A stretch of 64,000 nucleotides of DNA. It comes from Pseudofrankia sp. DC12 (GTDB lineage Bacteria > Actinomycetota > Actinomycetes > Frankiales > Frankiaceae). The first letter of the stretch is position 1. Each line of letters begins with the position of its first letter. Under the pieces are notes generated by a model that was given only the letters and a program-made list of their open reading frames with translations, did no database searches and was not told the origin of the DNA. Location of the stretch: assembly GCF_000966285.1 (NCBI RefSeq), contig NZ_KQ031391.1, forward strand, positions 3,860,540-3,924,539. The letters run 5' to 3'. The translations under genes were made by a program, and so were the position numbers. Positions 1 to 64,000 of this stretch are shown in pieces.

Positions 1-31
1 AGCCGGGACGGACCCAGCCGCCGCGGAGCCA

Positions 32-319
32 GTGCCGCCGCACGGCTACAGCCACCACCGTGAGGACTACCTTGCCCGGCTGCGCCGGGTCGAGGGCCAG
101 GTCCGCGGGCTGCAGCGCATGGTGTCCGATGACAAGTACTGCATCGACATCCTGACCCAGGTCTCCGCCGTGACGCGGGCACTCCAGTCCGTCGCCCTCG
201 GCCTGCTGGAGGACCACCTGAGCCACTGTGTCGCGGACGCCGCCGCCGAGGGCGGCCCGGTCGCCGAGGCGAAGCTGCGCGAGGCGAGCGCCGCCATCGC
301 CCGCCTGGTCCGCTCCTGA
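32..319 (+). CDS. CsoR/RcnR/FrmR-family metal- or thiol-sensing repressor
   Basis: A 95-residue all-helical DUF156 protein of the usual family length. The family's metal-site residues are present: Cys37 (in DKYCIDIL), His62 and Cys66 (in EDHLSHC). This is the Cys-His-Cys arrangement that binds Cu(I) in CsoR. In the family, tetramers bind operator DNA and release it when copper, nickel or electrophiles occupy the site, usually controlling an adjacent transporter or chaperone. No such target lies downstream here, so it may be to the left of the window. The GTG at 32 is the first start visible, but the frame is open to the window edge, so the true start could be further left. The family is clear; the ligand is an inference. 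Confidence 0.9.
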   Translation: MPPHGYSHHREDYLARLRRVEGQVRGLQRMVSDDKYCIDILTQVSAVTRALQSVALGLLEDHLSHCVADAAAEGGPVAEAKLREASAAIARLVRS

Positions 320-373
320 CGGCCGGACTCCCGCACCGGTTCGCCGCCCGTTGATCGCCGTTTTGGCGCTCTG

Positions 374-532
374 CTGGACCCTGCTGGCCAATTCGGGAGA
401 GCCTCGGTGATCTAGAAGAGGCGCCCAGGCATACGCCGCATAACGGACGCCGGAGCGACCGCTCGCCCCCCTGATCAGCGGCCAGTCCCCCGGCCGAATC
501 GTAGCTGCGTGTAATTGGCCAGCAGGGTCCAG
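374..532. repeat. 20-bp perfect inverted repeat pair, 119 bp apart
   Basis: CTGGACCCTGCTGGCCAATT at 374-393 is repeated as its exact reverse complement at 513-532. The pair lies in the 285-bp gap between the CsoR-type gene and the TPR-like gene, which face each other. No convincing target duplication flanks it, and the arms are too far apart for a normal terminator. It could be a small MITE-like element or paired regulatory sites. Nothing else in the gap looks coding. Confidence 0.7.
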
Positions 533-604
533 GCGGCCCGCAAAACGGGTTCCCGCCGAGTCCGCCTGGCCGCCGAGTCCGCCGGCCCACCGGGCGCGCG
601 GGTG

Positions 605-1168
605 TCAGTCGCCGGCGGCGGCCAGGTAGTCCTCGGCGAACTCGTCGAGGTCGTCCAGGGGGTAGCCGAGGCTGGCGCGGACGCGGCGACGTCCGACCAG
701 CAGCAGGTCCAGGAGGAACTCCGGCACGTCGGCGTTCTCACAGCGGTGGTAGCCCATGGTGAACCAGGTGTGCGCGTCGGCCAGCAGGCCCTGCGCCTCC
801 AGCGACTCGGCGACCGCGGCGTAGAAGTCCGGGTCCTGGCTGCGGGCCGCCCTCAGCTGCTTGAGCAGGGTCGCGGCCTCGGCCAGCTCGCCGCGGCGCA
901 GCAGCGCGTCGTGCAGCCAGACTCGCGGGTCGATCGTCTGGGCGCCGCCGTCGGCGATGGCCTCCCGGTAGCAGCGGATCGCCGCGTCCCAGTCCCCGGC
1001 GAGCCCATGCTGCCCACCGGCGTCGACCAGCAGCGACGCTCTGTTGATCTCTTCGCCGTGCAGCCGCGACTGCCCGGCCAGCTCCTCGAACCGGATAGCC
1101 GCGGCATCGTGCCGCCCGTTCCCGGCCGCCTTGATCACGATGTCGTCAACGTCGTCCTCGGTGAGCAT
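605..1168 (-). CDS. TPR-like helical repeat protein
   Basis: A 187-residue soluble protein made of helix pairs resembling tetratricopeptide repeats. Alternating Ala/Leu-rich helices hold repeat-like cores (for example AGDWDAAIRCYREAI and RRGELAEAATLLKQL). There is no signal peptide, membrane segment or catalytic motif, so a scaffold or protein-protein adaptor role is the most that can be said. I chose the ATG at 1168; a TTG twelve codons upstream also opens the frame. It lies beyond the terminator of the upstream envelope genes and so is probably a separate unit. Function unknown. Confidence 0.7.
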   Translation of the reverse strand: MLTEDDVDDIVIKAAGNGRHDAAAIRFEELAGQSRLHGEEINRASLLVDAGGQHGLAGDWDAAIRCYREAIADGGAQTIDPRVWLHDALLRRGELAEAATLLKQLRAARSQDPDFYAAVAESLEAQGLLADAHTWFTMGYHRCENADVPEFLLDLLLVGRRRVRASLGYPLDDLDEFAEDYLAAAGD

Positions 1169-1496
1169 GCCCCATTCTCGCGACTGCTCCGATGCCCGCC
1201 GCAACCGGCTCCCCGGGGGCGCCTGGCCAGCTGGCGGCCGGTTACGGCGGGCTCACCCCTTCGGGCGCTGGCGCTCGTCGGCGGCTGGGCGGCCACGATG
1301 TCACAGCGGCCACGATGTCACAGCGGCCACAGCGCGGAGGCGACCTCGCTGCGGCAGCCTGAGAGACCTCGTTCGTAGGGCCGGGCGCGCCGCGCCGCCG
1401 CCGATTTGCCGTCCACACGAAAAAGGCGAGGGCTGGGGGAAGCGGGCCCGGGAGCCGGGCCCGGCCACCCCAGCCTTCGCTGGGAGCCAGGTGCGG
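1169..1496. other. Gene-free spacer with a short tandem repeat
   Basis: No convincing gene. Two adjacent copies of GGCCACGATGTCACAGC lie at 1291-1307 and 1308-1324, followed by a partial third. The rest holds the terminator described separately and presumably the promoter of the TPR-like gene. Confidence 0.6.
1420..1481 (-). terminator. Rho-independent terminator of the envelope module
   Basis: On the minus strand, just after the stop at 1497, GCGAAGGCTGGGG pairs with CCCCAGCCCTCGC (13 bp with one G-U). A second GC hairpin (GGGCCCGG arms) is nested in the loop. The stem is followed directly by five T residues (1424-1420), a textbook intrinsic terminator and unusual for such GC-rich DNA. Confidence 0.85.
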
Positions 1497-2576
1497 TTAC
1501 GAACGGCTGCTGCGGGCCATCTTGATGGTCTTCTCGAGCTGGTCGCGGTCGACCTCGGCCACCCGGCCGTTGGACGACACGGTCGGGATGTGGCCCCCGT
1601 TGAGGACGAGGTCCGTGGTGTGGCGCAGGCCCATGTCCTTCTGCTCGACGTCGAGGATGGCCTCCTCGACGCGGTACAGCTTCTCGATCTTGGCGACCCG
1701 CGCCTCGACCTGCGCTGCCACGACTCGCAGCCGGCGCTCGGCCCGGGCCAGCTTGCGCTCCAGCCGCCGGTCCCGCCACGTCGGCAGCGGGTCGTCGCGC
1801 TCCATCGGGTCGTGCAGGTAGAGCTCGACGACGACGGCGACCAGCGGGATGAGGCCCTGGAAAAGGATCAGCGCGAGCGACGCGTTGGCCGCGCTGCCCT
1901 GGAGCCGAACCATGACACCGGCGATCATCAGGATGAAGAAGATGATCGCGGTGAGCCACAGGGCGAGCGGCGAGGACTTCGAGTCGACCAGCTGCGGACG
2001 GACGTCCTGGTCGATGTTGAGCCGGCCATTGTCGGCTGCGTGCAGGAACTGCCGCTGGGCGCGGGCGAGGATCGAGCCCTTGATGGCGTGCGACAGCGCG
2101 AAGCCCGCGAAGAAGACCGCGATACCCAGCAGACCGCCCAGCCACCAGCTCACGGTGAACTGGCCGACGTCGTCCACGCTGGCATACGCGCTCGCGAAGA
2201 CATAGAAGTCCAGCGAGGCCAGCACGATGAGCACGGCGCTGCGCGCGGCCTTCCCCAGGTGCAGCTGGGGAATGCGCTCCTGCACGCCGACGCTGCGCCA
2301 CAGCCGAGCCTGCTCGACCTTGTGCCGCATCAGCTCGGTTTGGCGCTCGCGTCGCTCCGCTCGGGCGTCGATCTCGGTGCGAAGCTCGGCGATCTCCTCC
2401 TCGAGGGAGCGTGCGTCGGCCCGGGTCGCGGCCCGGATCTCCTGCACCTCGGCGTCCTCGAGGGTTTTCAGGACCTTGGGGCGCGTCTCGGCGCCCGCCA
2501 GGGCCACGTCGGCGTCCCCGACCCGGCGGATCAGCTGCTTGGCCAGTTTCCCTGGCTGGTTACCCCTGCGCAGCAC
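1497..2576 (-). CDS. Four-helix membrane protein with flanking coiled coils
   Basis: A 359-residue protein, family not recognised. Residues about 40-95 form a charged heptad-like helix (EEEIAELRTEIDARAERRER). Four hydrophobic segments follow: about 112-132, 142-166, 205-225 and 235-257. After them comes a second long charged helix (about 268-310, RRLERKLARAERRLRVV) and a polar tail. With four membrane passes, both charged regions should be cytoplasmic. It is the last gene of the minus-strand set with two lipoproteins and another four-helix protein, so it may be the membrane platform of one envelope complex. The GTG start at 2576 has only a weak ribosome site. Real gene; function unknown. Confidence 0.8.
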   Translation of the reverse strand: MLRRGNQPGKLAKQLIRRVGDADVALAGAETRPKVLKTLEDAEVQEIRAATRADARSLEEEIAELRTEIDARAERRERQTELMRHKVEQARLWRSVGVQERIPQLHLGKAARSAVLIVLASLDFYVFASAYASVDDVGQFTVSWWLGGLLGIAVFFAGFALSHAIKGSILARAQRQFLHAADNGRLNIDQDVRPQLVDSKSSPLALWLTAIIFFILMIAGVMVRLQGSAANASLALILFQGLIPLVAVVVELYLHDPMERDDPLPTWRDRRLERKLARAERRLRVVAAQVEARVAKIEKLYRVEEAILDVEQKDMGLRHTTDLVLNGGHIPTVSSNGRVAEVDRDQLEKTIKMARSSRS

Positions 2577-2705
2577 CTGGGTCTCGCTTTCCGTATCTCT
2601 TCGTTCCTGTTTCGGTGGTGTACAGGGCCACGGCGATTGTTCGTGGCCGGTGTGCTGGGCCGGCGGGGGGCATCGGCCTGGGTGGAGCCATCAGATCGGT
2701 CGCCG

Positions 2706-3296
2706 TCAGTCGATCGGGCGGGAGTAGCTGCCGGCGAGGAAGCAGAGCATCGCGAAGATCGCACCGATGATCGGCGCGATGATCGTCGCGTTGTTGTCGT
2801 CCTCGCCGCGGGCGAGCACCGCGACGATGACGAGCGCGGTCAGGCCGACACCCGCCGACACCGCGCCGATGATGAACCGGCGGTGGATGGTGTCCCGCGG
2901 GGGCAACTCGGAGAGGGCGTCGATCGGCGCGATCAGCCCGGCCCTCGCCCGGTTCCCGACCCGGCGCCGCACGTCGCGCAGCCGGAACGTGTTGCCGGAC
3001 AGGAAGAAGCCGATCGCCGTGACGAAGATCGAGCCGCTCACGGAGACCCGCACGGACGACTTGGGTGGCAGCGTGAGCCACAGGAAGCCGACGACGACCA
3101 GCATCGCGAGGACGCAGACGGAGATCACGGCTCCGGAGCGCATCAGCGCCGGGGCGTAGTGCTGGTCCCGGTGCTCGCTGAAGGAGCCGCCGGGGCGCTT
3201 CTTCGCCCGCGCCATCGTCTGCGTGGACGCGACGAAGGACTCCTGCGGAGCGGTCGTCACTTCCGTAGGTCGGGCGTTCTGATCGTAGATGCTCAT
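2706..3296 (-). CDS. Four-helix membrane protein, function unknown
   Basis: A 196-residue protein. A polar N-terminal stretch of about 48 residues precedes two transmembrane segments (about 53-75 and 83-100). A basic loop (RLRDVRRRVGNRAR) and two more segments (about 140-162 and 168-190) follow. The ATG is preceded by GGAGG seven bases away. It lies 129 bp upstream of the larger four-helix protein and 198 bp downstream of the lipoprotein pair, all on one strand with no obvious terminator between. I recognise no family; a structural or export role in the envelope with its neighbours is an inference. Confidence 0.8.
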   Translation of the reverse strand: MSIYDQNARPTEVTTAPQESFVASTQTMARAKKRPGGSFSEHRDQHYAPALMRSGAVISVCVLAMLVVVGFLWLTLPPKSSVRVSVSGSIFVTAIGFFLSGNTFRLRDVRRRVGNRARAGLIAPIDALSELPPRDTIHRRFIIGAVSAGVGLTALVIVAVLARGEDDNNATIIAPIIGAIFAMLCFLAGSYSRPID

Positions 3297-3494
3297 GCCG
3301 CTGCCTCCGGTCGATGACCCTCGGTGATGAGGCCGCCGGTGGCGCGAAGGTGGCGTGGCGTCGCGCCGACTTCTGGCTGGGTGGCCCTGATTGGTGCGCT
3401 TCCGGTGGTGACCGGGTTGATCCCGTTGACGGCAAGGCCGCGTGGCGTCACCCGGGTGGGCGACTCCACGCGGCGCACGGTGGCCGCGGCGCGG

Positions 3495-4298
3495 CTAGCT
3501 GCAGTCACTGCTCAGCCGCCGGCATAGCTCGCCGCGCAGATACCGGGAGAGGTTCTGCTGGGGAGGTGTCAGGTTCCCCTGGCTGACGTCGATGAAGCGG
3601 ATCTTCGCGTCCTTCACGGGGCTGATCTGCTGGGCGGCGAAGCAGCGGGACACCACGGCCTCGGCCACCTGTACGGAGGCCTGCTTGTTCTCGACGTTCA
3701 TGCAGTCCTGGTCGCCGCCGTTGCCGAGCAGGTCACTCCACACCAACACGGTGACGGAGCCGATCGTCACGCCGGGGACTGCTTTGACCGCCTGGATGTC
3801 GTCCGGAACGCCGCCGAGCAGGCTGGTTACGCTGCCGGTCTGGCTGATCGGTGTCTCCTGGACGTCGTTCGTGATCTGGGTCTGGAGCTCCACGGAGCCG
3901 GCGGCCCTGTCCTTGTTCTGGCGGTTGGAGTTGTTCCGCTTGACGAGGTAGGGCGTCGAGGCGGAGAAGCAGGAGAACGTCTTGAGCCCCGCGGTCGTCC
4001 CGCCGCTGGCGAGGAGCTTGACGTAGGCGCCGTCGGACAGGGCGTTGTCCAGGTAGGGCTTCAGCGCGGACGCGACCTGCTGCCCCGTGTCGGCCGAGTT
4101 GTTCGACAGGTCGAGGAGCACGAGCAGCAGAGGCGTGGCGTTCTTGCTCTTCGTCTTGGCCTGATAGAGCGAACAGTCGGCCTTCTTGCCCAGGACGCTG
4201 TTCATGTCGCAGCCGGCCAGCACGGGGACGAGGATCAGTACGCCGGCCAAGGCGAGCGCGAGGCGGCGGATCGGGCGCGCGGCGGTCAGGGTGCTCAC
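3495..4298 (-). CDS. Lipoprotein with a von Willebrand A-like fold (tentative)
   Basis: A 267-residue lipoprotein. The lipobox LAGC ends at Cys29 after an Arg-containing hydrophobic signal. The mature part reads like an alpha/beta domain. A hydrophobic strand ends in LLLVLLDLSNNSAD, similar to but not identical with the DxSxS metal site of VWA domains, and a second strand VTVLVWSDLLGNG follows. Several cysteines (40, 118, 204, 224, 258, 266 approximately) could form extracytoplasmic disulfides. The GTG start overlaps the stop of the OmpA-type gene by four bases (GTGA), so the two are translationally coupled and probably act together outside the membrane. The VWA call is weak; the lipoprotein call is firm. 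Confidence 0.75.
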   Translation of the reverse strand: MSTLTAARPIRRLALALAGVLILVPVLAGCDMNSVLGKKADCSLYQAKTKSKNATPLLLVLLDLSNNSADTGQQVASALKPYLDNALSDGAYVKLLASGGTTAGLKTFSCFSASTPYLVKRNNSNRQNKDRAAGSVELQTQITNDVQETPISQTGSVTSLLGGVPDDIQAVKAVPGVTIGSVTVLVWSDLLGNGGDQDCMNVENKQASVQVAEAVVSRCFAAQQISPVKDAKIRFIDVSQGNLTPPQQNLSRYLRGELCRRLSSDCS

Positions 4299-4810
4299 TT
4301 GAGGACGATCTCCACCTTGCGACGGGTCGAGTCGGGCACGCCAGCGGGCGCGCCGTCCGAGCCCTTCCCGATGGCCTGCAGGAGCGACGCCTTGACGCCG
4401 GCCCCGACGAGGATGGCCTTCACCGCGTCCGCGCGGCGCTGCGACAGGTCCTGGTTGTAGGAGTCCGTTCCGACACCGTCAGTGAAGCCGAGGACCTGGA
4501 CCGGGCCGTCGTGGGTCTGGATCGCCGGGACGATCTTCTCGATCTCGGCAGCCGCGTCAGGCACCAGCTTGTCGCTGCCGACGTCGAACAGGTAGTCGGA
4601 GTTGACCGACGACATCAGGCTCCCGTCGGGCAGCCTGATGAAGCGGTTCAGATCGGGCAGCTCGAACGGCGCGACGCTCGGCAGCGTCCGGCTGCCGGGC
4701 GCTGCCGGGGTGAATTTTGTATCGCCGCTGGTAGTGGTACACCCAGCCGCCACGACGGCGAGCGCGCAGGACGCGAGTACGGCTCCGGCGCGCATGCGAA
4801 CCATGGGCAT
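4295..4810 (-). CDS. OmpA/MotB-type peptidoglycan-binding lipoprotein
   Basis: A 171-residue lipoprotein. A short signal ends in VVAAGC (lipobox). A linker is followed by a C-terminal OmpA-like domain carrying the diaminopimelate-binding signature (GFTDGVGTDSYNQDLSQRRA, with the conserved Asp and Arg). In the family this domain grips peptidoglycan, so the protein should tether the membrane to the wall. ATG 4810 has GAGG six bases upstream; an ATG at 4804 or an upstream start at 4861 is possible. It is the first gene of the envelope set and is coupled by a 4-bp overlap to the next lipoprotein. OmpA domains in a monoderm actinobacterium are normally wall anchors rather than porins. Confidence 0.88.
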   Translation of the reverse strand: MPMVRMRAGAVLASCALAVVAAGCTTTSGDTKFTPAAPGSRTLPSVAPFELPDLNRFIRLPDGSLMSSVNSDYLFDVGSDKLVPDAAAEIEKIVPAIQTHDGPVQVLGFTDGVGTDSYNQDLSQRRADAVKAILVGAGVKASLLQAIGKGSDGAPAGVPDSTRRKVEIVLK

Positions 4811-5259
4811 GTGCCGCCTCGTGGGCGATTCATCCCCGGTGGTGTGGTTGGCGTGATACACAGACAGCCCCTAACGGCGAATGCGGGGCCAAACATAACG
4901 GGGCAAGCCGGGTGGACTGCGACCAGGCCGGTCCGTTGTTGCTCAAGTGGGACTTGTCCGTAGATTGTTGAGGTCCGCATAACGCTTCGTTACCAAGACG
5001 ATGCGCGACTTGTTGCCACTGGTCGCCACTGACGGCGATCGGAACCGGTGATGCCGACGCCGCCGAGTCGCCGCTTCGGTCCCGGGCGACTGTCCGGTGA
5101 GGGAGCGCCACGGTCCGCAGTACCTGCCTCGACCGCGCGCGTCCGGCCGGGCGCCGAGCGTGCGCGGCCTGGACGTGGATGCCCGGTGGGCCAGCCGGCC
5201 CACCGGGACCTTCGACCCTGGTGCGCCGCCGAGCACCCACCGCCGCGGCCGGGGCCGGA
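4811..5259. other. Spacer with the envelope-module promoter region
   Basis: Roughly 450 bp without a supported gene. It should hold the promoter for the minus-strand envelope genes, and it ends in the small hairpin after the methyltransferase. The stretch 4860-5010 is less GC-rich than its surroundings. I could not assign -35/-10 boxes with confidence. Confidence 0.5.
5182..5207 (-). terminator. Candidate terminator after the methyltransferase
   Basis: CCCGGTGGGCC at 5182-5192 pairs perfectly with GGCCCACCGGG at 5197-5207 around a four-base loop, about 50 bp beyond the methyltransferase stop. There is no T tract, so it is a candidate only. Confidence 0.45.
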
Positions 5260-6063
5260 TCAGTCCGGCCGGGCGGTCACGAAGATGGCAGTGGAAGGCA
5301 CGTAGTACCCGCGGACCGGTCCCCACTGGCCCCAGATCTCGGTGTTGTCCGCGGGCCACTCGGGCTCGACGACGTCGAGCAGCACCAGGCCGGCCGCGAC
5401 GATCTCGCGGACCCGGTCGCCCATCGTCCGGTGCGTCTCCACGTACGACGGCTGGCCGCCGCCATCGCGCTCCAGGTAGGCGCGCCGGTCGAAGTAGCTC
5501 TGGATGACGCGCAGCCCGGTCTCGTCCGGCTCGTCCGGCAGGCACCAGATCATCGGATGGTTCGTCGAGAACACCCACCGCCCGCCCGGGCGTAGCACCC
5601 GGGCGACCTCGCGCATCACCGCGCCGCTGTCGGCGACGAACGGCACCGCCCCGAACGCCGAGCAGGCCAGGTCCACCGACTCCGACGCGATCGGCAGGGC
5701 GGTCGCGTCCGCCTGGGCGAGCCCGACCTCGATCCCCGTCCGGCGCCCGAGCGCGGCGCCGTGCGCGAGCTGGCCTGCGGACAGGTCCACCCCGACGACC
5801 TGCGCGCCGCGCGCGGTCAGCCAGCGGGCGCACTGCGCCGCGCCGCAGCCGACCTCCAGCACCCGCTTGCCGTAGACGTCGCCCAGCAGCCGGGCGTCGG
5901 ACTCGCGCAGCCCCTCCGGGCACCAGCAGAAGTCGACGTCGCCGAGGAACGCCCCGTGCTCCTTCTGGTAGGCGGCTGCCTCGTCCTCCCAGTACCGCCG
6001 GCTCGCGGTCCTGGCCATCGTCTCGTCGACGTCCTCGTACCGGACGGACCCCGCCTCGCTCAT
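5260..6063 (-). CDS. Class I SAM-dependent methyltransferase
   Basis: A 267-residue cytosolic methyltransferase. The S-adenosylmethionine loop is clear at motif I (VLEVGCGAAQCARWL, about residues 69-83) with the acidic end of strand 2 in VVGVDLSAGQL. A motif-IV-like SVDLACSAFGAVPF follows, then the post-motif LRPGGRWVFSTNHP. The layout resembles UbiE/Methyltransf_11 enzymes acting on small molecules or lipids; the substrate is not readable. It sits 69 bp downstream of the Ser/Thr kinase gene on the same strand and may be cotranscribed with it. ATG 6063 gives the expected length. Confidence 0.85.
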   Translation of the reverse strand: MSEAGSVRYEDVDETMARTASRRYWEDEAAAYQKEHGAFLGDVDFCWCPEGLRESDARLLGDVYGKRVLEVGCGAAQCARWLTARGAQVVGVDLSAGQLAHGAALGRRTGIEVGLAQADATALPIASESVDLACSAFGAVPFVADSGAVMREVARVLRPGGRWVFSTNHPMIWCLPDEPDETGLRVIQSYFDRRAYLERDGGGQPSYVETHRTMGDRVREIVAAGLVLLDVVEPEWPADNTEIWGQWGPVRGYYVPSTAIFVTARPD

Positions 6064-6132
6064 CGTGCGTCCTCTACAGAAGGGGAACGGTCTTCCGCCC
6101 CCGAGCGGCGCCTCGGTGCCGCGGCGGCGCGG

Positions 6133-8100
6133 TCATCCTGGCATGACGGCGGCGCCGATGATGGCGCGGTCGTCGGCCACACTGACCGGGGAGTACACGA
6201 CGCCGTCGCCGCCCTCGGGGTCGAGCAGCCGGCCCCGGCGGCTCTCGCCGACCAGCCGGGCCCTGCCTTCCAGCGAGCCGACCCGCACCTCGTGCCCGGC
6301 CGGCCCGAACGGCCCCGTCCCGGACAGCCCGGAACCGGTCGCCACCGGGGTCGCGTACACGCGGACGACGGCACCGGGAACGCTCGTCCAGCGCAGCACG
6401 GTGCCGGCCGGGGTCCGCTGGCTCTCCAGGTCGGTGACGGCACGCGGGCGGGGGACCGCGGTGGCGGCCACCTCGGCGCCCTCCGCCGGGTCGAGCGCGA
6501 GGGTGCCGTGGACGGCCGGCGCCACCCAGACCCGGTAGCGGTAGGTCGCCCCAGGCTGGACGTCGTGGTCGAGGTACTGACCGCCGGTGCCGCGGAAGCG
6601 GCGCATCGCCCCCTGGAACGACGACGAGGTGTCGAAGACCCGCTCGATGACGACCTCGTTCTGCCCGGGCATCGGCCGCCAGGACAGCGCGATCGCGTCA
6701 CCGAGCAGGTCGGCGCGCAGTCCGTGGATCCGGGGCGACATGGTCCGCGGCGTGGTGCCGACCGGCGGCGAGGCGGCGGGCGAGTCCGGCCCGACCGTCA
6801 TGGTGTGGCCGGCCGGGTCGCGCAGCACGGCGACGACCTCGTGCCGGAACGGCACACCCTTGGGCACGCCGGCGTCGACTAGCCCGGTGACACCGGTCGT
6901 GCCGAGGCCCCGGGCGCGCCAGCCGTTCGGCGCGGCCGGGTCGGCGACCAGCCGGAACACCCGGTAGACGACGCCGGGGGTCGGCGACGGCTCCCAGGTG
7001 AGCGCGATCGCGCCGTCCTCCTCGGTCGCGGTGAGCTCGCGCGGCGGTGCCGGGCGTCCTCCCGCCACGGCCGGCGGTGCCGACCGGGCCGGGGCCAGCG
7101 CCGGCGGCGCGGAGCTCGCCGGGACGTCCTGCGGACGGGTCGTTCCCGCGGGCGCTCTGCCGGCGTCACGCTGGCCGGGGTCCGAACCGGGCTCGGCTGG
7201 GTCGCTGCGGGTGCGGCGCGGGGCGGACGCGGTCGCCTCCGGGTCGAGGAACGCGCTGTCGATCGAGCGGATGCTGTCGATGAAGATCCGGCGCGCGACG
7301 GCGACCCGCATCCGGGCCGCCGGGTCCTTCTCCAGCAGGCCGATCAGAGCATCTGCGATCGGGCCGGCCTGCCGCGGGTAGGCGACCGGGGCGAGCACGA
7401 TCGCCGCGAGCATCGCGCTGAAACTGTCCCGCGCGAACGGCGCCTGTCCTTCTACCGCGAAGTAAAGAGTTCCGCCGAGGCTGAAGAGATCGGATTCCAG
7501 CGTGGCCGGCAGACTGTTCAACCGTTCCGGGGCCATGTAAAGCGGAGTTCCGATCACACCGGTCACGGTCAGCGTCGGATCCCCGTCGCCGGTGGCGATG
7601 CCGAAGTCGGTGAGCACGATCCTGCCGTCGTTCGCCATCAGCACGTTCGACGGTTTGACGTCCCGGTGGATGATGCCGAACTCGGCCGCGGCGGCCAGCG
7701 CGTCGACCATCGCCAGCCCGACCCGGGCCGCCTCGGCCGGCGGCAGCGGCCCGTCCTGGCGCACGACGTCGAACAACGACCGTGACGGCACCAGCTCCAT
7801 CACGATCCAGGGCAGACCGGCCTCGAGGACGACGTCGAGGATGGTCACCACGTTCGGGTGCGCGCGCAGCTTGGTCGCGTGCCGGGCCTCGCGCAGCGCG
7901 CGCTCGACCCGGTCGGCCCGCTCCTCGTCGGGAACGCCGCCGGCGAACTCGATCTCCTTGAGCGCGACCTCGGCGTCGAGTAACTGGTCGAAGGCGCGCC
8001 AGACGGTGCCCATCGCGCCCGCGCCCAACGGCGCGAGCAGCCGGTAGCGACCTGCCACCACTCGGTTTGGCCCGGCTGTCACGTCACCCCCACCCAACAT
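6133..8100 (-). CDS. Ser/Thr protein kinase with fibronectin III-like repeats
   Basis: An N-terminal bacterial PknB-type kinase domain spans about residues 16-285. It has the glycine loop LGAGAMGTVW, catalytic Lys48, HRDVKPSN (Asp147) and DFG at 165-167, so it should be active. A Pro/Ala-rich linker (about 290-350) leads to three fibronectin III-like modules, recognisable by strands such as ELTATEEDGAIALTWEPS, HGLRADLLGDAIALSWRP and AVTDLESQRTPAGTVLRW. No transmembrane helix separates the parts, unlike PASTA-type PknB, so the modules should be cytoplasmic. The start is uncertain: ATG 8100 is given, but GTG 8082 follows a GGGGG stretch and may be the real one. Confidence 0.9.
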   Translation of the reverse strand: MLGGGDVTAGPNRVVAGRYRLLAPLGAGAMGTVWRAFDQLLDAEVALKEIEFAGGVPDEERADRVERALREARHATKLRAHPNVVTILDVVLEAGLPWIVMELVPSRSLFDVVRQDGPLPPAEAARVGLAMVDALAAAAEFGIIHRDVKPSNVLMANDGRIVLTDFGIATGDGDPTLTVTGVIGTPLYMAPERLNSLPATLESDLFSLGGTLYFAVEGQAPFARDSFSAMLAAIVLAPVAYPRQAGPIADALIGLLEKDPAARMRVAVARRIFIDSIRSIDSAFLDPEATASAPRRTRSDPAEPGSDPGQRDAGRAPAGTTRPQDVPASSAPPALAPARSAPPAVAGGRPAPPRELTATEEDGAIALTWEPSPTPGVVYRVFRLVADPAAPNGWRARGLGTTGVTGLVDAGVPKGVPFRHEVVAVLRDPAGHTMTVGPDSPAASPPVGTTPRTMSPRIHGLRADLLGDAIALSWRPMPGQNEVVIERVFDTSSSFQGAMRRFRGTGGQYLDHDVQPGATYRYRVWVAPAVHGTLALDPAEGAEVAATAVPRPRAVTDLESQRTPAGTVLRWTSVPGAVVRVYATPVATGSGLSGTGPFGPAGHEVRVGSLEGRARLVGESRRGRLLDPEGGDGVVYSPVSVADDRAIIGAAVMPG

Positions 8101-8301
8101 GCGGGACGCGCGCCGCCGTCGTCCGGATGGTTGAGCATTTCGGCTCTTCCCCGACCTTGGCGGGAGTTCCCGCGGCCATTTCATCATCCCGGACGGCAAT
8201 CCGGAGCGGGACCCCGAACAGCTTCTCGCGCGCACCTCGCCGGGTCGTCAGCACCCGGTGTAATGGCTGGCCGGCCGGGCGGGATTCGGACCCCTAAGCG
8301 G

Positions 8302-10194
8302 TCACGTTCCGGAACTGGTCCGGTGCTGAAACTGCATGAAGCTGAAGGACTCTGCCCACAGCGCGACGCCGCCCGGCTCGTCCACCGGGCCGTGACCGGT
8401 CAGCCCCGTGACGAGCTCGACGAGTTCGGCGTGGTGGTCGGCCGGGCCGACGATCACCGCGTCGGCGTGCAGCGTCCGGTAGGCCTGGCGCAGCCCGGGC
8501 AGGGCGAGCGCGGCTCGTGGCGTCATCGTGCCGGCCTCCACCGTCAGCAGCGCGGTGGTCAGCGGGCTCGCGTCGCCGTGGAACTGGGAGCGCCCGTCCG
8601 GGCCCGGCACCGTGCAGTAGCAGCCTGGCAGGGCGAACCGGTAGCCGGCCTGCGCCTGCCACAGCATCGCGGCCGGGATGTCCGGGCGCGGGTAGGGCGC
8701 GACGAGCACCCGGGCGCCGGGCGGGATGACGCGCACGGCGGCCGTCGTGAAGAACGCGGGTGCGCGCATCTCGTGGGCGTGCATCGGGGTGGGGACCAGC
8801 GGTACCAGCGCGGCGGCGGTGAGCAGCCCGGCGCCCGCGCGCCACGGCACCGGCCGTGACCGCACCTGCTCCAGCCAGATGGCCAGCGCCAGCCCGGCGA
8901 ACATCGTCAGGTAGAGCGCCAGCCGGGACGGCAGCGCGTTGCCGATCACCGGCAGCTTCTCGGCGACCAGCCAGGGCAGCGGGATGTGGGTGATACGGCC
9001 GTCGAGGTGCAGGTGACCGCCGAGTGAGAGCAGCGCGACGATCACGAACAGCGGGGTGAGCACCCGAACCACCGGATCGCGCCGCAGCCGCATCGACAGG
9101 ACGGCCAGCAACAGGAGCAGCGGCACGCCGAAGTACGCGCTGACCTCCACCGGGCTCCCGGTGAACCGGTGGCTGTGCGCCAGCGCCTGGTGCGGCGCCA
9201 GCCACTGCGCCCAGGTGGGGACGGCGAAGGTCAGCAGGTCGGAGACGGCCACGTCCTGCGGCTGGATCGAGCCGCTGACGCGGTAGGGGCCGCGGAACTG
9301 GATCCACAGCGGCCAGGCCAGCAACACGGCCGCGACGAGTGCGCACCACCCGAGCGCCCGCGCGAGCGGGCCGATCTGGGCCCGAACCGCCGCCCGGTTC
9401 CGGGCTGCCGCGATCAGCACGCCCAGCGCGCCGATCAGCGCCCCGGTCGCCAGCAGCTCCTCGCTGACCAGTGCCTGCGCGGCCACCAGCAGCCCGAGCC
9501 ACAGGCCGGTGCGCCGGGCCGACCGGCGGCCGGTGAACAGGTCGTGCAGCAGCATCAGCAGCAGCGGTGGGAACGGCGCGAACGTCAGGTGCAGATGACC
9601 ACGGGTGGCGCCGATCATGTACGGGCTGAACCCGTAGAGCAGGCCGGCGACCGCCGCCGGCCAGACCGAGACCCACCGGCGGGCGGCGCCGTACGCCGCG
9701 ATCGCCGAGACCGCCGGCGCGAGCGTGAGCAGCGTGTTGAGCGCGACGACGGGCCCGGCGAGCAGCGTCACCGGTGTGATCAGCACGGCGAGCAGCACCA
9801 CGGGGGTGCTCCACATGATGTTGACGCCGTCCGGCGCGTTGAGCAGGTGCGTGACGAACGGGTTGGTCCCGTGCAGCACGGCGTGCGGGACCCAGCCGAT
9901 GAACCAGGCGAACAGCGTCGCGTCCGACACCCCGTAGCCACGGGCGCCCGGGTCGCCCCACAGTGATCGCAGCAGGACCGCGGCGAGCACGAGGTAGCCG
10001 GCGAGGACGAGCGGCCAGCGCGGTAGCTGGCGCCGCGCGTGCCGGCGGTGCCGGGCGCTGATCGGGAGCCGGCCCCCGGCCCCCGGCCCGAGCGTGGTCT
10101 CGCCGGTCCCCGGGGTCTCCAGCAGGTCGTCCGAGCCGATGCGGCCGAGCCGGAAGGGGGCGACGACGCCCGGGCTTTGCTCGGTGGCCGACAC
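8302..10194 (-). CDS. Polytopic membrane glycosyltransferase-like protein (GT-C type)
   Basis: A 630-residue integral membrane protein with a cytosolic N-terminus of about 65 residues and around ten to twelve hydrophobic segments. A large extracytoplasmic domain of about 150 residues follows the last one. The layout matches GT-C enzymes that use polyprenyl-phosphate sugars, and the first loop carries acidic residues (DATLFAWF), but I see no diagnostic signature for a named family. GTG 10194 is preceded by AGGAGG with four bases between, which fixes the start nineteen codons inside the longest frame. It stands alone on the minus strand. A role in cell-envelope glycan assembly is an inference. 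Confidence 0.75.
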   Translation of the reverse strand: MSATEQSPGVVAPFRLGRIGSDDLLETPGTGETTLGPGAGGRLPISARHRRHARRQLPRWPLVLAGYLVLAAVLLRSLWGDPGARGYGVSDATLFAWFIGWVPHAVLHGTNPFVTHLLNAPDGVNIMWSTPVVLLAVLITPVTLLAGPVVALNTLLTLAPAVSAIAAYGAARRWVSVWPAAVAGLLYGFSPYMIGATRGHLHLTFAPFPPLLLMLLHDLFTGRRSARRTGLWLGLLVAAQALVSEELLATGALIGALGVLIAAARNRAAVRAQIGPLARALGWCALVAAVLLAWPLWIQFRGPYRVSGSIQPQDVAVSDLLTFAVPTWAQWLAPHQALAHSHRFTGSPVEVSAYFGVPLLLLLAVLSMRLRRDPVVRVLTPLFVIVALLSLGGHLHLDGRITHIPLPWLVAEKLPVIGNALPSRLALYLTMFAGLALAIWLEQVRSRPVPWRAGAGLLTAAALVPLVPTPMHAHEMRAPAFFTTAAVRVIPPGARVLVAPYPRPDIPAAMLWQAQAGYRFALPGCYCTVPGPDGRSQFHGDASPLTTALLTVEAGTMTPRAALALPGLRQAYRTLHADAVIVGPADHHAELVELVTGLTGHGPVDEPGGVALWAESFSFMQFQHRTSSGT

Positions 10195-10524
10195 GAGACC
10201 TCCTGACGGAGCCGGTCCGCCGGCGGAGCCGGCCGGAAGGCCCGGCTTCACCCTGCGTCGTCAAGTCGACGCGCCGCCCGGCAGTTTACCCGTAATGGAG
10301 CAATCGTCGCTTTGGGTATGCGAACACCAACACTGTCGTAGATCGGCGCACTGTCGGCTCGGGCGCGTTTCGCCGGGTAGGCGCGGAAAGCCGAGCGGAC
10401 ATGCCGCGAGTTGGAGACCTGTGGCTGTGCTTGGGCGCCGCGCCCTGTGGTCAGCGAGGCCGAGGGGTCGAGCGCTGCGCGCCCACGGTCCCGGCTGGGC
10501 CGGGCACGGCGGTCTAGGCCGGTG
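10195..10524. other. Upstream region of the membrane glycosyltransferase-like gene
   Basis: About 330 bp with no supported gene. It probably holds the promoter of the minus-strand membrane gene and the 3' end signals of the gene at 10525. No clear boxes, repeats or hairpins were seen. Confidence 0.5.
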
Positions 10525-11208
10525 TCAGGCCGCCGCGGACGGCGCTTCCGGGAGCCATTCGGCGACCAGCGCGCTCCAGTAGCGGTAGCGGGCCACCTGA
10601 TAGGCGGGCGCTATGACGCCGTGCGGGTCGTGGATCGCGACCGGGTACCCGACCTCGGCCCGGTAACCACGCTCACCGACGATGACCCGGCCGCCCAGCC
10701 GAGCCGCGCCCATGACGATCGGACGCCTCGTCCAGCGCGGATACGGGGCCGCGGCGAGCGTCTCCGGGTCACGCCAGGCGTAGAGACCGCAGACGCAGCC
10801 TTCGGCCGGGATCACGGCTGGCGTGGCGTCAGCCGGCCGGCTGGTCGGGTCGTCGCTGTCATCGGCTGGGTCATCGGCGGCAGCGGCATCGCCGGCCGGG
10901 GCGCCGGCCTCCGGCGGCCTGGCCGGTCGGGAGCCGGGCCAGTGATCACCGACGGGACGCCGGGGCAGGCCCGCCGCGGTCGTGACATCGCCGACGGTGC
11001 GCGGTGGCTCGCCGGCGGAACGAGGCGGCTCGGCGGCGGCGCGGGGCGGGCTGGCGATCGTGTGGGTGTCGCGCAGGCAGTGCGCCCGGGTCAGCCCGTC
11101 CGGGCGCCACAGCAGCAGGCCAGCCGGGAACGGCGTCCAGGGCGTCCAGGCGGGCCGCAGCAGACCGTCCCGGTCCACCGCCCACTGCCGCCACCCCAGC
11201 AGGCTCAT
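10525..11208 (-). CDS. Hypothetical protein with a CxCGxYA motif
   Basis: A 227-residue soluble protein. The N-terminal part contains a Trp-rich stretch (GWRQWAVDRDG, LRPAWTPWTPF), followed by a disordered Pro/Ala/Asp linker of about 90 residues. The C-terminal part has EGCVCGLYAWRDPE and GRVIVGERGYRAEVGYPVAI. This arrangement occurs in small uncharacterised actinobacterial proteins, where the paired cysteines could bind metal, but I know of no assigned function. ATG 11208 is the only plausible start. It is divergent from the luciferase-like oxidoreductase across a palindrome-bearing spacer. Confidence 0.65.
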   Translation of the reverse strand: MSLLGWRQWAVDRDGLLRPAWTPWTPFPAGLLLWRPDGLTRAHCLRDTHTIASPPRAAAEPPRSAGEPPRTVGDVTTAAGLPRRPVGDHWPGSRPARPPEAGAPAGDAAAADDPADDSDDPTSRPADATPAVIPAEGCVCGLYAWRDPETLAAAPYPRWTRRPIVMGAARLGGRVIVGERGYRAEVGYPVAIHDPHGVIAPAYQVARYRYWSALVAEWLPEAPSAAA

Positions 11209-11362
11209 CGCCCGGGGGCCACCGCCGGCTCGGGCTCACGCTCAGGCGGCGCCGGCACCGTAAGCGGCTCCTCGTCCGGCCACGAGATGGGCTCGTCCTC
11301 GACTATCCGCTCGGGCTTGCCGATGTCACCCATGCGACCAGGGTCCGTGGTGCGGCCAGGCT

Positions 11363-11397
11363 GGTCAACCCGGTTGGGACAACCCGGCGGGTTGACC
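11363..11397. promoter_or_regulatory. 35-bp nested palindrome between divergent genes
   Basis: GGTCAACCCG (11363-11372) is matched perfectly by CGGGTTGACC (11388-11397). Between them GGTTG and CAACC form a second smaller palindrome, giving repeated CAACCCG half-sites. It lies 31 bp upstream of the GTG start of the oxidoreductase, where an operator would be expected. A transcription-attenuating hairpin is the alternative. Confidence 0.6.
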
Positions 11398-11427
11398 GTT
11401 GCCGCCGTGGGCCGGGAGGCTGGGCGG

Positions 11428-12306
11428 GTGAAGGTCAGGATCGGGATCGGCTTCGGGGGCGTGTCCGGCGACGAGCTGTCCGGGCTGGTGAAGAAGACCG
11501 CCCAGCTCGACATCGACTCGCTGTGGCTGTCCGAGCAGCTCTCCAGCCGGGCGGTCGACCCGATGATGGGGATGGCCTGGGCGCTGGCCCGCACCAGCCG
11601 GCTCAAGGTCGGCACCGCCGTCAACGTGCTGCCCGGCCGCAACCCGGTCGTCTACGCGAAGCAGCTCGCGTCGCTGGCGTCGCTCGCGCCGCGGCGGGTG
11701 CTGCCCGTCGTCGGCCTCGGCCCGGCCCGCCCGGCGGAGCGGGACGCGTTCCCGGTCCCGGCCGGCCGGCGGGGCGAGGTCTTCGACGAGTCGCTCGTCG
11801 TCGTGCGCCGCCTGCTGTCCGAGCCGTCCGTCACCCACCACGGCGAGTTCTTCCACCTGGACGGCCTCGGGCTCGGCGACCGACCGGAACGCCCGCTGGA
11901 CCTGTGGCTCGGCGGCGGCGGCCCGAAGGCGCTGCGCCGGGTGGGCCGGTTCGGCGACGGCTGGCTGCCGAGCTTCATCACCCCGGCCGAGGCCGCCGCG
12001 GGCCGGGCCGCCGTCGACGCCGCCGCCGCGGAGGCGGGCCGCGCTGTCGACCCGGAGCACTTCGGCGTCAGCATGCGCGTCGCCCTCGACGGACCGCCAC
12101 CGGGCCTGAAGGCCCTGCGGGCGCGGCGCCCGGAGATCGACCCGGCCGACTACCTCCCGGTCGGCTGGACCGCGATCCGCGCGAAGGTCGAGGAGTTCGT
12201 CGCCGTGGGGTTCAGCAAGTTCGTCCTCTACCCCGCCGTCCGCCCCGAGGATCTCCCGCGCTTCCTCGACAGGTTCGCCGCCGAGCTCAAGCCGCTGGAG
12301 ACCTGA
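11428..12306 (+). CDS. Luciferase-like (LLM) flavin or F420-dependent oxidoreductase
   Basis: A 292-residue TIM-barrel protein of the luciferase-like monooxygenase family. Typical strand/helix signatures are IGIGFGG at the N-terminus, IDSLWLSEQL, LARTSRLKVGTAV, LPVVGLGPARPAER and PLDLWLGGGGPKALRR near the phosphate-binding site. Family members move hydride between F420H2 or FMNH2 and small organic substrates; which cofactor and substrate apply cannot be read. GTG 11428 with GGGAGG upstream was chosen over several longer in-frame starts, because the fold begins right there. The gene converges on a short-chain dehydrogenase across a strong hairpin pair. Confidence 0.88.
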   Translation: MKVRIGIGFGGVSGDELSGLVKKTAQLDIDSLWLSEQLSSRAVDPMMGMAWALARTSRLKVGTAVNVLPGRNPVVYAKQLASLASLAPRRVLPVVGLGPARPAERDAFPVPAGRRGEVFDESLVVVRRLLSEPSVTHHGEFFHLDGLGLGDRPERPLDLWLGGGGPKALRRVGRFGDGWLPSFITPAEAAAGRAAVDAAAAEAGRAVDPEHFGVSMRVALDGPPPGLKALRARRPEIDPADYLPVGWTAIRAKVEEFVAVGFSKFVLYPAVRPEDLPRFLDRFAAELKPLET

Positions 12307-12434
12307 GGCCCCGGCCGTGATCGCCCGTTTCCACTCAACCCGCGATCATGGACGCTGGACGAGACCCGGTCGCGGTGCCGGCCATAGGAGCGCGTGGACC
12401 TCAGTCTTCGTCGTCCACGGAGGTCCACGCAGGA

Positions 12435-12495
12435 GGGCGCTCAGCGCCCGACAAGCGGTCGGCCGGCGGGCGCTCAGCGCCCGTCCCGGCCGACC
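12435..12495. terminator. Double-hairpin terminator between convergent genes
   Basis: GGGCGC-TCA-GCGCCC occurs at 12435-12449 and again at 12468-12482. The second copy is extended by an outer stem, GGTCGGCCGG (12457-12466) with CCGGCCGACC (12486-12495). Two identical hairpin cores between convergent stops suggest a bidirectional terminator. Confidence 0.75.
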
Positions 12496-12498
12496 GCC

Positions 12499-13260
12499 CT
12501 ACGTGGCGGTGAAGCCGCCGTCGACGGTCAGGACCTGGCCGGTGGTGTAGGAACCGGCGTCGCTGGCCAGGAAGATCAGGGCGGCGGCCAGTTCCTCGGG
12601 GTCGCCATGGCGGCCCAGCAGGACGCGCGAGATCTGGGCCTCCAGATAGCCGGGCTTGTACTGGTCCGTCATCTCGGAGGCGAAGAAGCCGGGGGCCAGG
12701 GCGTTCACCCGGATGCCGCGGCGCGCCCCCCACTGCTGCGCCAGGTCCCGGGTCAGGCCGATCAGCCCCGCCTTGCTGGCCGAGTACGCCGCCTGTGGCA
12801 GCCCCGCGGTGGTCAGGCCCAGGACACTGGAGATGTTGATGATGCTGCTGCCGGGCTGCATCACGCGGCCGCAGGCCTGGGCCATCCAGTAGCAGCCGTT
12901 CAGGTTGACGTCGATCACCTGGCGGAACTGCTCGGGGGTCTCCCTGGTCGCCGGGCAGGCGGTGCCGACGCCGGCGTTGTTGACCAGCACGTCGACCCGG
13001 CCGAAGGCCGCGAGGGCCGCGTCGACGAGGGCCTGGCAGTCGGCTGGCTCCGCGACGTCCGCCCGGACGGCCACCGCCTTGCGCCCGGCGGCCGCGACGA
13101 CCGCCTTCGTGTCCTCGAGCCGCTCCACGCGGCGGGCGCCCAGCGCGACGTCGGCGCCCGCCTCGGCCAGCGCCTTCGCGAACGCGACACCCAGCCCGGC
13201 GGACGCGCCGGTCACGACGGCCACCTTGCCGTCCAGGCGGAAGCGGTCGAGCACGGACAC
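12499..13260 (-). CDS. Short-chain dehydrogenase/reductase
   Basis: A 253-residue classical SDR. The cofactor loop TGASAGLGVAF is at about residues 19-29, NNAG at about 92-95, the catalytic Ser in SSVLGLT, and YSASK with the catalytic Tyr and Lys at about 157-161. PGFFASEM closes the active site. The N-terminal FRLDGKVAVVTGA is typical of the glucose/ribitol or 3-oxoacyl reductase-like group; the substrate is unknown. GTG 13260 follows GGGAG at five bases and fits better than the longer frame. It lies downstream of the beta-propeller lipoprotein on the same strand but behind a hairpin, so it may be a separate unit. Confidence 0.9.
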   Translation of the reverse strand: MSVLDRFRLDGKVAVVTGASAGLGVAFAKALAEAGADVALGARRVERLEDTKAVVAAAGRKAVAVRADVAEPADCQALVDAALAAFGRVDVLVNNAGVGTACPATRETPEQFRQVIDVNLNGCYWMAQACGRVMQPGSSIINISSVLGLTTAGLPQAAYSASKAGLIGLTRDLAQQWGARRGIRVNALAPGFFASEMTDQYKPGYLEAQISRVLLGRHGDPEELAAALIFLASDAGSYTTGQVLTVDGGFTAT

Positions 13261-13286
13261 AGGTTCTCCCTCAGCACACAACGGAC

Positions 13287-13327
13287 GCGGGGCCGGCCAT
13301 CAGGCTAGTGCCGACGGCCGGCCCCGC
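13287..13327 (-). terminator. Hairpin after the beta-propeller gene
   Basis: GCGGGGCCGGCC (13287-13298) pairs exactly with GGCCGGCCCCGC (13316-13327) around a 17-base loop, 22 bp beyond the propeller stop. There is no T tract, which is common for actinobacterial terminators. Confidence 0.6.
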
Positions 13328-13348
13328 GCTCGGGTGGACGAGCCCGGG

Positions 13349-14611
13349 TCAGCGCAGGATGCCGGTGTGGCCGAGGGAGTAGCGGCCGGGCTGTGGCCAG
13401 ACCGACATCCCGTGCGGGCCGGCGCCGACCGGGATGCGGGCGAGCAGGTGCCCGTCCGTCGTCGAGATGGCGTAGACCTCGCGGTTGTAGCGGCCGGACA
13501 GCCACAGCACGCTGCCGTCCGCTGAGACGCCACCCATGTCGGGGCTGCCGCCGCCGGGGATCTGCCAGCGTCCGACGATCCGGCGGGTGGCGAAGTCGAT
13601 CAGTGAGATCGAGCCCTCGCCCCGGTTGGAGACGTAGAGGACCTTGGCGTCCCGGCTCGGGTAGAGGCCGTGGGCGCCCTTGCCGGTCGGAATAAAGCCG
13701 ATCTTGGTGAAGGTCTTCGCGTCGATCAGGTGGACGCCGTTCGACTGCATGTCGGCGACGTAGAAGACCTCGCCCTGCGGGTCGAGCTTGATGTCCTGCG
13801 GCATCCCGCCGATGGTCAGGTAGCCGAGTACCTGGAAGTTCCGCCAGTCGATCTTGACCAGCTTCCCGGAGAACTCGCAGGTGGCGACCAGGAAGCTCTC
13901 GTCGGCCGAGTAGTCGATGTGGTCGACCCCCGGGCAGTCGACGCGCACCTGGCGCACGAGCTTCCAGGTCTGCGTGTCGTAGAAGTCGAGCCGTTCGCGG
14001 GCCTCGGCGACGACGATCGCGTACTTGCCGTCCGGGGTGAAGTACATGTTGTACGGGTCGTCGACCGGGATGTTCGGGCCCTTGGCCCTGCCGGTCGTCG
14101 GGTCGATCGGCGTCAGGCTGTTGGCCAGGTCGTTCGTCACGTACAGCGTCCTGAGGTCCCAGGCCGGCACGACGTGCTGCGGGTTCTTCCCGGTGACGAA
14201 GTGGTCGATGACCTTGAACGTCGCCGGGTCGATGACGTCGACCGAGTTGCTGTCGCTGTTTGGCACGTACACCAGCGGCCGCTGCCCGGCGACGTTCGGG
14301 CTCAGAGCGTTCGCGCCGTCGTGGGAGTAGACGTTGACGCTGGTCGGCGTCGCGGCCGGTGGCAGCTCGGCCGGCATCGTCGGCGTCATGCTCATCCCGG
14401 CCATCGGGTCGGAGGTCGCGGCGCCGCCGGCGTTCGCGCTCGTGCTGGAGCACCCGGCGGCAAGCAGCACGGCGGCCAGCAAAGCGGCCACCGAGGCGGG
14501 CCGGACCCGGCGGCCGGGCCGGCCGGCGCGCGCCGACGCGGGGCCGGCGGTCGCCGATGCCCGCCGATGCCCGCCGAGGCGGGCGGAGCTCGTGGATCTC
14601 ACGCGGAACAC
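13349..14611 (-). CDS. Secreted lipoprotein with a YVTN-type beta-propeller
   Basis: A 420-residue exported lipoprotein. A basic N-terminus and hydrophobic stretch end in the lipobox LLAAGC (Cys about 54), then a Ser/Ala/Met-rich spacer. The body is about seven 40-residue blades with repeating signatures such as VYVPNSDSNSVDVIDPATF, LYVTNDLANSLTPIDP, FYVADMQSNGVHLIDA and LYVSNRGEGSISLIDF, which are YVTN-family blades. Related propellers include surface-layer proteins and 6-phosphogluconolactonase-like folds; no catalytic role is implied here. Binding or scaffolding outside the membrane is the safest inference. It is divergent from an F420-type oxidoreductase across about 290 bp. Confidence 0.85.
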   Translation of the reverse strand: MFRVRSTSSARLGGHRRASATAGPASARAGRPGRRVRPASVAALLAAVLLAAGCSSTSANAGGAATSDPMAGMSMTPTMPAELPPAATPTSVNVYSHDGANALSPNVAGQRPLVYVPNSDSNSVDVIDPATFKVIDHFVTGKNPQHVVPAWDLRTLYVTNDLANSLTPIDPTTGRAKGPNIPVDDPYNMYFTPDGKYAIVVAEARERLDFYDTQTWKLVRQVRVDCPGVDHIDYSADESFLVATCEFSGKLVKIDWRNFQVLGYLTIGGMPQDIKLDPQGEVFYVADMQSNGVHLIDAKTFTKIGFIPTGKGAHGLYPSRDAKVLYVSNRGEGSISLIDFATRRIVGRWQIPGGGSPDMGGVSADGSVLWLSGRYNREVYAISTTDGHLLARIPVGAGPHGMSVWPQPGRYSLGHTGILR

Positions 14612-14904
14612 ATCCTCCGTGCAGCGCCAGTGCCGTGATTCTCGCCGGGGAGCCTCTCAGGGCCGGTAGCGCCGCGGCCAGCCGGGGTCCGGTGCTCGCC
14701 GTGGTCCTTCGTCCCGGGTGGCACAGGGTGGCACCCGGGACGCCCTGGCGCGGCCCGCTCGGCGCGAGAGCTTCCTGCCCTCCGAAGCGCCGAGACGACC
14801 ATGGGTGACATGGTTGGTGACCTGGCGTGGGCAAGCCGTCGGCGGGCAGACCCGGCGGATGCGCCCGCTTCGCGAACCGGCGGGGTTCCTGGTAGGCAGG
14901 GAGT

Positions 14905-15828
14905 ATGGACCTTCGGATCTTTGTCGAGCCGCAGCAGGGCAGCACCTATGCCCAGCAGCTGGCCGTCGCTCGCGCCGCCGAGGAAGGCGGGTTCGACGCG
15001 TTCTTCCGCTCTGACCACTACGTGCGGATCGGCGGCGGCGGCCCCGGCGTCGGGCCGACCGACTCCTGGGTGACGCTCGCCGGCCTCGCCCGCGAGACCA
15101 CCCGGATCCGGCTGGGCACGATGGTGACCAGCGCGACGTTCCGCTACCCGGGCCCGCTGGCGATCTCCGTCGCCCAGGTCGACGAGATGAGCGGCGGGCG
15201 CGTGGAGCTCGGCCTCGGTGCCGGCTGGTATGAGGCGGAGCACAAGGCGTACGCGATCCCGTTCCCGCCGCTGGGTGAGCGGTTCGACCGGCTCGGCGAG
15301 CAGCTCGAGATCATCACCGGCCTGTGGGCCGCGACGGAGCCGTTCAGCTACGAGGGCCGCTACTACTCGATCAACGACAGCCCCGCGCTGCCGAAGCCGG
15401 TCCAGTCCCCACGGCCGCCAGTGATCATCGGAGGGTTCGGCCCGGTGCGCACGCCACGGCTGGCGGCCCGTTTCGGCGACGAGTACAACACCGCGTTCCA
15501 GCCCGTCGGGGAGGCGGCCAGGCTGTTCGACGCGACCCGCCAGTCCTGCGAGGAGATCGGCCGCGACCCGGCCAGCCTCATCCGCTCGGTCGCGCTGACG
15601 GTCTGCTGCGGCAAGGACGACGCCGAGGTGGCCCGGCGGGCCGCGATTATCGGTCGGGAGGTGCCCGAGCTGAAGGAGAACGGTCTGGCCGGCACGCCGG
15701 CGGAGATCACCGCGCGGATCGGTGAATACGCCGAGATCGGTGCTGGCCGCCTGTACCTGCAGCTCCTGGACATGGACGACCTGGAGCAGATCGCGCTGCT
15801 GGCCGCCGAGGTCCTGCCGCAGGTCTGA
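14905..15828 (+). CDS. Luciferase-like F420-dependent oxidoreductase
   Basis: A 307-residue TIM-barrel enzyme of the LLM class. Signatures include FDAFFRSDHYVRIGG, the loop DSWVTLAGLARETTRIRLGT, GGRVELGLGAGWYEAEH and PPVIIGGFGPVRTPRLAARF. These are typical of the F420 group with a conserved GxGAGW..EH segment. It should act in the cytoplasm on a small organic substrate using F420H2; cofactor choice is inferred from family resemblance. ATG 14905 begins exactly at the first strand (MDLRIFVEPQ). The next gene is convergent. It is only distantly similar to the LLM protein at 11428, so the two are not a recent duplication. Confidence 0.9.
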   Translation: MDLRIFVEPQQGSTYAQQLAVARAAEEGGFDAFFRSDHYVRIGGGGPGVGPTDSWVTLAGLARETTRIRLGTMVTSATFRYPGPLAISVAQVDEMSGGRVELGLGAGWYEAEHKAYAIPFPPLGERFDRLGEQLEIITGLWAATEPFSYEGRYYSINDSPALPKPVQSPRPPVIIGGFGPVRTPRLAARFGDEYNTAFQPVGEAARLFDATRQSCEEIGRDPASLIRSVALTVCCGKDDAEVARRAAIIGREVPELKENGLAGTPAEITARIGEYAEIGAGRLYLQLLDMDDLEQIALLAAEVLPQV

Positions 15829-15846
15829 AGGCGCCGGATCCGCTGG

Positions 15847-16263
15847 CTACCGGCCGGGCGGCCGGAACATGACCAGCACGGTGGGGTTGCGTCGGGCATA
15901 GCGGACCGCCGCCCGGGTGGCCGAGCCCGACGCCCACACCAGCGTCCAGTCCACCGACACCAGGCCGACCACACCGGCCACCCGCTCGTAGAGGTCGTCC
16001 TGGACGGCTCGCTCGGCGGTCTGCGACGCCTGCGCGACCCCGTCCATCCCGAACGCGCAGTACATGCCGGACGTCCAGCGGGCGAACCGCGCCCAGCGGT
16101 CGCGCTCGGCGACCACCACGAGCCTGGCGCCCGTGCGCACCGCGAGCTCGGCGGCGAGCAGGACGTCAGCGAGCTCGCCCGGGTCGCCCACGCGCAGACC
16201 CACGATCACACTGCTGCCGGTTCCGGCCGTGGTCGCGACGGACCGGTCCTGTGCCTGCTCCAC
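15847..16263 (-). CDS. Universal stress protein-like small protein
   Basis: A 138-residue protein with alternating strands and helices (SSVIVGLRVG, ELADVLLAAELAVRTGARLVVVA, VSVDWTLVWASGSATRAAV, PTVLVMFRP). The order resembles a universal stress protein/HUP fold. The ATP-binding GxxGSxxxxL loop of the nucleotide-binding USPs is not clear, so it may not bind ATP. GTG 16263 is preceded by repeated GAGGAGG, a strong ribosome site. The gene converges on the LLM oxidoreductase with an 18-bp gap. The fold call is tentative; that it is a gene is fairly safe. Confidence 0.55.
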   Translation of the reverse strand: MEQAQDRSVATTAGTGSSVIVGLRVGDPGELADVLLAAELAVRTGARLVVVAERDRWARFARWTSGMYCAFGMDGVAQASQTAERAVQDDLYERVAGVVGLVSVDWTLVWASGSATRAAVRYARRNPTVLVMFRPPGR

Positions 16264-16617
16264 GGCCTCCTCCTCGGGTTGCGCCGTCCGACCTGCTTTG
16301 GCCGATTGTGACGTGCCTCATAGATAAGGGGAAGCCCTATGCCGAAGGAAGCCTGAAGAACCTGCCGACCGTGCCCCCGGAAGGGGCGTCGGGGGAGGTA
16401 CGTCCGTACATATCCGCACCGAAACGCATCAGACGCCCGCGTTCTGCTGGAACGACGGCAGAAAGTCTCCTCCCGCCGGGCCCGAAGACCCGCCTGGCGG
16501 ACAGGCCGCGCAGCCGCTCGCCACGGGCATCCCGGAGACGGCCACCGAAGGTGGGAGGCTGCCGGCGGGCCCCGCGCTGGCGGGGCGCGAGTCCGGACGG
16601 GTGCGACGGAGGCTGAC
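16264..16617. other. Divergent promoter region, no gene seen
   Basis: 354 bp between the divergent stress-protein-like gene and the dehydrogenase. A small palindrome (GTAC-GTCC-GTAC) lies near 16398-16410. No coding frame here has supportable codon use or similarity. Confidence 0.45.
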
Positions 16618-17394
16618 GTGACGCTCGGAGCCGAGTCGATGCCCGGGCAGCGGGGAGTGGCGGTGGTGACCGGCGGGAGCCGGGGGATCGGCGCGACGAC
16701 CGCGGTCGAGCTGGCCCGGCACGGCTGGGACGTCTGCCTGAGCTACCGCGCCGACGACGAGGCCGCGGCGGGCGTGCTGGCCTGCTGCGAGGCCGCGGGG
16801 GTCCGGGCGGTCGCCGTGCGGGCCGACGTGTCGTCCCACGCCGACGTCACCGCTCTGTTCGCCGCGGCCGACCGGCTCGGCCGGCTGTCCGTCCTGGTGA
16901 ACAACGCCGGGATCGTCGACCGCAAGGCCCGCGTCGACGAGATGTCGCCCGAGCGGCTGGAACGGATGCTGGCGGTCAACGTCGCCGGCGCCTTCCTGTG
17001 CGCGGGCGCCGCCGTGCGCCGGATGTCGACCCGGTACGGCGGGACGGGCGGCGCGATCGTGAACGTCTCGTCCGCGGCCGCCCGGCTCGGCAGCCCTGGC
17101 GAGTATGTCGACTACGCCGCGTCCAAGGGCGCCATCGACACGATGACGATCGGCCTGGCCAAGGAGGTCGCCGCCGAGGGCATCCGGGTCAACGCGGTCC
17201 GGCCGGGCATCATCGACACCGACATCCATGCCAGTGGCGGGCAGCCCGACCGCGCCGCCCAGATCGGCCCGAACGCGCCGCTCGGCCGCGCCGGCACCCC
17301 CGCCGAGGTGGCCTCCGCGATCCTCTGGTTCTGCCTGCCCGAGTCGTCCTCCTACGCCACCGCGGCCCTTCTCGACCTCAGCGGCGGCCGCTGA
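16618..17394 (+). CDS. Short-chain dehydrogenase/reductase
   Basis: A 258-residue classical SDR. TGGSRGIGATT (about residues 18-28) binds NAD(P). LVNNAGIVDRK holds the NNAG motif, VSSAAARLG the catalytic Ser, and YAASKGAIDTM the Tyr and Lys. RPGIIDTDIHASGG and SSYATAALLDLSGG finish the fold. The pattern is that of FabG-like or glucose-1-dehydrogenase-like reductases; the substrate is unknown. GTG 16618 follows GGAGG at five bases. Its last 43 bp overlap the 3' end of the convergent receiver-cyclase gene, so both C-termini are encoded by the same DNA on opposite strands. Confidence 0.9.
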   Translation: MTLGAESMPGQRGVAVVTGGSRGIGATTAVELARHGWDVCLSYRADDEAAAGVLACCEAAGVRAVAVRADVSSHADVTALFAAADRLGRLSVLVNNAGIVDRKARVDEMSPERLERMLAVNVAGAFLCAGAAVRRMSTRYGGTGGAIVNVSSAAARLGSPGEYVDYAASKGAIDTMTIGLAKEVAAEGIRVNAVRPGIIDTDIHASGGQPDRAAQIGPNAPLGRAGTPAEVASAILWFCLPESSSYATAALLDLSGGR

Positions 17395-18755
17395 CCCACG
17401 GGCGGCGGCCCCGCCCGCATCACGGCGGGCGCGGCGGGAACCACGGCCGGCGCGTCCAGCAGGTACGCGCGGACGGGGCCGGCGCGGCCCTTCACCGTCA
17501 GCGGGGGCAGCGGAGCGAGTGCCGCGGCCAACGGGCCCGGCAAGGCGGTGACCGTGGGCCCGGAGAGCACGGTCTGACCCGCGTGGGCGAAGGCCTGCAG
17601 CCGGGCGGCGATGTTCATCGTGTCGCCGACGAGGGTGTACTCGCGGCGGGCCTCCGAGCCGAGCAGCGCGGCGGCCACCTCGCCGGTGCTGACGCCGATC
17701 CCCAGCCCGAAGGGCGTCAGGCCCTCTTGCCGCCAGTGCGCGTTCAGGGCGCGCTGGCGGGTGTGCATCGCGGTCGCGGCTCGGGTCGCCCGGGTCTGGT
17801 GGTCGTCCTGCGGGTAGGGCGCGCCGAAGACGGCGATGACGGCGTCACCGGCGTACTGCAGGACCGTTCCGTTCTCGGCGAGGATCGCCGCGTTCATCTC
17901 GCGGCGGTGCGCGTCGAGCAGGCCAGCCAGCACGATCGGGTCGGTGCGCTCGGCGATCGTCGTGTAGCCCCGGATGTCCGACATCAGGACTGTGACCGTC
18001 AGCCGCTCGGCGGACTGCCCGGCGCTGGCGTCATCCCGGAGCTTGTCGGCCAGGCCACCGGGCAGCAGCCGGGACAGCGCCTCGCCCTGCTCGTCGCGCC
18101 GCACGATCGCGGCGTGCAGCATCCGCAACTGGCGCAGCGCGCCGGCCCGTCCCGCGCTGGCGCCATGGGCGAGCCGCAGCAGGAGGGCGTCGATGGCGGC
18201 GTTGACCGCGGCCGGGGTGTCACCCTGGCCGTCGGCGATCGCCCTGATCGAGCGGCCTTCGGCGACCTCGCGCAGCAGCCGCTCCTGGTCGTCGGTCAGG
18301 TCGGCGGCGTCCCGGACCGGGCTGAGCACCGCGGCGACGATCCGCGGGTCGAGCATCGCCGCGCCGGCAGCGACCTCCCGGATCGCCCGGACGAGGATCT
18401 CCGGGTCGGCCAGCCGCTCCTTGAGCAGGTAGGCGCAGCCGCCCGCGTCGGCGCCGGCGAGCAGGCTGATCCCGTACTCCGGCTCGTCGTACTGGGACAG
18501 CAGCACGACGCCCGTCCCCGGCGTGTGCCGGCGGATCTCCCGCGCGGCCTCGATGCCCTCGTCGGAGAAGGTGGGTGGCATCCGGATGTCGGTGACCACG
18601 ACTCGCGGCCGGTGCTCCCGGGCGAGGCGCACGAGTTCGTCGCGGTCGGCGGCGACGCCGACCACCGACACCCCGGGCACCCGGGCGAGCAAGGCTCGTA
18701 CCCCGGCACGAACGATCAGGTTGTCGTCCGCCAGCAGAACCCCGATCTGCTCCAT
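17352..18755 (-). CDS. Response-regulator receiver fused to a class III nucleotide cyclase
   Basis: A 467-residue fusion. Residues 1-125 are a NarL-type receiver (acidic DD at 10-11, phosphoacceptor Asp56 in VVTDIRMP, Lys near 112). Residues about 150-195 resemble a LuxR-type helix-turn-helix that looks degenerate (TDDQERLLREVAEGRSIRAI). From about 245 a class III cyclase follows, with VLMSDIRGYT (metal-binding Asp), QYAGDAVIAVFG (second Asp) and REYTLVGDTMNIAARL. It should make cyclic AMP, or less likely GMP, under phosphorelay control. No kinase is adjacent; the soluble kinase at 19319 is divergent across 563 bp and is a candidate partner. The C-terminal 14 codons overlap the convergent dehydrogenase. 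Confidence 0.9.
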   Translation of the reverse strand: MEQIGVLLADDNLIVRAGVRALLARVPGVSVVGVAADRDELVRLAREHRPRVVVTDIRMPPTFSDEGIEAAREIRRHTPGTGVVLLSQYDEPEYGISLLAGADAGGCAYLLKERLADPEILVRAIREVAAGAAMLDPRIVAAVLSPVRDAADLTDDQERLLREVAEGRSIRAIADGQGDTPAAVNAAIDALLLRLAHGASAGRAGALRQLRMLHAAIVRRDEQGEALSRLLPGGLADKLRDDASAGQSAERLTVTVLMSDIRGYTTIAERTDPIVLAGLLDAHRREMNAAILAENGTVLQYAGDAVIAVFGAPYPQDDHQTRATRAATAMHTRQRALNAHWRQEGLTPFGLGIGVSTGEVAAALLGSEARREYTLVGDTMNIAARLQAFAHAGQTVLSGPTVTALPGPLAAALAPLPPLTVKGRAGPVRAYLLDAPAVVPAAPAVMRAGPPPVGQRPPLRSRRAAVA

Positions 18756-19318
18756 GGTGCTAGTTCAGCCCAGCAGGTGACCCTCTGCACAGGGGGCTGG
18801 TCCCACAGGCACGGTGGTGCCAGTACCACCTTCTCGGTGTTCGCGTCTATAGGACCATCGGCGGGCGGTCCGTACTCGGCTGCCGCCTCGGCGCGGAACC
18901 CTGCGGCTCCGGCGAATCGGTCGAGAACGGGCATCGGGTGACGGGCGCGGACAGCCCCCGGTGGCCGGGCCTGGGCGAGTGGACGATCTGGACGAGATAG
19001 GTCGGTTCGGGTTTATTGGGTGCGGCTCCGCCCGGCTGCTCGGCCGGGTGGACAAGTGAGCTGTGGGCGGCGTGGCCAGGTAGCCGCCGGGTCGTCATCG
19101 TGGCTCCGGGTCGGCTGGGTAGCTGTTCGTACGACGCGCTCTTGCGTAGCGAGCGCGATACGCTCCGGCACGCACCGCGGCGCCGAGGCTGTGATCCTCT
19201 CCGGGGTGGGGGCTGTCCCCGCGGCGGAGGCACGGAGAACGAGATCTTCCAAGGTTTGAACCGCGGGCGAAGGCGTTGCCGGTCGGCTCGCGCGGACCGA
19301 CACCGCATCGGGGGTGAC
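18756..19318. other. Divergent intergenic region with a small palindrome
   Basis: 563 bp between the receiver-cyclase and the soluble histidine kinase. GGTGGT (18813-18818) and ACCACC (18825-18830) form a palindrome 58-75 bp upstream of the cyclase start. No gene with convincing codon use was found. Confidence 0.45.
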
Positions 19319-20704
19319 ATGATCAGCGAGCCGGACGGCGCCACATCGCTCCAGGCGGCCCAGCGGCCGCAGGGCTCCTACGCACCCGAGGGACAACCGT
19401 CGACCGGGTGGCACCTCGACCTTCCCGTCGACCATCCGTCCTATCCGGACCCGTCGAACATCTGGCCGCCGGTTGGGCAGCCGCCCGCGGCGATGACGGC
19501 CTCGGTCGTGCCCGCGCCGGCCGCACGGTCTTCAGCAGTCCCGACGGCGGCAGTCCAGACGGCGGCCGTCCAGGCCGCGGCCATCCCGCTGGCGGGAGCG
19601 GCGCCGGCCACCGGCCCGGGGCAGCGCGGCGCCATGCCCGCCGACCCTTCGAGCTGGGCCGGCGAGCAGAGCGTGCTTGAGCGGTTCGAGAGCCTGCGGC
19701 AGCTGACCGGCACCGTCGCGCACGACATCAACAACCTTCTCTCGGTAATCAGGAACTACGCCGACTTCGTCGCCGACGCGCTCGACGAAGGGCGCGAACA
19801 CGGCATCGACGTGGCCGGTCCGGCCGGTGTCGGCGGGGCCGCGTCGCCGCGGGTGGACGCCCGCGGCGTCCCCGGTGGCTGGGACGCGGTTCGCCGGGAC
19901 GTGGCACAGATCCAGCGCGCCGGCGAGCGGGCCGCCGAGCTCGCGGCCGAGTTGCTGGCCGCGGTACGGCGCCAGCCCGTCCCGGTCGGGCCGATCGACG
20001 TGAACACGCTCGTCCGTGAGACCGTCGCGATGCTGCGCCGCCCGCTCGGCGAGCACCTCGACCTGCGGATCGAGCTCGACGACGCCCTCTGGCGGGTGCG
20101 GGCGGACCCGGCGCGGCTGGAGCAGGCGATCGTGAACCTGGCGATGAACGCCCGAGACGCGATGCCGCGCGGCGGCACGCTGACCGTGACGACGGGCAAC
20201 GTCGTGCTGTCTGACCAGAACGATGCGGCAGCCGCCGTCGCCCCGGCCGGCTTCGGTGCCGGTGCGCCTGTCTGGTACCCCGACCGGCATCGGCACCCCG
20301 CCGGACGTCGTCACGTCGGCGTCTGGGTCTCCGACACCGGCGACGGGATGACCCCGGCGACCAGAGCCCGCGCCTTCGAGCCTTTCTTCACCACCAAGCC
20401 CGCGGACCGCGGCACCGGCCTGGGGCTCGCGGTCGTGCGCGAGGTCGTCACCGAGGCCGGCGGCGAGGTCCAGGTCTGCTCGACCGTCGGCGTCGGCACC
20501 ACCGTCAGCCTGCTGCTGCCGGCGGTCGACCAGCCCGCGCCGGATCCCGCCGCCGGTCCCGAGCCCACCGGCGCCGACGGGCTGTGGATCCACCCCCATC
20601 GCCCGGACGGCCACCGGCCCGACGCCAGCACGAGGCCGTCCGCGGTCCGCCGGCCGTATGGCCAGCCACCGACCGCGATCCCGCGGGCGACCCGTTCGAG
20701 CTGA
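19319..20704 (+). CDS. Soluble sensor histidine kinase
   Basis: A 461-residue kinase without transmembrane segments. The first 115 residues are low-complexity (Pro/Ala/Gln). The dimerisation/phosphoacceptor helix has His135 in LTGTVAHDINNLLSVIRNY, an H-box of the NtrB/PAS-kinase kind with the DINN variant. The ATPase domain has the N-box AIVNLAMNARDAMPRGG, the G1 box VSDTGDGM, the F-box FEPFFTTK and the G2 box GTGLGLAVVREV. It is complete and probably active. ATG 19319 follows GGGGGTGAC, and the Met begins a plausible tail. There is no receiver in the same operon; the divergent receiver-cyclase is the nearest candidate target. Confidence 0.88.
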   Translation: MISEPDGATSLQAAQRPQGSYAPEGQPSTGWHLDLPVDHPSYPDPSNIWPPVGQPPAAMTASVVPAPAARSSAVPTAAVQTAAVQAAAIPLAGAAPATGPGQRGAMPADPSSWAGEQSVLERFESLRQLTGTVAHDINNLLSVIRNYADFVADALDEGREHGIDVAGPAGVGGAASPRVDARGVPGGWDAVRRDVAQIQRAGERAAELAAELLAAVRRQPVPVGPIDVNTLVRETVAMLRRPLGEHLDLRIELDDALWRVRADPARLEQAIVNLAMNARDAMPRGGTLTVTTGNVVLSDQNDAAAAVAPAGFGAGAPVWYPDRHRHPAGRRHVGVWVSDTGDGMTPATRARAFEPFFTTKPADRGTGLGLAVVREVVTEAGGEVQVCSTVGVGTTVSLLLPAVDQPAPDPAAGPEPTGADGLWIHPHRPDGHRPDASTRPSAVRRPYGQPPTAIPRATRSS

Positions 20705-20729
20705 GCCCGCCGCCAGGACCCCGGCTCAG
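20701..20729. terminator. Hairpin spanning two convergent stop codons
   Basis: CTGAGCC (20701-20707) pairs with GGCTCAG (20723-20729). The TGA of the plus-strand kinase and the TGA of the minus-strand ferritin-like gene both lie inside the arms. A short bidirectional terminator is likely. Confidence 0.5.
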
Positions 20730-21436
20730 GCCAGTGGCGGGGTCGCGGCGTCGAGGTCGGACAGCCCGAGGCCGGCCATCCGCCGGTTGTAGGCTGCTCG
20801 ACCGGCCTGCTCCAGCTCGAAGGTGCGCCGTGCGCGGTGGCGGACGCGCTCGCGGGCCTCGTCGCTGACGCAGTGCCTGGCGAGCACCGTGCGGCCGAGC
20901 CGCATGTGGAACTGCTCGTCCGGCAGGATCTTGTCGATCGCCGCGGCGACGTCGGCCGGCAGCCGGGGCTTCACCGCGAGCATGGCGTTCGCCGCGCCGA
21001 TCTCGCCGGTGACATTGTGCGCGGCGACCCGTTCGATCGTGTCCGCCCCGGACGGGTACCAGCCGTCGATCCATTCCTCCCATTCGGGCTCCGGCTTCCA
21101 CCGGTCCAGGGAGGGCACCCCGCGCCGGTCCAGCGCCCGCATCAGCAGCCGGTAGTGGCGCGCCTCGTCGCGCACCTGGCGGGCGAGCAGCGTGAACGCG
21201 TCGAGCTCCGGGGTGTCGGCCAGCCACCGCCCGATGAACTCGGCCGCGCGCTTCTCGTAGTAGGCCTGGAAGCACAGCCACTCGATCAGCTCGGGCTCGC
21301 TCATGGGGCGGTTGAAGAACGAGGCCTCCTCGGCGGGCAGCGCCGCGCGGGCCTCCTCGATGGTCGTCACCAACGTGTCGTAGAACGCGTCCGGCGTGAC
21401 CGAGCCGGAGGTCGGCCTTCCGGGAAGGTGCTTCAT
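20726..21436 (-). CDS. Ferritin-like di-iron protein, probable oxygenase
   Basis: A 236-residue four-helix-bundle protein. The carboxylate ligands of a di-iron site are visible in order: Glu61 (YYEKRAAEF), Glu91-x-x-His94 (DEARH), Glu145 (TGEIGAAN) and Glu174-x-x-His177 (DEQFH). This is the E...ExxH...E...ExxH pattern of ferritin-like oxygenases and rubrerythrin relatives. It is too long for a storage ferritin, and it lies directly after a 7Fe ferredoxin gene with a 4-bp ATGA overlap, which suggests a redox enzyme fed with electrons by that ferredoxin. Relatives include MiaE-like and PaaA/BoxB-like enzymes, but I cannot place it in either. The substrate is unknown. Confidence 0.8.
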   Translation of the reverse strand: MKHLPGRPTSGSVTPDAFYDTLVTTIEEARAALPAEEASFFNRPMSEPELIEWLCFQAYYEKRAAEFIGRWLADTPELDAFTLLARQVRDEARHYRLLMRALDRRGVPSLDRWKPEPEWEEWIDGWYPSGADTIERVAAHNVTGEIGAANAMLAVKPRLPADVAAAIDKILPDEQFHMRLGRTVLARHCVSDEARERVRHRARRTFELEQAGRAAYNRRMAGLGLSDLDAATPPLA

Positions 21437-21786
21437 CGCTCGCCGTGCGCCGGGATGGCCGTGATGAGCGCCGTGTCGACGCCGACCGGGCCAAGCCCGG
21501 CCGCCCCGCCCGGCTCGCGCAGCGGCGCCGGCTGCCCGGGCAGAGGCTGATAGAAGAACGCCGCCGCGTCCTGGACGTGCGGGATGTCCGGGTCGCCCGG
21601 GTCGAGGTCGCGGTCCCAGCTGATCGCGTCAACCGGGCAACTGGGGGCGCAGGCGCCGCAGTCGATGCACTCCTCCGGGTGGATGTAGAGCTTGCGCGCG
21701 CCGGTGTAGATGCAGTCGATCGGGCAGTCCTCGACGCAGGACCGGTCCATGATGTCGACGCACGCGTTGCCGATCAGGTAGGCCAT
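21433..21786 (-). CDS. fdxA: 7Fe (3Fe-4S/4Fe-4S) ferredoxin
   Basis: A 117-residue ferredoxin with the actinobacterial FdxA pattern. Cys9, 17, 21, 25, 40, 43, 46 and 50 sit in YLIGNACVDIMDRSCVEDCP and ECIDCGACAPSCPVDAI. Such proteins hold one 3Fe-4S and one 4Fe-4S cluster and pass electrons to oxygenases and P450s. The C-terminal 45 residues are a Pro/Gly tail. ATG 21786 lies 11 bp after the amidohydrolase stop, and the stop overlaps the ferritin-like gene by 4 bp. The three genes therefore form one tight operon, and this protein is the likely electron donor for its neighbour. Confidence 0.92.
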   Translation of the reverse strand: MAYLIGNACVDIMDRSCVEDCPIDCIYTGARKLYIHPEECIDCGACAPSCPVDAISWDRDLDPGDPDIPHVQDAAAFFYQPLPGQPAPLREPGGAAGLGPVGVDTALITAIPAHGER

Positions 21787-21797
21787 GGCCGGCCGGC

Positions 21798-23267
21798 CTA
21801 CCAGGACCGGGAGGTCATGGCCGGACCGGCGCCGGCCGGCATCCCGAAGCGGGCGGACTCGGCGGCGGCCTCGGCCGCGGCGCTGCCGGCCCGGCGGCGC
21901 GGCAGCCCAGCCGAGGCTGCCTCGGCCGACGCCGCGACAGCCTCGGCCGAGGCCCGGCTGAACGGGCCGGTCGCCTCGATCCAGGTTCCGCCACGCAGGC
22001 AGCCGACGGGGGCGAGCCGGCGGTCGCCGGCCACCGTCTCGAAGCCGTCGGAGAACACAGCCGGCCCCTCGTCGACCCGCAGCACGCTCACCTCCGCGGC
22101 CCGGCCGACACCCAGGGTCCCCAGCACGTCCGACCGCCGGATCGACGCGGCGGAGTTGACCGTCGCCATCGCGATCACGTCCGCCAGCGGGACGCCCAGC
22201 GCCCAGATCTTCGACAGCGTCTCGGGCAGCGAGTAGACCGGGCCGTCCTCGTTGAACAGGTTGAGGTCGGTGCTGATCGTGTCCGGCGGGTAGCCAAGAT
22301 CCAACAGCGCCCGGGCGGCGGCGAACCGGAAGTCCGAGCCCGAGTGGCCCAGGTCGAGCCGGACGCCACGGGCGACCGCGTCGGCGAACACCGGGTGCAC
22401 GGCGACCTGCTCGGCCGCGGCGCGCCCGGACCCGCCGGTGTCGTTGGTCGGCGCGCCGTTCACCAGCGCGCCCGAGTGGCCCCGGAAGGCGTGCGTGACG
22501 ATGTCGCCGGGGCGCAGCGCAGCCAGGGCGTCCAGGTTCGTCAGGCTCTTGGTGTACGGGTACCTGCCCAGGTGGATCATGATCGGCAGGTCGCCGGCGA
22601 TGGACTTGGCACCCTCCAGGAACGGCGAGACCCGGTCGTCCTCGGTGGTGGTCGCGCGGACCTTGAAGCCGATCACGTAGTCCCGGTTCTCCTCGACGGC
22701 CGCCGCGGCGGCGTCCAGGTCGAGGTTGCGCGGGTCGTTGGCGATCTCCAGGCGGTGCGCGATGAAGTCCTTCGTCGCCAGGTAGAGCAGGCACGGGTCC
22801 ATGAAGGCGAGCACCCGGGTCCGTACCCCCACCCCCTGCGTGAACGCCCGGGAGATGCCCAGCGTGCGCACGCCGGAGGTGCCGCCGTCGACGACGACCG
22901 GGACGCCGACCTCGACGCCAGCTCGGTCCGGGTGCACGCAGAAGTCGCCGAGGCCCGGGTAGACGTGCACGTGCAGGTCGATGAGGCCCGGGGTGACGAC
23001 CAGGCCGGCGCAGTCGATGACCTCGACGGGCCCCGCGGGGGGTGGGGGCGCCGTCGAGGCCACCGTGGCGCCCGGCGCCGCGTAGGCGGCGCCCGCGCCC
23101 GGCCCGACTGCGACGATCTTTCCGTTCGCGCAGACCACGTCGGCGATCACGTCGAGGCGGTTGGCCGGGTCGATCACCCGGCCGCCGGCCAGGACGATGA
23201 CGCTGGCCGCGTCGCCACGGCCGTTGCTCGACTGGGTGGATCCCGCCGGGAGGTTCGGGTCGCGCAT
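21798..23267 (-). CDS. Metal-dependent amidohydrolase/deacetylase (EF_0837-like)
   Basis: A 489-residue TIM-barrel hydrolase. The metal site reads His99-x-His101 (GLIDLHVHVYPG), a probable carboxylated Lys202 (VIGFKVRATTTED), His232 (PIMIHLGRYP), His259 (THAFRGHSG) and an acidic residue near 306-312 (LDLGHSGSDF). This order is that of the dihydroorotase-related amidohydrolase/deacetylase group, which removes acyl groups or opens cyclic amides. ATG 23267 has GGAGAG just upstream and was chosen over a longer frame. The C-terminus has an Ala/Glu-rich tail. It leads an operon with ferredoxin and a di-iron protein and is divergent from a LysR regulator. Confidence 0.85.
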   Translation of the reverse strand: MRDPNLPAGSTQSSNGRGDAASVIVLAGGRVIDPANRLDVIADVVCANGKIVAVGPGAGAAYAAPGATVASTAPPPPAGPVEVIDCAGLVVTPGLIDLHVHVYPGLGDFCVHPDRAGVEVGVPVVVDGGTSGVRTLGISRAFTQGVGVRTRVLAFMDPCLLYLATKDFIAHRLEIANDPRNLDLDAAAAAVEENRDYVIGFKVRATTTEDDRVSPFLEGAKSIAGDLPIMIHLGRYPYTKSLTNLDALAALRPGDIVTHAFRGHSGALVNGAPTNDTGGSGRAAAEQVAVHPVFADAVARGVRLDLGHSGSDFRFAAARALLDLGYPPDTISTDLNLFNEDGPVYSLPETLSKIWALGVPLADVIAMATVNSAASIRRSDVLGTLGVGRAAEVSVLRVDEGPAVFSDGFETVAGDRRLAPVGCLRGGTWIEATGPFSRASAEAVAASAEAASAGLPRRRAGSAAAEAAAESARFGMPAGAGPAMTSRSW

Positions 23268-23505
23268 CTCTCTCCGATCAGAACGCGCGGTGGCGTGAGT
23301 GGAAGCGGGAGACGCCGGTGCCCATGGCCGGCCAGGACAGCAGGGCGGCGGTGGGAACACCAGGTCTCGTGGCGAGCCGGGGCATCGTTGCCAGACATCC
23401 TGTTGCCAGGCCGGTCACCGCTGGGCGCTCGCCTCGTCGCGGGCCACCGGCGTCATCGTCTCTTTTTCCTGACCCGGGGTCCAAGACGCAAACCCACCTG
23501 GAGCT

Positions 23506-23520
23506 ATAGAAAACTCCTAT
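23506..23520. promoter_or_regulatory. LysR-type T-N11-A site overlapping the regulator's start
   Basis: ATAG (23506-23509) and CTAT (23517-23520) form an inverted repeat with a 7-base spacer, containing the T-N11-A core of LysR-type sites. Its last two bases are the first two of the ATG at 23519, so binding would block both transcription and initiation of the LysR gene. It lies about 240 bp upstream of the divergent amidohydrolase. Confidence 0.55.
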
Positions 23521-24466
23521 GGTCGCCCCACGCGCCTCGACAGCCGGTCCAGGGCCGCGGCAGCCATGGCTGGACCTACGGCAGGTGGCGTACTTCGTCG
23601 CCGTCGCCGAAGAGCAGTCCTTCACCGCGGCGGCCACCCGCCTGCTGGTCGCCCAGCCGTCGCTGTCCCAGCAGATCCGGGCCCTGGAGCGGCAGCTCGG
23701 CGCCGAACTGCTGGAGCGCTCCAGCCGGGGCGCGCGGCTCACCCCGGCCGGCCGGGCCTTCCTCGACGCGGCCCGCGGCCTGCTCGCCGACGCCGGCAAC
23801 GCGGTGACGCGGGCGCGCGCTGCCGCCGGCCTGGACGGCGGCACGCTGCACATCGCCACGCTGACCTCGCTGGCGACCTGGGTGCTGCCGGACGCGGTCG
23901 CGCGGTTCCGGGAGCGTTTCCCGGACGTGCCACCGCGGCTGACCGAGTTCCCGGACCGGCTCGGCCTGGAGGAGTTCATGGCAGAGGGACGGGCTGACCT
24001 CGCGATCGGCGCCCGGCCGCCGGACTGGGCCGGTCCGGTCCGCTTTCTCGGCGCCGAGCGTTACACGCTCGTCGTGCCCGCGAGCGACCCGCGCGCCGGG
24101 ACGGCCGGGGTGCCGCTGCGCGCGTTCGCCGCCGTCGACTGGGTGCTGTACGCGCCGGGGCACGGCCTGCGGACGCTGGTGCTGGAGGCCTGCGGGGCCG
24201 CCGGGTTCACGCCGCGGGCGGCCGTCGAGACCCGCACGGTCGACGCCGCCGCGCGGCTGGCCGCCGCCGGGCTCGGGGTGGCGCTGGTGCCGGAGGCCGC
24301 GGTGCGCGCGGACCTCGCGGCCCACCGGGTGCGGCTGGCGGACGCGCCGGTCGTCGCCGTCGTGGGCTACGCACGCGCGGCGTTTCCGCCGGCCGCGGCA
24401 GCTTTCCTGGACCTGTTCAGCATGCTGACGGTCCCCGGCCTCGTGCGTCCCCCCGCGGCGCCTTGA
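23519..24466 (+). CDS. LysR-family transcriptional regulator
   Basis: A 315-residue LTTR. The N-terminal winged helix begins at about residue 18 (LDLRQVAYFVAVAEEQSFTA) and has the recognition helix AQPSLSQQIRALERQLG. The linker RLTPAGRAFLDAARGLL leads into the two-lobed effector domain (about 100-305). A hydrophobic effector sheet is seen in GTLHIATLTSLATWVLPDA and ADLAIGARPPD. It is divergent from the amidohydrolase/ferredoxin/di-iron operon across 251 bp, which is the usual layout for a pathway-specific activator. ATG 23519 leaves about 17 residues before the helix-turn-helix. The inducer is unknown. Confidence 0.93.
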   Translation: MVAPRASTAGPGPRQPWLDLRQVAYFVAVAEEQSFTAAATRLLVAQPSLSQQIRALERQLGAELLERSSRGARLTPAGRAFLDAARGLLADAGNAVTRARAAAGLDGGTLHIATLTSLATWVLPDAVARFRERFPDVPPRLTEFPDRLGLEEFMAEGRADLAIGARPPDWAGPVRFLGAERYTLVVPASDPRAGTAGVPLRAFAAVDWVLYAPGHGLRTLVLEACGAAGFTPRAAVETRTVDAAARLAAAGLGVALVPEAAVRADLAAHRVRLADAPVVAVVGYARAAFPPAAAAFLDLFSMLTVPGLVRPPAAP

Positions 24467-24512
24467 TCTCGGCTGGTGCTGGCCGGGCCGGCCACGCCCC
24501 GGGACTGACGCG

Positions 24513-25463
24513 CTAGCTCGGGAGCGGGGAGTCGAGGCGGGCCTGGGTGACCGGCGACGGGGCCCGCCGCGGCCAGCTGACCGACGCCCGCCAGGCGCCG
24601 CCGGGCTGGTCCTCGGTGATGCGGGCGCCGACGATTGCCGCGACCCGGCGCAGCCGGACGGCCCGGGCGGCGGCGTCGTGAGCCGCGTCGACGCTGGTCG
24701 CCGAGCACCGGTCCGGGACGGCCCAGAGCGTCAGGGCTACGCCGTCGTGGCCGGACCGGACGGTCACGACGGCGCGCCGGGCCGGCCGCCACGGGTCGCT
24801 TTCCAGGAGCAGCAGCTGCACGGCGGACAGGACCTCGGCGACCTCGGCCCGGCTCGGCGGGACGTCGTCGACATCGAGGACGGCGTCCAGCTCGTGGGCG
24901 AGCGCCCCGCGCACCCGGTTCGTGAGGGCGGTTGTGAGGATCTTGGACGCGCCGCGGCCGGCGCGGAACGCCGGCGCCGGCAGCTGCAAGGTGGTGATCG
25001 CGTCGCGCAGCTGGGTCTCGACCGCGGCAAGCCTCTCGGCCGCCGGCCCGTCGAGTGTCCGGCGCACCGCGGCACAGGTCAGCAGGACGGCGGTGAGGTC
25101 CTGGATCGGGCCGTCATGGAAGGCGTCGCACAGATGCTGGCGTTCGCGCTCCTGCCCGGCGGCGATCAGCCGCAGCAGCAGCCGGGTGGTCTCGCTGACC
25201 GGATCGTGCGGCTGGCCCGTCGTCGGGCAGGTCCGGTCGGCGGCCGGTCCATGCTCCACGGGCAGAAGGTAGCGGCCGGCCGAGGCCGGGTCTGTTGCGT
25301 CGCCACGTCCTGACGGTGAAATCGTCGCGGTCGCGGTCGCGGTCGCGGTCGTGCCGTGCTCGGCCTCGCGCGGCGGCCCGACCGGGCCGACGACGACCGC
25401 CGGGCGGCCCGCATCGCCCACGGCGGCGGCACGACCGGTGCCGGTGCCGGTGTGAACGGTCAC
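24513..25463 (-). CDS. HisKA_3-type sensor protein with a divergent ATPase region
   Basis: A 316-residue soluble protein. Residues 1-90 are low-complexity, with an (Ala-Thr)n run encoded by five TCGCGG hexamers (25324-25353). The helix RERQHLCDAFHDGPIQDLTA contains His116 in the FHDGPIQD setting of NarL-partner kinases. The C-terminal region has LLLESDPWRPARRAVVTVRS and AVRLRRVAAIVGARI, but it lacks a convincing N-box and G-boxes. It may be a degenerate kinase that only docks or dephosphorylates a regulator. Its start overlaps the stop of the preceding receiver gene by 4 bp (GTGA), which pairs the two. Confidence 0.7.
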   Translation of the reverse strand: MTVHTGTGTGRAAAVGDAGRPAVVVGPVGPPREAEHGTTATATATATISPSGRGDATDPASAGRYLLPVEHGPAADRTCPTTGQPHDPVSETTRLLLRLIAAGQERERQHLCDAFHDGPIQDLTAVLLTCAAVRRTLDGPAAERLAAVETQLRDAITTLQLPAPAFRAGRGASKILTTALTNRVRGALAHELDAVLDVDDVPPSRAEVAEVLSAVQLLLLESDPWRPARRAVVTVRSGHDGVALTLWAVPDRCSATSVDAAHDAAARAVRLRRVAAIVGARITEDQPGGAWRASVSWPRRAPSPVTQARLDSPLPS

Positions 25464-25858
25464 CTCCCCGACGCACCGCTGGGCTGTACGTCACCCAACG
25501 CGCGTACCGCTGCCGACAGGTCGTCGGCGGTGAACGGCTTGTACAGCACGGCCACGTCGGGCGGCAGGTCGTCGTCGATCCCGCCGGTCATCAGCAGGCA
25601 CCGGGCCGGCATCGACGGGTCCTGGGAGCGCAGCCGCTCGATCAGGTCGGTCCCGCGTCCGGCACCGAGGCGCACATCGATGATCAGCGCGTGGTAGTCG
25701 GCCATGGGAAGGGCGAGTGCGTCCTCGACCGACGCCGCGGCGTCGACCTCGTGCCCGTCGTGGCTCAGCAGCCGGCTGACCAGTGTCCGGATCATGTCGT
25801 TGTCGTCGACGATCAGCGCGCGCCCTGGACTGTTGGGCCGCATCCCGATGGCTCGCAC
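25460..25858 (-). CDS. Single-domain response regulator receiver
   Basis: A 132-residue CheY-like receiver. The acidic pair Asp18-Asp19 is in ALIVDDNDMI, the phosphoacceptor is Asp61 in ALIIDVRLG, a Thr lies in LLMTGG, and Lys107 is in LYKPFTADDL. There is no output domain, so it should pass its signal by protein contact or act in a phosphorelay. The GTGA overlap puts the HisKA_3-like gene immediately downstream. ATG 25858 is given; an internal Met at residue 6 is possible. The most likely partner is the adjacent sensor protein. Confidence 0.88.
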   Translation of the reverse strand: MRAIGMRPNSPGRALIVDDNDMIRTLVSRLLSHDGHEVDAAASVEDALALPMADYHALIIDVRLGAGRGTDLIERLRSQDPSMPARCLLMTGGIDDDLPPDVAVLYKPFTADDLSAAVRALGDVQPSGASGR

Positions 25859-26440
25859 AGAAAACCTCGCTCGCCGTGGCCTCGCTCGAGCGTGGGGGGG
25901 GTCCGCTCGAACGCATCTCCGTCATTTTCGCGCCGCATTCCGGGACCGGACCACTTGTTCCGCGCGGACGGCGTCCGCCCGGTGCCAGCGCGACCCGGCC
26001 AGGATCGCTCCGCCAGGACCGGCCGTACCCGGCCGCCCGGCCGGAGCGGCCGGTCGACCCGGACAGCTGACGGCCGGTGACCCGCGACCCGTCTGACCAG
26101 GACCTCGGTTGTCAGGGGTAACGAGCCGGCTACACCATACGGCAGGCGCCTCGCCTCGGGCATCCCCCGGAGGGGACTTTTGGGGGTCACGTCAATAGAG
26201 ACATTCGGTCCTTCTGTGCCCGTGGATCTGGTCGCGGTGTCCTGGATGCGGCAAACTGTCGGTGACCTGTATCACATCCATGCCGGCTCGAACGGGCCGG
26301 ATCGACCGCGCCGGCGCGGGCCTGGTCGCAAGCCACGCGGAGATCTGGTTGGTTGCGCGCCCGATGGCCGGGCCTTACGGTTTCGCGCACTGACCGGCCC
26401 GGCCGCGCACGGTCCTGGCTCACGGCGCCGAAAGGACACG
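25859..26440. other. Divergent intergenic region, no gene supported
   Basis: 582 bp between the receiver gene and the acyl-CoA ligase. It includes a run of eight G residues near 25893-25900, a GC hairpin-rich stretch at about 26030-26060 and a small CCCC/GGGG stem near 26163-26176. Frames here are long only because stops are rare in GC-rich DNA. Confidence 0.5.
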
Positions 26441-28153
26441 GTGGCAGCAACCATGATCAGCACGATGCAGGACGTGCCGCTGGGGATTCGGCGGCTGCTG
26501 GAACACGCCGTCACGGTGTATCCCGACCAGAAGCTGTTCACCGCACAGGCGGACGGGAGCCTGACGGTCGCCACGTTCGCCGAGGCCGGGGCCAACGCGG
26601 CCCGGCTCGCGCACGGGCTCACCGAGCTGGGCGTCACGGCTGGTGATCGGGTCGCCACCCTGATGTGGAACAACGAGGAACACATCGAGGCGTACTTCGC
26701 CGTGCCCGCGATGGGTGCGGTCCTGCACACCCTGAACCTGCGGCTGCCGGGCGAGCAGATCGTCTTCATCGCCAACCACGCCGAGGACAAGGTGCTCCTC
26801 GTCGACCACACGCTGCTGTCGGCGCTGGTCGCGCTGCTGCCGGCGATGAAGACGGTCGAGCATGTCGTCGTGAACCACGGCGTCCTCGACGCCGCCACGG
26901 TCGGAACGGATCTGGCCGCGCTCGCCGCCGCCGCGGGCCGCCCGGTCGAGGTGCACGACTACGCGGCTCTGATCGCCGGCCGCCCGGACACGTTCGACTG
27001 GCCGGAGGTGGCGGAGACGACGGCGGCCGCGATGTGCTACACCTCCGGCACGACGGGTGACCCCAAGGGCGTCGTCTACAGCCACCGGTCGATCTTCCTC
27101 AACGCGATGGGCTCCGCCCTGCCGTCGATGATGGGCATCTCGTCGGCCGACCGGGTGCTCGCGATCGTGCCGCAGTTCCACGTGTTGTCCTGGGGCCTGC
27201 CCTACATCGCGTTTCTCGGCGGCACCGAGCTCGTGCTGCCCGGACCGTTCCTGCAGGCCCAGCCGCTGGCCAAGATGATCGAGGCCACCGGGGTGAACAA
27301 GGCCGCCGGCGTGCCGACGATCTGGCAGGGCCTGCTCGCCTTCCTGGAGGCGAACCCGGGCGCCGTCGACATCTCGTCGCTGAAGGAGGCCGTCGTCGGC
27401 GGCTCGGCCTGCCCGCCGTCGGTGATGGAGGCGTACGACCGGCTCGGGATCACCCTGCTGCACGCGTACGGCATGACGGAGACCTCGCCGCTGGTCACCG
27501 TCGCCCGCCCGCCGGCAGGCCTCAGCCCCGAGGAGGCCTGGCCATACCGGCTCACCCAGGGCCGGTTCGTCGCCAACGTCGCCGCCCGGCTGGTCGGTGC
27601 CGGCGGCGAGATCCTGCCCTGGGACGGGAAGAGCGTCGGCGAGCTGGAGCTGCGCGGCCCCTGGATCGCCGGCTCGTACTACTCCGGCGGCACGCTGACC
27701 GGCGACGGGGTGGGGGCCGCCGACCCGGAGAAGTTCCACGACGGCTGGCTGCGGACGGGCGACGTCGGGCACATCAGCCCGGACGGCTATCTGACCCTGA
27801 CCGACCGGGCCAAGGACGTGATCAAGTCCGGCGGCGAGTGGATCTCGTCGGTCGAGCTGGAGAACCTGCTGATGGCACATCCGGCGGTCGCGGAGGCCAG
27901 CGTCATCGGCGTGCCGGACGAGCGTTGGGGCGAGCGGCCGTTCGCGCTGGTGGTACTGCGCCCGGACGCCGTGGCGACGCTCGCCGAGCTGCGGGAGTTC
28001 CTCAGTGGCAAGGTGGCCCGCTGGCAGGTGCCGGAGCGTTGGCAGGTGATAGCGGAGGTGCCGAAGACGTCGGTCGGCAAGTTCGACAAGCGCCGGCTGC
28101 GGCAGCAGTACGCCGTCGGAGAGCTGGTCGCCCAGCTGGTCCCCGCGCCGTGA
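26441..28153 (+). CDS. Long-chain fatty acid-CoA ligase (AMP-forming)
   Basis: A 570-residue adenylate-forming enzyme that activates a carboxylic acid with ATP and CoA. The P-loop-like core A3 motif YTSGTTGDPKGVVYSHRS starts near residue 200. A5 is YGMTETSPL, A7 GWLRTGDVGH and A8 LTDRAKDVIKSGGEWISS. The A10 catalytic lysine lies in SVGKFDKRRLRQ near the C-terminus. The sequence resembles medium/long-chain FadD-type ligases. GTG 26441 with AAAGGA four bases upstream is preferred; ATG 26453 is the alternative. Lipid genes follow on the same strand. Confidence 0.93.
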   Translation: MAATMISTMQDVPLGIRRLLEHAVTVYPDQKLFTAQADGSLTVATFAEAGANAARLAHGLTELGVTAGDRVATLMWNNEEHIEAYFAVPAMGAVLHTLNLRLPGEQIVFIANHAEDKVLLVDHTLLSALVALLPAMKTVEHVVVNHGVLDAATVGTDLAALAAAAGRPVEVHDYAALIAGRPDTFDWPEVAETTAAAMCYTSGTTGDPKGVVYSHRSIFLNAMGSALPSMMGISSADRVLAIVPQFHVLSWGLPYIAFLGGTELVLPGPFLQAQPLAKMIEATGVNKAAGVPTIWQGLLAFLEANPGAVDISSLKEAVVGGSACPPSVMEAYDRLGITLLHAYGMTETSPLVTVARPPAGLSPEEAWPYRLTQGRFVANVAARLVGAGGEILPWDGKSVGELELRGPWIAGSYYSGGTLTGDGVGAADPEKFHDGWLRTGDVGHISPDGYLTLTDRAKDVIKSGGEWISSVELENLLMAHPAVAEASVIGVPDERWGERPFALVVLRPDAVATLAELREFLSGKVARWQVPERWQVIAEVPKTSVGKFDKRRLRQQYAVGELVAQLVPAP

Positions 28154-28230
28154 CGCCACGCCTCGTGGCCGGTTCCGGATAGCTTGCCTTCGGACCTGGA
28201 GCCGCGGCGGCGGGCAGATCGGAGGCTGGC

Positions 28231-28980
28231 GTGAGCGTCGTCTACCTGGTGCGGCATGGCCAGGCGTCGTTCGGCGCCGCCGACTACGACGTCCTGTCCG
28301 AGCTCGGCCACCGACAGGCGGCGCTGGCCGGGGCCGAGCTGCGGGCCCGGGGCGTTCGGGTCGATCTTGTGGCCACTGGCACCCTGCGCCGCCAGCGGGA
28401 GACGGCCGCCGCCGCGCTCACCGCCTATGCCGCTGCCCCCGCCAGCCAGGCCGGCACAGGCACCGGCGCGGGTTCGGCGGTTGCCGTCGACGCGGGCGGC
28501 TGGGCCGGCGGGACCGAGACCGACGCCCGCTGGAACGAGTACGACCAGGACACGATGGTCACCGGCGGCCGGCAGGGCCACGCGCCCCCCGCCCAGCGGG
28601 TGTCGACCTCCAGCGGGATCTCGTCGCGGTCGTTCCAGGGCCTGCTGGACAACGCGCTGGCCGACTGGATGGCCCGCGACGACACCGGGCCGGGCAGCTT
28701 CCGGGCCTTCAGCGACGGCGTCGCCGGCGCGCTCGACGGGCTGGCCGGCCGGCTCGGCTCCGGTGGCACCGCGGTGGTCTTCTCGTCGGCCGGCCCGATC
28801 GCCGCGCTGTGCGGCCGGCTGCTCGGCGTCGGCGTCGAGGGCCTCGTCTCACTGAACCGAACCATGATCAACGGAGGCATCGCAAAGATCGTCTGTGGCC
28901 GGTCCGGCACCAGCCTCATCTCGGTCAACGAGCACAGCCACATCGACGCCGCGGGCCGGGAGTTCCTCAGCTACCGCTGA
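28231..28980 (+). CDS. Histidine phosphatase family protein
   Basis: A 249-residue member of the phosphoglycerate mutase-like superfamily. The N-terminal VVYLVRHGQASFG carries the RHG catalytic histidine, and a second Arg follows in DLVATGTLRRQRETA. An acidic Glu-Tyr segment (ARWNEYDQD) and a late Ser/Gly region (VVFSSAGPIAALCG) complete the fold. The usual C-terminal catalytic His (often in a TH or SHG motif) is not clear, since SSAGPI stands where it is expected; this weakens an activity claim. GTG 28231 follows GGAGG at five bases. It lies 77 bp after the acyl-CoA ligase and may be cotranscribed. Confidence 0.8.
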   Translation: MSVVYLVRHGQASFGAADYDVLSELGHRQAALAGAELRARGVRVDLVATGTLRRQRETAAAALTAYAAAPASQAGTGTGAGSAVAVDAGGWAGGTETDARWNEYDQDTMVTGGRQGHAPPAQRVSTSSGISSRSFQGLLDNALADWMARDDTGPGSFRAFSDGVAGALDGLAGRLGSGGTAVVFSSAGPIAALCGRLLGVGVEGLVSLNRTMINGGIAKIVCGRSGTSLISVNEHSHIDAAGREFLSYR

Positions 28981-29146
28981 CGACCAGCGGCCTCTCGGCC
29001 CAGCTCGCGCGCAGGAAACCACCCGCGCGGGCCTGGCGCGCTGCGCGGGTGCACGCCGGATTGCGGCTGGGTACTGGATGCGGAGCGGATACGGGAGCAG
29101 GATGACCGCGACGGCCGGTGAGTTCCGGCTGAGGAGGTGCGGCGCC

Positions 29147-30892
29147 ATGACGGTGGCACCTGGATCGACGACAGCTGGGTCGACGCGACGATCGTCCAGC
29201 GGCTCGACGCGGCTCGGCGGTGAGCCGGTGCGGTCGCGGCCGGCCGTGACCCACGCGGTGACGAACCAGCCACCGCCGCTGGTCGACTACGACGTCGCCG
29301 ACGACCCGGTGCTGGAGGAGGGTCTGCGCCGCGAGGGCGCCGCCTTCTATATCGACGACCTGCACCGCCTGGGCTGGCTGGCCGGCAGCGAGCAGGCCGC
29401 TCGCTGGGGGGATCTCGCGAACCGGCACGTCCCCGAGTTACGCACCCATGACCGGTACGGCAACCGGATCGACGAGGTCGACTTCCACCCGTCGTGGCAC
29501 GCCCTGATGGACGTGGCCGTGCGCGAGGGCCTGGCCGGTGCCGCGTGGGGCAGCCGCCGTCCGGGAGCGCACGTCGCCAGGGCCGCCGGGCTGCACGTCT
29601 GGAGCACCGTCGAGCAGGGCCACACCTGCCCGGTCTCGATGACCTACGCCGTGATCCCGGCGCTGCGCACCGAACCGGAGCTCGCCGCAGTCTACGAGAA
29701 GCTGCTGGCCAGCCGGGTCTATGACCGCGCGATGTGCCCGCCTACCGGCAAGCTCGGCCTGATCGCCGGCATGGGGATGACGGAGAAGCAGGGCGGCTCG
29801 GACGTTCGGTCCAACACCACGGCCGCGGTGCCCCACCCGGACGGCAGCTACCGGCTGCGCGGGCACAAGTGGTTCACCTCGGCGCCGATGAGCGACCTCT
29901 TCCTCGTGCTCGCGCAGGCGCCGAGCGGGCTGTCCTGCTACCTGGTGCCCCGAGTTCTTCCGGACGGATCGCGCAACACGTTCCGCATCCAGCGGCTGAA
30001 GGACAAGCTCGGTAACCGCTCCAACGCCTCCGCCGAGCCGGAGTTCGACGATACCGTCGGCTGGTTGGTCGGCCCGGAGGGGCGCGGCGTGCGGTCCATC
30101 ATCGAGATGGTCGCCATGACGCGGTTCGACTCGGCGCTCGGCTCCGCGGCCGGAACCAGGGCCGCCCTTGTCCAGGCGCTGCACCACACCCGGCACCGCT
30201 CGGCGTTCGGCGCCCTGCTGGTCGACAAGCCGCTGATGCGCAACGTCCTGGCCGACCTCGCGGTCGAGTCGGAGGCGGCGACGACGCTGATGCTGCGGCT
30301 GGCGGGTGCGATCGACCGGGGCGTGCGCGGCGACGCGGGGGAGCGCGCGTTCCTGCGGCTGGCCACCGCGCTGGCGAAGTTCTGGATCTGCAAGCGGCAG
30401 CCGGGCTTCGTCGCCGAGGCGCTGGAGTGCCTCGGCGGGAACGGCTACGCAGAGGAGTCGGGGATGCCCCGGCTCTACCGCGAGGCGCCGCTGAACAGCA
30501 TCTGGGAGGGCGCGGGCAACGTGAACGCCCTGGACGTGCTGCGAGCGCTCGACCGTGAGCCGGCCGCCGTGGCGGCGTTCGACGCCGAGGTTGCCCGGTC
30601 CGCCGGCGGGGACGACCGGCTCGACGCGGCCGTCGCCGCGCTGCGCGCGGACCTGGCCGACCTGCCGACGGCGGACCCGGGCGAGCTGGAGTTCGGCGCC
30701 CGTACCCTGGTGGAACGGATGGCGCTGGTGTTGCAGGGCGCGCTGCTGGTCCGGCACGCACCGCCCGCCGTCGCCGGCGCATTCTGCGCCACCCGGCTGG
30801 CCACCGGCGGCGGCCGGGCCTACGGCACGCTGCCGCGCGGCACGGACGTCGCCGCCATCCTCGCCCGTGTCCCTCCGGTGACCCGCGGCTGA
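29147..30892 (+). CDS. Acyl-CoA dehydrogenase of the AidB type
   Basis: A 581-residue flavoprotein. It has the AidB-group signatures MGMTEKQGGSDVRSNTT (about residue 210) and ECLGGNGYAEESGMPRLYRE with SIWEGAGNVNALDVLRAL downstream. AidB members bind FAD, show weak isovaleryl-CoA dehydrogenase activity and take part in the alkylation response of E. coli. In actinobacteria such proteins are often annotated simply as acyl-CoA dehydrogenases, so whether this one serves DNA protection or lipid oxidation is open. ATG 29147 with GGAGG upstream was chosen; ATG 29102 is also in frame. It follows the ligase and phosphatase genes and converges on the FMN reductase with a 13-bp gap. Confidence 0.9.
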   Translation: MTVAPGSTTAGSTRRSSSGSTRLGGEPVRSRPAVTHAVTNQPPPLVDYDVADDPVLEEGLRREGAAFYIDDLHRLGWLAGSEQAARWGDLANRHVPELRTHDRYGNRIDEVDFHPSWHALMDVAVREGLAGAAWGSRRPGAHVARAAGLHVWSTVEQGHTCPVSMTYAVIPALRTEPELAAVYEKLLASRVYDRAMCPPTGKLGLIAGMGMTEKQGGSDVRSNTTAAVPHPDGSYRLRGHKWFTSAPMSDLFLVLAQAPSGLSCYLVPRVLPDGSRNTFRIQRLKDKLGNRSNASAEPEFDDTVGWLVGPEGRGVRSIIEMVAMTRFDSALGSAAGTRAALVQALHHTRHRSAFGALLVDKPLMRNVLADLAVESEAATTLMLRLAGAIDRGVRGDAGERAFLRLATALAKFWICKRQPGFVAEALECLGGNGYAEESGMPRLYREAPLNSIWEGAGNVNALDVLRALDREPAAVAAFDAEVARSAGGDDRLDAAVAALRADLADLPTADPGELEFGARTLVERMALVLQGALLVRHAPPAVAGAFCATRLATGGGRAYGTLPRGTDVAAILARVPPVTRG

Positions 30893-30905
30893 CCCGGCCG
30901 CCGGT

Positions 30906-31478
30906 TCAGGCCCGGACGCGCGCCGCGCGTGCCGTGGCGAGGGCGATCACCGCGTCAAGGTTGGTTGCCGACCAGCGGTCGAGCGTCTCGTCCAGGGTGC
31001 CGAGGGTGCTGTCCAGGACGAACAGCCCCGTGGTGGGCAGCGAGGCGCCGATCTCGACGAGCACCGGGCGCAGGTGGACCTCGACGGCGAGCGCGTGCTG
31101 GGGCGCCGCGGCGACCTGGACCGGGATCGCCGGCACGCCGCCGAGTTCGCCGGCGCCGATCTGGTCGAGCAGCAGCTTGAGCAGGCCCGTGTAGGTCGCC
31201 TTGTAGGTCGGCGTCGCGACGATGAGGACGTCGGCCGCCGCCATCGCCGTCGTCGCCGCCTTGACGGCCGGGTCACCCCAGCCGAGCAGCCCGGCGCCCA
31301 GCTGGGAGACCTCGATGACCTCGGCCGCGGTGCTCCCCGGGATGCCGTTGCCCGCCCCGCCGTTGCCGGTGGCCGCCAGCCCGCGGGTGACCCGCTCGGC
31401 CACCGCCTCGGCCACCCGACGGGTCCTCGACTGCGGCTTCGGGTTGCCCACGACGCTCAGCACACGCCAACCAGCCAT
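30906..31478 (-). CDS. NAD(P)H-dependent FMN reductase-like flavoprotein
   Basis: A 190-residue flavodoxin-fold protein. The phosphate-binding loop VVGNPKPQSRTRRVAEAVAE at the N-terminus and the flavin-loop region ADVLIVATPTYKATYTGLLK are typical of the FMN_red family, along with PVQVAAAPQHALAVEVHLRP. Such enzymes reduce FMN with NAD(P)H for monooxygenases or reduce quinones and azo compounds. ATG 31478 begins at the first strand. It could supply reduced flavin to one of the luciferase-like enzymes elsewhere in the window, but that is an inference. Confidence 0.88.
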   Translation of the reverse strand: MAGWRVLSVVGNPKPQSRTRRVAEAVAERVTRGLAATGNGGAGNGIPGSTAAEVIEVSQLGAGLLGWGDPAVKAATTAMAAADVLIVATPTYKATYTGLLKLLLDQIGAGELGGVPAIPVQVAAAPQHALAVEVHLRPVLVEIGASLPTTGLFVLDSTLGTLDETLDRWSATNLDAVIALATARAARVRA

Positions 31479-31677
31479 CGCCAGACCTCCTGGGCGGCAC
31501 CTGACGCCGCGATCTCGGACGGTGCCACGCTATGCGCCGGCCGATCGCGGATCCAAGCTTTCCAGGAGCGGTTGAGCCGTGCCTGTCATGTTGCGGTAAC
31601 ACTTGTTGCGCTGGCTCCGGGAGCGGCCGGGGACCGGAGGCGCCAGCCCCGGCCCACGGCCGCTTCTCGGGATGCGG

Positions 31678-32934
31678 CTACCAGGACCAGCGGAAGCCGA
31701 CGACGGCGTGATGGATTGCTGGCAGGAACCGGTGCAGGGTGTTGTTCTCCGACAGGGCCACCGGCTCGTCGTCGACGATCAGGCCGCCCTCATGGGTGCT
31801 CCAGACCGTCCACCGGGGGTCGCGCGGCAGCCGGGCCGGGTCGAACGCGATCGCGAGGTCGATGCTCTCCGTCTTGGCCCGCACCGCCCGCCGGATCTCC
31901 TGGACCGGCTGGCCCGACGGGAACCGGGCCCGCAGCTCCAGCGCGTGCCGGGCGCCCCGGCCGAGGGTCCGGTCCAGCCCGACCTCGGTGAGTGTCAGCC
32001 GGGAGCTGTAGGCATGCCGGGAGCCCGGCTGGCCGCCGACCAGAACCGTGCTCTCGGTCGCGTCCGAGCGCAGCACCCACGGGTAGACGGCGACGCCGTC
32101 CTCCTGCGCGGAGATCACCTGGTGGGTGTGCTGTTCGACGAGCGAACCGGTGTCATCGAACCGGTAGCGCTCGAACAACGCGAGGGTGCGGTGGCGTTGC
32201 GGCAGGATCAGCGCCGGCGCGCCGCGCCTGCTTCCGGAGCTCGCGTCGACCCCGGGGTCGGTGAGACCGGCGAACGCGGCCCACAACCCGGCCTCCTGCT
32301 CACGCATCCCGAACGCCTCGATGAACCATTCCATCGTCTGGGCCGAGATGCGCCCGCCGCCGAGCGCCCGGCTGACCCGGTCCTTGAGAGCGCGGTCGAG
32401 CTCCTGGTCCTCCTCGGCGACGATGCCGGCGTTCCAGAGGTATTCGGCGATGACGCGAGCCACCGCCGCGAAGCTCGGCTCCTGGGCGCTCGCCCGGCGG
32501 ACCCGCGACTCCCACATCCGGCGGTACTCCGCCGTCCCGGTGAGCAGCTCCCGCAGCAGCCGGCCGGCGCGTTCCCCGGTGGAGAGCGCGTCGTCGCCGG
32601 TGGGCGGGTTTTCCCCGGTGCCAGCGAGACCGGCCCGGGACTGGTCGGCCCCATCGGCCGGGCCGTCGATGTTCATATCTGTGCCTGTGCTGTCTGAGGC
32701 CGAGTGCGGGCCTGTGTCGTCTGGGGCCACGTTTGGGCCTGTGCTGTCCGAGGCCGAATGCGGGCCTGTGCTGTCCGAGGCCAAGGGCGGGCCTGTGCTG
32801 TCCGAGGCCAGATAGAGGCCTGGGATGTCATCGGCGTGCTGCTCCGGCGGCGCCGCCGGCCAGGCCGCGCCGCCCGCCAACGTCGGGTTTCCTCTTGCCA
32901 CGCCCCACCCCTCCCGATAGCGCTGCGTGGTCAT
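31678..32934 (-). CDS. Hypothetical protein with a 9-residue repeat and a helical domain
   Basis: A 418-residue protein, function unknown. The N-terminal 100 residues are disordered and include about five copies of a nine-residue repeat (core ASDSTGP). Residues about 120-225 form an all-alpha domain (LRELLTGTAEYRRMWESRVR, YLWNAGIVAEEDQELD) resembling regulator-associated helices. The C-terminal 170 residues alternate strands and end in AVVGFRWSW, with LVEQHTHQVISAQEDGVAVY and VWSTHEGGLIVDDEPVAL. The overall shape recalls uncharacterised actinobacterial proteins related to XRE regulators, but no helix-turn-helix motif is visible. I took ATG 32934; an upstream in-frame start at 33162 would add 76 residues of poor quality. 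Confidence 0.65.
   Translation of the reverse strand: MTTQRYREGWGVARGNPTLAGGAAWPAAPPEQHADDIPGLYLASDSTGPPLASDSTGPHSASDSTGPNVAPDDTGPHSASDSTGTDMNIDGPADGADQSRAGLAGTGENPPTGDDALSTGERAGRLLRELLTGTAEYRRMWESRVRRASAQEPSFAAVARVIAEYLWNAGIVAEEDQELDRALKDRVSRALGGGRISAQTMEWFIEAFGMREQEAGLWAAFAGLTDPGVDASSGSRRGAPALILPQRHRTLALFERYRFDDTGSLVEQHTHQVISAQEDGVAVYPWVLRSDATESTVLVGGQPGSRHAYSSRLTLTEVGLDRTLGRGARHALELRARFPSGQPVQEIRRAVRAKTESIDLAIAFDPARLPRDPRWTVWSTHEGGLIVDDEPVALSENNTLHRFLPAIHHAVVGFRWSW
32690..32816 (-). repeat. Five-copy 27-bp coding tandem repeat
   Basis: A 27-bp unit with core GGGCCTGTGCTGTCCGAGGC recurs about five times with drift in the gene at 31678, encoding SDSTGPxxA-type units. It keeps frame, so unit number can change by slippage without breaking the protein. 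Confidence 0.8.
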
Positions 32935-33507
32935 GGTCGGGTCGCCTACCGGCGGCGCAAACCGACTTGGCCCGGCGATGGTGGCTCTGCGTAACGAGCC
33001 ATCCTTACGGGCCGTGGCGGGCGCCGCGGCCGAGGCAACCTCAGAGAACAGTAATGCCCCGGCGGTCGGCCGCATCGTCGGCATGTGCATTGTCGACGGA
33101 ATTGCGCATGGTCGGCGACGGAACGTCGTCTCCGAGACATTCTCAGGCCCGCTACGTGCCACAGTGGGGCGGAGGCACTGCGGACGTCTATCCTTGCGAG
33201 CGGGGTGGCATATCGCCTTTGCTTGCAGTCGGTCAAGTGTTTCGCCAGTTGCCTGGTGGGCCGTGCGCCGGATCGGAACGGACTCTCCGCTTACCTTCGG
33301 TTAGCGACTAGGTTCGCGAGGCCGGTCCACGGTTACTGTAAATTGCGACTCCAGAATCGCAACGCCGCACAACATTTCGCGTATCCGTAGCGGAGAGTCA
33401 CCGATTTTCGGACACCGTCGAGGGGCTGCGGCCCGGGCGCGCGGCATGCCGGCCTGGCCTGCGAGGCCGGGCAACGGTCCGCGGTTTGACGCTCTTCTTC
33501 TGTTCTG
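32935..33507. other. AT-richer intergenic region upstream of the repeat-bearing gene
   Basis: 573 bp with a visibly lower GC content between about 33100 and 33400. It contains the inverted-repeat element described separately and presumably the promoter of the gene at 32934 and the 3' end of the metB transcript. No frame has convincing codon use. Confidence 0.55.
33281..33399. repeat. 119-bp AT-rich element bounded by 11-bp inverted repeats
   Basis: GACTCTCCGCT at 33281-33291 is matched by AGCGGAGAGTC at 33389-33399. Inside lies a second hairpin (TTGCGA near 33343-33348 with TCGCAA near 33357-33362). It could fold into a structured RNA leader for the minus-strand gene at 32934 or be a small mobile-element remnant. 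Confidence 0.5.
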
Positions 33508-34836
33508 TCAGGCGGAGGAAGCATCCAGAGACTGGCGCAGGTCGGCGAGCAGGTCGTCGGCCGACTCGATCCCGACCGAGAGCCGGACGAGGTCATCGGG
33601 CACCGCGAGCGGGGACCCCGCCGCCGAGGCATGCGTCATCCGGCCCGGATGCTCGATCAGCGACTCCACCCCGCCCAGCGACTCGGCCAGCGTGAAAAGC
33701 CTGGCCCGGCGGCAGACCGCGGCCGCGGCGTCCGCGCCGGCGCGGACCCGGAACGACACCATGCCGCCGAACCCGGACATCTGTCGTGCGGCGACCGCGT
33801 GGCCCGGATGCGTCGGCAGGCCCGGGTAGCGGACCTCCGCGACGCCGGGGTGGCCGTCCAGCAGCGCCGCGACGCGGGCGGCGTTCGCGCAGTGCCGGTC
33901 CATCCGCACGGGCAGCGTCTTGATCCCCCGCAGCACCAGCCAGGCGTCGAACGGCCCGGGCACCGCGCCGGCGGCGTTCTGGACGAACGCGATCCGCCCG
34001 CCCAGCTCAGGGTCCACCACGACGACGGCCCCGCCGACGACGTCGCTGTGCCCGCCGAGGTACTTGGTGGTCGAATGCACGACGGCGTCCGCGCCGAGCG
34101 CGAGCGGTCGTTGCAGGTAGGGCGAGGCAAACGTGTTGTCGACGACGAGCAGCGCACCGGCCGCGTGGGCCAGCTCGGCGAGCACCGCGATGTCGGCGAT
34201 CGACAGCAGCGGGTTCGTCGGGGTCTCGCACCAGATCAGCCGGGTCCGCCCGGCGCGCAGCGCGGCGCGCACGGCGGCCGGGTCGGCCAGGTCGACGGGT
34301 GTGTACTCCAGGCCCCAGTCGGCGTAGACGCGGTGGAACAACCGGTAGGTGCCGCCGTAGGCGTCGGCCGGGATGAGCGCGTGGTCGCCCGGCCGGCAGA
34401 CTGCGCGCAGCAGCGCGTCCTCGGCGGCCAGGCCGGAGGAGAACGCGAGCCCGGCCCGGCCGCCTTCGAGCGCGGCGAGCGACGTCTCGAGCGCGGCGCG
34501 GGTCGGGTTGCCGGAGCGGGCGTACTCGAAGCCGGCCCGCAGCCCGCCGATCCCATCCTGCGCGAAGGTCGAGGCCAGGTGGATCGGCACGACGACGGCG
34601 CCGGTCGCCGGGTCCGGCTCCTGACCGGCATGCACCGCGACCGTCTCGAATCCTCGCCTGGTGTCGTCGTGGCCGGCCCGCTCCCGTTCCGGACCCGCCG
34701 CCCGCGCCTGGTCACGGGACTCGCCGACGCGGCGCGGCTGGCCGGGGACCGGCTCCGGCGCGGCGGCCGCGGTGATTTGGCTCGGGCTTGTCTGGCTCCG
34801 GCTGGGCCGCTCCGCGCTCGGGCTCGCGGAGGTCAC
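33508..34836 (-). CDS. metB: Cystathionine gamma-synthase/gamma-lyase
   Basis: A 442-residue PLP enzyme of the Cys/Met metabolism family. The first 60 residues are an unstructured extension. The core runs from TVAVHAGQEPDP. SGNPTRAALETSLAALEGG, SSGLAAEDALL and VDNTFASPYLQRPL follow, then the PLP lysine Lys258 in VHSTTKYLGGHSDVVGG and MSGFGGMVSF. Such enzymes make cystathionine from an acylated homoserine or split cystathionine to cysteine. It overlaps the cbs stop by 4 bp (GTGA), as in mycobacterial cbs-metB regions, so reverse transsulfuration from methionine to cysteine is likely. The synthase versus lyase assignment is not readable from the sequence. Confidence 0.93.
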   Translation of the reverse strand: MTSASPSAERPSRSQTSPSQITAAAAPEPVPGQPRRVGESRDQARAAGPERERAGHDDTRRGFETVAVHAGQEPDPATGAVVVPIHLASTFAQDGIGGLRAGFEYARSGNPTRAALETSLAALEGGRAGLAFSSGLAAEDALLRAVCRPGDHALIPADAYGGTYRLFHRVYADWGLEYTPVDLADPAAVRAALRAGRTRLIWCETPTNPLLSIADIAVLAELAHAAGALLVVDNTFASPYLQRPLALGADAVVHSTTKYLGGHSDVVGGAVVVVDPELGGRIAFVQNAAGAVPGPFDAWLVLRGIKTLPVRMDRHCANAARVAALLDGHPGVAEVRYPGLPTHPGHAVAARQMSGFGGMVSFRVRAGADAAAAVCRRARLFTLAESLGGVESLIEHPGRMTHASAAGSPLAVPDDLVRLSVGIESADDLLADLRQSLDASSA

Positions 34837-36494
34837 CGGGCGGCCAGGTAGCTGAGGAGGTCCGCGCGGGTGAGGATGCCGACCGGGTTGCCGCTGTCGA
34901 GGACGAGAACGGCCGGGTCGTCACCACCCAGAGCCTCGACGAGGGTCGAGAGCGGCTCGCCCGAGCCGATTGTGGGCAGCGGGGCCGACATGTGCGCGGC
35001 GACCGGCGTGTCGATCACAGTCCGGTCGGCGAAGACGGCCGCGAGCAGTTCGCGTTCGAGGACCGCGCCGGCGACCTCGGCGGCCCGCAGCGGTGGCTCG
35101 TGCCGGACCACCGGCATCTGCGAGACGTTGTACTCGCGCAGGTAGGAGATGGCCGCGCCGACAGTCTCGTCGGGATGGACGTGCACCAGCTCCGGCGCCG
35201 TGGCGGTTCCGCCGTCGGCGGTGGCCCCGGTCCCGGTGGCCCCGGTCCCGGTGGCCCCGGTCCCGGCGGCCCCAGCGACAGTGGCCGCGCCGGCGCCGTT
35301 GGCCCCCCCGGACCGGTCGGACCCGCCGGGCCGGTTGGCGGCGGGCCTGCCACCCGGCCTGCCGTTCCCGTTGGCCCTGCCGTTGGCGGTGTGCTTGCTG
35401 GCCAGGACCGCTCCGACGACCGGTTCGTCGGATGGCGGGTCGAGGAAGCCGTAGTCGTACATCCACTCGTCGTCGAAGATCTTCGACAGGTAGCCACGCC
35501 CGGAGTCGGGCAGCAGCACGACGACCAGGTCGTCCGGCCCGAGCGCGCGGGCGGTCCTGGTCGCGGCGACCACCGCGAGCCCGCACGAGCCGCCGACCAG
35601 CAGCCCGGCCTCGCGGGCCAGCAGCCGCGTCATCAGGAACGAGTCCCGGTCGCTGACCGCCTCGACCCGGTCGACGACCGTCTTGTCGAACGTCGATGGC
35701 CAGATGTCCTCGCCGACGCCCTCGACCAGGTAGGGCCGGCCGCTGCCGCCTGAGTAGACCGAGCCCTCCGGGTCGGCGCCGATCACCTGCACCCGGCCGC
35801 CGCTGACCTCCTTGAGGTACTGCCCGACCCCGCTGATCGTCCCGCCGGTGCCGATGCCGGCCACGAAGTGCGTCACCCGGCCGGCCGTGTCCCGCCAGAT
35901 CTCCGGCCCGGTGCTGGCCCGGTGCGCGGCCGGGTTGTCCGGGTTGGAGTACTGGTCGGGGCTCCACGCGCCCGGGGTCCGGCGGGTGACGTCGCGCGCG
36001 ACGGAGTAATAGGAACGCGGGTCGTCCGGGTCGACCGCCGTGGGGCAGACGAGAACCTCCGCGCCGTAGGCGCGCAGCACCGAGCGCTTCTCTTCGCTGA
36101 TCTTGTCGGGCATAGTGAACACGCAGCGGTAACCGCGCAGGGCCGCCACCATCGCGAGGCCCACGCCGGTGTTGCCACTCGTCGGCTCGACGATCGTCCC
36201 GCCGGGGCGCAGCCGGCCGTCCCGCTCGGCCGCGTCCACCATCGTCACGGCGATCCGGTCCTTCACCGAGCCGCCCGGGTTGACGTACTCCAGCTTTCCG
36301 ACTAGCGGCGCCCCGCCGCGCCCGTCCGCCTCGCCGGTCCCGTCCGCCGGCCACAGGCGCGCGGCGGCCGTGACGGCCTCGGTGAGCCGGACGAGCGGGG
36401 TGTTCCCGATCAGGTCGGTCACCCGGTCGACGACCCTGAGGCGGCGCTCGTCACCGGGGACATCGAGGCCGTTGGAGTCGTCCTGGAATCGCAT
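34833..36494 (-). CDS. cbs: Cystathionine beta-synthase
   Basis: A 553-residue enzyme joining serine and homocysteine to give cystathionine. The PLP domain has IGNTPLVRL, the PLP lysine in NPGGSVKDRI, SGNTGVGLAMV, the phosphate loop GTGGTISGVG and the C-terminal GRGYLSKIFDDEW. A paired CBS-motif region follows (VSQMPVVRHEPPL and PVGILTRADLLSY). Between the catalytic part and the first CBS motif is an insert of about 60 residues, rich in Gly/Ala/Asn/Thr and encoded partly by a 15-bp tandem repeat. Mycobacterial Cbs lacks it. ATG 36494 fits the usual domain start. The stop overlaps metB, so they form an operon. Confidence 0.93.
   Translation of the reverse strand: MRFQDDSNGLDVPGDERRLRVVDRVTDLIGNTPLVRLTEAVTAAARLWPADGTGEADGRGGAPLVGKLEYVNPGGSVKDRIAVTMVDAAERDGRLRPGGTIVEPTSGNTGVGLAMVAALRGYRCVFTMPDKISEEKRSVLRAYGAEVLVCPTAVDPDDPRSYYSVARDVTRRTPGAWSPDQYSNPDNPAAHRASTGPEIWRDTAGRVTHFVAGIGTGGTISGVGQYLKEVSGGRVQVIGADPEGSVYSGGSGRPYLVEGVGEDIWPSTFDKTVVDRVEAVSDRDSFLMTRLLAREAGLLVGGSCGLAVVAATRTARALGPDDLVVVLLPDSGRGYLSKIFDDEWMYDYGFLDPPSDEPVVGAVLASKHTANGRANGNGRPGGRPAANRPGGSDRSGGANGAGAATVAGAAGTGATGTGATGTGATADGGTATAPELVHVHPDETVGAAISYLREYNVSQMPVVRHEPPLRAAEVAGAVLERELLAAVFADRTVIDTPVAAHMSAPLPTIGSGEPLSTLVEALGGDDPAVLVLDSGNPVGILTRADLLSYLAAR
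35221..35265 (-). repeat. 15-bp tandem repeat inside cbs
   Basis: GTGGCCCCGGTCCCG is repeated three times in tandem (35221-35265), encoding Gly/Ala/Thr units of the inserted linker. It keeps frame and so could vary in copy number. Confidence 0.85.
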
Positions 36495-36898
36495 CGCCGC
36501 CACCCGCCTGCCTGATCGTGCATGGTCGTGAGGCCGGCTCGCGCCCTCGCGGCCAGGCCCGCGGCCGTTGGCCTCGGCCGTGCCCGCCAGCTCGCGGTCA
36601 CCGTCCACGCGATAACTGTTGGTAATGAATCTACCGTCACTGGTGACAGTGGTGCTCGCTCGAAGTCGCTGCCGGGCGTCCTCGGCCGGGGCGGCCGGTG
36701 ATCCAGTCGCCGGTCGGTCCGGATAGAGTGACGGCGTCGCCGTCGCTCGAGCTGGCCGCTGTCCCGCCGCGGGTGTAGACGGGGACCAGCGCGACAGGCT
36801 GGGGGGAACGGTCGTCGGCGCCCTTGGCGGGCCGCGCCGGCGTCGTGGAGCGGGGTGGCGTGGCAGCCCACCCACGAAAGATCGGCATGGAGGTCGAC
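36495..36898. other. Divergent region between cbs and a cold-shock gene
   Basis: 404 bp with no supported gene. It should hold the cbs-metB promoter and the promoter and long leader of the cold-shock gene. I could not assign boxes or a structured leader with confidence. Confidence 0.5.
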
Positions 36899-37105
36899 AT
36901 GGCTTCGGGCACCGTGAAGTGGTTCAACTCCGAAAAGGGCTTCGGGTTCATCGCGCTAGACGGTGGCGGCCCGGACGTCTTCGTCCACTACTCGGCGATC
37001 CAGACCGACGGCTTCAGGACCCTCGACGAGGGGCAGCGCGTCGAGTTCGACGTCGAGCAGGGCCAGAAGGGGCCGCAGGCCGGCAAGGTGCGTCCTACCA
37101 GCTGA
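36899..37105 (+). CDS. Cold-shock protein
   Basis: A 68-residue nucleic-acid-binding protein of the usual CspA length. The RNP1-like KGFGFI and RNP2-like VFVHYSAI motifs, with [11 protein letters not shown] at the start, define the OB fold that binds single-stranded RNA and DNA and melts RNA structure. ATG 36899 follows AGGT; an earlier ATG four codons upstream also fits. It stands alone, divergent from cbs, and is followed by a small hairpin. Confidence 0.96.
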
Positions 37106-37109
37106 CGAG

Positions 37110-37132
37110 GCCGGGCTGCCACGATGCCCGGC
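37110..37132 (+). terminator. Hairpin after the cold-shock gene
   Basis: GCCGGGC (37110-37116) pairs with GCCCGGC (37126-37132) just after the cold-shock stop. No T tract. Confidence 0.5.
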
Positions 37133-37346
37133 GAGGCCCTTGATGGGCGTCCCGTTCGTCGATGGCCTCGCCGGGTTCACCTTCGCCCCGGACGGCAGGA
37201 AACCCGGGACACATCGGTGTGACCGGGGCTGGCTGAACGCGGTGGCCGGCATCGCTGGCGGGCCGTCCGCGGTGGGTCGCCCCGAGCACGTCGCTGTGCC
37301 GGGGCTGGCAGGGGGCCGCGAGCGTCGTCCGGTGGCCCCGAACGTG

Positions 37347-37380
37347 CCCGCGCGCTAGAGGACGCCGCGCAGCGCGCGGG
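37347..37380 (-). terminator. Hairpin over the end of the DUF397-coupled gene
   Basis: CCCGCGCGCT (37347-37356) pairs with AGCGCGCGGG (37371-37380). It spans the stop of the minus-strand gene ending at 37355, so the last codons lie in the stem. Confidence 0.5.
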
Positions 37381-38197
37381 TGGCGATCGGGAGTACGACG
37401 CGCGGGTAGCGGAAGATCTTCTGCGCGGTGAGCTCACCACCGTCGAGGACGGCGGCCAGAGTGTCGGCGCGGGAGCGGTCCAGCCGGCCGGTGCGCCAGA
37501 GATGACGTAGCCGGACGAGGCCGGGCAGCGCCGTCTCGATCGCCACATTGTCGGGCCGCGGCGCGCCGCCGAGCCAGGCGTCGTACCGCGCGCCGGTCAT
37601 GACCTGCCAGATGATCGTGTCGGCGACCGTGCCGGTGCCGTCGGAGACCGTGACCAGGTGCGGAACCCGGAAGGCGTCCGGTGCCCCGGCCAGGTCCGGG
37701 CGCACCGCCGCGGTGACGACGTCCGCGCCCAGGCCCATCCGGTGCTGCCGGGTGCGCAGATGCGCGCTGAACGCCAGCGCGAGCGCGGTCCGACCGGGTG
37801 GACTGGCCTTCGCGTGCAGCACCACCGCGTCGACCGCGCGGGTGCGTACCCGGTCCATCCCTTCCCGGACGAGCCAGGTGCGGTCGACGGCGACGAACGC
37901 GACCTGGCCGGGGCCGCGCGGCGCGAAGTTGTCGTCCTCGACCGCCGCGGCCTCGGTCGCCGCCAACGAGGGCCGGTAGGTCTGGGAGGAAGTCCGCCAG
38001 GCGGTCCGGCCGGGAGCCGGATCCTGGAACCACCGACAGGTCACCAGGCCGTCGGCGTCGGGCAACGACAGGCTCGGAAGGTCACTCGACGTGAAGATGC
38101 GCTCTCCAGCCAGCGTCTTCTCCGAGGAAGTCAGGGTGTCCATGCGGGCTCCGAACGAGCGCGAGGCAGGCGTAACGGTGGCGGCGGCGACGCCCAT
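37355..38197 (-). CDS. Hypothetical protein translationally coupled to DUF397
   Basis: A 280-residue soluble protein I do not recognise. It mixes strands and helices: VAFVAVDRTWLVREGMDRVR, VDAVVLHAKASPPGRTALALA, DTIIWQVMTGARYDAWLGG and a basic C-terminus with IFRYPRVVLPIATRALRG. No signal peptide or membrane segment. Its ATG shares one base with the TGA of the DUF397 gene (TGATG), so the ribosome can re-initiate and the two products are made together. That supports 38197 as the start. Coupling to a DUF397 protein suggests a role in the same regulatory circuit. Confidence 0.65.
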   Translation of the reverse strand: MGVAAATVTPASRSFGARMDTLTSSEKTLAGERIFTSSDLPSLSLPDADGLVTCRWFQDPAPGRTAWRTSSQTYRPSLAATEAAAVEDDNFAPRGPGQVAFVAVDRTWLVREGMDRVRTRAVDAVVLHAKASPPGRTALALAFSAHLRTRQHRMGLGADVVTAAVRPDLAGAPDAFRVPHLVTVSDGTGTVADTIIWQVMTGARYDAWLGGAPRPDNVAIETALPGLVRLRHLWRTGRLDRSRADTLAAVLDGGELTAQKIFRYPRVVLPIATRALRGVL

Positions 38198-38427
38198 CAG
38201 CAGAGCAGGTTGTCGAAGTCGCCGTCCTTGGCACCCAGGATCAGGGCCTCGATCTCGGCGAGGGTGTAGATGAGAGCCGGTCCCTGCGGATGCCGGGAGT
38301 TACGGACCGCGACGGCATCGCCCGAGATCCGCGCCATCTCGACGCAGTTCCCCTGGGAGTTGCTGCGTCGGCTCTTCTGCCAGGTGGCGCTTTTCAGAGC
38401 GGCAGCAGACATGCCGTTGTAGATCAT
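38197..38427 (-). CDS. DUF397 domain protein
   Basis: A 76-residue DUF397 protein. The family core is visible in WQKSRRSNSQGNCVEMARI, AVAVRNSRHPQGPALIYT and EIEALILGAKDGDFDNLL. In streptomycetes and relatives DUF397 genes usually sit next to XRE/DUF5753 regulators and act with them in development and secondary metabolism. Here the nearest such regulator is 1.6 kb away, divergent and broken by an IS. The stop overlaps the ATG of the next gene. ATG 38427 is the start given; its ribosome site is weak (AGGAG about 13 bases away). Confidence 0.9.
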   Translation of the reverse strand: MIYNGMSAAALKSATWQKSRRSNSQGNCVEMARISGDAVAVRNSRHPQGPALIYTLAEIEALILGAKDGDFDNLLC

Positions 38428-38766
38428 GGTCAAGGCGGTCTCCTGAGGATGCCGGGGACGGTTGCCACCGCACCCCGAATCCGTGTCGAACGAGGTGGCC
38501 GCGCCGTTCGTCGCCATTGGCGAACGGCGCGGATGCTGCGAGCGGTCCTGCAAGCCGTGCCTCCGCCTCGCGAGGGGCTGCCCTCCGACCAGTCCCTCGG
38601 ACGAACCGGTCCGGGCATGCGCTCGGCGGCCCGCAACGATCACCGTCACGGCTGTCCCAGCGGGACGCCGACCTGCGGTCGGGTACACCAGCCCACCCCC
38701 CTCCGCGTCGCGGAAGTTCCCGGATACGCCGTGCTTCTTTGTTCAGCAGCAGTATGGCACGGTCGC

Positions 38767-38778
38767 ATGCACGTGCAT
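38767..38778. promoter_or_regulatory. 12-bp palindrome ATGCACGTGCAT
   Basis: A perfect palindrome about 340 bp upstream of the DUF397 start. A near-identical site (GTGCACGTGCAT, 42744-42755) lies on the other side of the split XRE gene, so both may be sites of one regulator. Confidence 0.45.
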
Positions 38779-39308
38779 CTGCCCGGGAGAGGACGTGTGC
38801 AAACGTTGGGAGCGAACGTTGTCGCCGTCCGCGGGCGCACCTGCCCGCACTGGGCGAAGCTCGCGCACAGGCAGGCGTCTGACCTGCGCAGACGCGGGCC
38901 TGGGCGGCGCTCGTACGCCTCCGGCCGCGTCGGCGACCGGCTGGGCGCCGCCCGTTTTGTGGCCTACGTCTCGCCAGTCGCCGCGCCTGGCCGGACGCGG
39001 CGACGGGGTCCGGGGCCAGCCGGTGACGGTCCGCACGACCCCGCCGGCGACGACCCGTCGGCCGTGCGCCTGAGCCGGTGACCGGTCAAGGTGGTCGGGT
39101 GCCGGGCGCCAGTGGGTGAGTCGCCGGGCGGCGAGTGGCGCTGGAGACCGGTCGCCGTGCGGCGGCAGAGGCTGGTGATCGCCGGCGGTGGCCGCGTTGG
39201 AGGACCCGACTCGGCCGACGCGGGTGGGCGGGCGAGTGGTGGGCCGGTTGCCGGGCGGGGGGAGGTGCGGTGAAGGGTTGGTAGCGTGTTCGTAGCGTGA
39301 CGGAGATC

Positions 39309-39326
39309 TATACCCAACGCGGTATA
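39309..39326. promoter_or_regulatory. TATACC-N6-GGTATA palindrome
   Basis: TATACC (39309-39314) and GGTATA (39321-39326) with a 6-base spacer, in the AT-richer part of the intergenic stretch. Operator-like. Confidence 0.4.
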
Positions 39327-39595
39327 TCGGGCCGATGGTGCGCACCGGCCCGTGATGGTGTAGGAATCACGCAAATGACGCTCCGTGGCTGATCGGGCTG
39401 GGTACGTCAGGGCGTTGGCTGGGAGGTCCCGCGTGGTGATCACGATGGAGGGGTCGAGTGGCGGACGAGGGCGCGCTGCGCCCCGGGGTGGCCGTCTCGC
39501 GCTTTTGCGCGCCCGCAATCGACTCTCTTCGGTCACTGTGCGTTGACGATCTGTCAGTCGCCCGCTCCGGGAGCTTGCCTAGGTGGCCTTCGCCC

Positions 39596-39616
39596 GACAT
39601 GACTGTGAGTCATGTC
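39596..39616. promoter_or_regulatory. GACATGACT-GTG-AGTCATGTC palindrome
   Basis: Nine-base perfect arms (39596-39604 and 39608-39616) around GTG, about 400 bp upstream of the XRE gene. Operator-like; too short a loop for a typical terminator. Confidence 0.45.
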
Positions 39617-40328
39617 ACGGGGGCGACCGCGAAGGCGTTCCGGCCCAGCTCCTTCGCGGTGGGCGGCCCGGGCCGATCCGGGCGAGTTTCGGGGCGGAGC
39701 CGGGTGACCGTCGGGGGTGCTGCAGGCGCTGGCAGAATAGAACCGTTCGGCCGATCCGGGCGGGTCGTCGGGGCCGTACAGGTTCGGGGGTTTCGCGATT
39801 CGGTGACCGGCTGCGACGGAGCGAATGTCTGTTTTGCTCCGATTTCCGGTCTTTCGCCGGACGTTGCAGCGCGCCTGAATCGTGATCGGCAAGGACCGCG
39901 GAGCGCTGTGCCTCGCAGGTCGCGAGACTTTTACTCCGGTCGGGTCTGGACGCCGCGCCCGGACACGGACAAGCTTGCTTACCGTTACGACAGCGGGATC
40001 AGAGGGAGTGAGACGTGACGACAGCGTCGGCGGGCGGTGGCCCGACCGTTCGTCGCATCATGCTCGGCTCCCAGCTGCGACGGTTGCGTGAAGCCAAAGG
40101 CGTCTCTCGTGAAGATGCGGGCTACCACATTCGCGGTTCCGAGTCAAAGATCAGTCGGCTTGAGCTCGGACGTGTGAGTTTCAAGGAACGCGACGTCGAG
40201 GATCTGCTTACTCTTTACGGCGTGACCGAAGAAGCAGAGCGGGCGCCGTTCATGGCGCTGGTCCGCGAGGCAAACCAGCAGGGTTGGTGGCAGAGCTTCT
40301 CCGAGGTCCTGCCGAACTGGTTCCAGCC

Positions 40329-41864
40329 CAGGGCCAAGGGAAGATCACTCCAGGTAGCGAACTATCGCTCTGAGTAATCGTCACGATCGAGCTCTCGGTC
40401 CAGGTTTCGACGGGTCTCGCGGGTGCAGTTCCTTCCGGCCGGAATCTCGCCGCCCGCGCTTCCGAGCTATCGGAAATGACGCCATCGGCAGCTACGAATG
40501 CCTACCCGAAAATCCGCCGCTGTGCGCCCAGTCGCCATGGCCGTTGAATTGACGAAAACAAGAGCCGCCGTTGCGAAACGACGGCCTCCTGATCGGGACA
40601 ATGAGAGTGCGAACAAACAATCCCCCGAGACAGAAGGCCGCCAAGTGTCATCATGCCAGACCGGCGCCGCTTTGTCGAGCGGCCTTGACAACGCCGGCAA
40701 AGAAAAAATCGGTCGACTTCTTGCCATGCTGCGTCTTGTGAAGGATTTCCGCGACGCCCGGGGCCGGGTTTACGACCTCGAGTTCGTGCTTGCCACGGCG
40801 ACCGTCGCGACGCTCGCTGGCGCCACGTGTTACCGCGAGATCGGAAGCGAGGCGGCCGACCTCTCCCAAGGGCTCCTCGCCGCACTCGGCGCGCCCTACG
40901 GCTATTTTCGGGGCTGCTACACCGTTCCCTGCGAATCCACCATCCGCGAGACCCTCAAAGGAGTCAACTCGCATGTGCTGGACCTGGTCGTCGGCACCTG
41001 GCTGCACGAACAAGCGACCCGCGATCACAACGGCGATCTGGTGATCGCCCTGGACGGTAAGGTCTTGCGCGGCGCTTGGAGCACGGAGAACCAGCAGTTC
41101 ACGCTGTTCTCTGCCATGACTCACAACCAGGGGGTCGTCATCGCCCAGACCAAGGTCCCCGCGGATACCAACGAGATCACCCAGGTCGCGAACCTACTCA
41201 AAAACATCAAACACGAGCGCGGCCGAACCGTCATCACCGCAGACGCCGCGCACACGCAGGTCAAAACCGCGATCCTACTCTGGAAAAAACGAATCGACTA
41301 CGTGTTCACTGTCAAGGGGAACCAGCCGAAGCTCTTCCAGCAAATCTTCGATCGCCTCCTGCCGGTTATTCAGAAAACACCGGGGCATGAGGTCGAGGAA
41401 TGCTCCCGCGGAAGTATCAAGCGCTGGACGACTTGGACGCGACCCGTGGATGACATCCGTTTCCCACGGGCCCGAACAATAGCCGTCATCTGCCGCGAAG
41501 AATTCGATCTCACCGGCGCCCGTCTCAGCAAGGAATACGCCTTCATTGTCACCAGCCTGCGCGGTGAGCGCGCCGCTCCGGACGCTATCCACACCCACGT
41601 CCGAATGCACTGGGGCATAGAGAACCGTGTCCATTACGTCCGCGACACCACCTGGCGGGAAGATGCCTGCCAAGCCCACCAAGAAAACGGCCCGCACAAT
41701 CTCGCGATCCTCCGCAATCTCGCGCTCGGCCTACTACGCCTCCACGGCGTCACCAAGATCAAGGAAACTGTGCAGGAGATTGGCCGCGACCGTAATAGAG
41801 CCGTCCAGTACCTCGCTACCTAGCGTAGCCGATCAACACGCAGTGCGATCTTCGCGAGGCCCTG
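40329..41864 (+). mobile_element. Complete ISAs1-family insertion sequence
   Basis: 1,536 bp. The ends match in 15 of 18 positions: left CAGGGCCAAGGGAAGATC and right end (reverse complement) CAGGGCCTCGCGAAGATC. The flanks carry a 9-bp direct repeat GTTCCAGCC (10 if the bordering G is counted), within the 8-10 bp expected for this family. The single long frame is a DDE transposase of the family. All parts look intact, so it may be active and the insertion is probably recent. Confidence 0.95.
40498..41823 (+). CDS. ISAs1-family transposase
   Basis: A 441-residue DDE transposase filling most of the IS. Family motifs are LVIALDGKVLRGA (Asp186), RTVITADAAHTQ (Asp249), VKGNQPKLF and HWGIENRVHYVRDTTWRED (Glu375), the expected DDE spacing. 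The N-terminal part (about 70-130) has the family's MLRLVKDFRDARGRVYDLE region. No frameshift or internal stop is seen, so it should be functional. The exact start is uncertain; other Met codons lie within the first 20 residues. Codon use is less GC-biased than in neighbouring genes, consistent with recent transfer. Confidence 0.95.
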   Translation: MPTRKSAAVRPVAMAVELTKTRAAVAKRRPPDRDNESANKQSPETEGRQVSSCQTGAALSSGLDNAGKEKIGRLLAMLRLVKDFRDARGRVYDLEFVLATATVATLAGATCYREIGSEAADLSQGLLAALGAPYGYFRGCYTVPCESTIRETLKGVNSHVLDLVVGTWLHEQATRDHNGDLVIALDGKVLRGAWSTENQQFTLFSAMTHNQGVVIAQTKVPADTNEITQVANLLKNIKHERGRTVITADAAHTQVKTAILLWKKRIDYVFTVKGNQPKLFQQIFDRLLPVIQKTPGHEVEECSRGSIKRWTTWTRPVDDIRFPRARTIAVICREEFDLTGARLSKEYAFIVTSLRGERAAPDAIHTHVRMHWGIENRVHYVRDTTWREDACQAHQENGPHNLAILRNLALGLLRLHGVTKIKETVQEIGRDRNRAVQYLAT

Positions 41865-42426
41865 GTTCCAGCCATACATCGGGCTGGAAGAGTCGGCGTC
41901 CCTCATCCGTACCTACGAGCTGCAGTTCATCCCGGGCCTTCTGCAGACGGAGGAGTACGCGCGCGCGATCATCACCCAGGGAAACCGGGGCGTGCCGAAA
42001 GAGATCATCGAGGCCCGCGTCAACGTACGTATGAACCGGCAGAAGGTCCTGAGCAGGGAAAACGCCCCACGCCTGTGGGTCGTCATCGACGAGGCGGCGC
42101 TGCGGCGGCCGATCGGTGGCGTCAAGACGATGAAGGCGCAGATCGAACACCTCATCGACCTGATGACGATGCCGTCGCTGACTCTGCAGGTCATGCCGTT
42201 CGACTTCGGCGGCCACGCCGCTGAGGGCGGCGCGTTCAGCATCCTGCGATTCCCGGAGCCGGACATTCCGGATGTTGTGTACATCGAGGTCCTCGGCGGG
42301 GCCAACTACCTGGACAAACGCGAGGAAGTCGACCGGTATATGGAGGCCATGGACCGGCTGGCGGTCGACAGCACGACGCCGGCCCGCACCGCGGACGTCC
42401 TGAAGAAGATTGCACGCCAGCTCTGA

Positions 42427-43223
42427 CGGCCTGACCGCCCGCCCCCGGCCCTCGTGGGCCTTTGCTGGTGGGCACCCGATCTGTAGCCAAGCCTCGCTCC
42501 GTCGCCGAGGGCCCGCACCGCGACGTCGTGGCGGCTTCTGCTCGGCCCCGCGGGCTGTCCAGCCCGCGCCGCCACTGGTGATCTTTGATGGCTGGTCTCG
42601 CTGCGGCCGTGGAGACTCCGCCCGGACCCGCCGCGGCGGGTCCGCGACCCCTCCCGAGGAAGCCTTTTCGGGCTGGCCCTTACGTGACGGAACCCTTTTT
42701 GGCGATCAGGGCCCCGGCCGCGTTCCATTCGGGTTCGGCCGGCGTGCACGTGCATCCACGCCGTGCAGAACGCCCGTGCATTCTCCGCGTGCATTGAGCG
42801 GAGGCGTTTCCTGCATCATGCAGATTGTGTACGTGCGGGTTACGCCTCGGTTGGCGACCTGCACGTGATTCGGTTTTGTCACATCGCGGTGGCGGACGGC
42901 CGCTGAAATCTCACATGTATACGGAGTGGTAATTCCGGTATCCCTGCCCGATTCGTCCGGCTGTGTTAGCGGCGACCCGGCGCGTAGCCGGACCGGCGTG
43001 ACCGCGGCTGGCGCTCCCGGGCCGGCATCGTGGCGCCTGCGTGCCGTTATGTCGCCCTCGACAGGCAGGCCCCGGTTGCCCGGGGAAACCAGCGGAGACG
43101 GGGCCCATCGGGACCGCGTTCGCGGCGTTGGGCTCCGATCCGCGCAGGGGTGCCCGTGCGGCGGCCGGAACTCGTTCTGGGACGATAGGGAGCAATCAAC
43201 TCGCGGACCGCAGGGAAGGCGCT
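42427..43223. other. Gene-poor region with a cluster of GTGCA motifs
   Basis: 797 bp between the split regulator and the PAS-EAL gene, without a supported gene. GTGCACGTGCAT (42744-42755) is followed by GTGCAG (42763), GTGCAT (42776 and 42789) and the palindrome CTGCAT-C-ATGCAG (42811-42823), which looks like a multi-site operator. Confidence 0.5.
42744..42823. promoter_or_regulatory. Cluster of GTGCA-type motifs
   Basis: Five GTGCA/CTGCAT-type sites in 80 bp, two of them palindromic. The 12-bp first site is nearly identical to the palindrome at 38767. The cluster sits 400 bp upstream of the PAS-EAL start. Confidence 0.4.
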
Positions 43224-45353
43224 GTGGACGACCCGATCGCCGATCGTTGGTATGAGGCGGTGACCGTGGTGTCGGCACGCGCGGGCGTGTCGCCGTCGGC
43301 GCCGGCCGCGCGGATGACCCCGCCCGGCGCGCCGACCCCTGAGGCAACGCGGAAGAGCCGGCCCGTTCCGGGACCGGCTGGTTCGGCGACCGTTGAGCCG
43401 ACCAGCGTCGCCGTGATTTCCGACGGTGCCCCCGGGGCCTCGGCCGTCCCGGACATGTGCGCGGTTCTCAGCGGGTCCGGCCAGCCGGACTCGCCGGCCC
43501 AGGTCGAGACGTTCGCCTGTTCAGCCCCGGCGGCACCCGCAATCGGATTCGGACCCCCGGACGGATTCGCCGCGGCCGGCGCGGCGATGCGGGCCGAGCT
43601 GCGAGAGCTCACCGGTCAGCTGTTTCGCGCGATCGCGGCCGACCCGGCCGACCCGGGGACCGGTCGAGCGGTTGGCGCGCGGCTGGTCCGGATCGGGTTC
43701 GCCGAGCCGGACGCGCTGGCCCGCAGCGTCGACATCCTCGGCCCTGCCCTGGCCGCCGCTGCCGGCGCCGGGCGCGCGACCGCCGTCTACGCTCTCCTGG
43801 GCGCCGTGGCCGCTGGCCACGGCGACGCCCTGCGCAAGCGGGACCTGGCCGTCGCCGCGGAGAAGCAGCGCGCCGAACTCGCCGCCCTGCGCAGCGCGCA
43901 GCGGGCCCGCCGGGACGGTGCGGCCCAGTTCCGTGCCGCCTTCGACCACGCCGGCATCGGGGCCCTGGTGGTGGCCGACTGCGGCGAGATCGTGGAGGTC
44001 AACGACACCGCCAGCCAGATCGTCGGCCGAGACCTCGCGCACCTGTCCATCGGCGACGTCTGGGACCTGGTCCACTCACGCGACCGGGCCGAGCTGATCG
44101 ACATGTGGGCCGCCGTGCGGGCCGGCCGCTCGGGGCACGGCGTCTGGCGGCTTGACCGGCCGGCCGGTCCCGACGGCGGCCCGGTGTGGGTGGCGCTGAC
44201 GGCGACCATGGTCGAGGACGACGCGGCCAGAGTGTGCTTCGCCGTCACGATCGAGGACGTGACCTACCGGCCCGACCCGCGGTACACGCCTGAGCGCGGC
44301 GGGCCGGCCGCTCCCGCTGCAGGCCTCACGCCCACGGCCGGCACGGACAGCGCGCTGGGCCGGCAGGTCGACGCGACCCGGGTGTCCGAGTCGGACCAGG
44401 CGGCGGCCGCCGCGCGGATGACCCGGGGGATCGCGGCCGCGCTGCGGGACGGCCAGTTCGTCGTGCACTACCAGCCGATCGTGCGCCTGCTCGACGGGCG
44501 GATCCAGGGCGCCGAGGCGCTCGTCCGCTGGAACCATCCGCGGCTCGGGATGCGCCGGCCGGAGGAGTTCATCGGTGCCGCCGAGGAGTCCGGCCTGATC
44601 GTCCCGCTCGGTCTGCACGTGCTGGAGACGGCCTGCCAGGACGCGGCCCGGTGGGCGAACGTGGCTGCGACCGCCCCCGCGCTAGGCGACGACGAGCCGC
44701 CGGTCCGCCCGTTCGTCAGCGTCAACCTCTCGGTGCGCCAGCTGGAGGAGCCGGACACCGTACCGGTCATCCTGCGGATCGTCGAGCGGGCTGGGATCGA
44801 GCCCGGCCGGCTGCAGCTCGAGCTGGTCGAGAGCCTGATGCTCGACACGGTCGGCCGTCCGCTGGAGGCGCTGCGCGCCCTCGCCGCCGCGGGCATCCGG
44901 ATCGCCATCGACGACTTCGGCACCGGCTACTCGAACTTCGCCTACCTGCCGACGCTGCCAGTCCGTGCGCTCAAGCTCGCGGGGCAGTTCGCCGGCCAGG
45001 TCGACGATGACGCCGACGGTCCGGACGGCGACCCGGGTGGCCTGCTGTCGGCGGTGGCTCTCGATCACATGGTCGAGGGCATCGTCCTGATCGCCCATCG
45101 GCTCGGCCACACGGTGACCGTCGAGGGTGTCGAGACGCGCGAGCAGGCGGCGCGGATGCTGGCACACGGCGCCGACTTCGGTCAGGGCCACCTGTTCGGC
45201 CATCCTGTCTGTGCCGACAAGCTCGCTGCCGTCTTCGCCGGCGAACCGGCGAACGTCGGCGGGACGCATGGGCCGCGCCTGGCCGCCATGCCGGTTCCGT
45301 CGGCGCGGGACCATCGGCTGCACGACCACGCGGCCCCCCACCGATGGGTCTGA
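43224..45353 (+). CDS. PAS-EAL cyclic-di-GMP phosphodiesterase
   Basis: A 709-residue cytosolic protein. Residues about 125-235 form an N-terminal helical domain seen in actinobacterial PAS-EAL proteins. A PAS fold lies at about 235-355 (FDHAGIGALVVADCGEIVEV). The EAL domain lies at about 400-680 with GAEALVRWNHPRLG, NLSVRQLEE, LELVES, the metal-binding pair in IDDFGTGYSNFAYL, catalytic Lys in ALKLAGQF, TVEGVET and GQGHLFGHP. The residues for hydrolysis of cyclic di-GMP are present, and no GGDEF domain precedes it, so a phosphodiesterase is expected. GTG 43224 follows GGGAAGG. A weak hairpin follows the stop. Confidence 0.88.
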   Translation: MDDPIADRWYEAVTVVSARAGVSPSAPAARMTPPGAPTPEATRKSRPVPGPAGSATVEPTSVAVISDGAPGASAVPDMCAVLSGSGQPDSPAQVETFACSAPAAPAIGFGPPDGFAAAGAAMRAELRELTGQLFRAIAADPADPGTGRAVGARLVRIGFAEPDALARSVDILGPALAAAAGAGRATAVYALLGAVAAGHGDALRKRDLAVAAEKQRAELAALRSAQRARRDGAAQFRAAFDHAGIGALVVADCGEIVEVNDTASQIVGRDLAHLSIGDVWDLVHSRDRAELIDMWAAVRAGRSGHGVWRLDRPAGPDGGPVWVALTATMVEDDAARVCFAVTIEDVTYRPDPRYTPERGGPAAPAAGLTPTAGTDSALGRQVDATRVSESDQAAAAARMTRGIAAALRDGQFVVHYQPIVRLLDGRIQGAEALVRWNHPRLGMRRPEEFIGAAEESGLIVPLGLHVLETACQDAARWANVAATAPALGDDEPPVRPFVSVNLSVRQLEEPDTVPVILRIVERAGIEPGRLQLELVESLMLDTVGRPLEALRALAAAGIRIAIDDFGTGYSNFAYLPTLPVRALKLAGQFAGQVDDDADGPDGDPGGLLSAVALDHMVEGIVLIAHRLGHTVTVEGVETREQAARMLAHGADFGQGHLFGHPVCADKLAAVFAGEPANVGGTHGPRLAAMPVPSARDHRLHDHAAPHRWV

Positions 45354-45373
45354 GCCCGCTCTGGCGCGGGCTC
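45352..45373 (+). terminator. Hairpin after the PAS-EAL gene
   Basis: GAGCCCGC (45352-45359) pairs with GCGGGCTC (45366-45373); the arm starts within the stop codon. No clear T tract. Confidence 0.55.
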
Positions 45374-45458
45374 GTCGGACAGTAGTGAGACTTTTGGGCT
45401 ATCCAGCGCCCCAGAGGTCATGACCGGCAGTCAAGAAGGTCGCTGAGCCAGGCTGCCG

Positions 45459-45493
45459 GCGGTCCGGCCTCGGCGTCGCCGAGGCCGGACCGC
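45459..45493 (-). terminator. Strong 16-bp stem after the cyclophilin gene
   Basis: GCGGTCCGGCCTCGGC (45459-45474) pairs perfectly with its complement at 45478-45493 around GTC, eight bases beyond the minus-strand stop. No long T tract, but the stem alone makes a terminator likely. Confidence 0.75.
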
Positions 45494-45500
45494 CACCGGA

Positions 45501-46763
45501 TCACTGGGTGATGGCGACCGAGGTGATCTCGGGCTTGCTGGCCGGGACGCCGTCGCCGGCCTCGCCCTCGACACCCGGGCTGGTGATCTTGTCCAGGATG
45601 TCCAGACCCTGGGTGATCTCGCCGAAGACCGTGTAGCCGCCGGCCAGCGCCTGAGCCCCGGCCTCGGTCGGGTCCGCGTAGCTGATGAAGAACTGGCTGC
45701 CGTTGGTGTCCGGGCCCGCGTTCGCCATCGCGAGGACGCCGCGGTTGTAGTTGACGCCGCTCGTGTTCTCGTTCTTGTAGGCGAACCCGGGGGTGCCGGC
45801 GCCCTGCGCGGTCGGGTCGCCGCACTGTAGGACGAAGATCATGGAGCTCGGCCCGTAGGTCTCGCGGTGGCAGGTCGTCTGGTCGTAGAACTTGTGCTGG
45901 GCGAGGTACTCCAGCGCATGCACCGTGCACGGAGCCTTCGCGGCGTCCAGCGTGGCGACCATCGTGCCGTAGTTGGTGTTGATCGTCATGGTCGCGGTCT
46001 TCGTGTCGACGCTCGGCCCGGCCGGCGGAAGCGTGACGTCACGCGCCGGCTGCTGGCCGTCCTCGGTGTAGACGCAGTCGCCGACCTTGGTGGACGCCAG
46101 TGGCTTGGTGGTCGGGGTCGGCAACGTCGACAGCGTGTCAGCGGAGCTGGACGAGCCGCCGGCCGCCTTCGAGATCAGGACCGCGCCGGTGATGAGCAGC
46201 GCCGCGGCCAGCAGGCCGAAGGCCGCGACCTTCACCTCGGGGGACAGCTGGCGACGGCGTGGCGTCCCGGCCGAGATGTCCTTCTGCCAGCTCGGCTTCG
46301 CGTCGTCTTCGTCGTCTTCGTCGTCTTCGTCGTCCTCGTCATCCTCGAAGTCGGCGGGGTCGGGCTCGTCGAAGTCCTCGGCGTCAGGGTTTTCGGGGGC
46401 GAGGTCCTTGGCGTCCAGGTCGTCCTCGTTCTCGGCGGCGAGGTCGTCGTCGCCGAGGTCCTTGGCGTCGGCGTCGGGGTCGTCGTCGTCCTGGCCGGCG
46501 TCGTCCTCGTCGTCGGTCGCGCCGGCACGCAGCGTCGGCCCGGTGGCCGCCCACGGCCCGGCGGCTGGGTCCCGCGGTGGCGGCAGCAGGCCAGCCCACC
46601 CACCCGGAGCAGCGTCGGCAGTGCCCACGCCCGGGATCATCGGGATTCCAGCGGCCGAAACTATGATCGGCGGCGCGGTGCTGGCCTTGGCCGCCGGCTC
46701 TGCCGGCGCACTCGACTCGGCGGGCCGCTCGTCCGGCCCGGCGGGGTCCTTCTCGTCCGGCAT
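45501..46763 (-). CDS. Membrane-anchored cyclophilin-type peptidyl-prolyl isomerase
   Basis: A 420-residue protein. The first 160 residues are disordered and become extremely acidic (EDDEDDEDDEDDEDD, partly encoded by a 9-bp repeat). A basic stop (PRRRQLSPEVK) and one transmembrane segment (about 181-203) follow. The exported part is a cyclophilin domain: ATMTINTNYGTMVATL, NRGVLAMANAGPDTNGSQFF and GYTVFGEITQGLDILDKIT. The active-site FxxxxR region and SQFFI are recognisable. It should speed proline isomerisation of secreted proteins at the membrane surface. The polyanionic cytoplasmic tail is unusual and might bind cations or basic proteins. Confidence 0.9.
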   Translation of the reverse strand: MPDEKDPAGPDERPAESSAPAEPAAKASTAPPIIVSAAGIPMIPGVGTADAAPGGWAGLLPPPRDPAAGPWAATGPTLRAGATDDEDDAGQDDDDPDADAKDLGDDDLAAENEDDLDAKDLAPENPDAEDFDEPDPADFEDDEDDEDDEDDEDDAKPSWQKDISAGTPRRRQLSPEVKVAAFGLLAAALLITGAVLISKAAGGSSSSADTLSTLPTPTTKPLASTKVGDCVYTEDGQQPARDVTLPPAGPSVDTKTATMTINTNYGTMVATLDAAKAPCTVHALEYLAQHKFYDQTTCHRETYGPSSMIFVLQCGDPTAQGAGTPGFAYKNENTSGVNYNRGVLAMANAGPDTNGSQFFISYADPTEAGAQALAGGYTVFGEITQGLDILDKITSPGVEGEAGDGVPASKPEITSVAITQ

Positions 46764-47226
46764 CAGTTGCTACCTCCCGGCGTCGCAGCCTAGCAACCCA
46801 ACCTGTAGGACGGCCGGCTCCCTCCGCCGGAGCGAACACATCTGGTTACGGGCTGGCGACGACCGGATGGCGGCCGCGGGCTGCGGCGTGAGCGAGCGCA
46901 GCGAAAGCTGTGCCCGGTCGACGTAGTGGGCCGCGCCGCATGTGCCCCGGTCCGGAAGCGACGAGCGGCACAGGCCAGGTCGCGGAGTCCGAGGTGCTGT
47001 TGGCCTGGCCAGCGAGGTGGCAGCCGAGCGGACTGTCGCCGCGATCAGTGGCGACTCGCCGACATCGGCTCCGGGTCGGACCCGCCGGTCCGCGCCCGGC
47101 CGGCTCCGCCCCCCGCGGGTCTCGCCCTCGCGAGCGCGCCGAATTGGTGACATCAGCTCCGGGAGAGAAGACCCGCCGGGTGTGGAGGTGGAACCGGCCC
47201 ACGGACCGAGCTGACCGGCGGCGCGA
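46764..47226. other. Spacer with the cyclophilin promoter, no gene seen
   Basis: 463 bp between two minus-strand genes. No reading frame has convincing codon use, and no clear repeat was seen beyond the hairpin at its right end. It presumably holds the cyclophilin promoter. Confidence 0.5.
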
Positions 47227-47263
47227 GTGGCCTCCCTGCCGGCTACACCGGCAGGGAGGCCAC
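47227..47263 (-). terminator. 16-bp stem with the gene's stop codon in the loop
   Basis: GTGGCCTCCCTGCCGG (47227-47242) pairs exactly with its complement at 47248-47263. The loop CTACA contains the TAG stop of the minus-strand gene (47245-47243), so its last codons form one arm. Translating ribosomes would cover the stem until termination. Confidence 0.7.
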
Positions 47264-48025
47264 CGCGGAAAGGAGCGCGGAGGTGCTGGTCGAGTCAGAC
47301 ACCTCGGTCGTCACCGGTTCGCTCGGGGTCGTCGGCTCGGCGCTCGTCGGTTCGACGACCGGCAGCTTCGTCGTCGGAGCGGGCGCGTCACTGGTGGGAG
47401 GCAGCGGCTCCGTCGTGGTGCGCGGCGGAGTGGTCGGCGGCGGCGTCGTGCCTGGCGGCGTGGTGGCCGGCGTCGTCGGCACGATGGTTGGCGGGCTCGT
47501 CGTCGGCTGGCCTGGCGGGGACGGACGCGGCGGCGTCGGGTCCGTCGTCGGCTCGGTGGTCGGCGGGAACGTGGCCGCCGGAAGGATCGTGCCGACCGGG
47601 ACCGTGGGCGTCGTCGGAGTGAGGCCAGGAGTCAGGGCCTTCGTCGAGCCGGGCTGCTTCTCCGACTTCGCGTCCGGGCGACCGCCCAAGGCCAGCGCGT
47701 GAAGTCCGACGGTATTCGGCGGCGGAGGCTCGACGCTCGCGTCGATGGTCGGCGCAACAGTTGCCGGAGCGGTATCGAACTGCAGTAGCGGGCCCAGGCT
47801 CCAGCTCGCCGTCGCCGCGTTCGGCCCGTCCGCGGCGCTGAGCGAGGCGGGCGCGCCGCTACCGTGCCTGGTCATCACCATGACGAAGACAATCAGCCCG
47901 GTCGGGACGATGACCATTACGGCGGCCACCAGCCGCCGCTCGAACGTCGACACCCGTCGGGCGCTCAGCCAGGCGACCACTGGGACGATCGCGAACAGAA
48001 CGCAATAGATCAGCACCCTGAGCAT
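47243..48025 (-). CDS. Membrane protein with a long Pro/Thr-rich outer tail
   Basis: A 260-residue protein, function unknown. Two N-terminal transmembrane segments (about 4-22 and 34-52) form a hairpin. About 200 residues follow, rich in Pro, Thr and Ser with repeated TTP/PTT units, predicted to be outside the membrane and probably extended or glycosylated. A stretch of GC-rich direct repeats encodes this part. ATG 48025 with GTGGA upstream is preferred over a TTG four codons earlier. It is divergent from the helicase gene. A wall-spanning or O-mannosylated role is an inference from composition only. Confidence 0.7.
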   Translation of the reverse strand: MLRVLIYCVLFAIVPVVAWLSARRVSTFERRLVAAVMVIVPTGLIVFVMVMTRHGSGAPASLSAADGPNAATASWSLGPLLQFDTAPATVAPTIDASVEPPPPNTVGLHALALGGRPDAKSEKQPGSTKALTPGLTPTTPTVPVGTILPAATFPPTTEPTTDPTPPRPSPPGQPTTSPPTIVPTTPATTPPGTTPPPTTPPRTTTEPLPPTSDAPAPTTKLPVVEPTSAEPTTPSEPVTTEVSDSTSTSALLSAVASLPV

Positions 48026-48256
48026 TCCACGCCCCAAGCCGCCTTCGGCGATGTGATCCGCTCACAATACGACCGATGCACCCGATATGACCATCCCGCG
48101 ACGGACATCTGACCGGTCATCCGGTGAAATATGGCCGCCGTAGGTCACCTCTATGGGACGATTTGGTAACAGCGTGTTGGTTGGTTGGACGTAGTTGTGC
48201 TGGTGGCGAGGGGCGCCGGGCGGCGGACCGAATTGTCAGGCACGATCGGAAGCACC

Positions 48257-50833
48257 ATGACGCTTGCTGCCACCACCGACCTCGTTGACGCCCTGCCCCC
48301 CGGCGGGCTGCCCGCCGCGCGTCTGGATCCGCTCGGCGAGGACGCGATCTACGCGACGTTCGATGAGTGGGCGCGCGACCGCGGGCTGTCGCTCTACCCG
48401 CACCAGCAGGAGGCGCTCATCGAGATCGTCTCCGGGGCGAACGTCATCCTGGCCACCCCGACCGGGTCGGGTAAGAGCATGGTCGCCGCCGGCGCGCACT
48501 TCGCCGCGCTCGCGACCGGCCGGCGCACCTACTACACCGCGCCGATCAAGGCCCTGGTCTCGGAGAAGTTCTTCGCGCTGATCGAGATTTTCGGCGCCGA
48601 GAGCGTCGGCATGATCACCGGCGACGCCGGTGTCAACGAGCAGGCGCCCATCATCTGCTGCACGGCGGAGATCCTCGCGAACCTGGCGCTGCGCGCGGGC
48701 GCTGACGCCGATGTCGGCCAGGTCGTGATGGACGAGTTCCATTTCTATGCCGACCCGGGCCGCGGCTGGGCCTGGCAGGTGCCGCTTGTCGAACTGCCGC
48801 AGGCCCAGTTCGTGCTGATGTCGGCGACGCTCGGGGATGTCGCCCGGTTCGAGCGCGACCTGACCCGCCGCACCGGTAATCCGACCGCGGTCGTCCGCTC
48901 CGCGGACCGGCCGGTGCCGCTCTACTTCCAGTACGTCATGACGTCGCTGCAGGAGACCATCGAGGAACTCCTCTCCACACACCAGGCACCGGTCTACATC
49001 GTGCACTTCACCCAGGCCTCGGCGCTGGAACGTGCCCAGGCGCTGACCAGCATCAACGTCGCGACGAAAGTCGAGAAAGAGCAGATCGCGGCGGCGATCG
49101 GCGGCTTCCGGTTCAGCTCGGGGTTCGGCAAGACACTGTCCCGGCTCGTCCGCCACGGGATCGGGGTGCACCACGCCGGGATGCTGCCGAAATACCGCCG
49201 ACTCGTCGAGGTGCTCGCCCAGGCCGGGCTGCTGAAAGTCATCTGCGGGACCGACACGCTGGGCGTCGGGATCAACGTGCCGATCCGCACGGTCATGTTC
49301 ACGTCGCTGTCGAAGTACGACGGGACCCGCAACCGCATCCTGACCGCCCGGGAGTTCCACCAGATCGCCGGCCGGGCCGGCCGGGCCGGGTACGACACGG
49401 CCGGCTACGTCGTCGTGCAGGCGCCCGAGCACGTGATCGAGAACGAGAAGGCGCTGGCGAAGGCCGGTGACGACCCGAAGAAGCGCCGCAAGGTCGTCCG
49501 CAGGAAGCCGCCCGAGGGCCAGGTCGGCTGGGCGCAGCCGACCTACGAGCGGCTCATCTCCGCCGAGCCGGAGCCGCTGACGTCCCATTTCGTCGTCACC
49601 CATTCGATGCTGCTGAACGTCATCTCGCGGCCTGGCGACGCGTTCACCGCGATGCGCCACCTGCTCACGGACAACGACGAGGACCGGTCCGCGCAGCGCA
49701 GGCACATCCGGCGGGCGATCGCGATCTACCGTGCCCTGCTCGCGGCCGGCGTCGTGGAGAAGCTTGAGAAGCCGGACGCGACGGGGCGCACGATCCGGCT
49801 CACCGGCGACCTGCAGTTCGACTTCGCGCTGAACCAGCCGCTGTCGCCGTTCGCGCTCGGCGCGCTCGACCTGCTCGACCGGGAGGCGCCGGACTATCCG
49901 CTCGACGTTCTGTCCGTGATCGAGTCGATCCTGGACAACCCGCGGCAGGTGCTGTCGGCCCAGCAGTTCAAGGCGCGCGGCGAGGCGGTCGCGGCGATGA
50001 AGGCCGAGGGCCTGGACTACGACGACCGGATGGAGGCCTTGCAGGAGGTCACCCACCCGAAGCCGCTCGACGAGCTGCTGACCGCGGCGCTGGAGATCTA
50101 CCGGCAGGGCGCACCCTGGGTCGACGACTATGAGCTGGCCCCGAAGTCGGTGGTCCGGGACATGTACGAGCGGGCGATGACGTTCGCCGAGTACATCAGC
50201 TTCTACGGTCTCGCCCGCTCGGAAGGGCTGCTGCTGCGCTATCTGGCCGACGCCTACAAGGCGCTGCGCCAGACCGTGCCCGACACGGCCCGTACCGAGG
50301 AACTGTCCGATCTGATCGAATGGCTCGGCGAGCTGGTCCGTCAGGTCGACTCCAGCCTGCTCGACGAGTGGGAGCGGCTGCGCAACCCGAACGCGGCCAA
50401 CCTGGCCGAGGCGGCCGCCATCGAGCATGGTGATCGGCTCGGCGACAAACCACCGGCCGTCACCAGGAACGTCCGCGCCTTCCGGGTGCTCGTGCGGAAC
50501 GCGATGTTCCGCAGGGTCGAGCTCGCGGCGCTGCGCCGCTGGTACGAGCTCGGCGAGCTCGACGGCGGGGCCGGATGGGACGCCGATGCCTGGGAGGACG
50601 CGCTCACGCCGTATTTCGTCGAGCATGATGAGATCGGTACCGGCGCCGATGCCCGCGGCCCGAAGATGCTCATCGTGGACACGGCGACGCAGCCCGGCGC
50701 TTGGCTGCTCCGCCAGATCTTCGACGATCCTGCCGGTGACCACGACTGGGGTATCAGCGCCGAGGTCGATCTCGCCGAGTCCGACGAGATCGGCGCCGCC
50801 GCCCTCACCGTCACCGCCATCGGCCAGCTCTGA
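48257..50833 (+). CDS. DUF3516-type superfamily II RNA helicase
   Basis: An 858-residue helicase of the Ski2-like group with the actinobacterial DUF3516 C-terminal extension. The ATPase core has the Q-motif-like LYPHQQEALIEIV, Walker A ATPTGSGKS (66-74), the DExH variant DEFH at 159-162, MSATLGD, and the C-terminal lobe motifs GTDTLGVGINVP and HQIAGRAGRAGYD. The extension from about 500 onward is mostly helical. Family members unwind RNA or DNA; members with DUF3516 are not well studied. ATG 48257 follows GGAAG. It is divergent from the Pro/Thr-rich membrane gene and ends before two tandem hairpins. Confidence 0.93.
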   Translation: MTLAATTDLVDALPPGGLPAARLDPLGEDAIYATFDEWARDRGLSLYPHQQEALIEIVSGANVILATPTGSGKSMVAAGAHFAALATGRRTYYTAPIKALVSEKFFALIEIFGAESVGMITGDAGVNEQAPIICCTAEILANLALRAGADADVGQVVMDEFHFYADPGRGWAWQVPLVELPQAQFVLMSATLGDVARFERDLTRRTGNPTAVVRSADRPVPLYFQYVMTSLQETIEELLSTHQAPVYIVHFTQASALERAQALTSINVATKVEKEQIAAAIGGFRFSSGFGKTLSRLVRHGIGVHHAGMLPKYRRLVEVLAQAGLLKVICGTDTLGVGINVPIRTVMFTSLSKYDGTRNRILTAREFHQIAGRAGRAGYDTAGYVVVQAPEHVIENEKALAKAGDDPKKRRKVVRRKPPEGQVGWAQPTYERLISAEPEPLTSHFVVTHSMLLNVISRPGDAFTAMRHLLTDNDEDRSAQRRHIRRAIAIYRALLAAGVVEKLEKPDATGRTIRLTGDLQFDFALNQPLSPFALGALDLLDREAPDYPLDVLSVIESILDNPRQVLSAQQFKARGEAVAAMKAEGLDYDDRMEALQEVTHPKPLDELLTAALEIYRQGAPWVDDYELAPKSVVRDMYERAMTFAEYISFYGLARSEGLLLRYLADAYKALRQTVPDTARTEELSDLIEWLGELVRQVDSSLLDEWERLRNPNAANLAEAAAIEHGDRLGDKPPAVTRNVRAFRVLVRNAMFRRVELAALRRWYELGELDGGAGWDADAWEDALTPYFVEHDEIGTGADARGPKMLIVDTATQPGAWLLRQIFDDPAGDHDWGISAEVDLAESDEIGAAALTVTAIGQL

Positions 50834-50928
50834 CGGCCCGGGCCAAGCCCACGCGGATGGTCAGGCCCGTCGGCCCGGCGTTGCTCCGTCGGAGTTTCCC
50901 GTGAAGCGGTGCCGGCCCGAGAATGGCG

Positions 50929-51002
50929 AACCGCCCCGGCCGTGACAGGAGGGTGGCCGGGGCGGTTCTGCTCCCACGCCTCGCGGGGACGGCGCGTGGG
51001 AG
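50929..51002. terminator. Two tandem hairpins between convergent genes
   Basis: AACCGCCCCGGCC (50929-50941) pairs with its complement at 50955-50967, then CTCCCACG (50971-50978) with CGTGGGAG (50995-51002). They separate the helicase from the convergent lysozyme-like gene and probably serve both. Confidence 0.7.
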
Positions 51003-51102
51003 TGCTCTGGTAGTGCTCGGGCGCCGGCTGGCTGGGTCGCTCGCCCGCCGGCTGGGGGACCGGCCGCCAGCGCGTGACGGCCCGAGGTGGGCCTGGTCCG
51101 AA

Positions 51103-51858
51103 CTAGCCGAACAGCGCTCCGTGGGTCTGCGGTCCGACGACACCGTCGGCCGGAAGGCCATGGCTGGCCTGGTAGGCGCGCACGACCCCGTCGGTCTGCG
51201 GGCCGAAGTAGCCGTCGACCGCGATCGTGTAGCCGAGGCCGGACAGCTTCGCCTGCAGCTGTCGGACCGCGTCCAGGTAGGAGCTGTGGTTCGCCGCCTG
51301 CGACAGGTACCAGGCGCTTGCCGGCACGGCGGGGGCCACCTTGGCCAGGGATACCGGTGCGGCCGAGACGGTTCCGCTGCCGACCGCGTTCGCGGCGGCG
51401 TAGCCACGTGACAGGTAGGAGCGGTACGCGCCGTTCGTGTAGGTGCTCCAGGCGCCCGGGCCGGAGCCCTTGCAGACCTGGGTCGCGGCCCAGGCGTTGG
51501 TCGCCGGGTCGTAGAGGTTGCGGCTGCCGACCCAGCTGCTGTGGGCCCACATGTTGATCTGCCAGAGGCCGCGGGAGTCCTCGATGCCGGTGGCGTGGGC
51601 GTAGGTGTTACCGCCGGACTCGGCGAGCGCGATCGCGACCCAGGTCGAGAGCGCGACACCGCGGCAGCTGTCGAGGCCGGCGCCGTGCGCGTAGGCGGCG
51701 ATCTGCGCGTCGGAGATGATGCTGCTGCTGGCTGCGCTGGCGGGAGCGACGCCGGTGAAGATGGCGGCGCCGGCTGTGGCACTCATGACACCTGCGGCGA
51801 CAATCGCGGAACCGCGGCGACGAGCATTGGACTTCTTGCGGTGACGGCCCTTGAGCAT
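51103..51858 (-). CDS. Secreted lysozyme-like protein with a peptidoglycan-binding domain
   Basis: A 251-residue secreted wall enzyme. A signal peptide of about 42 residues (ending GVAPASA) is followed by a lysozyme-like domain. ALSTWVAIALAESGGNTYAH contains the probable catalytic Glu80, and DSRGLWQINMWAHSSW resembles soluble transglycosylases and phage lysozymes. After a linker, a C-terminal PG_binding_1 domain (about 190-251: LQAKLSGLGYTIAVDGYFGP, GVVGPQTHGALFG) anchors it to the wall. It is expressed behind a cyclic-di-AMP riboswitch, the classic arrangement for actinobacterial wall-remodelling enzymes. ATG 51858 starts a plausible signal peptide. Confidence 0.9.
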   Translation of the reverse strand: MLKGRHRKKSNARRRGSAIVAAGVMSATAGAAIFTGVAPASAASSSIISDAQIAAYAHGAGLDSCRGVALSTWVAIALAESGGNTYAHATGIEDSRGLWQINMWAHSSWVGSRNLYDPATNAWAATQVCKGSGPGAWSTYTNGAYRSYLSRGYAAANAVGSGTVSAAPVSLAKVAPAVPASAWYLSQAANHSSYLDAVRQLQAKLSGLGYTIAVDGYFGPQTDGVVRAYQASHGLPADGVVGPQTHGALFG

Positions 51859-51877
51859 TCTGGAAGAATCTTTCCCG

Positions 51878-52028
51878 CACGCCTGTGGAGTTAGCTGTCG
51901 GGTTCGGGCCGGGAAGCCCGGTCAGCCATTCTTCCGATGACGCTCGGGAAATGGCTGGCTTAACCCCAAGGGCACGCGCTAGGCGCGGTCCCGGAGGAAC
52001 CTGGTTCCCCCACTTCTGCCCTGGCGAT
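51878..52028 (-). promoter_or_regulatory. Cyclic-di-AMP (ydaO/yuaA) riboswitch
   Basis: On the minus strand the leader of the lysozyme-like gene carries the conserved ydaO parts in order: GGGGGAACCA (52011-52002), TTGGGGTTAA (51969-51960) and GAACCCGACAGCTAAC (51905-51890), with AGGCG closing the P1 region (51884-51880). CGCC at 52026-52023 can pair with that GGCG. The aptamer ends about 20 bases before the ATG, so control could act on translation initiation or on a short terminator. The class binds c-di-AMP and controls wall hydrolases in actinobacteria. Confidence 0.93.
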
Positions 52029-52546
52029 CTCTAGGAGGGGGCACCGGAACGGGGGCAGAACTCGGCGTCCGAAACGGTGCTTTGTTGCGAGCGGAGCAAC
52101 CGTAACCAACTACTCGACGTACCAACAAGCCGCTGACCTGGGCTTCTGTACGGCGGATCTGTCACGCTCCGTGCAATACCTTGGAGCCAGGTGTGTGCCA
52201 GCTGTGAGCTGTGACGAGGGTCACGGTGTTCTGCGCGAAAATGCGGGAACAGGGGGCTGTTGTTCTGCAAACCGTTGTCGCGCAATGGCTCCAGGCGGCC
52301 GCGATGGACAGGGAGGTCTTTCGCCGGCGCGGCCGGCCTGGTGCTGGGCGTGAGGTAGGCGCTCGTTACGCTCCGGTTGCTCAACCCTCGGTGGCGGCCG
52401 TTTGCGTCCCGTCGTGAGCGTGGTGGCCGCCACGTTGCGCGGCGATCACCGCCGAGGGGCCGACTTTTGGACGGTGTCCCTTTGCCGCGTGTCCGGAAGG
52501 GCGGGCGCACGCGCGGTGCACGCGAACCGATGATTGCGACGGATTC
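52029..52546. other. Region upstream of the riboswitch
   Basis: About 520 bp with no supported gene. It should carry the promoter of the riboswitch-controlled gene. The segment 52080-52140 is less GC-rich. No clear boxes were assigned. Confidence 0.5.
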
Positions 52547-52936
52547 TTGAACGTGCCCTATGGTGCGGTGGCGGGGGTCGTCTTCTCGCTGGTGGTGAAT
52601 CAGTCGACCGTGGTCCACGACCTCACCGTCGCCCAGGTCCGCCCCGGCGCGATCGGCTACGCCGAACGCGGGGCGGCGGCCACCTACGCGAAGGTCAACG
52701 AGGTCAGGCTCGGCGGCTGGGTGGCGGACCTGAGCACCGTCGAACGCGGCGACTACGCGTTCTGGGAGGTCGAGTACTTCTACACGTATGGCAACCCGGC
52801 CGGGGACAGCCTGCTGTCGGCCTTCCTCGAGTACACGACTCTCGACTCGGCGAAGAACCTGCTTCGCGCTGGCAGCTTCACTCGGTGCATCGACCACGCC
52901 AGGAACCTGATGACCACGCTGTGCGCCCAGCACTGA
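52547..52936 (+). pseudogene. C-terminal remnant of a PstS-like substrate-binding protein
   Basis: The frame encodes about 129 residues with the late signature of phosphate-type binding proteins: VRPGAIGYAERGAAATYAKV, VRLGGWVADL and the YAFWEVEYFYTYG segment that matches the family's YPFWxxEYLYTYG region, then a helical tail. There is no signal peptide, no N-terminal lobe and no clean start (TTG 52547 or GTG 52553). It therefore looks like the 3' end of a gene whose front was lost. It converges on kdpE with a 13-bp gap. It might be a degraded solute-binding component once linked to the same membrane cluster. Confidence 0.6.
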
Positions 52937-52949
52937 CTGGATCCCTCGA

Positions 52950-53729
52950 TCAGGGCTGGAAGCGGTAGCCCATGCCCGGATCAGTGAGCAGGTGCCGGGG
53001 ACGGGCCGGGTCCTCCTCTAGCTTCTGCCGAAGGCGGTTCAGGTAGGTGCGCAGGTAGTGGGTCTCGGAACCGTAGTTGGCGCCCCAGACTTCGGTGAGC
53101 AGTTGGCGTTGGGAGACGAGCTTGCCCGGGTGGCTGAGGAGAACCTTGAGCAGGCCCCACTCGGTCTTCGTCAGATGGATCTCCTCCACTGACTCATTGG
53201 CGAAATCGTCCCCCTGGCCGTCTGCTGCCGCGCTGCCTGGTGGTTCGCCGTCGGTTGGCGCTGTCTTGCCGTTGGGGCTGGATACCGGCGCGGCTGCCCG
53301 TGTGACACGGTGGGCGGACAGATCGACGGTCACGCGGCCGAACTGGACGATGGGGCTCGCCGACTGCTCGCCGGTGCGGCGAGCGACCGCGCGCAGCCGC
53401 GCGAGCAGCTCGTCGATGCCGAACGGCTTGGTGATGTAGTCGTCGGCTCCGGCGTCCAGGGCGCCGACCTTGTCCCGACTGTCCGCGCGGCCCGACAGCA
53501 CGACGATCGGCACCCGTGTCCAGCCACGCAGGCCGTGGATCACGTCGACGCCGTCCAGGTCGGGCAGGCCGAGATCGAGGATCACGATGTCGGGACGGGT
53601 CGCGGCGGCGGCGGCGAGCGCGGTGGCGCCGGTATCCGCGACGACCACGTCGTAGCCGCGTGCACGCAGATTGATCCGCATCGCCCGCAGGATCTGCGGC
53701 TCGTCGTCGACGATCAGAACCCGAGTCAT
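52950..53729 (-). CDS. kdpE: KdpE response regulator with a linker insert
   Basis: A 259-residue OmpR-type regulator. The receiver has Asp8-Asp9, phosphoacceptor Asp52 in VILDLGLPDLDG and Lys101 in YITKPFGID. The DNA-binding wing is complete (LVSQRQLLTEVWGANYGSET, HYLRTYLNRLRQKLEEDP and GYRFQP). Between strands of the OmpR domain sits an insert of about 35 residues (VSSPNGKTAPTDGEPPG... to DDFANE) absent from typical KdpE. It overlaps kdpD by 4 bp (ATGA), and its partner kinase is that gene. KdpE normally activates kdpFABC, which is not in view. Confidence 0.93.
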   Translation of the reverse strand: MTRVLIVDDEPQILRAMRINLRARGYDVVVADTGATALAAAAATRPDIVILDLGLPDLDGVDVIHGLRGWTRVPIVVLSGRADSRDKVGALDAGADDYITKPFGIDELLARLRAVARRTGEQSASPIVQFGRVTVDLSAHRVTRAAAPVSSPNGKTAPTDGEPPGSAAADGQGDDFANESVEEIHLTKTEWGLLKVLLSHPGKLVSQRQLLTEVWGANYGSETHYLRTYLNRLRQKLEEDPARPRHLLTDPGMGYRFQP

Positions 53730-56443
53730 CGCGGCCTTTCCGACGTCGTCATCTCGCCGGTTCCGCCGTTGTCGGCCGGAAGCTCGACGACCATCGTGAG
53801 GCCTCCTCCGGGGGTGTCCTCGGGGGTGAGGGTCCCGCCCATCGCCTCGGTGAGGCCGCGGGAGAGCGCGAGCCCGAGGCCGGTGCCGACCGTGTTGTCG
53901 CGGTCGCCGAGCCGCTGGAACGGCTGGAAGATCGCGTCGCGGTCCGTCTTGGGTACCCCGGGGCCGCGGTCGACGACGCGGATCTGCACCCGGTCACCGA
54001 GCGTGCTTGCGCTGACGAGCGGCGGCGACCCCGTCGGGGAGAAGCGAATCGCATTGGCGACCACGTTCGCGATCACGCGCTCCAGGAGGACCGGATCGGC
54101 GCGCATCGCCGGAACCTCCGGGTCCGCGCTGACCTGGATGCGCACTCCGGTCGCGTCCGGCCCCAGACAGTCAAGTGCGAGCGCCACGACGTCCTCGACG
54201 TGGACCGCCCGTGGAAATACGGACAACACCCCGGCCTGAAGACGACTCATGTCGAGCAGGTTCTCGACCAGCGTCGTGAGCCGGTCGAGTGACTCGTCGG
54301 CGGTAGCGACCAGTTCGGCCCGTTCTTCCGGTGACCACACCACATCCTCGGCCCGCAGGCCGGTGACAGCCGCCTTGGCCGCGGCCAACGGGGTACGCAG
54401 GTCGTGGCTGACCGCGGCCAGCAAGGCGGAACGGACCCGGTCCGCCTCGGCGAGTGGCTTCACGGAGGCGGCCTCCTGGGCCAGCCGGAGCCGTTCGGCG
54501 GCAGTCGCCGCCTGCGCGGCGAACCCGGCGAGAAGCCGACGGTCCGCCGCGGGCAGCGGCCGGCCGCGTAGAACCAGCGTGAACCGGCCGGCCGGCACCT
54601 CGACGTCGCCGTCAGAGGGGTGTTCGGATGGTTTCGGACCGACGTTGGCCACGACCTCCCACCGGTCCCGGCCTGGGCCGGGTGGCGGGCTCGGGACCCC
54701 GCCACCAGCGGTGCCGCCAGAGGTCCCGTTACCAGAGACGTCGCCGCCGGAGCTGGCTGTAAGCAGAGTTACCGACGTCATCCCGAACCCCTCACGGACC
54801 CGTTCGAGGATCGCCGGCAGTGGATGCTCGCTGCGCAGGACGGTGCCGGCGAGCGTCGCGAGGGCCTCCGCTTCGGCGCTGGCCCGGGCGGCCTGCACCG
54901 AACGGCGCCGGGCGAGGTCGACGACCCGGCTTACGGCGATGGCGACCGCGACGAACGCCGCGAGCGCGAACGCGTTGTTGCGGTCGTCGATCGTCCAGGT
55001 GTGCAGCGGCGGGGTGAAGTAGAAGTTCAACAGCAACGAGGCGGCGACCGCGGTCGCCAGCGCCGGCCAGATGCCGCCGACGAACGCCGCCACGACGACA
55101 ACCAGCAGGTAGAGCAGGGTGTCCGAGGTCAGGTTGACCTCCGTGCGGCCCGAGGCCGCCAACACGGTGAGCAGCGCCAGAGCGGCGCCGGCGAGGGCGA
55201 ACCCGGCGAGCTGCCGGCCAGCCGCCAGTGTCAGCGACGACGCGCGCCCTCGGCCGCGCCCAGCGCCGAACACCCAACTCGCACCCGTTTTCGGGACGTC
55301 CTCGGCTGATGGGCGCGATGGTCGTCCGCCGGCGCTGGACTCCTCGTGGGTGACGAGATGCACGTCGATCGAGCCGGAACGGGCGGTCGTCGTGACGCCG
55401 ACGCCCCGGCTGACCAGCTGCGCGAACCGGCCACGCCGGCTCGCGCCCAGCACCAGCTGGGTGGCGTTCTCGGCCCGGGCGAAGTCCAGCAGCGCCTTCG
55501 GGACGTTGTCGCCGAGGACCAGGTGGTAGCTGCCGCCGAGGCTCTCCACGAGCGTGCGCTGCCGGGCCAGCGCCGCCGGGTCCGCACCGGTGACCAGGCC
55601 GTCCGGCCGGCTGACGTGCACGGCGAGCAGGTCGCTGCCTCCGGTGGAGCGGGCCGCGATCCGGGCCGCCCGGCGGATCAGCGTGTCGCCCTCCGGCCCG
55701 CCCGTGATCGCGACGACGACCCGCTCGCGGGCCTCCCACGTGTCGGTGATGCCATGGTCGACCCGGTAGCGGTCGAGCTGGTCCTCGACCTTGCCGGCGA
55801 CCCAGAGCAGCGCCAGCTCACGCAGCGCAGTCAGGTTGCCGACCCGGAAGTAGTTGGCCAGCGCGGCGTCGACCTTGTCGGCCGCGTACACGTTTCCGTG
55901 CGCCATCCTGCGGCGCAGTGCCTCCGGGGCCATGTCGACGAGCTCTACCTGGTCGGCGGCCCGGACGACCGCGTCGGGGATGGTCTCCCGCTGCGGCACC
56001 CCGGTGATCGTGCTGACGACGTCGTTGAGCGACTCCAGGTGCTGGATGTTCAGTGTCGTCACGACATCGATGCCGGCGGCGAGCAGCTCCTCGACGTCCT
56101 GCCATCGCTTGGGGTTGCGGGAACCGGGGACGTTCGAGTGCGCGTACTCGTCGACGAGCGCGAGGGCGGGCTTGCGGTTGAGTACAGCGTCGACGTCCAT
56201 CTCCGTGAACCGGGCGCCGCGATGCGAGAAGGTCCGCCGCGGGACGATCTCGAACTCGCCGATCATCTCGGCGGTGAGGTGGCGGCCGTGCGTCTCGACC
56301 AGGCCGATCACGGTGTCGGTGCCGCGTCCGGCCCGGCGATGACCCTCGGAGAGCATCGCGTAGGTCTTGCCGACGCCGGGGGCGGCGCCCAGGTAGATCC
56401 GCAGCCGGCCTCGCCGCGGCACGTCGACGGCGTCGGAGGTCAT
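53726..56443 (-). CDS. kdpD: KdpD potassium/osmo-sensing histidine kinase
   Basis: A 905-residue kinase with the full KdpD layout. The N-terminal KdpD domain has Walker A GAAPGVGKT (19-27) and GLVETHGRHLTAEMIGEFEI. A universal-stress-protein-like domain follows (about 245-370: ERVVVAITGGPEGDTLIRRA), then four transmembrane segments (about 410-505) and a GAF-like region. The HisKA helix has His680 in AAVSHDLRTPLAAAKAAV. The ATPase domain has NVVANAIRFSPTG, VVDRGPGVPK and GTGLGLALSRGL. KdpD senses low potassium or osmotic stress and phosphorylates KdpE. The USP-like domain is where c-di-AMP binds in some relatives, but the defining motif is not recognisable here. Confidence 0.95.
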   Translation of the reverse strand: MTSDAVDVPRRGRLRIYLGAAPGVGKTYAMLSEGHRRAGRGTDTVIGLVETHGRHLTAEMIGEFEIVPRRTFSHRGARFTEMDVDAVLNRKPALALVDEYAHSNVPGSRNPKRWQDVEELLAAGIDVVTTLNIQHLESLNDVVSTITGVPQRETIPDAVVRAADQVELVDMAPEALRRRMAHGNVYAADKVDAALANYFRVGNLTALRELALLWVAGKVEDQLDRYRVDHGITDTWEARERVVVAITGGPEGDTLIRRAARIAARSTGGSDLLAVHVSRPDGLVTGADPAALARQRTLVESLGGSYHLVLGDNVPKALLDFARAENATQLVLGASRRGRFAQLVSRGVGVTTTARSGSIDVHLVTHEESSAGGRPSRPSAEDVPKTGASWVFGAGRGRGRASSLTLAAGRQLAGFALAGAALALLTVLAASGRTEVNLTSDTLLYLLVVVVAAFVGGIWPALATAVAASLLLNFYFTPPLHTWTIDDRNNAFALAAFVAVAIAVSRVVDLARRRSVQAARASAEAEALATLAGTVLRSEHPLPAILERVREGFGMTSVTLLTASSGGDVSGNGTSGGTAGGGVPSPPPGPGRDRWEVVANVGPKPSEHPSDGDVEVPAGRFTLVLRGRPLPAADRRLLAGFAAQAATAAERLRLAQEAASVKPLAEADRVRSALLAAVSHDLRTPLAAAKAAVTGLRAEDVVWSPEERAELVATADESLDRLTTLVENLLDMSRLQAGVLSVFPRAVHVEDVVALALDCLGPDATGVRIQVSADPEVPAMRADPVLLERVIANVVANAIRFSPTGSPPLVSASTLGDRVQIRVVDRGPGVPKTDRDAIFQPFQRLGDRDNTVGTGLGLALSRGLTEAMGGTLTPEDTPGGGLTMVVELPADNGGTGEMTTSERPR

Positions 56444-56575
56444 GCGCGGTCCGGTCCTGTCTGATCGTCGTAGTGTGCTGTTCTCAGTGTTCCCGGCCGG
56501 GCCTTCCAGGAGCCGGCCTGTTCTCGGACCGGTCTCGGCGGGCCGGCGCGTTCGCGGGTGGGTGTGGAGCGCCGT

Positions 56576-58864
56576 TCAGCCGACGTGGACGGCGGGGCGG
56601 CGGGAACGATCGGGCTCGGCCTCGCGGAGCACCTCGCGGGTGATCGGGGCGACCTCACCGACGCCGAAGATCAGGAACCGGATCAGGTTCGTGAACGGGT
56701 TCCCTTCCGTCCACTCGAAGTAGATGTGCGGATGGGTGCCGGTGATGTCCCGTACGTAGAGCAGGAGCGCGGCGATCGCGTTGGGCACCGAGGTGCTGGT
56801 CAGGCGCAGGACGCGATAGCCGTGCTGGTCGAGGCCGGCGACGTCGAGGGCACACTCGAACTCGGACGCGTCGGTGATCGCCACCTCGACGAACAGCAGC
56901 GGGTCTCCGGCCGGGATGTGCGCGTCCCGCCGGATCTGCGCCTCCTTGCCGCGGTACTCCGCCGCCTCGCCGGTGTCGGGCTCGTTGGCCACCAGTCGCA
57001 GGTCGACGGGCTCCCCGTCCCCTATGCCACCGCGCCGACTAGCTGCCGCCACGTCGGCGATGAACTGCGTTGCGGCTAGATCGGCGCGGACTTCGGTGAC
57101 CCGCAGCTCGAACGCCCGGACCGCCCGGGAGATGAACGAGACAGCGACGATCACGATGATGAAGATCGACGCAATGATCAGACCGTCCGGCCGCTCGAAG
57201 ACGTTGGCGATCGTCGTGTAGATGAAAACGGCCGTGATCAGGCCGAACGTGACGAGCCGTTTGGTCGAGCGTCGCCCGTCGGCCTTGCGGCGCATTCCGG
57301 ACAGCGTCACCGCGAGCGAGGCCGAAGTGATCAGGACGAGCACGCCGGTCGCGTAGGCGCCGCCCTGCTTGTCCACACTCGCGTCGAAGACCCAGGTGAT
57401 CAGGAAGCCGATGCCGACGAAGACGAGGACGAGCGGGCGAACCGCCCTGGTCCACCGGGGAGCCATGCCGTACCTGGGTAGGTAGCGAGGGACGAGGTTG
57501 AGCAGCCCGGCCATCGCCGAGGCGCCCGCGAACCAGAGGATCGTGATGGTGCTGACGTCATAGGCGGTGCCGAACGCCTTACCGAGCAACTCGTGGGCTA
57601 GGTACGCCAGCGCGCGCCCGTTGGCAGGCCCTCCGCTCTGGAAGTCCTGCTCCGGGATCAGCCAGACCGTCACCAGGCTGCTGGCCAGCAGGAAGCAGCT
57701 CATGATCACGGCAGCCGTCGTGAGCAGGCGCCGGGCGCCCCGGATACGGCCGTGAGGGTGCGCTTCGGTGTCGGTCGCATCGCCCCGGATCAGCGGCATG
57801 ACGGCGACGCCGGTCTCGAAGCCGGACATGCCGAGCGCGAGCTTGGGGAACACGATCAGCGCGAACCCAACCAGCAGGAACGGATTGGGATGTTCGGCAA
57901 CCAGAAGTCGATGCCAGTCGTTGATGACGTGCGGTTCGCCCACGACCTTCGTGAATGCGGCGACCATCACCACTGCGTTCAACGACAGGTACACGACCAC
58001 CAGCACGACGGCGAGGCCGACAGCCTCGGTGAAGCCGCGCAGGAACACCGCTCCCAGCAGCGCCAGCAGGAGCAGTGTGATCAGCATCGACTCGCCGTGC
58101 AGCACGGCCGGCGTGTACGGATTCTCGACGATGTGCGCCGATGCGTCCGCGGCCGACAGGGTCATCGTGATGACGAAGTCGGTGGCGGCGAACCCAAGCA
58201 GCGCGAGCACAAGCAGTTTGCCGGCCCACCAGGGCAGGAAATGCTCGAGCATCGCGATCGAGCCCTCGCCGTGCGGGCTCTCGTGCGCCACCCGCCGGTA
58301 GACCGGTAGCGCGCCGACCAGGGTCAGCACGATCAGGACGAGCGTCGCCACCGGGCTGACCGCGCCGGCGGCGAGGACCGCGATGCCCGGTTGGTAGCCC
58401 AGCGTCGAGAAGTAGTCGACCCCGGTCAGGCACATGACCCGCCACCACCGGTGCATCCGGTGTGCCTCGGCCGGCGCCTGGGTGTGCGGGCCGGCGTGCC
58501 ACTGCGACTGCTCCGCCAGGCCCTGGAGCAGCCAGGCCCGGAGGCCGTGTCGGTAGCGACCGTTTCTGCTCGGTCCGACGGGCCCGCTCGGCTGGTGGCG
58601 CCGTTCCGGGGGTGGCGCGGGCCGCGGCACGTCGGTTGTTTCGATCGAGCCGACGCGGCCGTCGGCTGGCTGAGGCTGTCCGGGTGCGTCAGATGATGCC
58701 GGACCACCCAGCTCACCATTGCAGTCCGGGAACAGGGGCGTCCCGTCTACGTTGTGCTGTCCGGGTCCGACCGAGTACGGATTACCGTTCACCGGAATCT
58801 TCCCGCCAGCGGACCCATGCTCGTCCGACCAGCTCGGCATACCCGCCTGCGTGCCGGTAGGCAT
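56576..58864 (-). CDS. APC-superfamily permease with a cytosolic C-terminal domain
   Basis: A 762-residue transporter. A disordered N-terminal region of about 140 residues precedes about 12 transmembrane segments (roughly 145-575), opening with [21 protein letters not shown] soluble C-terminal domain of about 160 residues follows ([36 protein letters not shown]). The architecture resembles APC-type permeases, some of which carry potassium in other bacteria; a named KimA signature is not evident. Placed just upstream of kdpD on the same strand (133-bp gap), potassium or amino-acid import is the reasonable guess. ATG 58864 is the longest start. Confidence 0.8.
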
Positions 58865-59159
58865 TGTCCGGCGCGGTCGTAGGATACCGCGGCCGTGTGG
58901 TCACCGGTGCCTCCATCGGCAGTCTGAGCGCCCAGGCCGAAGCTGCCGAACCGCCGAGGCAGGTTGCCCGGCTACCTGGATTTTGGCCGCACTACATCGT
59001 GGGGCCGCAAGTAGGTGTGAAGATCCTTACTTATGGTTTGTTGACGCCCACCCTGCTGGCACCCGGCCCGTTTGGCGGGTCTCCGTCCCATCAACGGGCC
59101 GTCTTGCCTGCGATGGACGTCATCGCGGACGGTGCGGCGCCGGAGCACCGCGGTGGCCG
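58865..59159. other. Spacer upstream of the permease gene
   Basis: About 295 bp with no supported gene, divergent from the permease start. It should hold the permease promoter. The segment 59010-59040 is AT-richer. Confidence 0.45.
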
Positions 59160-59642
59160 GTGGAAATCTTGATCTTGGGGGCGTCCAGGCCAGTCCGACA
59201 CGGTGGCCGCCCGACCGGGCGAAGCCCTGGCCACGACGTAGGAGCCGCCGCAGCGCCAGGCTGCGCTCAATATGCCCACGCTCAGTGCGGTCTGATCGGC
59301 GCCTCCATCAGGCGCGGGCGGTCTTGGTCAGCCTGGGTCGTCCGCGGTGACGGGGAGCTCACCCTGCACGGCTGGACGGGCCCGCTCCTGCTCGGCGTGT
59401 TCGTCGGCATCGCACTGCTGGCCGCGACTCTGCGCAGGGTGTTGACCTGGCTGGCCCGCAGCCGCCCCGGCGAGACCAACGCTGCCGCGAACGGCACGGG
59501 CGAGGCGTGCGCTGCTGGCGCCGCCGACGTCGAGGTGGGTGGCGCCGCGTCCGTCTTCCGTCGGCTTCCGCGCCGCTTGCCGCGGCCACCGGACCGCGTC
59601 GCCGGCCAGCGGAGGACACGGCCGGCCGATAAGATCGACTAG
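59160..59642 (+). CDS. Possible small single-span membrane protein
   Basis: From about 59330 the frame has strong third-position G/C and encodes one transmembrane segment (PLLLGVFVGIALLAATL), then a basic, Pro/Arg/Ala-rich tail. The N-terminal end is unclear: GTG 59160 is the nearest conventional start in frame but has no ribosome site, and upstream codon use is poor. It could be a real short gene with a misread start or a decayed one. It lies before corA on the same strand. Confidence 0.3.
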   Translation: MEILILGASRPVRHGGRPTGRSPGHDVGAAAAPGCAQYAHAQCGLIGASIRRGRSWSAWVVRGDGELTLHGWTGPLLLGVFVGIALLAATLRRVLTWLARSRPGETNAAANGTGEACAAGAADVEVGGAASVFRRLPRRLPRPPDRVAGQRRTRPADKID

Positions 59643-59858
59643 GCCTGAACTGGCTACGGACAGCGCCGTTCGAGGTCGCGGGCGCGGCTGCCCGCGCGGC
59701 TGGCCGGCCGTGGGCGGGCGCTCAGAGTTCACGATGCGTTGACGCTGTGGGCTAGGACATCCGCCGCGGCCGGACCTATCGTGCGGATTCGTCAGCTGGG
59801 CCGAGAGGTGCCGGGGCGGGCGGCGCTACAGCCGCGATGGGTGGAGTCGAGGCGGCTC

Positions 59859-60917
59859 ATGGATGTTCGGCTGGTGACGAGGGCCGGTGTCGAGCGGCAC
59901 CCCGTCGAGGCGCTTGGCGAACTGCTCCGCAGGGTGTCGGCCGGTCCTGACACCGTTGGCGCCGACGGTGGCGCCGAGAGCTCCGTCGGCGCCACCAGGG
60001 CGGAAGACGACGCGGGGTTCGTCTGGGTCGATATCCCGAGCTGTGAGAAGAACGCCGAACGGGTGCTGCTGGACGTGTTCGGCTTCCACCCACGGGCGGT
60101 GCACGACTGCGCCGAGCGGAACCTGGTGGCCAAGACGCATTCCTATGCCGACCATGTCTTCGTGGTGCTCCACGGCCCGGAACAGGGCGAAAACGGGCAT
60201 GTCCACTACATCGAGCTCGACCAGTTCATCGGCCGCCATTTCCTGGTCACCGTGCACGGGCCGCTCAACCCTGCGGTCGAACCGTCGGTGGCCCTGCGCG
60301 AGACCAGTTCCGTCCTGGAGCGGATGGATGCGGGGCGCCTTCGGCCGACCAGCGCCTTCGAACTGTCGCATGCGATCGTGCTCGCGCTCGCGGCCAGCCA
60401 GGAGAGGTTCGTCGAGGCGCTGACCGCCGACGTCTGGGGCCTGGAACAACGCGTGAACGCCGGCCATCTCGGCGAGCCGGAGCCCTTTCTCGACGAGTTG
60501 TTCCGGGCCCGGCACGGCCTGCTCGCGGCCCGGACGATCAGCGCGCTGAACAGGGAGACCTATGTGCGGCTCATGAGCCGCGCCTGGGCGCTCCCGCCCC
60601 GGGTCAGACCGCTGCTCGCCGAGATCACCGACGAGTTCGAGCAGGTCCGCGGCCTGGCCGACGTGCAGCGCGAGTACCTGCAGGGCGTCATCGAGTTCTA
60701 CCGCACGCGGATCGACACCAAGATGACGATCGCGGCGGAACGGCTGGCGGTGATCGCCGCGATCACTCTGCCGATCACCGCGGTTTCCTCGATCTACGGC
60801 ATGAACATCATCGTGAACACGAGGACCCGCCCCGAGCAGCTGATCATCGTGCTGATCGCGATGGCCGCGATGTCCGCGGCCCTGCTGCGCTGGGCCAAAC
60901 GCCGGGACTGGTGGTAG
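59859..60917 (+). CDS. corA: CorA-family divalent cation transporter
   Basis: A 352-residue CorA-type channel. The long cytosolic alpha/beta domain (about 1-280) includes GFVWVDIPSCEKN, VVLHGPEQGE and the long helices that line the pore. Two C-terminal transmembrane helices carry the family's YGMN signature (about residues 312-315, ISTVSS-like segment ITAVSSIYGMNI). CorA pentamers move magnesium or cobalt. ATG 59859 with GAGG upstream is preferred; an in-frame start at 59739 would add 40 residues. It converges on the kinase at 60933 with a 15-bp gap. Confidence 0.9.
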   Translation: MDVRLVTRAGVERHPVEALGELLRRVSAGPDTVGADGGAESSVGATRAEDDAGFVWVDIPSCEKNAERVLLDVFGFHPRAVHDCAERNLVAKTHSYADHVFVVLHGPEQGENGHVHYIELDQFIGRHFLVTVHGPLNPAVEPSVALRETSSVLERMDAGRLRPTSAFELSHAIVLALAASQERFVEALTADVWGLEQRVNAGHLGEPEPFLDELFRARHGLLAARTISALNRETYVRLMSRAWALPPRVRPLLAEITDEFEQVRGLADVQREYLQGVIEFYRTRIDTKMTIAAERLAVIAAITLPITAVSSIYGMNIIVNTRTRPEQLIIVLIAMAAMSAALLRWAKRRDWW

Positions 60918-60932
60918 GGCCGGGCTCGCGGA

Positions 60933-62435
60933 TCAGGGGTCGGCGCGGTCGGACCGAGTGGAGCCGCGCTGGCCCTCCCTGAGATCGCGGCTGGTCTGGC
61001 GCAGGTCGCGGCTGGCCTCGAGGCCGGTCCTGGCCGGCGTACCTGGGTGAGCCGCCGCCATGACCTGCTCCTGCTGGGGGAGGCTCACGACGACGGCGGT
61101 CGGACCGTCTGGCGGGCTGGTCAGCGTGAAGGTGCCGTCCATGGCGCGGACACGCTCGGTGAGCCCCGCGAGCCCGCCGCCTGGGGTGGCACTCGCGCCG
61201 CCGCGGCCGTCGTCGGTGACGGTCAGCTCGATCGTCCGGCCGCGCTGGGCCACCCGGACGTCCGCGGTGGTCGCGGCGCTGTGTTTGCTGATGTTGGTGA
61301 GCAGCTCGGCGGTCGTGAAGTAGAGCAGCCCCTCGACGGCGCCGGACGGGCGGCTCGGCAGGTCCACGTTGACGGTGACCGGGACGACGCAGCGTCCGGC
61401 GACGTTCGACAGCGCCGCCCCGAGGCCCCGCTCGGTGAGGATCGCCGGATGGATGCCGCGGGCAAGGCTGCGTAGCTCCTCAAGGGCGACCTTGACCTCG
61501 CCGTGTGCCTGCTCCACCATCCGTGCCGCGGTCGCCGGGTCCTCGCTCATCCGCTCCTTGGCGAGACCCAGATCCATGGCCAACGCGACGAGCCGGGCCT
61601 GGGCGCCGTCATGAAGGTCGCGTTCGATCCGGCGCCGGTCGGCGGCGGCGGCGTCGACCATCGTCTCCCGGCCCGCCTCCAGCTCGCGGATGCGCCGTTC
61701 CATCGCGCTCGACGGCGAGAGCAGCGCCGACATCAGCGCACGATCGACGGCGGCGAACCCGTACACGATGTAGGGCGCCACCGGCCAAAGGGCGAGCAGG
61801 ACCGTGAGCGTCACGCTGAACGAGACGATCCCCCACGGGAGCCGGATCAACAGGTACAACGCCGCCCGCCAGCCGACCGGGTCGGAAAGCTGGGCCCACA
61901 GCCACCCGAAGAACCCGGAGCCGCGAACCGGCACCTTGGACGGTGTCGGGATATCGACGTCGAGCAATGATCGGGCTCGTGCTCGGTCAAGCCGGCCCCA
62001 CATGCGGCAGATGATCAGGCCTACGGCCAGCAGCGGCAGCCCGGTGATCGTGATCGCGAGCCCGCTACCGAGGGTCAGAAGGACGACCATCGAGACGAAC
62101 CCGGCGATGGCTAGCGGCAGGTTCAGCAGCTCGAACGCGACCTGTTTCCAGGCCCGCGCACCGATCCCCAGCAGGGGAATCGGCTCCGTCGCCGGCTTCC
62201 GCGCATCCAGCGGCGAGGCCCCCGCGGCGCTGGCCAGGGCGGCCGGCGCATCGGCGGGACGAGGCGGCGGCCCCTCGGCAACTTCGGCTTCGGCGTCGCG
62301 CTGCGCCCAGGCACCCGCCGCCTCGGCGTCGTTCTTTTCCGAGGCATCCTCTGCTACGGCGTCGTTCTTTTCCGAAACGCCCAGGTACGGCTTGCCGGGA
62401 ATGGCGCGTTCCGCTGCCACACGATCGGGTTCCAC
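60933..62435 (-). CDS. HisKA_3-type membrane histidine kinase
   Basis: A 500-residue sensor kinase. The first 85 residues are polar with a repeated SEKNDA unit (encoded by an 18-bp direct repeat). A putative sensor region has about four transmembrane segments (about 100-225). The phosphoacceptor helix has His275 in RRRIERDLHDGAQARLVALA. The ATPase part shows FTTAELLTNISKHSAATTAD, TVTDDGRGGASATPGGGLAG and a complete C-terminal fold. Such kinases pair with NarL-type regulators; none is adjacent. GTG 62435 is the given start; upstream extension is possible. It is divergent from DUF3052. Confidence 0.85.
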   Translation of the reverse strand: MEPDRVAAERAIPGKPYLGVSEKNDAVAEDASEKNDAEAAGAWAQRDAEAEVAEGPPPRPADAPAALASAAGASPLDARKPATEPIPLLGIGARAWKQVAFELLNLPLAIAGFVSMVVLLTLGSGLAITITGLPLLAVGLIICRMWGRLDRARARSLLDVDIPTPSKVPVRGSGFFGWLWAQLSDPVGWRAALYLLIRLPWGIVSFSVTLTVLLALWPVAPYIVYGFAAVDRALMSALLSPSSAMERRIRELEAGRETMVDAAAADRRRIERDLHDGAQARLVALAMDLGLAKERMSEDPATAARMVEQAHGEVKVALEELRSLARGIHPAILTERGLGAALSNVAGRCVVPVTVNVDLPSRPSGAVEGLLYFTTAELLTNISKHSAATTADVRVAQRGRTIELTVTDDGRGGASATPGGGLAGLTERVRAMDGTFTLTSPPDGPTAVVVSLPQQEQVMAAAHPGTPARTGLEASRDLRQTSRDLREGQRGSTRSDRADP

Positions 62436-62612
62436 GGCTCCAGCCTGCCTTGTCGTCCCGGCCACGCACCATAGGCCGAGCCCGCCGGCCCTGGTCGGGA
62501 GAACCCCACCCTGCGCCGGGGGTGTGAGGGCGTGGCCGGCGCGTCGCGAGCTGTGGCCCGGTCGTGCCAGGTGGTACCGGTCGACGTCGGCGGCGGGTCC
62601 CCAGATAACACT

Positions 62613-63053
62613 GTGACCGTGACAGCGGCGCAGGCAGGCTACTCGGGGACCCCGATGGTGCGGAAGCTCGGCGTCAAGGCCGGACAACTGGTCGTGCTGT
62701 GCGGGGCGCCAGCAGGCTGGACCATCCCGGACCTGCCGGCCGACGTGACAAGCCGGCGGTTCGCCGAGCCGCCAGCCGTCGAACCGCCCAGCGCTGCGGA
62801 TCTCGTCGTCGCCTTCTGCCGGACGCCCGACGAGCCGGCGGCCGCGATCGCCGGCTTCGGGCAGGTCGTCTTCCCGGCTGGCGCGCTGTGGATCGCCTGG
62901 CCACGCCGGGCGGCCGGCCACCGCAGCGATGTCACCGAGAACCTGATCCGCGACGAGGCCCTGCCGCTCGGCCTGGTCGACACCAAGGTCGCCGCCCTGG
63001 ACACCGACTGGTCCGGCCTCAAACTCGTCTGGCGCAAGGAACGGCGGAAGTAG
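62613..63053 (+). CDS. DUF3052 family protein
   Basis: A 146-residue protein of the actinobacterial DUF3052 family (MTVTAAQAGYSGTPMVRKLG, VTENLIRDEALPLGLVDTKV, WSGLKLVWRKERRK). The function is not established. GTG 62613 opens directly on the conserved region; an in-frame start further left would add poorly conserved residues. It is divergent from the kinase gene across about 180 bp. Confidence 0.85.
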   Translation: MTVTAAQAGYSGTPMVRKLGVKAGQLVVLCGAPAGWTIPDLPADVTSRRFAEPPAVEPPSAADLVVAFCRTPDEPAAAIAGFGQVVFPAGALWIAWPRRAAGHRSDVTENLIRDEALPLGLVDTKVAALDTDWSGLKLVWRKERRK

Positions 63054-63322
63054 CCGCGCTGCCGCCATTGCCAGCGTGGGCGGCCGAGGTAGGCGGCGAG
63101 GCGGTCGACGAGGGGCCGACAAGCGGTACCGCGAGCCGGCATGACCGGTTCCGGCGGCGTCATACCCGTAGAGGCCAGGTCCAGGGGATGTAACAGCAGG
63201 TCGGTAGCGTGCCGGCAGCTGCGACGGTACGGACTGGCAAGGCAGACGTGCGATGTGCGTCAGCCCTGCGGAGCGGGTTCGCGCCGGCAAGAGGAGCCGT
63301 GTGCGGGGACGAGGGAGCGGGA

Positions 63323-64000
63323 ATGGATGCCGGCGAGGTGGGCGCGGCCGCGTTGACGGTGGTCAACGCGCTGCTGCTGACGATGGCGGACGGGGTGGAG
63401 CCGTTCCGTGGCTGGTTGACCGTCGATGCGGACGGCACGATCTCCGGAATCGGGCCCGGCGACCCGCCAGCGGCGCCTTCGACCGGCGAGGCCGGCGCCG
63501 CCCCGGCGGCCGGGACCGCGCTGGACGTGGGCGGGGCGATCGTCGCTCCGGGGTTCATCTCCGCGCACAGCCACCTGTTCATGTCCGGCCTCCGCGGCCT
63601 CGGCGTAGGCGAGACGCTGTACGGCTGGCTTGCCGAGAACATGGCGGTTCTGACCGGAGCCGGCGTCGAGGACCTGTACTGGTTCACCCTGCACGGCGGC
63701 CTGGACTTCGCCCGCAACGGCATAACCTCGGCGTTCAACTTCGCCCAGAGCCGGGTGATCTGGAAGTACGACCCGCAGGTCGGCAGCGCCAGCCTTGGGA
63801 AGGTCCATCCGGTCGACTTCCTGACCCGCCAGGTCGACGCGGGCGCCGACGCCGGCATTCGGGTGATGTCCGCGATCCGGCTCGATGACGAGGCCTTCCC
63901 CGAGCGGCAGGTTCTCGACACGTTCGCCCAGGTGGCCGACTACATCGAGGCGAACGTGCCACCCCTGCTCAACCTCGGTGCCGCAATCTTCGGTGCCGTC
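63323..64000 (+). CDS. Amidohydrolase family protein, runs off the right edge
   Basis: The frame is open to the window end (226 codons visible). It starts at ATG 63323 after GAGGGAGCGGGA and encodes an N-terminal beta-sandwich (TVVNALLLTMADGVEPFRGW) and the metal-binding motif AHSHLF. GLGVGETLYGWLAENMAVL and ADAGIRVMSAIRLDDEAFPE follow. This is the imidazolonepropionase/guanine deaminase-like side of the amidohydrolase superfamily. Substrate unknown; the C-terminal catalytic residues lie outside the window. The neighbouring DUF3052 gene is 270 bp upstream. Confidence 0.85.
   Translation, partial: MDAGEVGAAALTVVNALLLTMADGVEPFRGWLTVDADGTISGIGPGDPPAAPSTGEAGAAPAAGTALDVGGAIVAPGFISAHSHLFMSGLRGLGVGETLYGWLAENMAVLTGAGVEDLYWFTLHGGLDFARNGITSAFNFAQSRVIWKYDPQVGSASLGKVHPVDFLTRQVDAGADAGIRVMSAIRLDDEAFPERQVLDTFAQVADYIEANVPPLLNLGAAIFGAV

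Follow-up and report, generated by a model that had tools for sequence, protein, structure and literature searches.

In Streptomyces, six or seven genes for wall hydrolases carry ydaO-like elements, and for rpfA of S. coelicolor premature transcription termination by c-di-AMP has been reported (PMC10117811). For nlpC of C. glutamicum, whose switch has no terminator, control at translation has been reported, and pairing of a CTCC stretch with the GGAG of the ribosome-binding site (RBS) was suggested by the authors (PMC9960051). The published mode of action of actinobacterial c-di-AMP switches is thus split between termination (rpfA, PMC10117811) and translation (nlpC, PMC9960051). In a wider context, a review places ydaO among the riboswitches in which the expression platform is the docking site of the aptamer (PMC10907184). 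The existence of a ydaO pseudoknot is stated in PMC5393176, and in the ydaO sequence printed there the loop ACUCCUUCG is, from a reading of the letters, complementary to the tail CGAAGGAG just 3' of P1.

The window analysed here, a stretch of 64 kb, holds an element that shares much with these systems. Like ydaO/yuaA (RF00379), it gives a covariance match over the whole model, with the conserved core and with complementarity between a loop and the tail. As with rpfA and the other ydaO-controlled hydrolases of Streptomyces, the aptamer stands before a wall hydrolase and is one of several in its genome (PMC10117811); as with C. glutamicum nlpC, for which translational control has been reported, the gene is an actinobacterial wall gene and no terminator is present (PMC9960051). 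There are also differences. Transcription termination is reported for rpfA (PMC10117811). The target in the window is an SLT_3/PG_binding_1 hydrolase with UUCCCG as the presumed partner loop, compared to CTCC/GGAG for nlpC (PMC9960051). Moreover, the window element has a long hairpin at the P1/P2 junction (Px), the loop of which is complementary to a strand further upstream, whereas in ydaO, as we read the sequence printed in PMC5393176, P1 leads almost directly to P2 without Px. In interdomain-docking riboswitches such as cobalamin and preQ1-III, the RBS is hidden when a loop of the aptamer docks on a strand downstream, as we propose for the window; the docking section of PMC10907184 contains no actinobacterial example and, for ydaO, no helix of the type called A/A' below. 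The features of the locus, in window coordinates, are as follows.

52069..52080, minus strand: strand A, GCACCGUUUCGG, the 5' side of the candidate extra helix (complementary to A'; covariation over loci)
52064..52068, minus strand: P1 5' strand, ACGCC (pairs with GGCGU, 51883-51879)
52053..52061, minus strand: 5' strand of Px, the P1/P2-junction hairpin, GUUCUGCCC (from comparison with relatives)
52041..52052, minus strand: strand A', CCGUUCCGGUGC, immediately 3' of the Px 5' strand (complementary to A)
52013..52021, minus strand: Px 3' strand, GGGCAGAAG (from comparison with relatives)
51865..52036, minus strand: RF00379 match according to Rfam (5' edge inside the Px loop; P1 5' strand and A excluded)
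51906..51919, minus strand: hairpin GGGC-UUCCCG-GCCC (loop 51915-51910 complementary to the tail, UUCCCG/CGGGAA)
51890..51905, minus strand: conserved core, GAACCCGACAGCUAAC (Rfam match and motif)
51879..51884, minus strand: P1 3' strand, AGGCGU (Rfam match)
51870..51877, minus strand: CGGGAAAG, putative pseudoknot tail strand and presumed Shine-Dalgarno sequence (from complementarity)
51103..51858, minus strand: secreted hydrolase of 251 aa (SLT_3 at 65-139, PG_binding_1 at 196-249)
52950..53729, minus strand: KdpE-like response regulator, context (domain match)
53726..56443, minus strand: KdpD-like sensor kinase that carries a Usp domain, context (domain match)

Judged from its sequence, the element is a c-di-AMP riboswitch of the ydaO/yuaA family (RF00379), of the actinobacterial kind, and is predicted to bind c-di-AMP. 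A sequence-only reading of the window had called it ydaO/yuaA and named a covariance search as the check. That search bore the call out clearly, with an RF00379 match at 51865-52036 on the minus strand that scores 55.1 bits, where 38 is the cut-off (E 4.9e-10 when both strands of the 64 kb are searched with 4227 Rfam families), and is the sole gathering-level Rfam match in the window. The conserved segments follow each other in the order claimed, with GGGGGAACCA at 52011-52002, TTGGGGTTAA at 51969-51960 and GAACCCGACAGCTAAC at 51905-51890 on the minus strand, and the gap of about 20 bases to the ATG was read correctly as well, since 20 nt separate the end of the P1 3' strand (51879) from the ATG (from 51858). 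The extent of 51103-52028 given at the time had the right site, but it came without a strand and was too short on the 5' side: comparison with relatives places the 5' start of the element at approximately 52080, with strand A outside the Rfam match. When the loci are read further upstream, the P1 5' strand is ACGCC (52068-52064) and not the AUCGCC used by the Rfam alignment. It pairs with GGCGU (51883-51879) to form the closing helix, agrees with the Rfam consensus cGCcgAA and with the motif in relatives, and P1 is also formed in the free MFE fold of the leader. Free folding showed no excess stability of the leader over shuffles (z -0.76) and was dropped as proof of structure. Six RF00379 matches, the window element among them, are present in the genome (6.88 Mb, one contig), along with one match to the diadenylate cyclase (DAC) domain, so that synthesis of the ligand is encoded. 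Two of the six elements lie approximately 1.3 kb apart (L006, G000:C1:3090709-3090894, and L001, 3092212-3092386), each with a hydrolase-like gene directly behind it, giving what look like two c-di-AMP-controlled wall genes in a row.

The protein encoded behind the element was earlier described as lysozyme-like and peptidoglycan-binding, and this holds: both SLT_3 (E 5.4e-15) and PG_binding_1 (E 8.8e-19) exceed the Pfam cut-offs. Its N-terminal signal ends in ASA, as judged by eye. E80 and the GLWQIN motif are invariant in all 7 aligned orthologs, and we take E80, by eye and from knowledge of the family, to be the catalytic glutamate. The named orthologs belong to Frankia/Pseudofrankia, the one in Frankia sp. 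AgB1.9 being 93% identical, so the window probably comes from this group. Two adjacent SLT_3 paralogs (G000:C1:6329249-6331139) lie away from all six RF00379 matches in the genome.

The pairing of aptamer and gene is well conserved. Eight genomes of the genus have 5 to 6 RF00379 matches each, and in all eight the best hydrolase ortholog stands directly behind one of them. A match is also found upstream of 7 of the 8 named orthologs; for the eighth (L125), the match starts 668 nt from the contig end, and an NlpC/P60 piece occupies that space. In a sample of the class, 91 of 118 genomes have an RF00379 match at E <= 0.001. The combination of riboswitch and hydrolase is a further member of the published actinobacterial type, making the headline of the earlier reading correct and ordinary. 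The interest of the locus lies beyond it, in the integrated architecture of aptamer and translation start, the candidate 5' pseudoknot and the apparent change of target gene.

To describe the expression platform, we collected 188 actinobacterial RF00379 loci (32 + 56 + 100, the last being mostly the best-scoring among the matches listed). Of these, 24 lacked the anchor motif and 3 were duplicates, so that 161 distinct loci were kept. An open frame begins 6 to 45 nt after P1 (median 20) in 156 of the 161, and a terminator would find hardly any space there, if any. The Shine-Dalgarno score is -4 or lower in 147 of the 161 loci, and frames at shifted control positions gave 3/75, 3/144, 8/161, 10/159 and 15/157. 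Pairing to the anti-Shine-Dalgarno sequence at the 16S 3' end, the tail of which (CACCTCCTTTCT) is present three times in the genome, peaks at the bases immediately 3' of P1. The window locus, with 20 to 21 nt from P1 to the start, has a Shine-Dalgarno score of -3.8, short of the -4 cut, and is outside the 147. No terminator-like site was found in 51700-53000. An RBS next to or inside the aptamer combined with the lack of a terminator is the arrangement expected of a translational OFF riboswitch, and the short gap between P1 and the start fits such control, with the loop-tail pseudoknot covering the RBS. Free folding, in a model that ignores pseudoknots and ribosome binding, gives CGGGA an unpaired probability of 0.02-0.23, in part due to pairing with a downstream UUCC; as CGGGA stays mostly paired, exposure of the RBS without ligand is not predicted by that model.

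Domains were sought in 130 of the 156 downstream proteins, after 26 apparent near-copies had been left out by hand; many proteins from shorter stretches are partial (approximately 195 aa). With one protein able to match several domains, the counts are NLPC_P60 40, Transglycosylas 32, PG_binding_1 19, SLT 17, Peptidase_M23 7, SLT_3 7 and CHAP 6, besides others.

Complementarity between the loop and the tail extends beyond the window. In 119 loci, the pairing of a loop with its own tail averages 5.19, compared to 4.64 for permuted partners (sd 0.067, maximum 4.86 of 2000). For the window, UUCCCG (51915-51910) is complementary by hand to CGGGAA within CGGGAAAG (51877-51870), while the automatic parse, in which a longer stem was chosen, gives 4 bp. 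Of the 92 loci (of 119) with a pairing of at least 4.5, 56 have a tail strand that overlaps the core of the Shine-Dalgarno sequence; at others it lies just before the core.

A second long-range complementarity involves strand A, just 5' of P1, and strand A', at the start of the junction-hairpin loop. In the window, A and A' can form 6+3 bp, interrupted by a 3x3 internal loop (-16.1 kcal/mol), and the locus does not belong to the 67 that have a strong contiguous helix. A genome of the same genus (G007, locus L009) has a perfect helix of 12 bp. Duplex energy was rejected as the sole test of A/A', since, at -18.3 for own pairs and -12.8 for swapped ones, the own partner ranks in the top 5% at only 30 of 69 loci, and we therefore used position-restricted and unguided tests. 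Over 54 loci, the contiguous helix measures 5.81 for own pairs and 3.39 for permuted ones (sd 0.16, maximum 4.06 of 2000), and it reaches 6 in 24 of the 54 own pairs compared to 5.6% of swapped pairs. An unguided scan of fixed offsets in 60 loci picked out registers 13 and 12, which place A on A' (z 7.4 and 6.1), the next register having a z of 1.9. Covariation between A and A', calculated ungapped from 47 sequences, is 0.366 (0.429 one column on) and was reached by none of 500 shuffles (0.215 +/- 0.024); other slides gave 0.104-0.241. A measure of pairs that change on both sides did not discriminate and was reached by 475 of the 500 shuffles. No two of the six copies in the genome share an A sequence, and every A has a complementary A' (duplexes of -16.1 to -24.9 kcal/mol).

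The positions of the two strands are narrowly set: in 50 of the 67 strong loci the Px 5' strand is followed by A' at a distance of 0 to 1 nt, and in 56 of the 67 A ends 1 to 3 nt before CGCC. Their order and spacing fit a coaxial H-type pseudoknot that has the P1 5' strand in its first loop and would coexist with Px and P1. The junction hairpin was parsed in 148 of the 161 loci, with 117 loops of at least 12 and 31 shorter ones; the latter have no room for A', pointing to at least two architectures. We found no description of the A/A' helix in the literature searched, which did not extend to the primary structure papers, and for RF00379 the CaCoFold analysis, in the part of PMC7657543 consulted, gives only a helix extension and no new pseudoknot.

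We think it likely that the riboswitch acts on translation of the SLT_3 hydrolase, being OFF at high c-di-AMP, with ligand binding, polarity and level of action all read from the arrangement of the RNA. The aptamer would need no separate expression platform: P1 ends two bases before CGGGAAAG, which would have a double role as RBS and as partner of the aptamer hairpin loop UUCCCG. Bound c-di-AMP would stabilise P1 and the loop-tail pseudoknot, hiding the RBS, and at low c-di-AMP the RBS would be free and the hydrolase made. As an H-type pseudoknot that joins the region upstream of P1 to the interior of the junction hairpin, the A/A' helix would serve as a brace for P1. Transcription attenuation as the main mode, in which the ligand-bound fold halts RNA polymerase early as in S. 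coelicolor rpfA, draws on the rpfA result of St-Onge and Elliot (as cited in PMC10117811 and PMC9960051). However, with some 20 nt between P1 and the ATG, no U-rich terminator found, and transcript levels of C. glutamicum nlpC that do not respond (PMC9960051), attenuation appears improbable here. The class-wide position of the start, approximately 20 nt after P1, makes the translational reading the default, and a testable one. Decay or orphaning of the aptamer, with control of the hydrolase lost, is suggested by some relatives, where only a remnant of 22 to 28 codons stands behind the aptamer, but the core and the start codon at 20 nt are kept in all eight genus genomes, so we consider loss of control very unlikely.

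For A/A', the pseudoknot has to be weighed against a hairpin of the ligand-free state whose loop would enclose the 5' strands of P1 and Px and which would exclude the ligand-bound aptamer. The P1 5' strand does lie inside the A/A' loop, and both helices covary or are conserved, which would suit such a competitor. However, the tight placement of A' behind Px and of A before CGCC is needed by a coaxial pseudoknot and not by a competing hairpin, and many of the duplexes (down to -30.8 kcal/mol across loci) are too stable for a ligand to undo easily. We therefore regard competition as unlikely, though deserving serious attention. The palindrome-like layout close to the likely promoter region might also be that of an inverted repeat in the DNA, an operator for a regulator and not an RNA helix; an operator would keep one sequence, and the six different A sequences with matching partners in one genome argue for an RNA helix and make an operator exceedingly improbable.

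Extending the preferred reading, in which A/A' braces P1 and the loop-tail pairing covers the RBS, we tentatively propose, with slightly more doubt than conviction, that many actinobacterial c-di-AMP riboswitches clamp P1 between a 5' H-type pseudoknot and a loop-tail pseudoknot at or adjoining the RBS, such that aptamer and translation start form one unit that may pass between wall genes after gene loss. If true, constructs that start at the Rfam boundary miss part of the RNA, the 5' pseudoknot being absent from the Rfam model.

A possible instance of such a passage is seen among relatives of the window locus. In Candidatus Frankia meridionalis (L126), the same aptamer is followed by an NlpC/P60 gene and then by the SLT_3 gene, and this order is found in 3 of 8 further stretches (L271-L273), L272 being nearly identical to L126. 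Two of the 8 (L274 and L278) have the aptamer and SLT_3 with no NlpC/P60 match, two have NlpC/P60 without SLT_3 within the stretch, and one has neither. At two loci with aptamer and SLT_3 and without NlpC/P60 (L124 and L083), only a frame of 22 or 28 codons stands behind the RBS, and in the window and in L119-L123 it is the SLT_3 start codon itself that is directly behind it. The simplest reading is that the NlpC/P60 gene was probably lost and the switch taken over by the next hydrolase gene, the direction being read from this series, which makes it a candidate case of a riboswitch changing its target gene. Parafrankia sp. EUN1f also has a ZMP/ZTP riboswitch (RF01750) at 6416-6504 of L124, 2 kb upstream of the c-di-AMP riboswitch.

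The aptamer had further been placed within 2 kb of kdpDE. The proximity is real, kdpE being approximately 0.9 kb and kdpD approximately 1.6 kb away on the same strand, but wider linkage is weak and limited to a lineage. kdpD is 3.5 kb or less from the aptamer in 6 of the 8 genus genomes (of the other two, one has it at a distance of 14.7 kb and one on a different contig) and was found in the retrieved flanking sequence of just 3 of the 8 named hydrolase orthologs; a c-di-AMP/potassium module was rejected on these grounds. A c-di-AMP riboswitch together with potassium genes is also found in B. thuringiensis kdpFABC, where, however, the switch controls the K+ transporter (PMC6488665); in the window, kdpDE is a mere neighbour in part of one genus.

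The KdpD of the window (53726-56443, minus strand) has a Usp domain, and the genome contains two more KdpD-like genes, at 4.07 Mb. In Staphylococcus, the Usp domain of KdpD is a target of c-di-AMP. Upstream of kdpDE on the same strand, 56576-58864 (minus) encodes a polytopic membrane protein of 762 aa that is present in 7 of the 8 genus genomes. Its identification as a KimA-like importer was abandoned, as no Pfam, NCBIfam or PDB sequence match was obtained and the structure model, with a mean pLDDT of 36.2, was of no use. In the interval from the riboswitch to kdpE, a frame of 129 aa (52547-52936, plus strand) weakly matches the final part of PBP_like_2, short of the cut-off (E 0.0054), and similar sequence occurs in L119, L120 and L122; it resembles the end of a phosphate-binding-like protein and is possibly a remnant. 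Further away, a 770-aa frame at 43041-45353 (plus strand) is, by eye, sensor-like with an EAL (c-di-GMP phosphodiesterase) domain.
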